Positions 1 to 64,000 of a stretch of 64,000 bases of DNA are shown here, piece by piece. Made by a program: the position numbers and the translations under genes. The stretch comes from Geosiphon pyriformis (lineage: Eukaryota; Glomeromycota; Glomeromycetes; Archaeosporales; Geosiphonaceae): positions 441,622 to 505,621 of the forward strand of contig JAAOMT010000706.1 in the NCBI GenBank assembly GCA_016748015.1, given 5' to 3'. Under the pieces are notes generated by a model, which was given only the letters and a program-made list of their open reading frames with translations, did not search any database and was not told where the DNA came from. Position 1 is the first letter of the stretch. Every line of letters begins with the position of its first letter.

Positions 1-1345
1 AGAATATGTCATTTATGCAATATTAGACTAGCCAAATTTAAATGAGTTTGTACAAGCTGATAAAGTAAAAAACAGTCTATTTTGATTAATAATGTATTTA
101 ACATTTATAAACATAGCAGAATTTAATTAAAAATTTTTTTTGAAAATAACAGTTTCGTATGTTTCAACATATTTTGAAAACTTAAAAAAAAACTTTATTT
201 AAATGTAAATTTATTTTTCACACTTTTTATATTATAATTTTATTGATATAAATTAAAAATCTAATGTTAATAACATAATATTGAGTCTGATTTTATTAAA
301 TAATTGTTTAATTAAATTTGGGTTTATACTTTTTATTTTTTTTAACGAGTGAAGCCCAACCACTATTTACTACAATACAGCAAGAGATATGTTCTAAAGT
401 AAACGTGACTCATACACACATAATAATCAAATTAATTTATATAATAATTGAAGCTATTTTAAATAATTATTTTAGCATACAAACAAAAAATATTTTAATA
501 ATTAAAGTAACTAGCAAAAAGTTATTTAAAAATATAAAAATTTGGGGCAATTAATTGGGAATAAAGATAAGTCTGCAATTGTTTTTTTAAAAAAAACTAT
601 GATTTCTCATTGGAGTTATGGTTATATTAATATGTTATGATGACATTAATGGTTTAATAATTGGTTTTAATTATAATATCAATGACTTCATTTTCAATTA
701 AATTTAGTTAAAAAATCTAATCAAACAAAGCCGAAATTTGTGGTTTAATTTTAAAAAATCACTTATTTAATCAAATGCTCAACTCTAAAAGGATTTTAAA
801 CTTGAATGTAAAAATTGGAAACTGGAAGAAAACATACGTTTTTCTGGCTGAAAAAAATAAAAGTTGCACTGTCTTCCATAGATAAATAAAAATGAAAACC
901 CAATTTTTCAAAGATAAATATTCAGTTGGTCCTATTGTTCTTTGTTATTCTCTCAAAATTTTATCTTTTCATTGAAACAATTAAAACGACAAAATCCTAT
1001 ATCAAATATTTTAAACAGTACTCAATGCAGATACTTTATGTTCCAGCTATAATAACCATAAAACACGTAATTTATTTATAGAAATGGCCATTGAAATTTT
1101 TTTAACTTATGTCTGTTTTTAACTCAAATAACAATTTTTATATTATGACTCGGAAATATTTTTCTACAAAATGCAAAAATATATACCTTGAAGATATTTT
1201 TAGCAGGAAAGAATATTTTAGGCTAGATCGAAATCTTGAATAATCATACACGGAGAAAAACTAAAATAAATATCGGACACATTTAAAAAGGGGGGCGAGT
1301 CTTGTGATTTTGATTGGTGTCAAAGTACTGACTTTTAATATAGTC

Positions 1346-1473
1346 CGTTCTTCTCCGAAAACTGTAATAGTTGATGCCCGTTTTTTCTGAAAACTGAAAT
1401 AGTTGATTTCAGTTCAGCTTAACCCGGCAAGATTTCTCCGAAATTTGAATAGGAGATGTCGGTTTTTTCAACC
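1346..1473 (+). repeat. Diverged tandem repeat upstream of the 78-residue gene
   Basis: Three imperfect units follow one another. Each has a core resembling TTCTCCGAAAACTGAATAG, then a GATG/GATT segment and a run of T. The block lies about 190 bases upstream of the start codon of the 1665-1901 gene and is kept, inverted, at about 33110-33250 in the other arm. It is one of the few GC-richer parts of the arm, so it could be a promoter or regulatory block. That role is inference. Confidence 0.55.
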
Positions 1474-1664
1474 GCCAAGCCCAATTACATATAATTCTTC
1501 AATGAATTAGAGATAAGTTTTATTAAAAATATTTTATCCAAATACATATATAATGACTGCACGCGAGAACATTTTGATTCTCCATCTGTTTTATAAACAT
1601 TTCTAATTTGCCCTATAAAATTAGAATAATCATAAAATCAAAAACCAAAGTCTTGTTTTTTTCA

Positions 1665-1901
1665 ATGTCTCAATACGGTGAATCATTGGCCTCTAATCAA
1701 GGAGCATATACTCCCTCAAAGAGAAATATCTTCATTCAAAATGCAAGAGAAATTCAACAAACCACGAATATCTATCAACCAGCTAATCAATTAAGCAACC
1801 AACAATATATGTTTCTTGGAGAACGAAATCTTGATTTTAGTCGAAAAGAAGATTTAATGGAACCTACCTTCCATTTTTCATATATGCCCAAGAACCCTTA
1901 G
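1665..1901 (+). CDS. 78-residue protein of an unrecognised local family (arm copy)
   Basis: This single-exon frame encodes 78 residues and opens with MSQYGESLASNQGAYTPS. The start is the ATG at 1665, because the homologous gene at 49981-50217 starts at the same place and has the same total length. The family shares an N-terminal MSQ-GE-L-SNQG-YTPS block, a variable Asn/Gln-rich middle, and a C-terminal block with a NLDFS element, an acidic/Leu step and a TFHxSYMPxNP ending. It has no membrane segment, signal peptide or Cys. I do not recognise the family; the conserved ends suggest two short binding motifs joined by a disordered linker (inference). An inverted, broken copy lies at 32755-32925 and a frame-broken copy at 49124-49391. 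An in-frame extension upstream to 1608 has no counterpart in the paralogue and is probably not translated. Confidence 0.6.
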   Translation: MSQYGESLASNQGAYTPSKRNIFIQNAREIQQTTNIYQPANQLSNQQYMFLGERNLDFSRKEDLMEPTFHFSYMPKNP

Positions 1902-3630
1902 CTATTGCTCAATTATATTGTATATGAATATCATTTTTTGTGTCTTTGAAATATAAAAGTGTTTTTATAAGTTTTGATTGTTTCTCAAAATTCTTATTCT
2001 TTCTTGACTGCTGAACATCAGATTTGGATCTTCAACAAATTATTATTTTCATGGCCTTTTTAGAAGCTTTCACGAATTTATATTAAAGTTTTTTTAGAAG
2101 AATTTAGCTTTCTCATTTTGTAAGTTTAACTAAACTAAAAATTCTCTACTTTTCTAAGTTTCATTTTTTGGAATAAATCAATTCAAACATGGTAATCTAG
2201 GGAATTCTTTTATTTTTTAAGTTTTGAATTTAAATAACAATATTACACAAAGCCATTAACAAGTTTGCAATAACATTATTCACAAAAAACTTACTGCTTT
2301 GTGAATACAAAACATAACATAATCTAAATTGTATTATTTATGGTTGTGCTGCTTATTTAATAATTCAAATTTTTAATTAAACTAATATTATGTATTTTAA
2401 GCTTATATTTAATAAAAACTTTTTTTTGTTATTGAATTTAAATGCATAACAAAAATAATAAATACAAATAATATTATATTTTAATCATAAATTTGTTAAG
2501 AACTTATATTTGTAAAAAAAACTTTTGTATCTTAAAATTTAGTTCAATTACTCTTATTTTTGTTTTTTGTACTTTTTGTTTGATTACAACATTGAAGTTA
2601 TATTCTTAAAAAATTATTTATCCATTTTATAAATCTTTTTTATTTTTTTTATACAGAAAAAAGGCAAATATATTGGATTTTAAAAAATCTTTTTTTTTAA
2701 ATGGTTTTGTTTTTTTTGGTGTTGATACCTAAATGAAATTTATTATAATGTATAATAAATATTATAATAATTTGAACAACATTTTTCAGTTTATTATTAT
2801 TGATTCAAATATTTAAACTGAATACTACAAGTTATGTTATGTTTTTTCAAAATCCTTCTTTACAAGTTCAATTTAAAACAAATTTCTAAATAAATAATTT
2901 TTTAATATATATTTATTTCAAAGAAATAGTAAAATTTTGTGTTGAAAATAACACTATTAAAAATTACTTTATTAATGTTTTAAATAACTTTAATATAATA
3001 AATTTTGACTTTTTATATAAATTATAATTATTAATTATTTTTTAATATTTTAACAATAGTTGTTTTTTGGTAAACAACTAATTGTAACAACATTTTAATT
3101 AAAATAACATGTCTTTTAAATTTTATTTGTATTCAATTTAGTAATCTTTTTTTAAAAACTAATTGTATTTTATTTTTTATTATTAATCAAAGTATTTTTT
3201 TTTTTAAGAAAATAATACATTAACTATATAATATTTGTTAAACTTATTTTTTTTATATTTAGTATAACATGATGAAAGCAAAATTAAACAGTATTAGTTT
3301 TTAAGTATATTTAATAATGCAAAAAGTGTATTTATTTTGAGATGTTCAAAAATTAGTTCATGATTCACATATTTTTAATATGTTTATAATAAAAGTTTGA
3401 TGATATCAAATCTTAATTTAATTTTTGCAATTTACTTTTTGAAGTGGCAAATTTTAATTTTGTTATCAATCAATTTTAAGTCTAAAATTTCTTTATAATG
3501 TTTGTTATTTAAATCTTTTGATTAAAAAGTTCATCAACATACTTTGAATTTAATATGTAAGATCTCTAGTAAGAGTAAAAGACTTTTTTTCATATGATCT
3601 TTTACAATGTGATCAAACTTTTCAAAATTC

Positions 3631-5080
3631 AACTAATTTTTTTTTAGAATAATGGTAATTCTCTCAAGAAAAAAATTATCTATATAATATGTAGAATATT
3701 TTAAGTTTAATGAAATTTTCAAAAATGAAAAATTCGCTTAAAAATTCCAGAAAAATTCCAAAATTTAATTTTAATTAGAAAAGCATTACGATTAAACTTG
3801 AATTTTCTTTTGTCACAACTTTCAAAAATTTATTAATCAGTATGCTGATTAATGGGTTACATTAAAATTTTATTGTCAGACTATTAAACAAGAATCTATA
3901 AATAGGAAAAGTTCATTATTTGTGAATGAACAGAAAAATAATTATTTTTAATTCATGATGATAGAACATTGTTATCGCGATTAAATTTAAACTTTCCGAT
4001 CTAATGAGATAAACTTTTCCAATTTATAAATTGCATCTTAATATAGTGCATTGTATACTCCCCTGAATATGTTATATTTTAAGGTTAATTGGCTCATCTT
4101 ACAAAAAATTGAGTAACATTTTAAGAATATTAACTTTACAATTCAGGGTCATGATATGAAAAAAAAAATTGGAAAGTGTAAATCGGTGATGAGCAATTCT
4201 TTAATGTTCAAATTGATGTGAACACAATTTTGGGAATTTTTAATAGAGTTTGATCATTTAAATGCATGAAATTTTTTCTTAAACTCATTTATGACCAAGC
4301 CCATGACGTACCATGACAAATATTACCGCAACTTGCGTTTAAATTATTGAAAATTTAAACGTTGTCCCGCATGGAATTTACAAAATGATTTTAGCTGTTT
4401 CAAAAGGATATTAGATTCTAAAGATTTTTTAGAAATACTTTAATGGTACAAACGTTTCGTCTTGAGAGCTCTGTTTAAAATTTAAAGATATTTTCTTCTT
4501 ACTCCAAGAAATTTGGTAAATTATCTTTTATTTTACCAATTCAAAAAAGTTCTTAACTAATAAAATGCACCATTTTTTTAAATTATCTAATTCTCATAGT
4601 ATGTAGGTATGTTCTTTGAATTATAAGATTTCGATCTTCATCGTCAATGAAAAGGCAAGATCGTAGCTTCAAAAGACCTGCAATTATGTTACCAAATCTC
4701 TGACTCAGGACACAATTAAAGCTATGCACATACTTTTAAAACAAAAATTGTCAATCGTAACATTTTAAAGTCTAAAAAATGCTTTTATAGGATAACAAGC
4801 AAATGTTGATCGCAGTGGTTTATCAAAAATCATGATGAAACTACGACATGCATGCAATTAGCATTGATACTACCAACGTTGAGACAATATATACAGTGAT
4901 GCATCTCCACACCGGTCAAACTGTTACTGTTAAAGTTTTAACTTGTTGAACCAAAAATCTTTGTATCTTCATAACTTCTTTATTAGTCCTTTTTGATGTA
5001 AGTTTCGTAACTCACTCCGTTGCTTACCCAAATCTGATTTTCCTTACTGAGATTTTCAAGATCTTGTTCTAGTTTGGGAA
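3631..5080. other. Intergenic region with a possible coding relic at 4848-4949
   Basis: This stretch is mostly A/T-rich without a gene model. From 4848 a short plus-strand frame (33 residues, ATG to TGA at 4949) has protein-like composition, including the stretch HLHTGQTVTVKVLT. It could be an upstream exon of the 5081-5812 gene or a decayed relic. I could not find a splice join that decides between them. Confidence 0.3.
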
Positions 5081-5812
5081 ATGGGATCTAGACTTAATTG
5101 GCGTGCAAAAGGAGATTTTAAGTACGCGATTTCAATTTATTTTCCGCGCCTTAATGTTCCAATTTTCTATATTTAAAACTCGAAAAGGCTTACTCAAATT
5201 TCGGGTTGCTCAATGCTTGCATACCGCTTTTTTTGTCGGTTGGCACAACGGCAAGGTCATTTCAAGATACAAATGTTTCCTAAGCATGACTAAGATCTTT
5301 AGACAGGTATTTTAAATGAAAATTTTAATTTTGAGATGTATTCTACTTGAAAATAAAAATAAAAAAAAAAGAGAAATAGACCTATGAAAAATGGGAATTG
5401 ATTTTTCAAAAATTTTAATTTCCCTCTTCCTAACACCAAAACAAAGATCTGGGTTCACGATCGAAGAGATTTGCTACTTTTTGAGAAATTCTGACCAAAT
5501 GATATTCACCAAAGTCAATTCTTTAAAGGACATTCATGGGAGACCTTACAATGTAACTCTAGTAATTATTGTCACCAATGAGAAAGATTTTCGGCAATCC
5601 TTTAGTGAAGTGCACAGGCCACAAGATTTTCCTGTAAAAATCGAAGTGGATCAATCTTAATAGGAGATAAAACTGCCAACTAGATGTACCACAAAGCTTT
5701 TTGGCCAGCTGAATATAAAAGAAGAGTCTTTTCTTGTTCAGGAGAGGATGCGAGAACGCCAGGAGAAACTTTTCCTGCAATTCGTATAACTAATTACCAG
5801 CTTGTGAAATAA
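5081..5812 (+). CDS. Hypothetical four-exon gene, unrecognised family
   Basis: My model joins exons 5081-5155, 5188-5255, 5447-5633 and 5684-5812 into 152 residues from MGSRLNWRAK to TNYQLVK. The phases agree at each join (0, 2, 0). The last intron (50 nt, GT to CTAG) and the second (191 nt, with a CTAAC branch-like element and CAAAG acceptor) look good. The first is only 32 nt with an unusual GTTCCA donor and is the weakest point. No domain is recognised; the third exon has a hydrophobic strand (VTLVIIVTN) suggesting a globular fold. The gene ends about 100 bases before the BTB gene on the same strand. It could also be a decaying pseudogene, in which case the first two exons are frame-broken remnants. 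Confidence 0.4.
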
Positions 5813-5909
5813 AAAGTCAAAACTTTTAGATGCGGAGAAACTTTATTTAGTATCTTGTACATACATTATTCATGCACATCCTTTAGCTCGTTTAAAATTT
5901 TTTAAAAAA

Positions 5910-7340
5910 ATGCCTAAAGGGAGCTCACTCTCAAAAGATTTGGGCTTCGTCTTTAATAATCCTCGCTACAGCGACGTTCGTATAGTATGTGATCAGAATG
6001 AAGTACTTTTCGGTAGTCGAACAATTTTGGCAGCTCGTTCTGAAACATTCGACAGCATTTTATATGGGGTAAAGATTGCAGAAAGCTGTCTTCCATTCGA
6101 AATCTCCTTTCCAGACATGAAAGCTTCAGCGATGGAAGTGGTCCTCGAGTTTATTTACACTGGAAGTATGAGAGAAGAGTCGATTGAAAATCCTCTCGAC
6201 GCAATTGATGTATTTTATGCTGCAGAATATTTCCTTCTCCCAGATCTTCAAGATTGCGTTCTTAAGTATATAAAAGAATGGTTAAAAGAAAATGACCACA
6301 ATTTAGCAATTGAACTTTTAGAAAAAACCACCCAAAAAATCATTTCAACGTCCTCAGAAAACAAACTTCTAAATCTCTTGACTTCCCATATTGCTGCAAC
6401 ACCTTTAGAAGCTTTCGAGTTCGAATGTCTCACATTGACCAATCTACAAGTTTTGCTTTTGCACACTCTTAATAGTGAAACATACTTTGCTACTTCTGAA
6501 TACGATGTTTTGCGGTATATAATTTTTTGGGGAGCGAGCCAAATTTGCGAAGAAGCCATTTCCTTCTTTGAATCTAGATTACCTTTGTCAGAAATAGCGG
6601 AACAACAATCAATCCCTCTAACTATCGAATTCATTCATAATCCCCATGAACTCAATAAATTTTACGAATATCAAGCAGCAGTTATAAATATTGTCGCACC
6701 AATCCTTCGATATATTAATTTCGCCCTAATCGCACCCAATGTTCTTGCCAATGTCATTCACCCACTTGGAATTATCTCCACCCCAGTTCTTCTTGAAGCT
6801 TATCGATATCACGCAGGTTTTAAAAATAAGTCGAAAAATAGAAGAGGGGGTATTTCTTGCAGAATCGATGATCTTCGCTGGGATAACATGGCTTGTGGGC
6901 CAAACATTGAAATCCGTGATTATGGGACGCGAGTTCTTTGTACAAATAGCACGACCGTAGAATCAGTTCGTGGTGTTAATCTTTTATGGGGTAATGGGAT
7001 GTACGAGTGGGACGTAATTGTTGAAGAAAAGAGTAGGTGTGCCTGGATTGGTGTTTGTACTGAAAATGTTAATTTCTCTTCATATTTGGGTCGACAAGAA
7101 AATATCTATGTTTTTGGTTCTGATGGTCAAATTTGGAATTCTGGAAAGTCGCACCGTTATGCTAAACCATTTACTAAAGGAGCAACTATTACTGTGCATT
7201 TGGATATGACAAAAAGAACTTGTGCATTCTCGATCGACGGTGTTCGATATCCAGTGGCTTGGACGGATTTACCCGAAAAATTGTACCCTGCAGCCGCCAT
7301 TTGGAAATTCGGTAGACTACGAATCAAGCCTCATACTTGA
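5910..7340 (+). CDS. BTB/POZ - BACK-like - SPRY protein
   Basis: This single-exon gene encodes 476 residues. Residues about 12-125 form a BTB/POZ domain, with the typical SDVRIVC strand, the ILAARSETFDSILYG helix pair and the VLEFIYTGS core. A helical BACK-like stretch follows from about 128. Residues about 315-470 resemble an SPRY/B30.2 domain, with GNGMYEWDVIV, AWIGVC, YVFGSDGQIWNSGK and TCAFSIDGVRYPVAW. BTB proteins of this kind usually bind cullin-3 as substrate adaptors, with the C-terminal domain choosing the target; this role is family knowledge, not shown here. The start is the first ATG after an in-frame break and fits the usual BTB N-terminus. There is no intron and no sign of decay. 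It converges with the F-box gene downstream. Confidence 0.88.
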   Translation: MPKGSSLSKDLGFVFNNPRYSDVRIVCDQNEVLFGSRTILAARSETFDSILYGVKIAESCLPFEISFPDMKASAMEVVLEFIYTGSMREESIENPLDAIDVFYAAEYFLLPDLQDCVLKYIKEWLKENDHNLAIELLEKTTQKIISTSSENKLLNLLTSHIAATPLEAFEFECLTLTNLQVLLLHTLNSETYFATSEYDVLRYIIFWGASQICEEAISFFESRLPLSEIAEQQSIPLTIEFIHNPHELNKFYEYQAAVINIVAPILRYINFALIAPNVLANVIHPLGIISTPVLLEAYRYHAGFKNKSKNRRGGISCRIDDLRWDNMACGPNIEIRDYGTRVLCTNSTTVESVRGVNLLWGNGMYEWDVIVEEKSRCAWIGVCTENVNFSSYLGRQENIYVFGSDGQIWNSGKSHRYAKPFTKGATITVHLDMTKRTCAFSIDGVRYPVAWTDLPEKLYPAAAIWKFGRLRIKPHT

Positions 7341-7928
7341 ATAATTATTATTAACGAAACATAAGTTTTCAAAAAAAAACAATTTTAAGCAAGTTTTTTT
7401 TTTACAATTAAGATTTTTTTTTTAAGGTATTTTATGCTATCAACCAGGGCAATTAATTAAAAAAAATTAAAAGCATTTAAGGTGTGCGAGGTCAACATTA
7501 TTTTAGTTTCATATATAAATATATATATGAGTAATTTTTAGTTCATATCTACCCAAGAGAGAAAATAAGAAATGGAAATTTCCATAGCAAGAAATATTAG
7601 TAAACCTGTAAAAAAATCGAATTTTCAATTTTGAAATTAATAAATTTTTTTTATCTCTTTTGAACAAGTTTTTTAATGCATATTCTTCACTATGATATTG
7701 GAATTTCGATTTCCCTAATTATTCATTCATTTATTCATTCATTCATTCATTCACAAAATCAATTGCCGGTTTCAAAACAGAATGTTAAGGTAAAACATAA
7801 AAGACAAGTGATTTGGATATTTAGAAACATAAATTCAAGTTTAAAAGGCAAGATTTGAATTCCTATGACAAGAAATATTATTTCGATTCTAAAAAAGTGT
7901 TCCCCCGCTGAAATCAATGATTCCCCCG
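7341..7928. other. 3' intergenic region between convergent genes, with a CATT microsatellite
   Basis: This A/T-rich spacer lies between the BTB stop and the F-box stop. It contains a (CATT)n-type tract at about 7719-7751. I see no gene in it. Confidence 0.6.
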
Positions 7929-8935
7929 TTATTCATTCTCCCTTTTCATGTAAAACTTCTTATACTGGACCGCATATTCAGCCAAGATTTTTGGTCGAAT
8001 CATGTGCCAAGAACGATCACTAAACGGTTGAGTAGACCCCCAATTGAAGAAGCGATCCATCGAGTATCTGGTAAATCTCAAAATTACTTCCTCAAACTTT
8101 TTAGTACCATCATTATTTGTCTCAGCGGCCAATTCAGTCATCTTGGCGAAAATAGCTTCTTGACGAAGCTTTTGTTTTTCTCTTATTTCTTTTACACGAT
8201 CATTTAGCCAATTTTGACGATTGGCATTTCGAGCATGAGCGTCGCTCATGCGATTTCGAGTTTCGATTACCTGTTGATTGAACCATTTTGATTTTTCCTC
8301 GTCTGGGATGGTAAGGTATTCTTCATTGAATTTTTTCACTTGGGGAATCCAGAATTTTAGACCACCACGATCAAATGAGGGAAGACAGAGAAGGATATGA
8401 CTATTCATATTGAACATAGATTTCACCTCACGCACGCTTATCAAGATTTTGAAATTGAAAATATCATGAAACAAAAAAACAAGATTAATTTCAAATTTAA
8501 TATTTTGTAATGGGGAAAATTTGATTTAAAGCAAATAAAACAAGAAAATTACCCAAGCAGATTCTTGTTGAAACAAGTGGGGCAACATCGCACCATGAAC
8601 TCAAAATAAGGACGATATCCAAAGGTATATTTCTTGCCACACAGTTGACAATTTTTTTCGACAATCAATCTTATATATTCTAGTTCAGTAGTAGATGGCG
8701 GTGCTGGAAGTGAGTAATGTGGCAAGAAATTCTCTCTAGCTTGTTTCCAAACGAGGTTTGTCGAGGTAGAATTTTCTGATACTAAATATTGACGAAATGT
8801 ACGGCAAACACGAGCGAGGGTAAGAAGATCAATTGGGTGGAGATCTGTACAGATTTTGATAAAAATTTCGGGAGCGATAGTTGGGAATTTGGATGACGAA
8901 ATTTGAAAGCGGTGGGATTCAATAAAATTTGACAT
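7929..8935 (-). CDS. F-box protein with a four-cysteine zinc-ribbon-like motif
   Basis: Two exons, 8553-8935 and 7929-8436, are joined by a 116-nt GT-AG intron in phase 2, giving 296 residues. Residues about 17-53 match an F-box: a Pro near the start, IFIKICTDLHPIDLLTLARVC, then FRQYL. Cysteines 96, 99, 118 and 121 form two CxxC pairs, which suggests a zinc ribbon just before the splice junction. The C-terminal half is charged and helical (long Lys/Glu/Arg/Gln-rich stretch), with no recognised domain. F-box proteins usually link substrates to SCF ubiquitin ligases through Skp1; which substrate is bound here is unknown. The ATG at 8935 is the first in frame and sits the usual distance before the F-box. 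A similar F-box plus CxxC arrangement is common in expanded fungal F-box families (from memory). Confidence 0.8.
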
Positions 8936-10211
8936 TTTCGTAAATCCTCTTTGAAAAATTTTGTCGGTAAAAAAAAGTGTCTGAATATAGGTTCAAAAAA
9001 TTAATTAAGAACATTTTTTGAATGGTTCAATTTTTTTAACGATAAGATTGAATGATGAATTTAAAGTAGAACATGTGATGAACAAACCTCTTGTTAAAAA
9101 GTGAACAAATTCTGCCGACAAATTTTGATATTAAACATTCAACCCTTCTGGAGAAGAGGAGTTTTGGAATTGTTTACCAATTCAAGAATCTCGAAGTGCA
9201 GGTTTGTAACATAATCTGTATTCGATATGAATAAGTTATGTTCCGATGTAACACACTGGAGTGTTTGACAGGCAGGATTGTACAATGAGATCATGAATTT
9301 GATCATGTGTTGGTCAGTCGGGTGAAAAGTAGGTAGATTGCAGATATTGAAGGCAATGATCGTTTAATTAATGAACCGAGTGATCGAGTAAATTTTGATC
9401 AAGATTATTTATGGAAAAAAACAAAATTTCAGGATTAAAGAGATTTTGTTTAAAATTTACAAAATGATTATTAAGTGGGCCTGTTAAATATGGACTCATC
9501 AAGATTAAAAGTCATTTAAAACAATAGATTTTTAAATGATTACTCAGTTAGTCAATTGTAATCTTTGAAATGAAAATACATGGACTTTTTACGAATACTA
9601 TGTATATATTAAAAATATAAAATTCATCTAATAGATTCTTTAAAATATTCAAAAAAATTTTAAAATTTTTTTTATAAAAACTTTTTCTACAATTTTAATA
9701 ATAATTCTTTCTCATAAAAATCTTGTGATTTAGTAAACTCAAAGATATATTTTTTTCTTTTTACACAAAAAATTAAAGATAAACACATATAATATCATCA
9801 AGCGTTTTTCCCTACACATATACACATATACACATACACACATATACACATATACACACATATACACACACCAAGTTATATGTATCAAGCAATAAAATTT
9901 TTTTTTAAAAACTTGACAAAAAAAAAATTATTTTATAGAAAATTTGAACTCGAATAATTTATATAGACTTATTCAAAGACCTTTAGAAAATTTTTAAAAG
10001 TAAAGAGAAAAACTTTTTAAATATTCTAATTAAATAATATTTTAAATCAACTTTTGATTCAAAGAAAAAAAAAAATGTTGTTTAATGTTTGATTATATTT
10101 GAATATGTTTCAAGAAAAACGGTAAAATTGAAATTGAAATTGAAATTGAAATTTGAAAAATTGTTTATGTAAATGATATTTTAAGCTATTAAAAAATCAA
10201 TTTGAAATTCC

Positions 10212-10253
<42 letters not shown>

Positions 10254-10414
10254 TTATATTTATATTTATATTTATTTATTTTACAGTATTTTTATGGTTT
10301 AATTTATGTGAGACACATTATAGTTGGTTTTGTGTAAAATTTAAATTGATTAGCTAATATGGTATGCATTAAAAAATTATTTAAAGTTAAGTTTTTTTTT
10401 TTTTTTTTTTTTAA
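8936..10414. other. Intergenic region with a possible kinase relic and simple repeats
   Basis: No complete gene is visible. It holds a short kinase-like reading at 9143-9202, a CACATATA-type microsatellite at about 9815-9870, a (GAAATT)n tract at about 10128-10152, an (AT)n tract at about 10218-10245 and a poly-T run up to the N gap. Confidence 0.5.
9143..9202 (+). pseudogene. Possible protein-kinase glycine-loop fragment
   Basis: The frame reads TLLEKRSFGIVYQFKNLEVQ, which resembles the nucleotide-binding loop region of protein kinases (xGSFGIVYxA). The first loop glycine is replaced by Arg. A GT donor follows directly at 9203. No catalytic loop or other kinase segment was found nearby, so this is at best a fragment and may be chance. 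Confidence 0.25.
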
Positions 10415-11106
10415 NNNNNNNNNNNNNNNNNNNNNNNNNNNNNNNNNNNNNNNNNNNNNNNNNNNNNNNNNNNNNNNNNNNNNNNNNNNNNNNNNNNNNN
10501 NNNNNNNNNNNNNNNNNNNNNNNNNNNNNNNNNNNNNNNNNNNNNNNNNNNNNNNNNNNNNNNNNNNNNNNNNNNNNNNNNNNNNNNNNNNNNNNNNNNN
10601 NNNNNNNNNNNNNNNNNNNNNNNNNNNNNNNNNNNNNNNNNNNNNNNNNNNNNNNNNNNNNNNNNNNNNNNNNNNNNNNNNNNNNNNNNNNNNNNNNNNN
10701 NNNNNNNNNNNNNNNNNNNNNNNNNNNNNNNNNNNNNNNNNNNNNNNNNNNNNNNNNNNNNNNNNNNNNNNNNNNNNNNNNNNNNNNNNNNNNNNNNNNN
10801 NNNNNNNNNNNNNNNNNNNNNNNNNNNNNNNNNNNNNNNNNNNNNNNNNNNNNNNNNNNNNNNNNNNNNNNNNNNNNNNNNNNNNNNNNNNNNNNNNNNN
10901 NNNNNNNNNNNNNNNNNNNNNNNNNNNNNNNNNNNNNNNNNNNNNNNNNNNNNNNNNNNNNNNNNNNNNNNNNNNNNNNNNNNNNNNNNNNNNNNNNNNN
11001 NNNNNNNNNNNNNNNNNNNNNNNNNNNNNNNNNNNNNNNNNNNNNNNNNNNNNNNNNNNNNNNNNNNNNNNNNNNNNNNNNNNNNNNNNNNNNNNNNNNN
11101 NNNNNN
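10415..11106. other. Assembly gap (N run)
   Basis: Unknown bases fill this interval. It is flanked on the left by poly-T and on the right by poly-A with sparse G, so the missing sequence is probably low-complexity or a repeat the assembler could not cross. The frame that appears to span it is an artefact of the N run. Confidence 0.99.
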
Positions 11107-11107
11107 C

Positions 11108-11138
<31 letters not shown>

Positions 11139-12137
11139 GAAAAAAAAAAGAAAAAAAGTACTTTAATGGGTAAGAGGTTAAAACTGCTAAATATTGAAAT
11201 AGATGTGAAAAATAAAAGGTTATTAAAAATGGAATTAATTGATTTTCAAACTTGAGAAACATGTAGAAGAATTAAGTTTTTTAACTGGATTTAAAAATTT
11301 TCAATATTCAAGTTTCACTAATTATATATTTTCAATTTCACCAATAAAATCAATAGTTAAAAATATTTTTATAAAGGTTATCATCTTTTAAATCTTGAAT
11401 TATATTTTTAATTTTTCAGTTTTATTTTGACAAAGATATTTGATATTATCTTGTCACTATTTCATGAAAAACCATTGGAAATTTGTAATTTCTCTGATCT
11501 TTGTCACTATTCATGAAAAACCATTGGAAATCTATCACAACATTAAAAAACATTGAATCTGAGCTTTTTTCCATATTTACATTTTTCTAAATGTTTAGCA
11601 ATCGGGACAAACTTACTCGTATCCATATCTCGTTTCAAGGGTGTAAATTTCAAAGTTACCTTATAAATTATTTATCGTTATCAGTTATTATAATTAAAGT
11701 TTGTGGTTGTTTATCACACTCACTAAGCTTTTCGAATTTACCATTTTCGGAAAATTGTTTCTAAATATCCCCGATGCTGGCTAGTAAAACTTGATATCAG
11801 ATATTATTGTCACCGGAATTTTTTTTTTTGAAATGAGGATATTTAAAATTGTTCAAATAGAAAAAATTCAGAAGTCTGCCGATAATGGTAATAATCATTT
11901 TTCCTAATTAGGATTCAGTGATGGAGCTTTGAGACTCCGTCAACAACACGCACATTAAATTAAGATTTTTTTTTTCATTCAATAAAAAATTTGTAATAAA
12001 TTTAACCGCTTTTATGCGGACACATTTTTGAAAGTTCACTAAAAGTCACACCAAATTTACACATTAAAGATTAAAGATAACTAGGCTAAAGGTAAAATTT
12101 AAAAGGTAAAAACAAAATGTAAATAGTAAAGTGAAAA
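11107..12137. other. Intergenic region with a short direct repeat
   Basis: No gene is visible. A roughly 30-base segment containing CATGAAAAACCATTGGAAAT occurs twice, at about 11461-11491 and 11510-11540, as a direct repeat. The remainder is A/T-rich. Confidence 0.5.
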
Positions 12138-12262
12138 TTTTAAAGTTTTTTCGTTTGTTCGTTTGTTCTTTCGTTCGTTTGTTCGTTCGTTTGTTCGTTC
12201 GTTCGTTCGTTCGTTCGTTCGTTCGTTCGTTCGTTCGTTCGTTCGTTCGTTCGTTCATTCAT
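12138..12262. repeat. TTCG tetranucleotide microsatellite
   Basis: A nearly perfect (TTCG)n tract with occasional TTTG variants starts about 20 bases beyond the stop codon of the minus-strand gene at 12280-12751. A minus-strand frame through it reads as repeated NERT, which is repeat translation and not a gene. Confidence 0.9.
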
Positions 12263-12279
12263 TCCTTAGTTAGGATTAT

Positions 12280-12751
12280 TTAATCTGTCAGTATTATTCG
12301 GCAGAATTTCCTTTTGATTCTCTGTGCATGAATTGATCTGGGATCGATAAAGAGGTTTGACGAGATTTCATGTTTTTGGATGTACAATCCTGGGAGGGGA
12401 AATGATTTGTCAAACTTATTGGACTTTGACCGCAATACAGGTATATGTCAAAGGTATCTGGGAGAACGAGGGAATTCTGGCGAGAATCTTTATACCAAAA
12501 AGTTTCAAATATTGGTTATTTCTCATTTTTTGGGCACGAAAAATTTGCAAAAAATCTTTTTAAAAATAGAACTTACCGGTACATGATAGTTTACTATCTA
12601 CGAAAGATTGTTCCGAAGATAGATTAAGACTTAATTTAGGTATTTTTAAATTTTGTAATGGTCCTTTTCTCTTTTTACAAATGATTACTTCAGGTTCCTC
12701 TGATAAACAAATACCTACTGATGATGAGGTTTGTGTCATAGTTGAAGACAT
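12280..12751 (-). CDS. Small two-exon protein, unrecognised
   Basis: Exons 12577-12751 and 12280-12389 give 94 residues. The donor is a perfect GTAAGT and the acceptor follows a strong pyrimidine tract (TTTCCCCTCCCAG). The join is in phase 1 and stays open to a TAA. The N-terminus is Ser/Thr-rich (MSSTMTQTSSSVG). The middle has a basic KKRK cluster that could serve as a nuclear signal, and the C-terminus is basic (IHAQRIKRKFCR). No domain is recognised. A TATA-like GTATAAAG on the minus strand near 12870 lies about 120 bases upstream. The composition recalls short disordered regulators, but this is only an impression. Confidence 0.5.
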
Positions 12752-13411
12752 TTTTATTTTTTTATTTTTTTATTTAAAAAAAAAAGATTTAGATATTTGA
12801 AATCGCTGTAAAGTGATAATTTGACTGTATGAATTGAATTCTGATAACTTAAAAAATTTGTCCCTTCCTCTTTATACTTTTCAAAATTTCCAGTTAAAAC
12901 ATGAAAATTAACGGAATTTTGAGACCGTTATCAAAAAATTTGTAACGAAACTTTTTATCTTTGTCTATAAATTGTGTACCCAGTGCGAATAATTTATGTA
13001 ACCCTATCAACAAATCTCGGTATATTAAATAAGACTTTCACTTGTTTTCATTTCATCTGGAAAATTCAGAAAAAATCTTCAAAAGGTTTAAATATTTAAA
13101 TTGTTTATCAAATATATACATTATTTAAGTTATTATTAGGGGGCAATGGGAAAAGTTGTGAAATTTTGAATAGAGAATTGAATTAAAATTATTGAAATAT
13201 TCCGGTGGTCAAAAATATGCACATAGTTTATTGATTAGTTTTCTTTTCGGAATTTTATAGTTTGAAAATTTTATAAAAGTTTCATCAATGAACAAAAAAC
13301 ATTGTTCTTTGTTTTATTTTTTGTTTCAAGGTTACGGAAAAGTAGGTAAAAATATTAGGAAATTTTTAAATTTTGTTAAGTTTATAAAAAAGATGAAAAA
13401 TCTTTTAACCG

Positions 13412-13455
<44 letters not shown>

Positions 13456-14702
13456 CTTTTATGTGTGACAAGATTATATTTTTAACACGGAAAATTAACT
13501 CATTTAAACAAGGAATTAAGGGAATGGGGGAAATAATGTAGTTGAACTCTTTAAAAAAAATCTTTAAATATCCCAAATTTTTTCATTCATTAATAGTATT
13601 AATAAAATTTTAACTTAATTAACCATGTTAGCTTAAAGAGAAAAATTTTCAGGAAAAAAAATTATATCTCCAGCTTTGATTATACAGGAAAAATGATTTT
13701 TCAAATAATTTTAACCAAATCCCGTAGTGGAAGGAAGGGGAAAAAGTGCTCTCAAAAAGGTAATATTTAAATTATATTGTTAAGACATTTGGTTTACTCA
13801 AAACTTTAAATAATTAATGTAAGGGTATCTGATGTCTTTTATAAAGATAAAACCGATTAGAAAAAATTTCAGATTCTAAATCAAGTTCAAACATTTTTTC
13901 ATTTCTAAAAAAAGGTTTGATTTTCTATTCAAGGTTAGAAACCCTTTTAATCTATTCTTGTTATTGGCCTAAAACCATGCATCATCTCTATTTACATTTA
14001 TTTAGTATTTTATTTAACTCGAATGATGACGGGGGGTCTTATTGTAATAATTTCATGTATGTGATCGATTCAACATGAAAAAAAAAATATTGTCAGCTTT
14101 TATTTTAATGAAAATTTTTTAAAGTACTTTTTTCTTATTCTGAGAGAAGGGTCACCACTGTTTTTTAGTAATTGACCTCATTGTGTATTATAATTTTATA
14201 ATTGGGACGGGGGTTTTATTTTCCTTTATGCATCGGGAAATTTTTTAACCCTGAAATAAAACAGCTATTTAAAATTTTAACTTATTTATTAGTCAACAGC
14301 AACTAATATAGATTCCCTGACCTGGTGGTGAATGTTGTATCAGGTACATCATTGATTCACAGGGATTTGGTATTCCCAAAAATTTCTGGTAGGCTACAAA
14401 ATCTTTCACACACACACACACACACGGGAATGCAACACATAATGAAAAAAAATTAAAACTTGATAATTTTTGATTAAAAAATTTAAAATTACATGTATTT
14501 CGTTGGTCAAAAAAAGATTTTGCGAAACTAATTTATTTAATGAACCAATCTTTTTAAACAGCTTTAAATTAATGCTTGATAACTTAAAAATATGTATAAA
14601 ATCTTTAATATATGTATAAAAAAAAAATTTTTTTTCCCATCTCAAATATATGAATGAAGTTACTTTGAAAAGTAATAAAAGACAGATAAATTGAATACAA
14701 TG
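12752..14702. other. Intergenic region without a supported gene
   Basis: A/T-rich sequence with a poly-A run of about 40 at 13412-13451 and a (CA)n tract at about 14409-14426. Frames here are built from the homopolymers. I see nothing convincing on either strand. Confidence 0.55.
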
Positions 14703-14724
14703 TTTATAATAATAATAATAATAG

Positions 14725-14766
<42 letters not shown>

Positions 14767-14786
14767 CATATTATCATATTATGATA
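14703..14786. repeat. Self-complementary (AAT)n/(ATT)n palindrome
   Basis: An (AAT)n run changes directly into an (ATT)n run near 14746, so the two halves can pair as a hairpin of about 30 base pairs. Shorter ATCATATT units follow, ending in a further small palindrome (ATCATATTATGAT). Confidence 0.85.
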
Positions 14787-14878
14787 TTTCTTTAATAAAA
14801 TTTCACAACCAAAGATTTTGAAACATGAGTTTATAAAAATTTCGTAGTGATAACTAAATCAAAAACAGATACAGTATA

Positions 14879-14938
14879 CCCTCCCTCCCCTCCCCTCCCC
14901 TCCCCTCCCCTCCACCTCCCCTCCACCTCCCCCTCCTC
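14879..14938. repeat. CCCTC minisatellite (G-quadruplex-capable on the minus strand)
   Basis: Repeated CCCCT units, then CCACCT variants, span about 60 bases of otherwise A/T-rich DNA. The minus strand therefore has many runs of three to four G separated by one or two bases, which meets the usual quadruplex pattern. Confidence 0.85.
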
Positions 14939-15655
14939 CTTGAAAGGAAAATGCTCACATATTTTCTTTTTTCATATTGTATATTAATACAACAAGTATA
15001 CATCAAAAATAAAATAATTTTGAATCTTGAAATAAAAATAAATCTACGATTGCATTTCTAATTGAAGTTGACAAATTTCTTTTGTAATTGAAAATTGAAA
15101 TTTTTATTTGTTTTAAAAATTTGTAATATACATGTAATGCATTTATGAAATTTTTAAAAATTCAAAATACTTTATTTAGATAATTAAATAAATTGTCAAT
15201 TAATACCAATCGTTCATTTTCTTAGATATACATGTAACAAAAAACGGTTAAATTTGAAATAAAAATCAAATTTAACACAATTATTGGAAAAACAATTTAT
15301 TAGTAATCCAATGTTTTTATACAAAACACAATTTATATTTTACTCTTTAATGCTTATTTGGTTTTTGTGTTTTTAATTTCAAAGTGGTGATTAAACAGTC
15401 TTTGGAAAATAATCAAGATTATCTTATAACCGAGAATTTATTTAACCGAATAAATCCTATTTTTTATCTTGAAATCTATTTCTTAATTAAATTATCTCTT
15501 AATCCGAAAAGATAATCTGTTTATCTTATAATAAATTTATTATTAATATTTCAATTGTTAAACAAATTTTTATTGAAATATTTTTTAATAAAAGAAATTT
15601 TATGGAGATAAATGTCTAGAATTTCACTCCCACCAGTAATTTCCCAAAAGTTTCA
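14939..15655. other. 3' intergenic region of the carrier gene
   Basis: A/T-rich sequence downstream of the minus-strand carrier stop. I see no gene in it. Confidence 0.5.
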
Positions 15656-16791
15656 TTAAATTAATTCATCGATATTCTGATTCTCGTTTCGATTTTGATT
15701 GGCAGCAGCAGCAGCAAATGCTTTTCTTCTTCTTTGATCTTTCAACGTCTCATAGATTGCCATACTAATAGAAGCAGCAGGAACAGCCCATACAACCCTA
15801 GCCAACATTCCACGTGTAAATGCCTTGAAACCGCCTTCATTATGATACATGTATCTTATAATTTCTTGTGGTGATTTCCCTTTTTCTTCTTTGAAAGACA
15901 CTTGATATCTTGTTTTAACAACATCGAGCACATTAGATACTGATGCTGCAATCGAGGAAGCGACAGCCGAGTATATGAGATAATTTATGAAAGGGAAAGG
16001 AGCGATTGGCGCATAAACATCTGGGGGTGTTTTAGGGTCATCTTTTGGCCTTGTTCCTTGAATTCCCCTCTTAGTTGCCCAAGATTTACACTTTTCATAG
16101 ATCACAAAATAGATGACAGTATGAGGTATAAACACCCCGAGTGACATCCAATATCCACGAAAGAATCCAGGTAATCCTTCAGTTCGCCAAATTTCTTTTG
16201 CAAGGTGTAAAGTATTTCCTGTAGGACGGGGAATATGACCGACTACAAGTGGAGGACCAGTGAAATTGTTTGTCGGGTGTCGAAACACGCGTTCTTTTGG
16301 TTCTTGGAAAGTGTCAGGAACATAATTGCATTGCATTTTACTCTTCAAAACTTCCATAGGTGTCCAAAACAACCCACTAATTATCTCGGCAACTGTTCCA
16401 CTTAACATATGATTTACAAGGCGATCTTGTGGAATGTTGAATCTTTCGGCGAAATAATTTTTTGAAAAATCATAGCAATAAAGATAGGTTGAAACCGCTG
16501 GCATGCTAAAGAAAGCAGCAACAGGAAACCCACGATATAGGTTTGGCAAACTGAAAGTTGGAATAAGTTTTGTAATTGTAGTGTTTGTGGACTTTGGGGT
16601 AGTTTGAATACGAACACGAATTGTATCTACTGAAAGAAATGAACAAAATTTCAAGTTAAACCAGGTAATAATTTGATAATTTCATAACTTCATAAAATAA
16701 ACGAAGAGGCAGGCTCCTTACATGGATGTGTATAGATACGTGCAACGAAAGCTGCAATGCTTGAATCTACAATATTGGTTTCAGAAGGCAT
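15656..16791 (-). CDS. Mitochondrial carrier family (SLC25-type) protein
   Basis: Exons 16722-16791 and 15656-16629 (intron 92 nt, GTAAGG donor, TTTCTTTCAG acceptor, phase 1) give 347 residues. The splice rebuilds the first carrier signature, HPLDTIRVRIQ, at residues about 22-32, which strongly supports the model. The second signature is TPMEVLKSKMQ. The third reads VLDVVKTRYQ, lacking the usual Pro. Each is followed by a gated-repeat segment such as GFFRGYW and AFTRGMLARVVW. Such proteins have six membrane helices and exchange metabolites or ions across the inner mitochondrial membrane. The substrate cannot be assigned; fungal relatives include magnesium and S-adenosylmethionine carriers (from memory). 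A longer Pro/Asp-rich matrix loop (about residues 230-245) and an Ala/Asn-rich tail are unusual. The first repeat is short at its N-terminus, so a further upstream exon is possible. Confidence 0.85.
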
Positions 16792-19700
16792 TTTAATGAA
16801 CAAACCCAAGTGATCAGATTTGAAGACTGGTAGGATCAAAGAGAAATTTTTTTATGTCAGAAATTACAGATATGATTGACGATTTTGAATTGTAATGTTA
16901 TACTTACAGTTAACAAGAATTAATAGTTAAAAAGTAGTGTCATCTATATTCCTCGAAAAACTCTAGAGTGTCTCCTTTCCACCAAAGCTGGGAAGTGAGT
17001 TAAATTTACACAAAAAAATTTTCAATGAAAATCTCTGAAAAGGACCTGATGCTCGGAGTCACAAGGTGTCTCAAATAATGCAAATTGGCGTTGGGTATTT
17101 TAGCAGATTACTTGGGTAAGTTTGATTTTTAATTCTGAGCTCGATTATCAATCGATTTGAATCAGTCATGTGAAAATGAGGTTTTTTAAAAAAAAAAAAA
17201 AAAAAGAAGAAATCTCATATGAACTAATTTGAAATCTTCGAAGCGCACTAATATATATTATTCATCATATAATCATAATATTAAGCTTTTTATTTTGAAT
17301 TTTTGTTATTTAGAAATAGAAAAGAAATTTTTTTTCAATCACTAAATGAGAATGAAAAAAATGACAAACATAATTGAATTAAAAAACTTTTTAAAGTTTG
17401 AAAAAATTTTCTTGACATTATTTTGAATCTTATCAAAGGCATTAAAAAATAGCCATATAAATAAAATTCTTTTGGAAATTCTCTTCATTTTGGCGATAAC
17501 AGTAAAAGCAAAAGACTCGTTAATTATTATTTTTTAATTTGATCATACCTTTTTAATTTTTAACAGTTTTATTAAATAAATAGAGTTCTTCTATTTTAAC
17601 TATTTTACAAATTTTTTTTTTTTAAAAAAAGTAAATATATAAATAATAATATTATTAAATTTTTTGACAAAATGATTTGATAATTAATTTTTTTAAATAT
17701 AAAACTATGAAAGAATTATTATTATTATTATTTTTAAAAAAAACCAATATTTTAAGTCATGAATTTTATTTATTTCTAATAAATAATAAAAACACATTTT
17801 ATTATATAATTATTGTAGTTGGGTAAATTTAATATATATTTCCAAAATAGAGATTCAAATAGTGTTATTATTTTTAAGAATTTTACATTATATAATATTA
17901 AAATTATTAAAAACTTCTTTTTACCTTCACAACAAGAGCAAAAGAAAAAAAAAGTAACCATTATTTCTGCTAACATAACTGAGAAAGCAACAATCAAAAA
18001 AGTTTTCTTGATAGTAGATAAAATGTTGTAAAAGATGTTTTCTCTAAATAAAATTAATTTAAACCATTTTACTTTTGAATTGAAAGTCTTTTCCCAGTTA
18101 AAATTTTTTGGTTTTTTTTTTGACAATTTTACAATAGCCACTACCACCATTATTATTTTTTAAATAACCAGAAATAATAAAACAGTTAGAAAACAATCAT
18201 TAATACCAACAACAATAGCAATAACAAATTTCTTGAAAATTTCAAAAGAGAATTTTTTATTCATTTTTAGTTTTTTACCAGTTTAGTTTAATTAAAACAA
18301 TTAGTTTCAATTCAATTGTAAATAATAATACTTTTTTAATTTAAATATTAACAATAACACAGTTTTAAGATAAGCACAAAAATTAAATTTAGTTGTATTA
18401 TTTAATATAATTGTTTTTAATTTATTATTAGAGAAAACAAGTATGTCTCAACATAAAATTTTTATTTAATTAACAAAACATTTTTATATTAAAAATTAGA
18501 CTAATATTATAACAATTAAAGCAATTTTTTTTTTCTAATACTGCTGTATTTTTTATTATCATAATTAATAACTAAGAAATTATTATTAATTATTATTAAT
18601 TTTAAAAGTAAATAATATTTGTCTTAAATATTTAATGTTTTTTTTTAAAATTAAATTAAGCTATATATAAACTATTTTTAAATTTTTGTTTGGTTTTATT
18701 GGACTTGAACTAATTTCTAAAAATATTATTAAACTGTTTTATGTAAAATTTGTAATTTAAAATTTTTAAGTTTCTTGTTATTAAATTAAAATTTTAAGTT
18801 TACTGTATTTTTAGAATTAGTTTTTTTATATGTAATAATATTTTTTGACATATTTTTTGCTAATATCAAAAATGCTTTTAAAATATTTAATAAAATTATT
18901 GCTATTAAATTGAAATTTGTTGGTCTATAATAATATGTTATTGTTTATTTTAAAAATTTGGCTTTTATTAATTTGGGTTTTATTTATTAATTAATTTTTG
19001 TAAAGAAAAATAATATTAAAATTTTTTTTATTAATTTAAAAAATGAATTTAAACCAAATTAATGAATTTGTTTTTTGATTGTATAGTTTATAAGATTAAT
19101 AATATAATTGGCTAAATTTATAAACAGATTTATTTTATTATCTAATTACTTAATTTTTTATTATTACTAAAAATATGCAATTATTACTTTTAAAACCTAA
19201 AATGTTTTTTAATGTAACAGTTATTAAAAGAAAAAACTACATATAATAAGAAACTTTAAATTGCGAATTTTATTATAATTATTAAGGTTTTAATTATTTA
19301 GTTTTAAATTATAAAACTGTCTTTTCTGATATTAATTATAAATTCAAGAAAACTTTAATATTGAAGTATACTATTTTAAATTAGTTGGTTAGTTCTTTGT
19401 TATATGTTTAAGTTGTCTACTAATTAGCTATATTATTTTAGAATTATTTTTCAAATTTAATTTTAAAACTGAAAATATATTATATCTTTTTAAATTCAAG
19501 TTTAAAATTTTTTTTGAGAAAATAGTTGTTCAATTTCTTTCAAAATTGAAATATATTTGTGTTTTATTGAATATTTTTACTTAAACTATAGCTGAAAACT
19601 TTGTAAATTCTAATGAAACTTGTGTTTATTGATACAATAAAAAGAAAATTTTTTTGTAGATTGTTTAAAGCTGGTAAGACTTATGAGAATAAAAAATATG

Positions 19701-20762
19701 TTAATAATATGATTGTAAATACTAGTGTTTTAGTGTAATATAGTTTGAATTGATTCGGATAACTAGTTATATGTAGAAAGCACATAAGCCACCTTTATTG
19801 TAGAACATATATATGTTATTATTAAATAGATACTGATTAGATTATACTCAATAAAACATATCAAAAATCTTATTAAAAATATTTAATATATTATTTGATA
19901 AAAAATAAAACATTCAAGGAATTTAAAAATTATATACTGTTTTTTTCTTCATTTTATTATTATCTTATAATATTAAACTTAATTTATTTTTAAATTTTTG
20001 GTTTGATTAAATATAATATTAATTATATAACAATAAATATTGATCAAGTAAATATAGACAATGAAGAATTTCATAATTAATTTTAAAAAACATATAAATT
20101 TGAAAAACTTTGATATTAAAATGAAAAGTTGAAAATTACTAATGCTTTTTTGAGCTTTGATATCAGGTATTATTAATATATACTTTTTTAAATAAATTTA
20201 AGATGAGATCAATGATTTTTTAAAAATCAATATGCGAGGCTAAAATAAGTTAATTTATGATAAAATATATTAGGATAATAATATAAAGAATACAAGCAAC
20301 TCTTCTAATACATTTTATAAAAGTAAACTATTAATAAATGCAAAGCTATTGAAAAAACCAAGATTATATAAAAAAAAAAGAAATTGAGTTGATAAAATTA
20401 CCAGTTGCCGAACGAGAAGCTCTTTAAAGACAAAACTGAGGCTTATTTTTCGTTATATAAAAGATTGAATCTTATTTAACCTTTTCAAAATCAAAAATGG
20501 CTACTTTATAATTTCAATATAAAAAGGTTGGATTCATAAATTCAAACGAAGGCTATATTTAGTAATTCTTGGCATCTATATGCTGTACTTATCAAAAGAA
20601 TCTATTTTGGTTCCGCCTTTCATAATTTTTTACACTTTTAAAATTAGGCCCTAAATTTTCTCTGTCACATAGCGTTTAATAGTTGGGTGCTTTTATCACT
20701 CTATTACCTGCATTCTCTTTTTTTTATTACATTGTCTATGCCTTGTTGTCTTAAAGGAAACA
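16792..20762. other. Long A/T-rich gene desert
   Basis: The first 350 bases upstream of the carrier have moderate GC and may hold its promoter. From about 17200 to 20400 the sequence is extremely A/T-rich, with frequent TTATTA and poly-A/T tracts and stops in all frames. I see no gene, RNA or recognisable mobile element in it. Confidence 0.6.
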
Positions 20763-20957
20763 CTAAGCCACATTGGTCGATCTTAATTTAGATAGTTCCT
20801 GGGGAATATGCGCATCCAGAACATATAAGTTATAAACCAAACCTTTAACCCCCCCCCCCTCCCCCCTTAATTCGATTGTGGCATTTTCGTCTTCAATGCT
20901 TTGAAATTGAATTTTATCAAATAATACTCTTCCAATTGTTGATTTTTTACAAGACAC
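20763..20957 (-). pseudogene. Coding-like fragment with a long G/C homopolymer
   Basis: A minus-strand frame of 64 residues has ordinary protein composition (for example FDKIQFQSIEDENATIELRG). A run of C on the plus strand at about 20850-20864 falls inside it and encodes Gly-rich residues. No family is recognised. Homopolymer length errors could break or fuse the frame. It may be an exon of a decayed gene that also includes the 21252-21437 fragment. Confidence 0.25.
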
Positions 20958-21251
20958 TGGTCGGGATCAATTTCATAAACGAAAAAAGTCAAATCCAAGT
21001 TCTTATGAGTTGAGTACAAAGATAGATTGATATTGAGATAGCTTTCTTAGTGGTACTCTTTATGCTATAAGATAAATTAGTTATATATTCAACATTGTAT
21101 CTTTTTCAAAAATTTCAAGAATCTGGATGGCATAGAATGGTTTCATTTCCAAAATTTAAATTTCAGGTCTTTAATACCTTCGAATCAATTTTCAGACCTT
21201 TCTAAACAATTCCATCAAAATCAAAGACCATTGAAGGTTCTGTGGTGCTTA

Positions 21252-21437
21252 TTAGATGTTCCAATTAGATAAGCGCTTTGTCATTATCTGTCGTGTGGTA
21301 TGATCAATTTTTTCCCAAGGAATAGACAGTAAATGTTTGTTTATTTTCAATTGTTCCAAAACCTTAGCATTTAATAATCTCACCGTCATTTTTGATTTTT
21401 CCCAAACAAATAAAACATCAATAGTCCCCAGCCTCAC
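21252..21437 (-). pseudogene. Coding-like fragment, unrecognised
   Basis: A minus-strand frame of 61 residues contains FVWEKSKMTVRLLNAKVLEQ and PWEKIDHTTRQIMTKRL, which looks more like a real protein than random A/T-rich translation. Its upstream side is closed by stops and I found no exon joining it to its neighbours. Function is unknown. Confidence 0.25.
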
Positions 21438-21599
21438 TGGGGCACTAGTAACGAACGGAAGTGGATGGGCAAGGAAAGTATTTTATATAAAAAGTAGATT
21501 TGCTTATTTTTTTCAAAGAAAAATTATACACAGATTTGTTATGTTAAATAGCAGAGCATTTATTTCAGTTAAAAAAACAGGCAACAAAACTCTTTGAAT

Positions 21600-22911
21600 A
21601 AAATTAACCTAAAAAATTTTGATTATCAGCCTAAAAATTACCAGAAGTGGCTTTGAATTTCTTCTATAATCTTATATATACCGTTTGTATCAGGCTTTGC
21701 TAAAAAGTAATTCATCTTTAAATATGGCTTTGACTGGCGGTTTTTACTAAACCTGAGACTGGGCTTTCATTGAATAAAAAACTATATTAAAGATTATGGA
21801 GTTTGTGAATTGAACAAAAATTAAATCTAAAATAAGATTATTATGAAGCCATTGGCTAAGTCATTTCTTATCCCTCGGTTTATTTTTTTTTGAAATTGTA
21901 AAATATAATCAAACATATTATCTTGCATTCGCGAATAAATGAAAGGATTGTTTTAAAATTCTCAATATATCCTAATTTTAACAAGATATGTATAACTATA
22001 ATGAAGTTTTAAATAGAAATGCCTTCATTTTAATTTATTTAGAATTCAAAATTTATAAGTCAAAACTTTTTCTTTGGATCATGTTCAACTCCCTATTTTA
22101 AAGAAATTTAAGAAATTGGTACTTGCCTTTATTTCAAAAGGAACAAAGATAACAAATTTTATTCTTAAACAAATTCAACCCAATAAAATATATTGGATCA
22201 AATTTTCTTTGGAAATACAATAAGGAAAAATGAGTTGACTTGAATATATATTTATATTTTTTATTTGTCTAAATGATATTCTAACAAAATATATATATGA
22301 AACTCTATGCTTTTGACACAACATCAATCTTTGAAATTATTCTTTGATTACTTCATTTATATAGCATTAGCTAAATCAAATTTCGCTGATTCATCAAGGT
22401 AACATTGGTTACAGTAAACTTTTTGTGAAATTCAAGCCGCAGGAAGCAATCTGAATTGACTTCAGAATTTTTGCTCAATTATCATACTTTGGTAGCAGCA
22501 ACCATCGTTATAAATTGACCTTTACAAATTTAAAAACTATCTTTAGTTTCTGCTACCTGTAAACTCACTTCGGCGGAATGTAAAAACGATGAGTTGTTCA
22601 AAATTTTTAGTAAAATAAGTAAAAATATTTATCACCCTCTCTCCAAATGCCAGGTTTTTTGTTTGTTGGTTTGTTGGTTCGGCGTCATTTAAAATCCTTT
22701 TCAAGGAGCAGTTCCGACTGATCTCTACAAATTTGGCTGGCAGGATGTGGTCGATATAATGCAAGAAATATAAAGGATCACCTATCCAGAACTGCAGTGA
22801 CCCCTATTTTTAGCATGTTAGCCGTTTGTATCACATGTGACAGCGATTCACACTCTTTTCGCTATTAACATACAAGGAAAAGTAAGTTTATGCAGCATCG
22901 ACCTGCATCAG
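21600..22911. other. Intergenic region with one weak coding-like frame
   Basis: At 22543-22764 on the minus strand a 73-residue frame has plausible composition (HYIDHILPAKFVEISRNCSL) but no recognised domain or clean boundaries. The remainder is A/T-rich without a gene. Confidence 0.35.
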
Positions 22912-23356
22912 TTAGACAAATTCTCTCAAACCCCAAAAACGTACATTACATCCATCAGGAAACATTCGGATAAAATCAAAGGAGTTTCCTAAGGAGCGAG
23001 CATCTTCCCCAAGAGCATACGAAATACGAATGTTGCATGATGGTCCACCTCGAAGTTCAATATATATCACATGATCTAAAAGAACATAACATATTACGTG
23101 ACATCATCCTTCAATCATCACCAAACTTAGCCTTTGTACGACTCCTCAGTGTGTTGATTGATAAATGACCGCCATCCACAGCAACAACTTTGCCCCATAA
23201 TCCAAACTTGGCAATCCAAGGTTTATCCAATACCCCGCCGCCGAGGTCCACGAACGAGAGATAAAAATTTTTCCCTCGAAATAGACGATTATTCAAAAAC
23301 TTATCATGTAAGTAAAGTTGTACCCCGCCTTTAGGGGTACCTTTATGACCTTGAGT
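22912..23356 (-). CDS. Two-exon gene, 5'-incomplete, unrecognised
   Basis: Exon A (23122-23356) and exon B (22912-23075) are joined by a 46-nt intron (GTGATG to TTTTAG) in phase 1. The join removes a frame stop and runs on to a TAA. About 130 residues result, including FVDLGGGVLDKPWIAKFGLW, then GKVVAVDGGHLSI, then YIELRGGPSCNIRIS. Composition is clearly protein-like, with many Gly and aromatic residues suggesting a beta-rich fold. The frame closes upstream at about 23358 behind an AG, so either a 5' exon lies further up or the gene is truncated. The start of the divergent gene at 23423 leaves little room, which favours truncation. No family recognised. Confidence 0.45.
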
Positions 23357-23422
23357 TTTTTAAAAGACCCCACTTAGAGAGCTAGAAAATAATATTATAA
23401 AGCCTTGAAATATATTTCAAGC

Positions 23423-24346
23423 ATGAATGGCGAGACCCCAAATTCTCGACAAACTCGAAGTCGGCAGCGTGCTAATGACCTTGGACCGCAAATACCGATA
23501 CAAATCCCTCCTCAGGCCATGCAACCAACCGAGTGGATTCCTGATGTTCGTGACAAATTTGAAGCGGTAGGTTCTCGAATAAAGGATTTTCTTTTGGAAT
23601 ATTTTTTTGATGATAAGAAACGACCATAAATCTTTCAAATAATTTTAACCTATATATCCAAGTTGGGGAAATCGTGCTATGAAGTAGCAATTGCCTTGGG
23701 TAAATTCAAAGATGCTATCGACAATATTCAAGGGGGTAATTTATTCAATTTAGAAAATGCATTGTAAGTTTAAAGGTTCTAAAGATTTTTGCATCGAATC
23801 CATCTAAACTCTCATTTAAACTTTCTTTACGAAAATATTAGTCTCTCACTACCCTTTTCCATGCCACCGCCGGTACAAATCAGTAATCACACGATACCGT
23901 TAGCTCCCCCACCACCTGCGCCACCTGTCGTTACTCCACAACCGTTTGCAAATTTCTCTACACCTAGATCTCGTCATGCAAGATCAACTCCATCAAGCAT
24001 CGCTTCCTCGAGAAATTCGTCGCCCACCCCTTATGCATATACCCCCAGTAGACCCAACGCCATAGTTCATGGCTTACATGGGCAAGAATGGAGTGATGAT
24101 TCTAGGCGTAAATTAAACGATCGATTTATTAAATACTTTAAACGCCGTGAAGAAGGCGAAGAAATTACAAACAAAATTGTTTCCGAGGAATTACTCGGCT
24201 TTGCAAAGGCTACACCATCTGTCAAGCATTTGGACCGTCAAGTTGGTCGTTATCTACGCCGTCATACTATTCCTGTTGATCCTGTTGTTTTAGAAGCAAT
24301 TGAAAGTTGGATTGAAAATGAAAAGGTTGTGCGAGGAAAATTCTAG
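23423..24346 (+). CDS. Unrecognised fungal protein, member A of a convergent paralogue pair
   Basis: Exons 23423-23566, 23663-23763 and 23842-24346 (phases 0 and 2) give 249 residues from MNGETPNSRQ to VVRGKF. Intron positions and phases are identical to those of the minus-strand paralogue at 28507-29493, which confirms the model. Three parts are seen: a basic N-terminus ending in a WxxxVxxKFEAVG-like helix; a short helical exon 2 with GNLFNL; then a Pro/Ser-rich linker and a C-terminal helical domain of about 90 residues (HGLHGQEWSDDSRRKLNDRF, a KYF/KYY motif, GRYLRRHTIPVDP, IESWI). The Trp/Arg-rich helices could bind DNA or protein, but I do not recognise the fold. No signal peptide or membrane segment is present. 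Confidence 0.7.
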
Positions 24347-26945
24347 GCTTTGACGGTCTATAGAAATACGAAGATCAAAAAATCTGAATGCGACATAAAT
24401 ATGCGAACGTTTCAATTAATACCCCGAATTTTTTATTCCTTTTCCCAATTCATACTTTTAGGATATATTGAAAAATATGCTTTATTTTTTATTTTCGAGC
24501 CTTATTCGTGTTAAATATATATATACATAGCAGACTGTTCGATATCTACGTTAAAATAAAACAATAAATTATCTGTCAAAATGTTTGCGATTAGACAAAT
24601 GCTCATGTAAATATTTTGATATCAATTCATCGAATCAAGATCAGTGCCTTTAGATAAAAAGAAACATAATTTAAAATTTAACTGATATTTCAAAATATCA
24701 CGATGTGAAAGATTTTCAAAAAATCTAGAAAAGGGATTTTACTTGAAAAACTTTTTTGAATTGGTTTATTAGGTTTATATTTTAACACTTTAAATAAAAA
24801 ATCAGTATTTACCCGGGTTATTTCCCAATATTTTTATAGATAAAAATTTTGTATTTATGAACAATATTTAATCATATTGATTGAAAAGTGTTGAATAAAA
24901 AGGGGTTTCTAATTCATGGAAAATAATTTCAGAATCAATAACCAGAATGCTAACCTAATTATGTATGTTTTATTTAAATACAATATTTCCAAAAGAGAAA
25001 AAATTGTAGTTTAAATAAGTAGTATAGCAATTATAATTTATGTATTCAAATAGGCTAAAAAAAAATTTTAAAAAAATTGATTATTTTAATCGCTGGTGAT
25101 ATTCAAACAGAAATTAGTTTTATAAAATTTAATAGGCTCTTTTACCTTCTAAAGGTTAATGTTGAAATAACCGTTCATTTTATCTAAAATTAGATGAATC
25201 AACCACAGAAAGAATTTCGAATATCTCATGTTGATATTAAAAGCCAAGAACTTTGTAATATTGTAATATTTCATTATTATTATTATTATTAGTAAATTGG
25301 AAAAAATCAATAATTTCTGTTTTAAATAAGATTACTTTGCTCATGTGTTGAAAATAACATTCAATCGAATTTTGAACCTTCAAAGGCTTTATGACAAGAT
25401 ATACCCTTAAAAAGTTATATGAGAAAGATTTAAGACAAGATTTGAGAGGCTCTGGATTTAACCAATCTATCCTATAGTTTATTTGAAAATATTTAAGCCT
25501 ATAGCTTTTGAATTTCACAATTATCCCAAGCTTTGAGTCAAATAAACACCAAAGGAATTTGAGAATTGTAGATTCAGGTTTAGAAAAAAAAATGTAAATA
25601 TTATTCGCTCAGAATTTCCGACAAAATTATAGATACACATTTCCTATATCAAATCAAATAATTCGAATTTTAGTTTTAGTTCAAGACTAAAGAGTAATAC
25701 AATGAATATTTTTCTTTCCACGATCCTTATAATAAAAGAATCTACCAATGAAAGATATACTATGCAAATATTCTACAGACAAGAGAATAATTAAATGGGA
25801 TTTTTTATTGAAATCAAAATTTAATAATAATAATTTTTTTTAAATCCTTAAATCATTATCGAGTTTCAATAAACTTATTCAATTCCAAAAAACTTCCGTT
25901 CAATCTCATTCTCCCAGCCTAGAATCTGATTCTATATGTCACTTGGCGTTATACTTGTTAGAATTGTTTCTCAATTTGAGATGAAAATGGAAACGGTCGA
26001 TAACATATCAATAACTTCCATCTAATTCGAGACTTCCAATTAAAGAAAGAATAATGTTCAGGAATGGGATGATTTATTTTGGATTGGAAAATTTATTTTT
26101 GATTTTAATATCAACTGCGAAAAAGCTTTAATCAAACAATGATCTTGATTAAAGTTATTTTTAACTCGAACTCGCACAATAAATCAATTGAATTTTTCTA
26201 TACAGGCTCACTGCATAAAAGAAAAAAAAAGCATCTATCACACCATCTTTATAATATTCTCAAATGCGTAGGAAAAACCCCCAGGATTAGAAAAGAGGAA
26301 AAACGCCAACAGATAATAACGCCGAAAGTTCATCACTTAAAAATCATGCATCAAAATATCCAATTTAATATGAAAAAATTTGTCATTTTTTCTGTGTTTC
26401 AATAAATTTCCAAGGTCAACGACAACTGCGGGATATTTCATATGTACCCAAAAGACTTTTAAAATAATACGGTTGAAAATGTAAATAGCAAATTAGAATA
26501 TATTTGATGAAATTTTAGCGATGAGAAAGATATTTACTTGTATTTACCAAGGATTAGGATTGAAATCCAAAATGATTTTAAGAGTAATTACTGGTACTGT
26601 TATCATTTGAGTGGTTGACCCATTGTATTTTACAGAGAAATTCGATTTTACATTGGAATTTTTGGGTTAAAACACAATAAATACAGATAGCTTCAAATGA
26701 TTCAAAGATCTAATTATTTTAAAATTAACACTAAAGCAATTTCAAAAGGAAAGACCTTTGATGCATGTAACGTATTACAGATACCCAAATTGGGTTGTAA
26801 TAACGACTGTTACAATGACATACATGCCATAACGAATTTATGTAATGATTAAATCGTGTTACTAATTAATGATGTGTTGTTATCATAAATATCCCCGTCA
26901 CGAATGTGTAATAATATGTTTGGCTTTTTTATAAACCCCCGAAAA
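24347..26945. other. Intergenic region without a supported gene
   Basis: A/T-rich sequence with an (ATT)n tract at about 25273-25290. Frames at 25237-25518 and 26139-26405 look like random A/T-rich translation. A (T/C)ATGTAAC/GTTACA-type element repeats around 26765-26870. I see no gene. Confidence 0.5.
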
Positions 26946-27434
26946 ATGGGATCAACATTCTCTAGTCATTTCTACCATAAAGATCCCACCACAACCACCA
27001 CCGCCACTTTCATTACAGAAAACAGTGAACACGATACCGAAATAACAACAGGATATCAGTGGCAGCATCCACTCCCAGCACCTCATACTAATCAATATTA
27101 TCAAACATATGATACTCCAAAGGTTATGGGAGCTATTAAGCGTAATCGACGGATGGGTTTTTATTTTTTGAAGAGGTGAAGGACAAAAAAATTTAAAATT
27201 TCTCATATTAAATGAAGATATGGTCCATTAAAACATCATTTTTTTTCCAGATCAGCCTCACAAGGCTTCTCCAAAGGCCAACTATATCTTGCACATTGCT
27301 ATCAAATGGGACAAGGTACCAATACTGATCTCCATAAAGCAATCCGAATTTATTATCAAGCCAGTAAGAAAGGAACCTCCGTGGTTAAATGTCACTTAGC
27401 TAATGCTGTTTTTAAAGTGGAACAGAATCTTTAG
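26946..27434 (+). CDS. Single Sel1-like repeat protein with a possible N-myristoylation signal
   Basis: Exons 26946-27175 and 27251-27434 (intron 75 nt, GTGAAG to TTTTTTCCAG, phase 2) give 137 residues. The exon 2 product matches a Sel1-like repeat: SASQGFSKGQLYLAHCYQMG, then a TDLHKAIRIYYQASKKG helix. Sel1 repeats are TPR-related helical pairs that scaffold protein complexes. Starting at 26946 gives MGSTFSS, which fits the N-myristoylation pattern (Gly2, Ser6); an in-frame ATG at 26904 would hide it, so the shorter start is preferred but unproven. The middle is rich in Thr, His, Tyr and Gln. The intron position in the codon before the repeat is the same as in the gene at 60315-60763. The gene lies between the two convergent paralogues. 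Confidence 0.72.
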
Positions 27435-28506
27435 TATGTTGGTCTTTTTCTTTGTGTTGAAAAAGTGATTTGGCCTAAAGTTTTAAAAAGATATTATGGT
27501 TTAGTAGGCTGTCGATAAAAGTCCATGGCTTCCCAAGATTTTCTATTATTCCTGGAGATTAAGTTGCTTGAGTGAAAGATATTTTGAAATTCTGGCTTCT
27601 GCATCTATTTTCCTGTTTAGTTTATTCCCTTTTAAATTTCAATTTGAACTTTTATTTTTCATAGGTTGAAATTTCAATGGAATCTAGAACTATTTATTTT
27701 ACTTTAGAAACACTTTGAATATTTTTAAATGCTGGTCAGAATATTTAAAGCCACTTTTCAGGCACATAATGTCACTCTGCCAAAATTATCATAAAATATT
27801 TAATTGGGAATTTTTTGGCGAAAAAAGATGTTACTTTTTTACTGGTTAAATTATTAAACAAGCCGTTAGCATCATTTTTAACCATTTTTTGAAATGAGTT
27901 TTGGAAATACAGTTTTATTCTTTTTAAAGATGAGCTACAATTACTTCTCAAAAGATGAGATATTCGGTCTTTCACAGGGAATTTCAATCAACTACTACTA
28001 ACTGCAGACATCCTTAGTTTTCTTTGAATTGGGATTGAACTGCTATAATGGTGAAGACTCTGTTAAGAGGATACTCCACATTTGCCTGGAACAATTTAAT
28101 ATTCATGTTTAAAGAAAAATCAATAGATATATTAATTGGAGATAAGATAATTTTTTAAAAGCCCAAAATTTCCTTGATCTATGCATTCGATTTAATAATA
28201 TCCGATATATTATCTTGAATTAATATGGTTGTTTTTGGGCTCGTAATAAAACCAGTGTACCTTTGGTAAACATTCTAGATGTTCGAGACACCTTTTGAAT
28301 TCTTTCTAGAGTAAATTCAAATTCGAAATCCATCTTCATCCATTAATTTCTTTTCGATTATAATGGCTACGATCTCATTATTCATTTGAATTAACTGTGT
28401 TTTTGTCTCCGGTTCTGAAAATAATAAAATTATATTATGTTAGAAAGACAATATACCAAATACCAGCTATCTTTCCAATGAAAAGTTCCAAATTTATATA
28501 AATCAT
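27435..28506. other. Intergenic region without a supported gene
   Basis: A/T-rich spacer between the Sel1-like gene and the 3' end of the minus-strand paralogue. I see no convincing gene on either strand. Confidence 0.5.
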
Positions 28507-29493
28507 TTACGTTTCACTCCTGGCCGTCTTCTCAGACAAGATCCAATTCTCAATTGCTTGCAAGATAATTGGATTCACGGGAACACTGGTTCGCCTTAAA
28601 TAATCCCCGATACGCTTAGTGAGATGGGTCATCTGTGGTGGAGTCTCCCCACACATAATGAGTAACTCGTCAGAAATAATTTTATAGGGAACTCGTTCAC
28701 CAACACATCGAAGTTGATAATATTTGACAAATTCATCATTAAGGACTGTACGATCTTCCTCGGTCCAAAATTTACCATTCATACCTTGAATGGTGCGTGT
28801 TGGACGTTTGGGAGAGTTTGGATTTGGACTTGACAATTGAGAATGCTCTGGCGATAGATCTGATCCCGATACGGAGGAGTTTAGGAAATTATTGCATTCC
28901 ATCTTTCCTCCTTCTGCTTCTACGTCTTGCATCTTTTGGTCCTCTTGATTTGATAGCACGTTTTCATTTTCTAGTTGTGCTTGAGTTGATGTTTGATGTG
29001 GTTGAAAAGTATTTGATAGTTCTGAAGCAAATGTGGCTATATTACCGCTAAAATCGTAAAAGCTAAATGAATACTTTTAGTTCAACTCTATCATAGGAAA
29101 ATTAACTGAATAAAGAAGAAATTTTCTCACAAAATATCAGGATTTACAAGATTAAAAAGATTCCCATCAATTTTATATAGTGCCTGCTGAAACGTCTCCA
29201 AACTCTTTGATACCTCAAAACTGGCTTGTCCCAGCTATTTAGATAGAATTAATTTTCAAGTCAATTTTTAAAACATGATAATTAAAATTTTGATACCCTA
29301 CCGCCTCAAATTTCCGTTGTACTTCGTGAACCCAATCTCCTGGTTGTGGTAGATTCATAATCGTATTTCTTGGATGAAAATCGAATCTGGGGGATGGAAC
29401 TGGTGGTGGTGGGGGTGGCGGTGGTACCATTGGTGGATGCCTTAATTGAGTTCTATGAATATTTCCCAAACGTGAATGACCGTTCATAGTCAT
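28507..29493 (-). CDS. Unrecognised fungal protein, member B of a convergent paralogue pair
   Basis: Exons 29302-29493, 29131-29234 and 28507-29047 (phases 0 and 2) give 278 residues. The alternative start at 29487 aligns exactly with the MNG start of the plus-strand paralogue and gives 276. The N-terminus has a run of nine Pro (VPPPPPPPPVPSP), followed by the conserved VxxxxRKFEAVG-like helix at the first splice site. Exon 2 ends with GNLFNLVN, close to the paralogue. Exon 3 carries a Ser/Asn/Pro-rich linker and the shared C-terminal domain of about 90 residues (GMNGKFWTEEDRTVLNDEFV, KYYQLRC, GDYLRRTSVPVNP, IENWI). The poly-Pro run could bind SH3, WW or profilin-type partners. The pair points tail to tail, with the Sel1-like gene between. 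Confidence 0.7.
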
Positions 29494-31094
29494 TGTTGAT
29501 ATTAATCGCTATGATTTGGGCAAGGAAATTCGAATGATGTTTGTTTAAATGTTCGAGGATCACGATAAGGAATATTTTTATCCGACTGCACGTCCTGCTG
29601 TTTAGGGTTCCGATTTTGAAGGGTATCACTCAAAGAAGTTTTTTGAAAATTTTAATTTTAAATTTTCCACTTGTGAACTGTGTAATCCGAGTAGTTTCTG
29701 ATAAATTACGAAGGATCGACGAGGGCTAAAATTCACCATTCACACTTAGCCAAGCGATTTTAAATGTCTGCATCTACTGGTAGATGACAATATACTTACC
29801 TACTTACATAAAGGAGGCAACGTGCATAAAATCTTTGCCGTCGATGTGTCATACAAAGGGGGAAAAGGGCGGTGTGTCTGTCAGAAATTGTTGACGGGTG
29901 ATTGTTTCTTAATTAGAGGTCAAGCTAAAGGGGTATCTTGTGTAATGGCTAAGGCATGACAGGTGGCGCATCAGTGGCGTTTGTCGATGATCAGTAAAGA
30001 TACTTTTTAAAAATGTACCTCTCTTATAAATATTACTATGAATGGCGATTTCTAATTGATTGAGAAATTGAGCGCTCCGCAAGAGACCATAGATGGCTTT
30101 ATAATTGTCTCATGAACCCAGGAGAATATGTGCCTAAAATAAAGTTGATTATTACAAAGCACACAATCAGGCGACATGGTTCAGTAAAAACTATACCTTT
30201 CCTTGGTCTTTAACTAATCTCAAACAAAAACATGTGAATGGAAATCAGAATTATATGTGGAATATACTATAAATTTTTTTAAAGCGAATATGGTAAAAGT
30301 CGAAACTTGGAAGTCAAGATTACTTATAAAATTGGTAAATATTTTTTCATATATGTTTAGTATATTGCAATTTTCCTTTAATTCAAAAAAAAGTTTCAAA
30401 AAAGCAGTCAAAGCTGAAACGTTGTGACTTAAACTTTGAAAATACGATAAAATAATTAGCAATTGTTAATTTCATTGATCCATTACAAACCCGGATTTTG
30501 AAATGTGCATTACTTAAAAAGATTAATCATAACTATGGCAAAACAGAGAATTTTCTGAAAAAAGAGGTTTCAACAATTAATTATGCAGGAGACAAAGCCA
30601 GATGTAGCAATCGCATCGATTGAGGACTAAAAGAGGTAGAGTTTTATAGACTTGAAGTCTAAGAGCTGTAGTATTTTCACCGCAATAGTGAAAGTTGCGA
30701 GACTTGAATATTTTAACTCTACTTTTGAAATAATATATTTTGGATGGATCACCACTTGATTAAGCAGTAGTGAGCAGACGAATTAATCTCCCCCTTTACT
30801 TGTATGTTTATAATTTTATATGATCGTTGAGAAAGTTTGATCAATCATTCCAGGTATCAGCCATTTTCAAAAAAAAAAATTAATCCCTTTTGGAAAGGGT
30901 TGAAAAGGTGATTTAAAAATTGCGTCAATTGATATGCTTATGATACGAATACATATAGTTAGATTGGATTCCTATTCAGTTGCCAAAGAGGGTTAGCAAA
31001 ATCTTTGTGAAAGTTCATTTTTACCGTAGAAAATCAAGGTAGCCAGTGAATTGAGTTCAAACCTAAAAAGGTAAAAACCAAAAATCATTGATTT
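29494..31094. other. Upstream and intergenic region, GC-richer block at about 29750-30020
   Basis: The block just upstream of the minus-strand paralogue is visibly less A/T-rich than its surroundings but has no open frame of note. It may contain promoter sequence. The rest, up to the inverted-repeat arm, is A/T-rich without a gene. Confidence 0.45.
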
Positions 31095-34000
31095 TTTCAT
31101 TTTGAAAAGTTTGATCACATGTAAAAGATCATGTGAAAAAAGTCTTTTACTCTTACTAGAAATCAATATATGTTTAACCAGATAAATTCAAAGGATGTTA
31201 ATAGGCTTTTTGATCAAAAGATTCAAGTAACAAACATAAAAAAACTTGGGTTTGAAATTGATTGATAACAAAATGAAAATTTACCACTTCAAAAAGTAAA
31301 TTGTAAAAATTAAAATAATATTTAATATTATCAAACTTTTATTATTAAAAATAAAAAAAATATGTAAATTATCAGCTGATTTTTGAAAATTTCAAAATAA
31401 AATACACATTTTGTATACTCAAAGACTAATTCTGTTTAATTTTACTTTCAGTATTGAATACTAAATATAAAAAAAAGTAAGTTTAACAAATAAAATATAT
31501 TTAGTGTATTATTTTTTAAACAAAATACTTTTATTAATAGTAAAAAATAAAAAATAAATAGTTTTAAAATAATAAATTTATTTAAATATAAAGTTTTTAA
31601 AAATAATTAATAATTACAATTTATGCAAAAAGTCAATATTTATTATGTTGTAGTTATTTAAGATATGAATAAATAACAAATTATAAATTTTTAACACTTT
31701 TATCTAAAACACAAAATTTTATTATATTTTTAAAATAAATATATATTAAAAAAATTAATTAATTAAAAATTTGTTTATGTTATTTTAAATTTGAACTTAT
31801 AAAGTAGATTTTTTTAAAAAAAAACAAAAAAAAACAAACCATAATTTGTATCAATAATAATAAAACTGAAAAATCTACAAAAAAATTGTTTAAAATTTCT
31901 ACAATATTTTGTTATACATTATGGTAAATTATATGTTGGTTTCAATTACAAAAAAACACAATAATTCAAAAAAAGTAAGATTATTTTGTAAATATAATTA
32001 TTTAACTTTGAAATAATAACAAATAAATTTTAAAAAAGTAATAAATGACTTTTTAAGATTATAAATTTAATTTTGTAACCAAAAAAATTTCTTAAATGAA
32101 ATAAGAGTGATTGTACTAAATTTTGAGATGTAAAATTTATTATTAAATTTGAATATTAAATAAAACAATAATATTAGTTTAATAAAAAATTTAAATTATT
32201 AAATAAGCAGCACAAACATAAATAATACAATTTAGATTATGTTATGTTTTGTATTCACAAAGCAGTAAATTTTTTGTTAATAATTGTTATTGCAAACTTT
32301 GTGAAAACTGTTGTGAATTGTTATTTAAATTCCCAGCAAAAAATTAAAGAGTTCTTTAACTTACTATGTTTAATTAAAGAGAGTATAATTTGAACTGATT
32401 TATTTCAAAAAATGAAACTTAGAAAAGTAGAAACTTTTACCTTGTTTAAACTTGGAAAAAATTTTATTTAAAATATATAATTGCGAGCAAGCAAAAGCTA
32501 CTGAAAAGGCTATGAAAATCAAATAAAAGCTTTTTTAGATAATAATTTAGGCCACTTTGTTTAAAATCCAAATTTGATGTTCAACAGCCAAAAAACAGAT
32601 GGAAAGAAAAAGAGTGTCGAGTAATGATCAAAACTTGTATTCAGAACAAAGTACGATTTCAATATTATAATTTTAAAAACATATAAAAACACTTTTATCC
32701 CTTCAAAGATACGAAAACCTATATTCATATATGAAAAATGGAAGGTAGGTTACATCAAATCTTCTTTTCGATCGAAATTAAGATTTTTTTCTCCAAGTAA
32801 TATATAGCTGGTTGATAGATATTCGTGGTTTGTTGAATTTCTCTTGCATTTCGAATGAAGATATTTCTCTTTGAGGGAGTATATGCTCCTTGATTAGAGG
32901 CCAATGATTCACCGTATTGAGACATTGAAAAAAACTAGACTTTGGTTTTTGATTTTATGATTATTCTAATTTTATAGGGCAAATTAGAAATGCTTATAAA
33001 ACAGATGGAGAATCAAAATGTTCTCGCGTGCAGTCATTATATATGTATTTGGATAAAATATTTTTAATAAAACTTATCTCTAATTTCTTGAAGAATTATA
33101 TGTAATTGGGCTTGGCGGTTGAAAAAACCGACATCTCCTATTCAAATTTCGGAGAAATCTTGCCGGGTTAAGCTGAACTGACATCAACTATTTCAGTTTT
33201 CAGAAAAAAACGGACATCAACTATTACAGTTTTCGGAGAAGAACGGACTACTTTAAAAGTAAGTACTTTGACACCATCCAAAACCACAAGACTCGCCCCC
33301 CTTTTTAAATGTGTCCGATATTTATTTAGTTTTTCCCCGTGTATGATTATTAAAGATTTCGATCTAGCGTAAAATATTCTTTCCTGCTAAAAATATCTTC
33401 AAGATATATATTTTTGCATTTTGTAAAAAAATATTTCCGAGTCATAATATAAAAATTGTTATTTGAGTTAAAAACAGACATAAGTTAAAAAAAATTTCAA
33501 TGGCCACTTCTATAAATAAATTACGTGTTTTATGGTTATTATAGCCGGAACATAAAGTATCTGCATTGAGCACCGTTTAAAATATTTGATATATAATATT
33601 TTCTCATCTTAATTGTTTCAATAAAAGGATAAATATTTGAGAGAATAACAAAGAACAATAGGACCAACTGAATATTTCTCTTTGAAAAATTGGGTTTTCA
33701 TTTTTATTTATCTATGGAAGACAGTGCAACTTCTATTTTTTTCAGCCAGAAAAACGTATGTTTTCTTCCAGTTTGCAATTTTACATTCAAGTTTAAAATC
33801 CTTTTAGAGTTGAGAATTTGATTAAATTAGTGATTTTTTAAAATTAAACCACAAATTTCGGCTTTGTTTGATTAGATTTTTTAACCAAATTTAATTAAAA
33901 AAGAAGTCATCGATATTATTATTAAATCCAATTGTTAAAGCATTAATTTCATCAGGACATATTAATATGACCGTAAGAAATCATAGTTTTTTTTAAAAAA

Positions 34001-35100
34001 ACAATTCCAGGCTTATCTTTATTCCCAATTAATTGCTTTGAATTTTTATATCTTTAAATAACTTTTTGTTATTTTTTATTGATGAATTATTTATTAAATT
34101 AAATATTAAAATATTTTTTTTATTAAATATAAATATTAGTATTTAATGAAAAATTAAGGGAAAATTAATTTTTTAGAAAAAGTTTTTAATTAATAAATTA
34201 ATTGATTGCAATTTTTAAAAATAGGCTTTTTTATTTTATTTTATTTTATTCAATTATTATATATATATTGATCGGAATATTATGTATACATACAAATTTA
34301 GTTAAACAATTATTTAGTATAGTCAGACCTAATATTATGTTATTGCTATTTAATTTTTTAAATAATTCACATTTTATAAATTTACTTAATGAATTTTCAA
34401 ATTTTTTTAAAAAAATAATATTGATTTAATATTTATAAAATTATAATTTAAAAAATGTTACAGAGTATAAAAAACAAATTTATATTTAAATTAATTATTT
34501 TTTCAAAGTTTTTAAAAATATGTTTAAGCATATATTTTCTTTGATTTTATCTTCAAAAAAAAAAAAAAAAAAAGATTTTTCAAAAAAATTTTACCAAGCA
34601 CATAAAAATTGATTTTTTTGACAAACTTTTTTCAAATTCAATTTTGTCATTTTAATAAATGTAATAAAAAAACAAAACCATAATTTCCTTTTGTAAAAAA
34701 ATTTTTAGTGTATCATTTTTAATTTGATAACAAATTATTCTTTTCTTAAATTATAAATCGAAGCATGAAAATTCATTTTCGTATTTCCATATTTATCATC
34801 TAATGGATCTTTTGTGTCCCCCTCTCTTTACTCTCCTACCTATATCCTGAACTTTCATTATCAGAGCAATATAAATTTGATATATTTTTCGTATTACAAT
34901 TCAATAAAAGTTAAATATATTATCGATCAAAATAGATTGTTTTTGACCAAATATTTTTGATAAATAATAGTCTGATTTATGAAATAACTACTTTGAAAGA
35001 CAAAGTTAAAAAAATTATTTTTACTAGAATTTCACTTTATCAGCTTGTACAAACTCATTTAAATTTGGTTAGTCTAATATTACATAACTGACCAAGTTAC
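31095..35100 (-). repeat. Right arm of the long inverted repeat
   Basis: This is the reverse complement of 1-3630 with scattered substitutions and indels. It is about 0.4 kb longer, mostly from A/T-rich sequence at about 34100-34850 that has no clear left counterpart. It contains a broken copy of the 78-residue gene (32755-32925) and the diverged tandem repeat (about 33110-33250). About 27 kb of unique sequence separates the arms. Confidence 0.9.
32755..32925 (-). pseudogene. Broken arm copy of the 78-residue family
   Basis: From the ATG at 32925 the frame matches the left-arm gene for about 40 residues, with one substitution (Gln to Arg in the NAR segment). A deletion of about 20 bases in the Asn/Gln-rich middle then shifts the frame, which ends at a TGA at 32755. 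Further on, the base corresponding to the first of GAA after ATG has also become T, making a stop in the original frame. Homology to the old C-terminal coding sequence continues to about 32720. The left-arm copy is intact, so the damage came after the duplication. Confidence 0.8.
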
Positions 35101-36778
35101 AGAGTAAGGTTTGTCCCATATTTCCAAAAATAAGGATAGTATATATCTATCCTAAATTTAGTAATCATAATTTACTACATGTAAATTATATCAAAAAATT
35201 ACTAGATATTGCAATCGAAAATTAATAACAATAATTATGAAGTTTTAAGATTCGAGTTTTTAATAAAAAAAAATTTTGAAAGTTTTTTTTCAATAAATAT
35301 TGATTTATCTTGGAAATTTTGTTTGAGAATGTTTAATTTAATAAAATATTTTACCATTTTTAGCATAACTCTTTCATATGAGATATTATATATATTAGTT
35401 TGGTCTAATTATTTGTTAAAATATTAAATTTTTAGAGAAAGTTTTTTAATTTGTAATTATAGTGTTATCCAATTATATTTAGTCTCATGTAGTATCAACT
35501 AATGTTATCTATATTAGCCACCCTATTTTTAAAATGAGTTGATGTGATGTGATCATTGAGCAAGATTCTCCAAAGCCATAAAAAAAAATCTATACTTGGA
35601 TCCATACTCAGATCAAATAATTTCAGACAAGATCAATACAATGATATTAACTCCTTTATTTCTTGTTCACTATTTCTTTTCCCTTTTCTTTTTTTGATTT
35701 GTATATTGTAAGCTTTTGTGAAACATATTGAATAAATGTTTACTAAAAAGTACAAATGATACCCATTATTGAATTATAAGAGCACTCATAAGACATTTAA
35801 TTTTAGCAGCTGTCTTATCTTTTGTTAGCATTATAGACTATCTTTTAACCTTCAGATTCTCTTGTTACCTTTTGGAAAGAATAGCGACTGAGATATTTAT
35901 GAGACTGATCTTACAAATTCAATTTGTTCTTTTAAGTTGAATTTTCTTTTGATTGTTTTCTTGCCACACAATATTTGTTCCATCTTGCAATTCATTAGTG
36001 TGTTGATCTGACCTATAACAATAGTAAATGTAATTTAATAACAAATTATCCCAAATTTGGCTTAAAAAGGATCTTTGTTTAACTTTAAAACAATATTTTG
36101 ATTATCAAATTGTGAAAATTACATTAATAAAATGTTTTTTATTAAAAAAAAAACTTGACAATATTATTAAATTTGTAGCTACAAATTACAAAATCAAAAG
36201 AAAATTAAGTCTGTAGTGCTATCGTATTTTTTTTCAGACAGAACTCAAGGCTAAGCACTTGCTTTTACAAAATAAATAAAAATTTTTATAATCAGCGACT
36301 CAATTTTTACCATTCGCAATAAAATTTTTAATATCCTATATAATAGTTAAATAGCAAAAAATTTTTAGGAATAAAGAAGTTTAGAAAGGGAAAATATAAT
36401 TAGTAGCTCAGCTAGAAAACTTTAAAAAGGAATTCATTAAAAATAAATTTTAATCTAACGAAACAACTTTATTGGAAACTTATTTTATTACATCATTCGC
36501 TAGTAGTTGAACCCGTTATTGATATTAGTTCATACAACTTTGTGGCAATTTCTTGCTAGCGAATCATAATTTTTCTTATATTATGTATTTCACTTTAAAA
36601 CAAAAATATAACTAAACTTCAATGCCATTAACATAGACTAAAATTTTTAACAAATCAAACGTTTTAATAATATTATGTGTAGATCAAGTCACAACTTTGA
36701 TAAAAATGAACTAAAATTTGTATAGATTAAAATAATTTATTATGGTGTCAACAGTTTATTTTCCTCATTATGAGTAGG
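35101..36778. other. Intergenic region upstream of the VLIG-type gene
   Basis: A/T-rich, with no convincing gene. The frame at 35209-35427 is typical of random A/T-rich translation. Confidence 0.5.
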
Positions 36779-36787
36779 TATAAATAA
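36779..36787 (+). promoter_or_regulatory. TATA-box candidate of the VLIG-type gene
   Basis: TATAAATAA lies 75 bases before the start codon at 36854. The paralogous gene at 63312 has TATATATAA about 80 bases upstream of its start. Similar position in both copies supports a real core promoter. Confidence 0.5.
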
Positions 36788-36853
36788 ACTTTCTATGTTT
36801 CTTATTTTCCATTTATCTGACAAAAATATTTCATCCTTGAAAAAAAGCCTATA

Positions 36854-39800
36854 ATGGTAATTTACTAATTTTTGACTGTTGTGAATCAGTTGCAGTTAGC
36901 ATTATTGTAAAAATGCTGACAATTTTGTTGGCTTTTCTAAACTTCAGTATCTATCTTCAAATCCGAGAACAGAAGACTTTTCAAATAGCCATGAAGCGGG
37001 TAAATTTTGGGCTCTTGTGAATACATTAATTAAATTTGTATCTAAAACTCTTGAACAATTTCAAAGAAGGACGTGAAGAAATGTTTGACGAGTCTGACGA
37101 CGAGTTTGACGATGATTTAAGTGAATCTGAGAAAAATTCTCTTACTCTCACAGAATTTTTTAATCTAACCTTTGGAACGAAGCCTTTGAAGTTTGATTCC
37201 ACTCATTTTGTTTGCGAAGAATTGGACATTTCAAAGTTTCATCAACTTGTTACACCAATGCTTGAAACTGGTGAACAGGGAATTCTACGCAACCTTTTCC
37301 CACACTTAATCGATCTTCTCAGCCGAACAGTGAGTTTTGAAAAGATTGCTACTTGCATCCAGGAAATTCTCAAGAGCGACTCAAACCAGAGCCTAAGAAA
37401 ATTAGAAACCTGCAAAGGCCGTGATTATCTTGTTGCGTTTCTTGATTATGTCCCTGATCAGTCTTTGCCAAAAATGCTCGGTACACTTGTATCTTCTAAC
37501 ATACCTGTCCCTCTCCTTTTGACAAAGGAGCATCAGTACTATGAGAAAGGTCTGAGAGTACTATCTGCTCTACGCGATGTAGTAATTGAAAAGGAATACT
37601 GCCTTTTACTGTTTATGAACTTGACAACATCCCAACTGGAGAATCCTTTTTCCAAGCAGCTTTATCCTGCCTTGTGCAAGAATCGTGAAAAATTCACAGG
37701 AATTACGTTTCCTGGTTCAATTGATATTACCTTCCATCCAGCATCAGAAAATAAGCTTCGCCGGCCTATAGCTATTGCTGAAGCATATAACCACGAACTC
37801 ATATCTGATCCATTCCAAAGTATTCTTCAAAACCTATCGAAAGAGGCATTCTTAATTATCTTGCATGCCACTGATATTGATTTTACTGGAAGTGAACCAC
37901 TCAAAGAGCTTGGAGAGCAAATTGCATTAATTGCTAGAAGCTTGGATGGGAAATTTGGCAAAAAGATTTTAATTCTTTACATGGATTCGAAATCACAACC
38001 AATCGCTTTTCGCCGTAAAATGTTCAAACAGCGAAAGCAATCACTAGAGGCATTGTTCCATCTTCATAATAATGAACATAATGTTCCCTCTGAGTTTCAC
38101 ATGAAGGTCATTTCAACTGAAAAAATGGAACAAAATCTGGAAGATATTAAAAGAGATATTTTGGTCCAGTTGCCCCCTGAAAATCAGCAACGCATGTATC
38201 CTCCTCTTGGTATCAGGCTGCCTTCTAGAGAGGTGCTAATTGTCTGGTCCGACATAAGTGATGATACTTTCACCAGATCAATGATGCAACTCGGTTTTCA
38301 GACCGGTGTAAATGGTTTTCGCCGCGCTCAAATATTCCCGGCATCTAATTATGAACGGGAAATTGAAAATCTTAAAGATAAACGACGTTTAAGCTCCGAT
38401 AAATATTCCAATTACATTTCGGATGAAGAAATTGATCAAAATGTCAAGAAATTTAATTTGGAAAAGACGCGTATTGGAGATTCTCCTCAAATCTCTGTTC
38501 TTGAGCTCTTTTCTCGAGCTATAATCAACAATAATTTCATCGAGATGAAGAATTTTGCTCGAGATATTGACAGTGTATTTAAAACTCATTTACAAATGCT
38601 TTCGTTACAAGAAAGTAGATCTACACAAAATCCAAACGACATAACGCGGGAACAACTCAAACAACAAATTGAGGATAACGATATTTCGATACATGATTTT
38701 TGGAGAGAATTTGTGATTCTCTCGACAACCAGATACACTCGTGATCTAACTGTTTTGGAAAAACTATATGGAGTGAAACCAAGGTTGGATAAAACTGCTT
38801 CAATCTTTTTTTCACTAATTTAGAAAGCTAAAACTATTTGATATTGTAACCAGCCATCTTCAAAATGCTTATAAAACATGGGTTAATGAAGGCGAAGCAA
38901 TGCAAATGTTGGATGGTTTATCACTACGCGCCCTCGATCCATCATTTTTATCGGATGTTCTTTCCTCTTTGATGTCCGATTCTAATCGAAAGTTGATTGT
39001 TATTTCTGTCATTGGTCTTGAAAGTTCCGGAAAATCGACCCTCTTAAATTATTTATTTAAATGTGGATTTTCCACGTCTGCAGGCCGATGGTAACAGATT
39101 AAATCATTCGTGATTTTTTTATAAAGGTCGCGTTGTCCATAAAGTTAAACTTAATCGCATTTATATGTATTGATTATCTTTTTAGCACTAAAGGAATGTA
39201 TATGTCCTATCGCCACTCGGATTTCAATGGAATTCCCTTTGATCTGCTTATTCTTGACTCTGAAGGAATGAGCTCTACAGCACAAAAGTATATCACCAGA
39301 AGAAGCAGTTTTGATAAAAAGATCACCCTACTAGCTCTCATGTGCTCCCAAATTGTCATCATCAATACAAAGGGGTTGACTAAAGATATTTCAAATATTC
39401 TTGAAGTATCTTCTTATCATTTAGATGCCTTGAGTAAGCGCAAATCTAAGCCACGATTACATTTTGTTTTACGCGACATGATGGACTCTAATAAAGCACA
39501 AAAGCCAGCATTCGATGATATTCGCGAAAGTCTTGAACAAATGTTCCGCGAATTGCCTGGATGCACCCAAGATTTGAATGATTTCATGACTATTTCTGAG
39601 GAAGATGTCCATCTACTGGTTAATGCATTCACTTCTTTCAATGATGATCTAAGACCCAAAGTAATGAACATGTCGGAGACCGAGCACATTCATCTGCCAG
39701 CTGTGAGCAAATCTCTGTTGTTTCATTTTTTCTTTTTCAATTGAATTGAGCATTTGAAAGGATCTAAATTTAATTTCGTCAGTTAACATATTTTTAGGAA

Positions 39801-42240
39801 TCATTTCCTTTAATTGTTTCGAATTTACGAAAGTCACTTATTTCCTCAGCGCTTAATCATATTGATACGAGGCTTTTTGAAAATGTTCATGGTAAATGGG
39901 CTGATTGTTAAACTTCTATCTGTTTATTGCTTTAACTAAAGATGTTATTTTTTTTCTTAGGATTTATAATCCATATGAAAGCAGTGTGGGAAACCATTGA
40001 CGCAGAAGAAAGCTTTTTGCATTTCGAGAATTTTAAAACAATACAAAAGTGGAATCTGATGCAGAGCTTTGTTGAAGCACAACGAATTGCTTTCCTTAAG
40101 CCTTTCAAAAAAGAGGCAAAAGAAAAAATGGAGGAAAAAATCGATAAACTGAGATTGAATCCAACTGGCTATATTGAGATCAACGAAGAATATAAAAAGT
40201 TTCTTAGGCTTTCTTCAGACAAATTCGCTAAGGCTGCGGTTGATAATTTTTTTCAAAAAGTAGGAATTCAAATTGATGATATCATAAAGGATGAAGGCAA
40301 AACTCTCATTTGTGGTATGTTTGTGACGGAGAAACTAGAGCTTGAAGCAAAATGGCGTGAAAAAGAACTTTCCTTTCAAGAAAAGGCTCTATTAAATGAT
40401 GCAGAAAAGAACTTCAAAGAAACTATTCGGCGATATAATACACTTGATGAAGCAGCAAAACTAAAAACTGATCAAGAAAGGTCTCAAAAATTGTTCAATG
40501 ATGCATGGCACGATGTGGAAACTTTCCACAAGACTTCTATGGAAAATATGGTACTCAACGAAGTTCAGCTGCAGGAGCGTGTGGTTGATTCTTTCAATAA
40601 GGCTATACAACGTGGTCAAAGCAATGTTAAAATACATGAACTGAAATCCAGAATGCAGTTTGACCGAAAATTCTGGATGAAGTTGGAGAGGCCTGCGGCG
40701 TTACAAAAATACTTGAATGCTGATCTTCAGGAGGTTCTTGAAAATATTGAATTGAAGAGCAATAATTACTTTACAAAAATCAAGAAAAAATTGTGGCTTA
40801 CTGAAAAGGCAAAACAAAATTTGAAAAACAAAGCTGCAACGGCTATTCTTGAACATATTTCTCTTCTATGCGCAACAATTTGCAGCCAAATCTCCCATCA
40901 AAAGATCTTGAGAAACGAGTATGATGAAACTTTTCAATGGCTTCAAAAGTTTTCAGACGATTTATTTCTTTTTATGAGTAATCAATTCAATGATCCAAAT
41001 GCCGAATTTTTTCCTGAGCTAAATGATTTTAACATGATTGAGGTAGGCTATTGAACTTAATGGATTGTTTTTAACCCTTGGAGAATATTAATAAATCAAA
41101 TTATCTTACCAGAAATTTTATCGATGGCAAATCTATTCTACTTTGCAAAAGAATAATGCTCAATGGCTTGAGAACCAGGAGGGGAATTTAAAAAAATACA
41201 AAACTGAACTTGAAACAACTTTTAGAGAACTTGTGGCAAATAACTCTTCTTTTCAATCTCTCTCTAAAAACTTCTCAAAACACATCATCAATCGATTCGA
41301 GAAAACGCTTATTACCCTCGAAAAAAGCGTTCAAAATGATGTTGAGGAATATATCAAAGGTTGGGTTACTAAATATGGAGCCACTAACGAAGCACACGAA
41401 CGCAGTTTTGGCAAGCGTGATCTAAAGGCAGCACGCTGGTATATAAATGATTTGAGTGGATATTTAAGGCATGTTTTCGATGAAGAGTCCAAAAAGCGTC
41501 TTGAAGATATTAAAGAGAAAAAAGTTAAAAACATCATGGAAAAGATTGAAGAAACCCAATCTTCTCTTATGTCCCTTATTGATAAAGATTGGAGTCGAAG
41601 CTTTTCAGAAACTCTTGAAGATATTATTTCCAAACACGAGGGTTCCTCTCACTCAAAGAATGTCCATCAGTATGTAGAAAACTTCTCCTTCGCTGGTTAT
41701 TGTCGGGTAGATAGATCATCGCCAATCTGGGATGCACTCAAGCGAGATCTAGCCAAAGAATTTAAGGAATTAGAAGGAAATTGGGAAGGAGAAATAAATT
41801 CTCGCCTTCAAGCTCTCATTACAAGTACAATTAACATAAACTGGAGTAAAATAGGAGGCTGTACAGCAAGTTGTCCTATTTGCAAAGCAAAATGTGAACT
41901 TCCCGAAGGTGATCATACTCATGAAACTTCAACACACATCTTGGCTGCTTTCGGTGGATGTAATGACGTGAATACTCATGAGGCGGTTTTAATTGTTTGT
42001 TCTGAGGTAGATGCGCGTGATAAAGGAAAATGGCGGAGTCGTTTTGTGACATCCTTTGTTACAATCAATGAATTAATGCAAGCAAATCAGCCAAAATGGA
42101 AACCGCTATCATTTGGTCAAGTCCAAGAAGAAAAAGCAAGAAATATGAAACATATTTGGTGGCATTTGAGAAAAGAGTTATGTGAAAAATATGATATGAT
42201 AGACTCAACCCCAAATGATTGGGAGAGATATGCTCGGTAG
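36854..42240 (+). CDS. VLIG-type very large GTPase (GB1/RHD3-related), eight exons
   Basis: Exons 36854-36856, 36948-36999, 37079-38783, 38824-39090, 39186-39702, 39798-39891, 39961-41042 and 41113-42240 join to about 1615 residues. All phases agree. The first coding exon is only the ATG; the paralogue at 63312 shows the same layout. Residues 1-560 are an acidic leader and a helical region like the N-terminus of VLIG/URGCP proteins. The G domain follows: P-loop GLESSGKST (651-659), the splice-restored SAGRCTKGMYM, the DSEG switch motif (700-703) and a GBP-like RD (772-773). A long coiled-coil, Lys/Glu-rich stalk runs from about 860 to 1430. A CPIC-x3-C plus His cluster starts at 1494, as in the VLIG C-terminal metal site. 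Animal relatives are interferon-induced; the role here is unknown. An AG at 37066 would add four residues. Confidence 0.82.
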
Positions 42241-44756
42241 ATTTCTCGCAGTGATATTCATTGAATTATAGCCACAGAATTCGAAATCAAACATTTTGAA
42301 TATCCTTTAAAACAAATTAGAGGAAAATGTGGCAATTTTTGTATTAAATTTTTAAATAGCACATTCTTTTTGCTTTCTTAATTTGCATTTTCTGCGATCA
42401 ACAAATAAATTGGTCATTGATAATTAACCAATGTTAAAGGTGATTAGTCATTTTAACATAAATTTTTAACCGAATTAAACAATATTTTATTATTTAAAAT
42501 ATGAAAAGTTTTTTCATGATCAGTTTAATTTGGTACTCTAAGCTAACAAACATTAATAAATATAGTATATATTTGCTATAGTAAAAAAATTAGATTGTAA
42601 GAATAATTTCGAATTTTTTTTAATTCAAAATTTAAAATGGAAGTTTTATGCCTGTGAGGAAGTTAATACCAGTACTATATTTGCAGTGACAAATATTTTT
42701 AATAGTGAAATCACTTTATTTATATCGAATGTATATCTAATTGAAAATTCTTCAAATGAATAAAAATTTAAATGCATTATATTTTGAGTCTGTAATGCAG
42801 CAAAGATTTAGACAGAGATTATACAAATAATTTAATTGAAATATTTAATAATATCAAAAACATGACAAGTCATTAATGTAAAACTCAAGATGTTACTCTA
42901 TCACAACTTTTATTAAACTTATTCTTATTCTTCAATTTAGGTTTAAAATAATTTTTTTTTAAAAAAAAAGAACAAACTTAATCAATCAATCGATTAATAA
43001 AAGTGTTCAATAAAATAATTATCTCATATGAATGAAAATATTGACAAAAGCTTCGCCGAAAATCCTTAAATCCCAAATAATAATTTACAGTAATGAAAAT
43101 GAAAAAAAAAATTTTTTTTTTAGTGAAATATCTTATATTAATATATTTTAAGAATTTACTTTTTTAGAATTCATTTCAAAAGGTTTTTTTTACAATAATA
43201 TATTCCCACTTGATAAATATTTCTAACCTTTTTGATAGATAAAAATTATATAGTTATTTAATCAAATTTTTTAAAATATTTAGTTAAGGGTATTGTTCAT
43301 TTAGTGTCATATATTTTTTTTAAATAGAAATGATAATCTCATATAGGATTTGATGTTGGATCTGATAAATAGGGAAAACTCCGAGATCATGATAAATATG
43401 AGATTAAATAACTTGTTAAATGCTTGAGTCGATAGATGTAGTTGAAGCCAAATTAGAAAATGGTTTAAAGAAATATTCAATGGATTTAAAAAGAAACTAC
43501 GATTGGCGTAAGATTCACTTAGAATTATATTATCTAGATTGACAATTAGATAGGAACTCATTACGAGGCTTTTGAGATAACATGAAATACTTTATCATCT
43601 AAAATACTTTTTTAAAATGAAATTATTCAATTCCTTTACGCCTACTATAATATCCTTGGAAATGGTAGACGTTATTTTATTTTACAGAAAGAAATAATAG
43701 AATGAAAATTATTGAAGATAATTATTAGGAAATATTTCAGAAGGTACTCCAAGTGCTTTGACTAACGGCTTCTTATTTTAATTTAAATAAATTTCAAGTT
43801 TTCAATATTAAATAAATATCACTGAAAATAATTTAGAGTTTGATTATTGTTTTTGTCTGAGATAATTTATTAGGTTAAAATACCTTTAACGATGATTAGG
43901 TTCTAACAAAATTTTATAGGTAAATACATTGAATAAATTATTAATTGTCTTGGGATCCGGTTACCAGATCGAACCAGCCAGTCATTTTATCATCAGAATT
44001 GGGCGTCAAAATAAATGGAGATGTCTCTTTATTATTTAAAATGAGCTGAATTAGATTGATTAATATACTGTATATATTGAAAATTGTTTACACCAGCAAT
44101 TTATTTGTGTTACATCTAATACCATAAAAAGCATTATCTACAATTAAATTTTTTAATGTAGTTTATTTGTTGATAAATAGGGAATTAAAAAGGCCATCTA
44201 TATAAAAAAATTTTTTTTTTAAAAAATCATAGAATTTTCATTTTATTTTATTTTTAAAAAACAATGTTGAATTCATTGGGATCATTAAAAATTCAATTTT
44301 TTATTTTGCCTTTTTGCCCTGAAAAATTATTTTTTTGACGCTTGATAATTTTATAAATTAAAAATGTTAGTCTTATTGCATTGTAACGCAAAGTAATTTA
44401 AAGGATAAAAAACAGTGAAATTTCTTTTAAACTTGAAGAGATCAAAAAATCTTTAAATTTTGTTATTTAGTTAGAAACAGTCTGTTGAATTCCAAATATA
44501 AATTAGGGAATTTTTGCTCTACAAATTATACTAGCCATTGTATTAAATACTTTATCTACAGTACACATGAGGAAAAACTAGACAGTGTATCAACAATTAA
44601 TCGTGAAATATTTCAAGTAATTTTCTGGAAATTGCACCACCATTTTTTCCCATTATATATTTACATGTGAATTGATTCCTTTCAAAAGCTATTGAATCGT
44701 TTTTAAAATAATTTATAACCTCTAAAGTTTCAACAAATAATAATTGAGAATACATA
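42241..44756. other. Intergenic region with a short coding relic at about 43942-44050
   Basis: Mostly A/T-rich. On the minus strand at about 43942-44050 a frame reads SPFILTPNSDDKMTGWFDLV before a TAA, which looks like the end of a real protein. No upstream exon was found. The frame at 43307-43561 is probably random. Confidence 0.35.
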
Positions 44757-45330
44757 TCAGAAATCACATTCAAAGTTTTTCCATGAATATTTCTCAAGTG
44801 CTTCTTGTCTTTGTCTCTCACCTAAAAACCAAAGAAAAAAAATGAAATAAACAAGGATTAGTAAAGATTCAATAAAGTTTTCTCAAATGTTTTATGTTTG
44901 AAAGTTTTTGCTTACGTTCTTCAGGAGTTGGTAGATCAAGAATTAGGCATGGCCTGGCTAAATCATGTGATTCAGGAGGAGTTGGTAATTGGTTTTGTTC
45001 GCTTTTACTTTTTAACCCAACTTCTTCGTAAGAAATATCCCATACAGGGATCGAACATTCTTTTCGTTTAGTTCTCTTTGGTGTTGGATATTCAAAGCTT
45101 TTTGTAGGTGAAAATTTTGTTGCTGAAGATTTTTTGGAAATATTTTCAATTAATGTGTTTGTCTTTGTAGAAGATTTAATGATTGGTGCCACCTTTCGAT
45201 TATTCTTTGATTTAATAATCCGTGATGAAGAAGTTGAAGAATCTTTGATATGCTGTTGTGGAAGATGAGTATAAGTATTATGTTGAGAGATGGTCATTGA
45301 TGTTGATGGTCGCTTTTGTTTTGATTCCAT
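44757..45330 (-). CDS. Small disordered protein with LPTP motifs, two exons
   Basis: Exons 44916-45330 and 44757-44821 (intron 94 nt, GTAAGC donor, CTTTGGTTTTTAG acceptor, phase 1) give 159 residues. Without splicing the frame would end a few residues later in a poorer tail, but the spliced end (EERERQRQEALEKYSWKNFE, then CDF) is more protein-like. The first 100 residues are Ser/Thr/Lys-rich and probably disordered, with several SP/TP sites (FSPTKS, YPTPKRTKRK). Two LPTPxE elements follow, LPTPPESHD and LDLPTPEER, then a short charged helix with Trp. The basic PKRTKRK could be a nuclear signal. SP/TP density suggests control by proline-directed kinases (inference). A TATA-like TATATAAAAG on the minus strand near 45455 lies about 120 bases upstream. 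Confidence 0.6.
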
Positions 45331-46186
45331 TTTTTGAGGTTAAACGTTGTATTTGGTAAGAAAAATGAAAAATGAAGAAATTTATAAGGGGATATAATTA
45401 TTTGATTTCACAAGAAGCTAATGATTTACTTTGGGATTGATCTTATCTTTTATATAAAAAAGTTCTTTTTCTTAAAACTGAAGGAACAAATTTTTTGCTT
45501 GGTTGCTTTTTCGAGTTTCGAAACCTTTCAAAGTATCTTTTTACGATAAAAGGTTTGCTTTCACTTGAATATTGGATTAAAAAAAAGTCATAGTTCCGAC
45601 TCAGCTTTTATATTTTTAACTCCCAATATAATTTACAATAACTAACTTTTAAATCATATTTTATTTTATTTTTGATGCACACTTTTATACTCGATAAATA
45701 AAATATGCAGTGTTTATATATTCTGTTTAGATTTATGTGTTACATGCGACAGTGTATGTATTAGTGTGTGAATTGACATATTCATGAAACAAACTTCATT
45801 AAGACGAATCTTTTAACACACACAACTGACCACCAGACCCACAACTAGCATAATCAATCACCTGTTTTGCCCAATTGTAACTTGACACATATTTGAATTG
45901 AAAAAAGATCAAATTGATAAATCAGTTTGATTTTTTAGCCTGACCGTGGTCAAAATTACAATTATGTATATATATATATATATTTTTCTTGAACATAACA
46001 GCATCAAATGTACTATCCTCATCTTCCTAGTGTGTATTATCAGTTGATGATGAGAGTCTTATAAAAGAACTCTATTCGATCATGACCTGCAAAGAAAATC
46101 AAATTAATTTGTCAATAATTAGAAAACTTGTAAGTTTATTTCAAGTTTCCTACATAATTAAAAATATTTCGATGAATGTAAAAAGA

Positions 46187-46240
<54 letters not shown>

Positions 46241-49123
46241 TTTACTTGTTTGTTTATTATTGTTCAACATTTGACATTGAATCTAAAGTTCATCATCAAA
46301 CATGAAAGATGATTCGCTCACTTCTAATTATCAAATGCAAATTTTACCTGATATCAAATGTGCCATTGATATTATATACTTGACATTTATCACAGTTTTT
46401 TTTGATCATCAGATCAAAAACGAATCAGCATAATAATATTTACAAATGGAGAGATGTGTACCCGTCTATTACCGTTAATTTTTTTGTGGTATTCTCTTTT
46501 ACATTATCTGACAGCTTGACAATTATAGGCTTCTATTATCATCATTCTGAGATCATCAAATATTAGGAATTCCCTCAATCAAGCAATAAAGTTCTATTCA
46601 TAATAGTTTATGTGGCGAGAGGGCTGAAGTCTAGTATACCCGATAGTTCTGGTTTCTCTTCTGTTATTGACGCTTAAGTTTCTTATTACTTTTGAGATTG
46701 CCCCGGCTGTGTTATCTTGCATTTTGAATGCACTACAGCTGCAATAACGAAACCGTTTGTTTGTGCTCAGGATGAAGCCAATCTTGTATTTCAAAAAGGT
46801 TAGGTAAAAAAAATGGGTATATTATTTGTATTCTTAAAAGTTTAATGTTGCGATAATTTTGTGCTCGGGTGTACGAGGGAGAAAACGAGATTATTTTTTT
46901 TCTGTGGTTTATTAGATCCTAATTTTTCAGATCTCATCCTAAAGGTTTATTGTGCATCCTTGGTATGACGAATGACAGATCGCAAATGGTTAGAAATTGA
47001 GCACGGAAAAAAATTCTCAATGTGAGAATCATAGACGATAGGGGTTGTATGATCCGGTTAATGCATACCACGCATGGCACCATTCACGAACAAAAGCCTT
47101 TGCATATATTGTGTAAAAAAAAGTACACTGAAATTGTGTCATTTTACCATGTTATGTAGCGTGATATGTTAGCCTGTGCAGAAAACACGCAGCAATGAAA
47201 TTAGTTTGTCGTATAAGATAGGTATACGGTAAATCCCTTTCTTTGACGTTTAATTTCTTCCCGCCAAAATTTTGATTATTCACCTATTCAAAAAGCCGTG
47301 ATTTGCTCGTGCCTTATTTTAGTTTTTGTCCTATTATTCAGCGAAAAATTATATATAGAGTTTTTTGAACTAGACATTCTAGAAAGACAATGGAAAGAAA
47401 TGACATGGGGGGGAGGGGGAAAGTTTTGCCGGGTCAATGGTTTTGAGATTAAAGAGTTTCGGTGGTTATGATATACGAATCGGGCGGGACCGTGCGTGAT
47501 TTCAAGTTTGATAATGGGCCAGTAAGAATCGATCATTTAAAGAAAATTCGAGATTTATTGAATCACCCCACAAGTTATCTTAAAGACCAAAAGGTGTTTA
47601 TGTTAAAAAAATTATATTGTTCTACATATTTGGACCTTTAATAATAATAATAATAATAATTTTGGGAATAAAAGTGACTCAAAAAAAGTTTGAGAACTTT
47701 TAAGGAGAGAGTTGTGAAATCATGGAAATTTTTTTCCCGAAAAATAATATTTTATTTGGTTTTTGCTTAGTAAATGTGTGTAATAAAAAGACAATAGGGG
47801 CTGAAACTTGTTTTTTTGTTTGTTTTATCATGTTGAGAAACAATAATCATGTGTGTGTTGAAAGAAAATATACACATAGATTAACTATTGAATGGATTAA
47901 TAAGCTCACGATCAAATCTTTTATAAAGATGCCAACAATCCAAGAAAATTCAACGATTTTTTTTTTTACCAGGAAATAACAACTTTCTCCCCCACAAAAC
48001 ACTAAAGATTTTGTAGATTAATTCAACGTTTTTGATTTGTTTTTAAGATTGAGAATTCCTGGATTGTTAACACCCAGGTCGTTCTCTTTAAAATAAATGA
48101 AGGTTTTACAAACAATAAAAAATCCAACCGTATTCATTTATTTGAACAAATTATATTTATTGTTTATAAAAATTTTTTTGACATCTATTAGAATAGAACT
48201 TTGAAATTTTTGTGAAATGTTGAATCAGCATAACAAGATCTATTTTAAACAGAATAGAGGGTTATTCATAGCACTATTTTTTTTTTAAAAAAAAAATCTA
48301 ATAATCTAAAATATTGGACAAAAGTTGATTGTAACTTATTTTTTTAAAATTCAAAGTTCCTTTATCGGGGGGGGGGGGCATAAATAATAAAACTTGGCAA
48401 AGAGCTTTCAAATATTTATAAAAACTTTTTTTTTTTTTTTGCTCACTGAAAATTCAAGATTTTAAAATTGAATATTTGAACTTTTAACTTTGAACAAAGA
48501 GATATACAAAATATATTTGTTTCAAAAACTCAAAATCAACCATCTTGATAATATTTTTAAAATAACAGAAAAAATGGGCGTGGAAAAAATAAGCATTTAA
48601 AAGTATTAAAATTATTTGATTTTTAGCGAAAATTGAGATTCAAAGATTATTAGCCTTATAAACCACAAATTTTTTTTTTTGCAACACAAAACCAAAGAAT
48701 ATTTTTTTGTTCTTTCCAAAATTGGCTAGTAACATTAGAAAATTTTTAAAGTCATTTTTTAAAGTCACTATTTTTCTAAAGCAACTACGTTTCTGGTTTT
48801 TTTTCGTTAAACAAATAAATCAGAAAAAGAAACAAAAATAGATATAAAAATAAAAATAGAAAGAGAATAGTCAAAGAAGCGAAATAAAACAAGAGCAAAG
48901 ATACAAAATACACAAAAAGGTAACAGGAAGATTCACATAACAAAAATGTAAAATTAATATTTTCGATCAAAGGAACTTTTATATGCTTGAAATGTATCGT
49001 AATTTAGAACAGACCAAAATGCTATGAATATTGTCCTTTATCAAAAAATCAAAGTATTTCTACGTTCATGATGACAGTCATTAATCTTTGAAAGTAGGTT
49101 ATCAGATATGAAAGAGAGATAAA
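45331..49123. other. Intergenic region with microsatellites, no supported gene
   Basis: Contains (AT)n at about 45965-45984, a (TTA)n-(TTTA)n tract at 46187-46244, a G-rich block at about 47406-47420, (AAT)n at 47640-47660, and a run of 11 G at about 48367-48377. A GC-richer patch at about 46590-47540 has stops in every frame; frames at 46594-46794 and 47288-47536 on the minus strand are not convincing. Confidence 0.5.
46187..46244. repeat. (TTA)n-(TTTA)n microsatellite
   Basis: A perfect trinucleotide run of about 13 units passes into four to five TTTA units. The plus-strand frame through it encodes a Tyr run that is repeat translation. Confidence 0.85.
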
Positions 49124-49391
49124 CTAAGGAATACTTGGCATATGCGAAAATTGAAATGTAGGCTCCATCAATTCTTCCTTTTTACTAAATTCAAGGTTCT
49201 GTTCTTGGACAATTGAAATTTGCCCATTATTTAATTGACCGTTTGGTTGGTTGGTTGGTTGGTTGGTTATTTAATTTTTGATTGGGAAGTGTTATTTGAA
49301 TAATTTGTGGAGCATCTCGAATTAACGCTTTACTTGTCGAAGGGATGTATGGTACTTGGTTAGAGCTGAAGAATTCACAGTTTTGAGCCAT
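49124..49391 (-). pseudogene. 78-residue family copy broken by an (AACC)6 repeat
   Basis: From the ATG at 49391 the frame reads MAQNCEFFSSNQVPYIPSTS and matches the family N-terminus. It goes out of frame inside six AACC units at about 49245-49268 (written GGTT on the plus strand). The C-terminal family block (NGQLNNGQ, then NLEFS, then a TFQFSHMPSIP ending) is fully preserved in another frame down to the TAG at 49124. No other damage is visible. One unit more or fewer changes the reading frame, and five units would put both halves in one frame. So this is either a fresh frameshift, an assembly slip in the repeat, or a length-variable allele. It lies head to head with the intact gene at 49981. 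Confidence 0.75.
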
Positions 49392-49980
49392 GCTAAAAAA
49401 AATGGTTTTATTTCTGAAAATTTTGGCTTCTTTTAGAGTTGAAAAGCCATCATTTTATATTAAAATCTTCAACAGGTCTGATAAGACCAAAATTTTCTCG
49501 TATGTTCTCAAATTGGTTTCAATGTTAAATGATGAATATATATTTTTGTTCCTCAAAAAAAAATCCCATGAGGGTTTTGGGTTAAAAAGAATATATTGGG
49601 ACTTGTAATAAAAATCATCAAGATCTTCATCCAGTTAGATTAATTTTAAGTTCAGTTATGCCAAGAAGAATTCAGTTTTGTCTATTACTTAATTGTCCAT
49701 TTGGTTTATTTCTGTAGCATTTCGGATAATTCCTTAAGAATATTTGTGTTTATATGTGATATTTTCCAAGAACGTTATAGCTGTACCAAAATATCAAAAA
49801 TTAGTTTCACAGTTTTGCTATATAATGAGTCCTTTTTTTACTAATCTTGAAAAATTTATCTTACTATCTTTTTATTCTCCCTACTAGTCAGCCCCAATTT
49901 AAGCCTAGTCAATCGAACTACGATAATTAAGTAAGGTCTTTATTTCCTCGCCTTTTAACGACAAAAATCATCAGAATCAA
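49392..49980. promoter_or_regulatory. Shared upstream region of the divergent 78-residue pair
   Basis: About 590 bases separate the two divergent start codons and must hold both promoters. It shows no obvious homology to the upstream block of the arm copies. A plus-strand frame at 49390-49608 is open but overlaps the other start and looks random. Confidence 0.4.
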
Positions 49981-50217
49981 ATGTCTCAAAGCGGTGAATT
50001 CTTAAGTTCTAACCAAGGAACATACACCCCTTCAACAAGCAGTGAATTAATTCGTAATTCCACAGAGATTCATCATACAACTTCTCCTAATCAACCAAAT
50101 GGACAATTAAATAATGGACAAAACTCGATTATCCTTGGACAAAACCTTGATTTTAGTCAAAGAGTGGAATTGATAGAATCTACATTTCACCTTTCGTATA
50201 TGCCAAGTAACCCATAA
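49981..50217 (+). CDS. 78-residue protein of the unrecognised local family (intact)
   Basis: A single exon of 78 residues starts MSQSGEFLSSNQGTYTPSTS and ends in the family block with NLDFSQRVELIESTFHLSY before MPSNP. Its length equals the left-arm gene exactly, though the two proteins differ at many positions in the middle, so both ends seem to be under constraint. It has no Cys, no membrane segment and no signal peptide. The central Asn/Gln/Pro segment (QPNGQLNNGQ) is related to the AACC repeat that breaks its divergent neighbour. Function unknown. I do not recognise the family outside this window. Confidence 0.65.
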   Translation: MSQSGEFLSSNQGTYTPSTSSELIRNSTEIHHTTSPNQPNGQLNNGQNSIILGQNLDFSQRVELIESTFHLSYMPSNP

Positions 50218-50302
50218 TGAATTTCTCTTCCATAAGTGATGACAATTGACGATAGAATAGTAATATTTGAATTTTTCGCTCACATACACTATTATTTTGT
50301 GT

Positions 50303-50522
50303 TTCAATTTCTGTTTCAGTTTCTATTTCAGTTTCCTTTTCTATTTCCGTTTCTATTTCCATTTCAATTTCCATTTCTGTTTCCATTTCTGTTTCAGTTT
50401 CCTTTTCTATTTCCATTTCTGTTTCCATATCCATTTCTGTTTCTATTTCTGTTTCCATTTCTGTTTCCATTTCCATTTCCATTTCTGTTTCTATTTCCAT
50501 TTCTGTTTCCATTTCTGTTCCT
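50303..50522. repeat. TTTCCA/TTTCTG hexanucleotide array
   Basis: About 36 six-base units of the form TTTCNN, mainly TTTCCA, TTTCTG and TTTCTA, run without interruption. Frames through it give Phe-rich (plus) or Glu/Met/Thr-rich (minus) translations that are not genes. It starts about 85 bases after the stop of the 49981 gene and could affect its 3' end. Confidence 0.9.
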
Positions 50523-51562
50523 TCATTTCTTAATATATTTAATCATCATTTTGTTAAACCATCGAATTGTGCTATTGCATTATCATAAATACTCTATACA
50601 TACGAATTTTTATATTAGACCTCCATTATCTTCTTTTAATATTACTTGTTTAACTTTCTCAGAAAGAATAATAATCATTTTAACCCAGTTTTCATTAAGG
50701 CCCTACAAGAAACATTTTGAATTCATTGTCTATTATAATTAAATAAAGAATCCAAGTTTTTAAATGAAAAGTAATTCTGGTATTAAATTACTAATGTATG
50801 GCCAATTGATGCGAGTAATCCTTCTATTAATCTTATCCAACTAAAATCAACCTCATTAATATTAACATCAAAAATGATAATACATAAACTAGCATTCCCT
50901 ATGAAGTTAAGTCTAATCCCAAAACTATGTGCTTAGAAAGAATCACCTTTATGATATAGGTTTTTGAAGATTTTAAAGACTTTAGATATTGTGGTAAAAA
51001 GCATCCTTTAACAAAATTTGATATCAATGAAAAGTTTCATGTGCAAAAAATAAATATTTATTTATACCTAAAAACCTTACATTCCCTAAAGCTAATCGCC
51101 TCAATTCATATTTTTTCGAGTGAATAAATATAAATTCATTGCTCTTGCTTTTTACTATATATAATAGGTATTGAAACCATAAACTTTTATTGTCCGAACA
51201 AAGAATTGTATCCAATTGATACTTAAAAAAAAACCCTCACTAATAATACTAACTAAAGTACGTACAGTGTGTGATAAAAAAAATTATTATATGTACAGTT
51301 GGAACAGAATGTTCAACTTCTTTCCGGAAATATAATAGTCTTGACTTACTACATTTTTTAACTGACAGATTCAATTCTAATAAGATTTATAAGCAAAGCT
51401 TAAAATTAATTCCACTTTGGAAATAGTGAAAAATGAAGCTTATTACATGAAATTTTATTTGATACACCTTATCTGAATCTTGAAACAAATCATTATATTT
51501 GCAATAGTTTTTCGGGTTCCAAAAAATTTGGTACTTTAAAATAGAAAATCATATAAAATGAA
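50523..51562. other. Intergenic region without a supported gene
   Basis: A/T-rich sequence between the hexanucleotide array and the stop of the minus-strand secretory gene. I see no gene in it. Confidence 0.5.
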
Positions 51563-52069
51563 TCAAATTAATACCTTAAAAATATCTTTTAAGGAAAATA
51601 TTAGTCCTACTCCCAAAACCAATCCAAAGATTTGCATCTTAACAACTTTAATTTTGTAACATCCAGAATTTTGAGCGATAGCAGTTGGACTAATAGTTTG
51701 TGTTATATTCCCAACTTTTAAAATAGATGTAGATGTTGGTCTATTAGTCGATATCTGAGATTGACCCGCTGGTTGCCAAACTGCTCCTGGGATCCCATTT
51801 TGTGGAGTTCCAGTATTTGGAGTACTGGATGACGCACCAGAGGTATTAGAAAATCCACTAGATGCTGGACGATTACCAAATTGGGGCTTTTTGTCGTTTT
51901 TAGGGCCAAGTAAACCACCTCCAGGTCCTTGAGCAGCCGCGGAACCACCGGGCATGTAGTCTGCAACATTTACCGATGGCATTTGTGATTGTTGAGATAT
52001 TATAATTGGTAGAGAAGCAGATATTAGAACGACCGAGAAGAATATATAAAATCGGTTAAGATTTTTCAT
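51563..52069 (-). CDS. Secretory-type low-complexity protein, possibly membrane- or GPI-anchored
   Basis: A single frame of 168 residues. Residues 1-25 form a signal peptide: MKNLNRF, then a hydrophobic core FYIFFSVVLISASLPIIIS. The middle is rich in Gly, Ser, Pro, Asn and Thr (GGSAAAQGPGGGLLGP, then SSTPNTGTPQNG) with three NxT/S sites, as in surface or cell-wall proteins. The C-terminus has a hydrophobic segment (MQIFGLVLGVGLIFSL) followed by a short Lys-containing tail, which fits a membrane anchor or a GPI signal. A final intron after the Lys of DIFK (GTATTA donor) is possible. A TATA-like GTATAAAAA lies about 110 bases upstream. The broken gene at 54973 has the same architecture. No enzymatic motif is present. 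Confidence 0.65.
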   Translation of the reverse strand: MKNLNRFYIFFSVVLISASLPIIISQQSQMPSVNVADYMPGGSAAAQGPGGGLLGPKNDKKPQFGNRPASSGFSNTSGASSSTPNTGTPQNGIPGAVWQPAGQSQISTNRPTSTSILKVGNITQTISPTAIAQNSGCYKIKVVKMQIFGLVLGVGLIFSLKDIFKVLI

Positions 52070-53990
52070 TTTTTGTTTGGATCTTTAAATATTGGATTTT
52101 TTTATAATTTTGGGATATATTAATTTAAAATTTTGAGTTTTAGATACATTTTTTGTTGGCATTAGCTGTGCATTTTTATACAATTTCGATGCGAAGACAT
52201 TGGGAAATTTTTTTAGTCATTCACGTATCCTACTTAAATTGATCTTTGCATTTTAACTTTTTCAATCATGATTATTTCAATAGGAAGAACTATTTGTCCC
52301 AAGATTGATTGATTGATTGATTGAGATAACTTTGATCTGATCTGATTTGCTCAAATCAATGGATTCACTTCATCTACTAAATTTTCAAATTTTTAAATTA
52401 AAAGCAGCAGGATTTTTGATCGTTTCGAGTTCTTGGAACAGACCAAGGCTAATATAAAAATAGAAATATACTTTTAAAGGATAATCATTTTTCGGTTTTA
52501 CAAAGTTTTGTGATTTATTGCTAAAATCATGAATTCAGACCAACTTTATCAAATATAAACCTTAAAATTATTGAAGTTTTAATTTTAAATAATTATATAT
52601 TTAAAAATTTTTCTTAAATCTGAAATATTTTATTCCCGCAATTAAAAAAACGGAAATATCATACAAGCTTCATTTCTACTTTACGTATACATATCATTAT
52701 TAAAAAACTAGCCGTTAATAAGATTTTAATAGAAAATTAAACCCATTTAAATAAGACCACATTGTGTCATTGTCTGATTGTATCTACATCTTAGACATGT
52801 CAGAAATTTATGATAAAAGTGATAGATTGAAAAATAATTTATTTATCGAAACATTAATTGTGCCAAGAAGATTTTATAAAAATGAATTTTTATTTTTCCT
52901 CCATATATTTACTAAAAAAAAAAAGGGGGGGGGGTGGGTGGGTTTTAAAGATTTACTCAAGGATTGTGATTGAAAACTAGAAATTGAATTACTATTTTTA
53001 AAAATAATTTTTTAACTAATATTCGTTTTCTTATTAAGCTATTTTTTTATTCTTTTCTTTAGATTTATTTTTCATTGAGTAAAATTTTTGTTGTGTATAA
53101 TCTAAAAAATTGGGTCAGAATTACTGCTTTATTTACCAATTGAATTCGTTCAAAGAAATTGCGAATAATTTTTTTGTTAATAGTGGTATTTATTTAAGAA
53201 TTCTTTTGAATGATAACGTAATTGGCTTTTTCGTCAATTTTGTGTCGAAAATTTTGCCAATATACCGATAAGATCTTGGATACGGAATTTAGATATCAGG
53301 CAGTAATTCACTATTATTTGGTTTGAGTTGATTGATAGACTTTAATTAAAATTTGGGAGAGAAAAAACTAAATTATTGTCCTTCCAAAAATAATTAGTTT
53401 TTCAATATCGAATTTGAGTATATTATTTCTGTAACCGAAGGATTCTAGATTATGTTTATGGTTATAATTTTTATGAAAAACGTATATTAATTACTGGCTT
53501 CTTCCTTCCTTTCCTATCAAAACTTTTGTTGCAAAGAAATTTATCAAGAAATCTCTATAGCATGATGAAATTATACATTTATTGAAATAATTTTTATTCT
53601 CTCAATGAATATCATTTTAAAAAATTATATTGTGACTTGGACAAATTCTCATAAATTCTCACAAATTCAAGATGAAAAATTCTTTATGTTAATTTTTAGT
53701 CAGTACCGAAAAATTTTTTTTTCTAAAATTTGATTGAATTAATAAAATTTATTGTAAACAATAAAAATTTTTATAATAATTTATTTGATGTAAAACTTTA
53801 ATTAAATTAATATTCTGAAAAAAAATTTTTTTTTTTTATTTACACATTTGAAAATTATATACATTTAAAATATAATTATATTTTTTAATGAAAATAATAA
53901 TAATAAAATTGAATGTTTTTTCAATAAAAAACCATTTATTATTATTATTATTATTATTATTATGTAATTATATATTATTAGATTTTAGTT

Positions 53991-54022
<32 letters not shown>

Positions 54023-54972
54023 TTTAAGTATAAAGTGTATTAGTTTAAAATGTTTTAAAAATAAATCTAAAATAAATTTCAACACATATTAATACACTTT
54101 AATAAATAAACAATAAAATTATTAAAAAAACATTATGAAAAAATATTTTTAATAATAGTCAACCAACATTAATAACTAAATTATATTTCAAAACCAAATT
54201 CAATAATTTTAAATTTTATTTTTTTTAATTATAGATGATATTATTATTATTGATTTTTCTTTGAAATGAATTTTCACATTTAAGTTTTTTTTTTAATATT
54301 AATATGCACAAAATTTTTTATCAAAAAAGACAAATTGTTAATTATAAGCTCAATATTATTATTTAAAATATCTATTTTTTGTAATTAAATACTTTTTATA
54401 TCGTAAAGTTTCGAGAATAAGCAACAACCAACCCTTTTAAAAATTTGGTCCTAAAATTGATGAAATTAAGGGGTTTGCTTATTTTCGAGATTTTAAGTTA
54501 AGTTATTTTTTCTAAACGGTGTAAACTACTATTTAGTAATTTGTAAAATATAGGGTATTTAATTTTTCTAGGTCAACTTTCACTTAAATGTACATATTGT
54601 GTGGTGAAAAGTTTTTTACAATTAAATTATAAAAGTTTTTTAAAATTAAATTATAATTCCTTGCAAAGAATTTGACCAAATAACAACCTTTAATAAATAA
54701 AATTCTAAAGTTTTATTTTAAGATATTGACCTAATCTAAAACTCGTTTATTAATAATTCAATATCTGGAAATTGATAAATAGCTTTTTTAACAAAATACT
54801 TTGCCCTTTATCATTGAAAAAGAGAAGCATGAATCAAGAAAACTGATTATATTGTATATATTTAATGCGTAACTAGGATCTAAAACTTCAATTTATCACA
54901 GCATTATTTTTAAGAATTATAAAAAGCATAACTTTGCTCTTCAATTTAATTCCGAAAAGTAAACAAACCACA
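52070..54972. other. Intergenic region with simple repeats and a hairpin element
   Basis: It holds a G-rich run at about 52924-52941, several (TTA)n tracts at about 53937-54017 and a hairpin element at 54408-54482. Otherwise it is A/T-rich with no convincing gene. Confidence 0.5.
54408..54482. repeat. Short palindromic element
   Basis: The left end TCGAGAATAAGCAA pairs with the right end TTGCTTATTTTCGA-type sequence (TTTGCTTATTTTCGAG), and the inner CCAACCC pairs partly with AGGGGTT. The loop is about 25 bases. This is a compact hairpin or foldback, MITE-like in shape. I saw no target-site duplication and no second copy in the window. Confidence 0.5.
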
Positions 54973-55364
54973 ATGCCATTGATAAACAGCAAAAAAAATT
55001 TGATCTTTATAATCATTTTAAGTTTTATTGCAATTATAATTCGGGGCTATTACTCCAAAAACACCACCAAACCGTCCAGTCGGTGCTGGTAACGGCATTG
55101 TGCCGGTAATCAAACAGCCCAACAACCAGTTACAGCTGAGCCAAATCAGCCGCTATCTAACTTTACTCCCCAGTCAGGAATCACCGCAGTCGATGATCAT
55201 CATGTTAAAAATAAGTCTCAAACAAATAATACACACGCAAACAAAACCACAACTGTGGCTCCAAGTCCTGATAGCGCTCGAAATCAAACTTGAATATCTC
55301 TCAATGTCTATAATTTGGAGCTTAATTTTTGGCTTGGCCTTGAAAATAATTGAATTTTCTTAGG
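54973..55364 (+). pseudogene. Broken gene for a signal-anchored Thr/Asn/Pro-rich protein
   Basis: The ATG at 54973 opens a frame with a strong hydrophobic leader (NLIFIIILSFIAIIIRG) but stops at 55092. A protein-like reading continues in a second frame (ITPKTPPNRPVGAG), then a third (AEPNQPLSNFTPQSG on to TTTVAPSPDSARNQT), and a hydrophobic C-terminal reading lies in yet another (SIIWSLIFGLALKIIEF). A 47-nt GT-AG interval (GTAACG to TTACAG) would join the second and third frames. A one-base change in the GGGG run at about 55044 would join the first and second. The layout copies the 51563-52069 gene. Either it is decaying, or the assembly has an indel error. Confidence 0.45.
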
Positions 55365-55379
55365 TCGTGCAAGCCTTTC

Positions 55380-55431
<52 letters not shown>

Positions 55432-55432
55432 T
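55380..55432. repeat. (ATA)n microsatellite
   Basis: A perfect trinucleotide tract of about 17 units directly follows the broken gene at 54973-55364. Confidence 0.9.
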
Positions 55433-55924
55433 GGTTTTAGGTTAACAACCAGCCCGATTTATGACGACAAAGCTAGTTTACTTTAGCGAAAAAATGTATC
55501 TTGGAATCATGTAGCCTTTCAAAAATTTGTTATGATTCAAGATCTAAAATAAATTTATTAATCAATCATCCAAAGGTAAGAGCTTTTAATTAGAACTCGA
55601 TAAAACTTTTTTTGTGCAATGGATGAAAAGCGAAGCCTTTATTTAAAAAGGAATTTTTGTTATCTAAATATTAGATACTATTTTCTTGATTCTAATAGAA
55701 ATGAAAATCAGGATAAAATATTTCTCATTTTATTATAGATATCCCTAATAAGTTTTGATTAGTAAATCTGTACAATTGCCAAGCTAGTTATGTTTAACCT
55801 AAAAGCAAAATTATCAAAGGGGGGGGGGGGGAAGAGACAGATTATTAAAAAATTTTACTTTATTGCGGCAATAAAATGGGCAAAACTTTATTTTAACTAT
55901 CTGGCTTATGACTATAAAATGACA

Positions 55925-56245
55925 ATACTTCGTATGACCTCTTTGAGCTTGAATTTGCCGGGTTATTGATTTTATTAAATCACGATAATATGAGTGATTT
56001 ACCGCAATCCATTCCTCTTTAAACATTTGCACTAATTTCTAAATACTGGATGGTTGAGATATTATGGTTGAATGAGAATGGTCAACAACTTTTGCAATCT
56101 ATATTTTTGTGTTCGAGTATTTTTGCGACCATATTTCTTCCTTTTTCTGTATGAGTAAGATCTTTTGCATGACTCATGATTACGATAAAATCAGAAAATT
56201 ACATTTTTTAAAAGTTTGTATTTTAATACCTTGAACATTACTGTA
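55925..56245 (-). mobile_element. Internally deleted Tc1/mariner-type transposon remnant
   Basis: The start at 56177 reads MSHAKDLTHTEKGRNMVAKI, typical of the N-terminal helix-turn-helix of Tc1-like transposases, and soon goes out of frame. A short further reading VVDHSHSTIIS resembles the second part of that domain. Less than 30 bases on, the frame KLVQMFKEEWIAVNHSYYRD, then LIKSITRQIQAQRGHTKY, matches the very C-terminus of the family. The DDE catalytic core is absent, so the element was deleted internally and is dead. Upstream, TACAGTAATGTTCAAGG (minus strand, starting at 56245) looks like a Tc1-type terminal repeat. A matching repeat beyond the C-terminal end was not clear. Confidence 0.65.
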
Positions 56246-57278
56246 CATGAATGAATTTATTAAAGGGTTTTTATTTTGATTAATTTTTTTGTTAAAAAGA
56301 CTGAAAAGTCAACCACAATTAATGCAGACAATTTTAAAAACTCATAATAGATTCTATTTCTCACTGAAACAAACCCAGAGTTTAGAGACATTACTTGATA
56401 TTTTTTAAATATTAATATTAAAAAAAAATTTTACATCATGATGCAATAATGCCACATAATGACATTCCCATTGGCCATAGAGTCTTGCTGCATAATGTAA
56501 AAACATAGCACACCCTTAAAGAATTGATTTTCTCAATACCTAGTTGGCATCAATCATAAAATTAAATGTTTAACTTGAAAAAAAAATTCATTCTCATAAA
56601 CTGGGTATATAAGCCTATATAATGTTTGAATTCCGAAAAGCGTTTTTAACCAAAGTATCTAAAATTTTATTCATAGCTTGGTCATTTTGCTAAGCTAAGC
56701 TTATATTTTTTTAAGAAAGATTTTGGCCATTTTTTTTAATTGAAATGTAAAAATTGCGTTCGAGGTAATCTTTAAATCGAAAATATTTTCATGAAAAAAA
56801 AATTGATGTAGAAACTAGTTATTTGCTCCACGGATTATAATAAATGAGATATTTTTAAAAACAAATTTTTTATTTTAGAAATTTTGAATTTTAAAATCTT
56901 TTAAACCTAAATTTTTCCAAGAAAATTTATAATAGAAAATGAAATTTATATTGATTAAAGCTTTTCACTATTTTCACTGGAAATAAACATAAAAATATTT
57001 TTCTCTTAATTTTACAACTTAATATCTAAGAATAAATTGAAATTTCATAAATGAACTTAATTTTTTGAGCTAACTTGTCATTTTTTAACCAATTAAGAGG
57101 ATAATTTTTGCACGGATATACTTAATGCAAGCATAATTTTAGAAAAGCATCATATCTAAATTGACAAATTTTCTAACGTGAAATTTTGAAATTTTAACCT
57201 AAATTCTGAAATATTTTCATTCATTAAAAAAATTTGAAAATGTACCTAATCTTGGAGAATATATTTTTCATTCTGTGA
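56246..57278. other. Intergenic region without a supported gene
   Basis: A/T-rich sequence with stops in all frames. Nothing recognisable. Confidence 0.5.
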
Positions 57279-57757
57279 TTATGGAAGTTTTGATTCTTGC
57301 TCAAAAGCAAAGTTATCAGGGATCACCAATGAACCTTGGCGAGAGTCTATAGAGATAAAACAAAGTATTACAGTTTTAACTGAGAAATCAAGATATTAGA
57401 GGCGAATCAAAGAAAACGTACCAGTGCAATCAAGATGTTTCCTTCTGAGGGATTTTTTGATCTCAATAGGGTAAGTGTTTTCAACAGATCGAGATTTGAA
57501 GGTAGATAAATTTGGGTTAGCGTCATCATTGTTCTTTTCTTTTTTTGTGAATGTCTCTACGTATTCTGTTCCCTTATCCTCAACACTAGTTTCTACATCT
57601 TAAATTTAACCATTCAGTTTTATTTATAATTTTATTACTTTTTTTCGATTTAGAAAATTAGTTCATTACCTTCTTCATTAAATTCATTTGCCTTTAGTTT
57701 CTCAGCCTCAGGTTCGTGGGTAATAATATCAGCAAATATGAAATCTTTTGTAGACAT
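57279..57757 (-). CDS. Small acidic protein, three exons, unrecognised
   Basis: Exons 57670-57757, 57422-57598 and 57279-57346 give 110 residues from MSTKDFIFAD to EQESKLP. Both introns (71 and 75 nt; GTAATG and GTACGT donors; TTTAAG and TCTATAG acceptors) are in phase 1, and each join falls in a GAx codon for Asp. The protein is Glu/Asp/Lys-rich in its first 60 residues and then basic (KKSLRRKHLDC), with a mostly polar composition that suggests disorder. No domain, signal peptide or membrane segment is visible. A TATA-like TATATAA on the minus strand near 57842 lies about 85 bases upstream. None of the three exons forms a long frame alone, so the gene is easy to miss. Function unknown. Confidence 0.65.
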
Positions 57758-57911
57758 TTTTTAAATTTCTACCTAATTTAGAAATAAATTAACTTATTAT
57801 TGCAATAACTTGAAAGAAGGAATAAGGATAAAGCGTTGTTATATAGCAAATAAGGATGGCCATAATTTAGTTACACGTTAAAATTAATGGCCTTTTTGCA
57901 CTTTATATTTT

Positions 57912-57937
57912 TGATGATGATGATGATGATGATGATG
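57912..57937. repeat. (GAT)n microsatellite
   Basis: About eight GAT units lie about 155 bases upstream of the start codon of the acidic protein gene. Confidence 0.85.
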
Positions 57938-60314
57938 TGACCAATATTTCTTTTTCAAATTACTTTTTTAATTCGAACCAATTATTGGTTATCATCCGGA
58001 CACCGGAGTTCAAAATTAATGCTTATTAGTATCACCAGGATAGTGATCATCGTTAGATGGTGTCTACTTTGATGAAGATTTAATTTCCACAAAAGAATAT
58101 TTTTTGCCTAAATACATCAATCGAAAATATTAAAGAGAAGTTTTTCCATTTAAATTTTAGTGAGACCGGTGAGATGAAGGGGAGAAGGTTGATAGAAAGG
58201 GAGGGGAGAGGGGAGAGGGGAGAGGGGAGGGGGGAGTTTGATGGTTTTTTCATGACAATGTGGAAAAATTTAATAACTTTCAATAGAAACTTAAAAAGTT
58301 GTTCTATGATGTTTCTTTTCCTTCAATATTCTCGAGAATCTATAAAGACTTTTAGAAAATTTTGAAACCAAAGTTTATGAAATAAATATTTATAAACGTA
58401 TAAACTTGATTTCGGTAATAAGTGTCCAAAAAAAAGGCTAGAAACCTTATTAAAGAATTATGGTGTTCACATTTGACCTTTAACAATAAATCGATATAAA
58501 TTCTATTGAACTTACTGGAATACCAAAAAAAAAAATTTTTTTTTCTATAATAGGTTCTAAAAATTTCTTTAAGCTTTATCTCAATTCTGATTAGAATTTT
58601 AACTACCTAATATTTAAACAAAGGGGCGTATCTAAATTTCGTAAAAATATTGACCAAAAAAAAACAAAATTTAAAAATTCAGAAAATAACTAGTATTAGT
58701 AATTATTTAAATTAAATATAATTAATTTATTACAATAATATCAATTCAAAATAAAATATTTTAAGAAATATATATAGTGAAGGGTGAGAAAAATTGAAAA
58801 AGACTCAAAATTTTGTATCGAATTTTTCGGTCCCAAAGCTTATCAAAGCTTACCAATTCGATAATTTTAAATCCGAATTTCTCTAAAAATGAACGGTAGA
58901 AGGTTCATGACCTTTCCCCGATATCACAAAAATACATGTGCGACAAATATTTATTCCTATCGTAATTATTTTACATAGTTCCTATCAAGAATAATTTCAA
59001 ATAATATTTTTATGCATTTTTTTCATCATTATTTAGGATTCCCTCAAGAGATGCAAAATAAATATTTGAACATACAGTTAAGTAATTTTAAAATAGTTTT
59101 GATATTTTTAGTAAAAAATGACGAATATATAATTCTGTAACAATTTCAATACCGGTCGAAACTCGTTTTTCTAATAATATTTTAATCAAAAAAGTGACTA
59201 TTTAAATATTCTAAATATTACATATTGCATATAAAAATTTAAAATATTATAAGTCCAAACTATACAATATTGATCACAAAAATCACACAGAAACACATCA
59301 CAAGCAGTGTGAAGCCAACGAATTCGAGTTGATCAGGGGCTGAATTTTTCGCTTGCCCCGTTTTTAATAATTTGATGCCCTTTGATGTTACTAAAGTCAA
59401 ATCTTGTAAAGGTTAGCTCGCGTTGGAATTCTGAAAAATTTTCCGTGATACTAGTTCGAAGAGGCCAGTTATTTAACTTTGAAATTTTTGAGTTCATTGT
59501 TGTATTTAAAATAATTACTGAGAAAGTCAAATTTTTCTCTTGAATACCCATTTGGTTTGGAGCTTTGGATGAGCTAAATTTTATACCTTGTAGTAGCCCT
59601 TTGATCCAAAAGAAGTCCAAATAACAAAAATGAAATTTGGAAAAAGGGTTTCCAAAGTTCCCAATTTTATTGATTTTAGCTTTTGGAAGTCGCGAGATTT
59701 TTCAATTTTCACTTTCTGATATACAAGTTTAACGATAATTCTGTAATTTTTCTTAAATTTTCTCTTAAAATATTTAAAGAAAATTGTTAAAAAGGGGCAT
59801 CAAAAGCTTTTGAAAATTGTATCGATTTTGAATTGATGCTCATTTATTTCATATGAATACGAATAAGAGTATATTTAAGATTACAAATCATTTAATTAAC
59901 ATTAAATTTTTAAACTTTTTTTGTCCATTTATACACATTTCATTTTATTATCGAAAATTTATTGTTGTCTTGAAAGTTTTGAAAAGTCTGACTTAAAACT
60001 GTCTAGATTTTTTATCCCATTTTTTTTTTATTCATTTTTCTATTCTTAATCTAAGTGATATTCCCGAATCATTCTACGAAAAAAAAAAAACTAGGTTACA
60101 AGAAGAAGTGCCAATATCATGATCTGTGATACACACATTAATAATATATTATTATTAGCCTATTTTTGAACTGTCGTGACATAGATTTTTTATCAGTAAT
60201 TAGGAAAGTTAGTCAGCCAATAATATTGCTATCACTATGTTTATATATATACTTTGAATCGATGAATATCATTTTTATCTCTCTTGTTATCGTATTCTTG
60301 TCCTATAACACAAA
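57938..60314. other. Intergenic region with a G-rich tract and a weak coding-like frame
   Basis: Apart from the G-rich minisatellite at 58197-58234, the only notable frame is 59333-59620 on the minus strand (95 residues, e.g. KAPNQMGIQEKNLTFSVIIL). It has fairly normal composition but no domain, and its start lies within a weak context. Treated as unproven. The remainder is A/T-rich. Confidence 0.4.
58197..58234. repeat. GGGGAGA minisatellite (G-quadruplex-capable)
   Basis: At least five GGGGA(GA) units lie in tandem, giving many runs of four or more G on the plus strand. Together with 14879-14938 this is one of two such islands in A/T-rich DNA. Confidence 0.85.
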
Positions 60315-60763
60315 ATGCCAAAACGTCTTATATTCCATCCAACTGGGGCGAGAGAACAGGTGAACCTCGGAAGGGATTATTTGTTCACTTTTCAACAGCC
60401 TGACCATCATTCTGCTTTTTATTGGTTTGAACGGTAAATTGTTATTGTGAAAAATTGAAACTATCCAAAAATATTCTTAGAAAGAGAATCGGTTGGATAT
60501 ATATATTTTGAAATCAAAATATTGATTGATAACATAACTGGTTTCACCCGGTTTCTTTTAGGGCCGCACAGCAAAACGAATCAATCGGCCATTACTGGAT
60601 GGGTCGTGTGCACCAATGTGGCTACGGAACCATGAAAGATCCACATCAAGCATTGAAGTGGTATCTTCATGTTTGGCAAAAGGGCCCTTCAGTGTCACAG
60701 TTTTTTGTAAGACAGCTATTAAAAGATTTTTTCCAATTAAATGAGATAATTAATCAATGTTAA
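60315..60763 (+). CDS. Single Sel1-like repeat protein, second copy
   Basis: Exons 60315-60433 and 60562-60763 (intron 128 nt, GTAAAT to TTTCTTTTAG, phase 2) give 106 residues from MPKRLIFHP. Exon 2 encodes a Sel1-like repeat: AAQQNESIGHYWMGRVHQCG, then TMKDPHQALKWYLHVWQKG. The intron falls within an Arg codon directly before the repeat, exactly as in the gene at 26946-27434 (FYWFER versus FYFLKR). The two thus share ancestry although the rest of their N-termini differ. Sel1-like repeats usually mediate protein binding; one repeat alone is short for the family, so this may be a subunit-like adaptor or a fragment of a once longer protein. This copy has no myristoylation signal. No operon or partner is evident. 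Confidence 0.7.
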
Positions 60764-62247
60764 GAATATCATCAAAGGTAAAATATTGGAATAATTATTT
60801 TTTGATTATTATTAAGAATGTATCATATATTATTAAAAAAATAAATAAATAAATAAATAAATATTTTCTCAAAATTAATCACTTTACCAATAGAAATGAA
60901 TCAACACCCGAACTATAACATAACAAAAGGAAATTAACTGGAAACATAAAATACCAAAATTATCTTAAAATTGCCAATTAAATAATTTGAGCTTTTCAAA
61001 ATAAATAATGTTTGTTATCTCATTTCATCAAATTCTTATTTTTGAGTTGCAGTTGTTGTATTTAAAAGACAAAATATTAATCTCCATAATCTAATATGGG
61101 ATAAGTTTAAAACGAAAAACTTAATTTGTCTTTTGGAATAATCAAAGGGTCTTTTATAGCACCAATCATAGCAAATAATAAATATTATTATGCTCTGAGA
61201 ACTCCAAGACTCTTTAAAATAAACTCTAGGATTCAATTCTAACTAATTTAAAGTACTTGTACGCTTTGAGTCTTTATCTTGTTGAAAGCGTCATTCCTTC
61301 CATTAATTTCTCCCAACATACTGTTGCAAAAATCTCAATGTATAATAGCTTCCTCCTTCATACAAAAGACTACCCCCACGCAAATTTTTAATTCTGTTTG
61401 AAAAATAGTTGAAATACTGTTTCTTTAGAAATAAAGTTTATTTTTCTAGTTATTGTTAAGATAAAATTTAGTTTTTTAACATGTTTCTTTCTGCTTTTGA
61501 ACTTTTGTTAGTATCAGCGTAATAAGTCGTAGGTTTTTTGTATATCCAAGTGATTTTAAATATCTGCCAATCGTGTCTGCTCACTCTATTCTAGTTTTAT
61601 AGCAATTTTTCGCAGAATTTATTAACATACTTTTCTCGATACATGTGTCATAATATTCTTGCGACGACTATTATCCCAAAAAACAATTTAAAGACAGCAA
61701 ATATTTGTCAATACTATTAAAAAATTTTTATTAATAGCAGAAATTTATCCCAATTTGATTTCAAAAAAAATTAAAATTCTAAACAGTTATTATCTTTTCA
61801 AAATTAATTAATTGCTTGCGATCCTTCAATTATAAAAAAAATAGCAAGATAAATTTTGATTTATCATGCAATAGAAATATATTATGGTACTTTCAAAAAA
61901 ATTTGGCAAAATAGTATTCTTTAAAAGAGGTGATGTACATAATAGCAGATAAATGAGGCAGCCTTTACAAAAAGATCGAATTAAAAATGTAAAGACGATT
62001 CGAACCGATAAAATTTATTTTAATAAAAAATTTGTTGTTTTGGCTTTTCTGATAATATAATTTCGTGGAACTGTTAATGATGATTTTTAAAATTTAAAAT
62101 TCACCAAAAACTTTAATATATAATGACTTGCCATCTTGAAATAAAAATTTATCAACAAGAATGCTTCAAATTTATAATCTGACCATTAAAGAAAATATTT
62201 CAGTTAAAATTCAAATATCAACAGTATTGAATTTATAATTTTTTTTT
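60764..62247. other. Intergenic region without a supported gene
   Basis: An (AATA)n tract occurs at about 60838-60863. The rest is A/T-rich; the minus-strand frame at 61036-61236 is not convincing. Confidence 0.5.
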
Positions 62248-62712
62248 TAAAATATAAAGTAATTTATGGGAAACAAATGTTTTATTTTTTAAATATAAAG
62301 TAATTTATGAGAAACAAAAGTTTTATTTTTTAAAATATAAAGTAATTTATGAGAAACAAAATTTCTATTTTTTAAAATATAAAGTAATTTATGAGAAACA
62401 AATGTTTTATTTTTAAAAATGTAAAGTAATTTATGAGAAACAAAATTTCTATTTTTTAAAATATAAAGTAATTTATGGGAAACAAAATTTCTATTTTTTA
62501 AAATATAAAGTAATTTATGAGAAACAAAAGTTTTATTTTTTAAAATATAAAGTAATTTATGAGAAACAAAATTTCTATTTTTTAAAATATAAAGTAATTT
62601 ATGAGAAACAAAAGTTTTATTTTTAAAAATATAAAGTAATTTATGAGAAACAAAAGTTTTATTTTTTAAAATATAAAGTAATTTATGAGAAACAAAATTT
62701 CTATTTTTAAAA
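62248..62712. repeat. 42-bp tandem repeat array, 11 copies
   Basis: The unit contains AATATAAAGTAATTTATGAG, then AAACAAAA and a T-rich end. Copies start near 62251, 62292, 62334, 62376, 62418, 62460, 62502, 62544, 62586, 62629 and 62670. Two subtypes differ in the segment after AAACAAA (AGTTTTATT versus ATTTCTATT) and partly alternate, which suggests growth by two-unit duplications. It encodes nothing. Confidence 0.93.
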
Positions 62713-63229
62713 TAATTATCTTAATATAAAATGAAAATAAAAAATCATCATTATTTTGATATATTCTTATTTTTAAATTTTATTAAAACTTTTAAAAATA
62801 AGCCCTACCTCATTATTTTGATAATTTAATAATTATCAGATAAATATGGAATTTTTATCTTGATAAATTTTTTCTGCTTTTAAATTTTTTCAAAATTAAT
62901 TTATCATAATTTTAATAAACCATAGTTACAATTAGGAATAAAAATATAACTAAAATCCAATACTCAATAACAGGGGTATTAAACAAATAAACTAAAAAAA
63001 TTATCTCAAGCTTTAATTCGCAAACCGGATGGTTAATATTAGCAAAACAGCTTTCCAAAAAACATATTAATTATGGTTCAGAAAATTCATTGATCAAACC
63101 ATTGATTTATTTTAAAAAAGTTAAATTAGAGTAAGCGCTTTTTATCAAATAAGTGCGCACCAACTTTCATAAATATGATCTAACTCTTGATTATTTCACT
63201 TGAAAAAATTTATTTATTATAGTGTTTGC
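62713..63229. other. Intergenic region upstream of the second VLIG-type gene
   Basis: A/T-rich sequence without a gene. Confidence 0.5.
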
Positions 63230-63238
63230 TATATATAT
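63230..63238 (+). promoter_or_regulatory. TATA-box candidate of the second VLIG-type gene
   Basis: TATATATAA lies about 80 bases before the start at 63312, matching the spacing of the TATA candidate in the first copy. The sequence between the TATA element and the ATG is also recognisably related in the two copies. Confidence 0.45.
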
Positions 63239-63311
63239 AACCATTTTCAATTTGTCCTATTATTAAAGATATTTAATATCACAAAGACTTTTCCTCGAGT
63301 AAAAGTTTATA

Positions 63312-64000
63312 ATGGTAGGTTGCTGAATTTGAATGTTGTGAATTGAAATTACTGCTGAATTCATTGGCTTTTCTCAATTTTCCTAAACTTTAGCCCATAT
63401 ATCCAAATTCGAATGAAGAGCACTCGTCAAATAGCCGTAAAGAGGGTAAATTTTAGTCTTCTGTGAATATATTCAAATTTGAAATTTAAAACTCACTTGA
63501 AAAATTTCAAACACGGATTTGAAGAAATTTTTGACGACGAGTTTAATGATGATTTTAGCGATGATAAGGAAACCTCTCTTACTTTCATGGAATTTTCTAA
63601 TCTAACTTTTGGGACAAAGCCTTTGAAATTTGACCCCACTGATTTCGTTTGCGAAGAATTGGATATTGCAAATTTTGTTCAACTTGTTACACCAATGCTT
63701 GAAACTGGTGAACAGGGAATTCTACGCAACCTTTTCCCACACTTAATTGACCTTCTTAACCGAACAGTCACTTTTGAGAAGATCCCTACCTGTATCCAAG
63801 AAATTCTCAAAATTAATTCGAACCCAACCCTTAAAAAATTAGAAACCTGTAAAGGTCGTGATTATCTCGTGGTGTTTCTTGATCATATTCCTGATCAGTC
63901 TTTGCCAAAAATGCTCGGTACACTTGTATCTTCCAATATACCTGTCCCTCTCCTTTTGACAAAGGAATATCAGTGCTATGAGAAAGGTCTCAGAGTACTA
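63312..64000 (+). CDS. Second VLIG-type GTPase gene, 5' part only (runs off the window)
   Basis: Exons 63312-63314, 63394-63445 and 63525 onward follow the same plan as 36854-42240: a 3-nt first coding exon, a 52-nt second exon and phase 1 into exon 3. Intron 2 is 79 nt, as in the first copy. The product starts MPIYPNSNEEH, passes an acidic leader, and continues with MEFSNLTFGTKPLKFD, then CEELDI, close to the first copy. DNA identity rises sharply near 63690-63755, where more than 50 bases are identical. No stop or indel is seen up to position 64000. The G domain lies beyond the window, so GTPase function is inferred from the paralogue. If exon 2 were skipped, the first ATG would be 63587, which would lose the acidic leader. 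Confidence 0.75.

Follow-up and report, generated by a model that had tools for sequence, protein, structure and literature searches.

An apparently intact gene for a giant GTPase with a VLIG/URGCP-type G domain, and its paralogues, in the genome of the fungus Geosiphon pyriformis

The VLIG-type engine is best known from vertebrate interferon-induced immunity, where the VLIGs count among the least understood of the interferon-induced GTPases; in SEY1, atlastin and the GBPs, the GTP-driven pairing of G domains goes together with a helical part that moves. Rearrangements of this kind are mentioned for atlastin-1 and BDLP in a passage of one paper (PMC7815755), and a passage of another lists two GVIN1 genes as copy-number variable in stickleback (PMC4256280). 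A literature search of partial coverage yielded nothing on VLIGs in fungi among the matches listed (titles and the starts of abstracts), nor any paper linking VLIGs, also under the name of very large GTPases, to Rhizophagus, or their interferon-induced members to mycorrhizal subjects. Fungal proteins predicted to have a “VLIG-type G domain” may well be present in UniProt. We describe here a gene of this type in a stretch of 64,000 nucleotides from Geosiphon pyriformis (hereafter, the window), along with its paralogues in the same genome. A fungal family with a VLIG-type G domain makes tests possible outside vertebrates, and bears on the question of whether this domain was recruited late to immunity or is an old part of defence.

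The gene, denoted copy A, resembles VLIG/GVIN and URGCP in its G domain, which together with about 200 preceding residues scores over the cut-off of the Pfam model PF25683, in its occurrence in several copies and, broadly, in its giant size. It differs from them in being fungal, in the seven introns of its model, and in that a second domain model of the group, the URGCP domain PF25496, goes undetected. In size, the 200-285 kDa given for VLIGs in a passage of PMC10495984 compares with about 1615 aa for the product of copy A, which a rule-of-thumb conversion puts at some 185 kDa.

The first-pass annotation of this DNA had placed the gene at 36854..42240, and this span does match a gene on the forward strand, with an ATG at 36854-36856, in-frame exon joins, and a stop codon that ends at 42240 (Table 1). 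A splicing model combined with comparison of the copies gives eight exons, seven GT-AG introns and the product of about 1615 aa, in a window whose G+C content is 27.4%. The six main exons join into a single open frame of 1596 codons across GT-AG introns of 40, 95, 95, 69 and 70 nt, all five of which lie at the same places in a paralogue, copy E (by eye), and the gene contains no N. The two 5′ exons (the ATG micro-exon and 36948-36999) we infer from the copy-to-copy comparison: the ATG occurs in four of the six copies (A, B, D and E), the donor in five (A-E) and the next acceptor in all six, and the joined 5′ frame is open in A and B, the two copies in which it was translated. An ATG at the start of the 1596-codon model of A is lacking in B, D and E, which speaks for the longer model. 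Judged by its sequence, this is very probably an intact gene encoding a VLIG-type GTPase. That its host is a fungus, as had also been suspected, is borne out by the SSU rRNA gene at L039:2282-4098 (1654 bits), found in the genome searched (124.7 Mb in 406 contigs), which contains an exact site for the fungal primer ITS1-F; two primer sites of arbuscular mycorrhizal fungi have no exact match and show one mismatch each in L039 (by eye).

The spliced protein matches the Pfam model URGCP_GTPase (PF25683, VLIG type) at 2.4e-25 and 89.5 bits, over a cut-off of 55, along aa 427-774 and profile positions 3-342 of 396, a match that takes in about 200 residues upstream of the P-loop; unspliced single exons, scored in a profile search of the genome, reach 4.7e-8 (copy A) and 1.3e-8 (copy E), and both miss the curated cut-off. 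The nucleotide-binding motif set of GLESSGKST, TKG, DSEG and LRD is complete, with GLESSGKST at 632, SAGRCTKG at 653, TKG at 658, DSEG at 681 and LRD at 752-754 (1596-aa numbering), and every motif announced at first pass as preserved after splicing, namely GLESSGKST, SAGRC-TKGMYM, DSEG and a GBP-like RD, could be located in the joined frame. The check named beforehand for the proposed VLIG-type G domain, an HMM search, prefers the VLIG type to RHD3/atlastin and GBP, with no unrelated GTPase family scoring above it. Among the Pfam matches of the spliced protein, MMR_HSR1 and Dynamin_N are weaker than RHD3_GTPase (see below), and the best NCBIfam match, small_GTP, attains 9.1e-5 and 22.3 bits for a cut-off of 42.5, followed by four weaker ones. 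On this profile evidence, the G domain is of the VLIG/URGCP type. A search of PDB sequences with the whole protein returned nothing at E 1, and one with the G region returned six sequences in total at E 10: SEY1 (9.7e-6), GBP5 (0.0019), GBP1 (0.01 and 0.023), GBP2 (0.013) and GTPase Der (0.068). The likeness to GBPs consists of the RD motif and weak matches to GBP5, GBP1 and GBP2; GBP membership was rejected, as PF02263 is not among the Pfam matches of the whole spliced protein at E 1.

The VLIG identity proposed at first pass is therefore borne out for the G domain and is a possibility for the protein as a whole, where no Pfam model reaches its cut-off outside aa 427-774. Searched separately, pieces 1-380, 830-1221 and 1222-1596 came close to the cut-off of no Pfam model, even with the limit relaxed to E 10, and PF25496 (299 positions) is listed neither for the whole protein at E 1 nor for these pieces at E 10; it has no match in the genome either, but 14 of 14 control genomes are equally silent, so that its absence is not proven. 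A simple 19-residue hydropathy scan for transmembrane stretches found none that is strong, the best value being 1.58, within the G domain, and 1.4 outside it. Structure models of single exons, built without an alignment, are poor (pLDDT 40.8 and 39.0), and a low-confidence model renders exon 8 as helical over its initial two thirds. Near the C-terminus, C1471, C1475, C1478, C1482, H1489, H1491 and H1496 form a Cys4/His3 cluster, kept in all five copies that have the region (A-E) amid adjoining residues that vary. The CPIC-x3-C/His cluster originally described is correct for A and identical in B and C, and reads CPTC in D and CPVC in E; it is a likely zinc site.

Table 1. Features of copy A and places of the family in the genome (plain positions are those of the window; positions after a colon are those of the contig named).
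Feature	Position	Strand	Details
Copy A	36854-42240	+	Apparently intact gene
Start codon, putative coding micro-exon of its own	36854..36856	+	ATAATGGTA present in B, D and E, not found in C and F; in-frame join to 36948-36999
Exon 2 (putative), 52 nt	36948..36999	+	Corresponding AG acceptor and donor GTAAATTT in copies A-E
Exon 3	37079..38783	+	N-terminal region without known domain; start of URGCP_GTPase match (aa 427 on)
Exon 4	38824..39090	+	P-loop GLESSGKST; SAGR
Exon 5	39186..39702	+	CTKGMYM, DSEG, LRD; G domain core
Exon 6	39798..39891	+	Intron places kept in paralogue E (by eye)
Exon 7	39961..41042	+	Charged region, no Pfam match
Exon 8	41113..42240	+	Helices of low-confidence model, then Cys4/His3 cluster, C-terminal segment and stop
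Cys4/His3 candidate metal site, codons 1471-1496	41860..41937	+	Seven Cys/His identical across A-E
Copy B	C327:505151-510065		Starts in window at 63312
Copy B, 5′ part in window	63312..64000	+	63312-63314, 63394-63445, 63525 on; runs past window end
Copy C	C327:532758-537212	minus
Copy D	C71:33891-38216
Copy E	C146:179359-184523		Complete copy, on another contig than A
Copy F	C168		Cut by contig end
Fragment G	C327:439050-439651

A search of the whole genome returned at least 23 matching stretches, which group into at least seven places, comprising copy A, five other copies and one fragment, with four of the seven lying within about 98 kb on contig C327. The second copy reported some 21 kb further on is there in part: B starts inside the window, which holds its first ~160 residues, but the G domain region beyond reads N. 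The proposed tandem family of such GTPases likewise stands in that the family is multi-copy with neighbours on the same contig, but for B and C the assignment is made from their ends. Runs of N fill the middle of B (3749 bases), the middle of C (3367) and the G domain of D (642), for which the matching spans in A are about 3981, 4071 and 1488; being shorter than these, the runs fit estimated assembly gaps, though they may also stand for withheld sequence. Of the three copies whose greater part is legible (A, D and E), A is the one without in-frame stops: E carries a TAA at codon 571, and D has two TAG codons close to the end, so that some of the family could be in decay.

Copy E is also the only other copy whose G domain sequence is legible, and there (170 codons) it differs from A by 4 replacement against 27 silent changes (dN 0.010, dS 0.299, dN/dS 0.034; p 1.1e-14 against neutrality). 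Elsewhere in the same pair dN/dS is 0.25-0.30 before and just after the G domain and 0.43-0.49 in the last quarter, and overall identity is 85.0% in exons and 74.1% in introns. The codon comparison thus places the G domain under strong purifying selection. From aa 1364 on, no constraint is detectable in the pairs A-B, A-C, B-C and A-D (binomial p 0.29-0.79), and that in A-E is weak (p 0.02); early signs that the C-terminal region diversifies under selection were dropped, given the p values of the former four pairs.

Taken together, the product of copy A is best explained, with a confidence that leans moderately in its favour, as a dynamin-superfamily GTPase, large, soluble and self-assembling, whose G domain is of the VLIG/URGCP type; this is the plainest reading of a nucleotide site, charged regions, the lack of a strong membrane anchor in the simple scan and the C-terminal Cys/His cluster. 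By analogy with its atlastin, GBP and SEY1 relatives, binding of GTP would lead the G domains to pair, hydrolysis would move the helical part, and the protein would self-assemble; that such GTP-driven assembly takes place in copy A seems fairly probable. The Cys/His cluster would bind zinc and cap or target the C-terminal part, and the most likely role, a guess, would be to coat or remodel a membrane within the cell or some foreign body. We see about an even chance that the protein has no part in defence and instead serves, as a GTPase, in housekeeping or development, for example in the cytoskeleton or a vesicle coat; its VLIG likeness would then stem from an ancient family of eukaryotic G domains that was taken over for immunity in vertebrates. 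The severe constraint seen in the G domain agrees with this, as do the outcome of a scan of the 415-aa G region alone against the PADLOC models of prokaryotic defence systems (0 families) and the fact that fungi are not known to have an interferon system; yet a family that is multi-copy, mosaic and partly broken, with copies on one contig, is unusual for a housekeeping gene.

The mosaic nature of the family emerges from its silent divergence, which stays even between A and E (dS 0.30-0.47) but is uneven between A and D (0.016-0.354), at 0.354, 0.053, 0.016, 0.078 and 0.099 in successive legible parts. Identity of A to D is 81-91% from 37100 to ~38150, then 93-100% to ~41900 (with D partly N between), and finally 83, 91 and 79% over three closing steps of 150 bases. 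B and C are 81% identical at 37100, a place at which the identity of A to C is 98%, and 100% identical from 37250 until C turns N. In a block-shuffle test, A-D, B-C and B-D passed (0 of 2000 shuffles each) and A-C was weak (48 of 2000); as A-E passed too (0 of 2000), probably from conservation of the G domain, the mosaic claim rests on dS instead. The copies are apparently mosaics that arose by gene conversion or recent exchange, or else by assembly collapse or chimerism, alternatives between which the data do not decide. We rate somewhat below even the prospect that mosaic and N runs alike are products of assembly, near-identical copies having collapsed and copy A being perhaps a chimera of two genes. 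N runs shorter than the matching spans in A are what gap estimates would produce, and the gap in D falls within the part of that copy which diverges little from A; against this, copy A has no N and a frame open over 1596 codons, and it shares its intron places with the complete copy E on another contig. Mosaic copies, if real, would let gene conversion among giant GTPases be studied in its natural setting.

Analogy, combined with a family that is multi-copy, mosaic and partly decayed, suggests a role in cell-autonomous defence, in line with the defence system that the first-pass annotation raised as a possibility alongside membrane remodelling; we regard such a role as possible though unlikely. 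The more specific notion of a fungal arm of cell-autonomous defence by VLIG-type GTPases, directed against endobacteria, viruses or foreign nuclei, is distinctly doubtful; were it true, VLIG-type immunity would predate animals. It pictures a clustered, gene-converting family in which the G domain is frozen and the rest of the protein varies. Very improbable is a divergent SEY1/RHD3 (atlastin-type) ER-fusion GTPase in place of the VLIG type, in spite of weak G-domain similarity (RHD3_GTPase at 7.4e-10 on the spliced protein, and SEY1 as the best PDB sequence match), since the RHD3_GTPase score of 39.1 bits falls short of the cut-off of 42.4, for which membership was rejected, and lies 50 bits below that of URGCP_GTPase, the transmembrane hairpin of SEY1/RHD3 is not seen in the simple hydropathy scan, and an RHD3-type gene is present elsewhere in the genome.

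Relatives were also sought elsewhere. Viral contigs (four scans), plasmids and phages hold none, and PHROGs gave no match better than 0.14, leaving a phage, plasmid or viral origin without support. Two short peptide patterns likewise found no relative in genome contigs, but as these patterns were drawn from just two closely similar aligned sequences, the result says little about prokaryotes. Within the host genome, the separate RHD3/SEY1-type gene lies on contig C291, with four exon matches over cut-off, and probably takes the ER-fusion job, so that copy A would not be needed as an ER fusogen; GBP-family matches occur on two other contigs, C360 and C280.

The fungal genome that carries the window's VLIG-type gene also holds two matches above the cut-off to the guanylate-binding protein (GBP) family, PF02263. 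An exact NS1 site occurs at a single place in that genome, the SSU rRNA gene of L039, the locus used for host assignment. This gene departs from near-universal positions, as with gccacgg in the 530 loop, judged against the consensus there; several of its changes, by eye, are C-to-T or G-to-A. Mutation or decay of this rDNA copy is a possible reading.

Within the window, the 187-aa and 189-aa open frames, which lie on opposite strands, resemble each other and from their sequences look related, sharing the pattern G-x-x-W-S/T-D/E-D/E-x-R ... KY ... YLRR. The former had no match in Pfam, and the latter matched Pfam Gly_radical at 0.0013, under that model's cut-off. The minisatellite stands a short distance ahead of the second VLIG-type copy, and a run of N (~10410-11110; 692 N in the whole window) adjoins homopolymer stretches.

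Features in the window and elsewhere in the genome
Feature	Location	Strand	Remark
L036, PF02263 match	G000:C360:794760-795155		84.5 bits
L037, PF02263 match	G000:C280:35206-35913		57.1 bits
SSU rRNA gene	L039:2282-4098 (G000:C320)		NS1 site
BTB + SPRY protein, 510 aa	window 5808-7340	+	single open frame
Open frame, 187 aa	window 23783-24346	+	
Open frame, 189 aa	window 28507-29076	-	
Open frame of repeated unit like NFVSHKLLYILKNK	window 62289-62720	-	minisatellite
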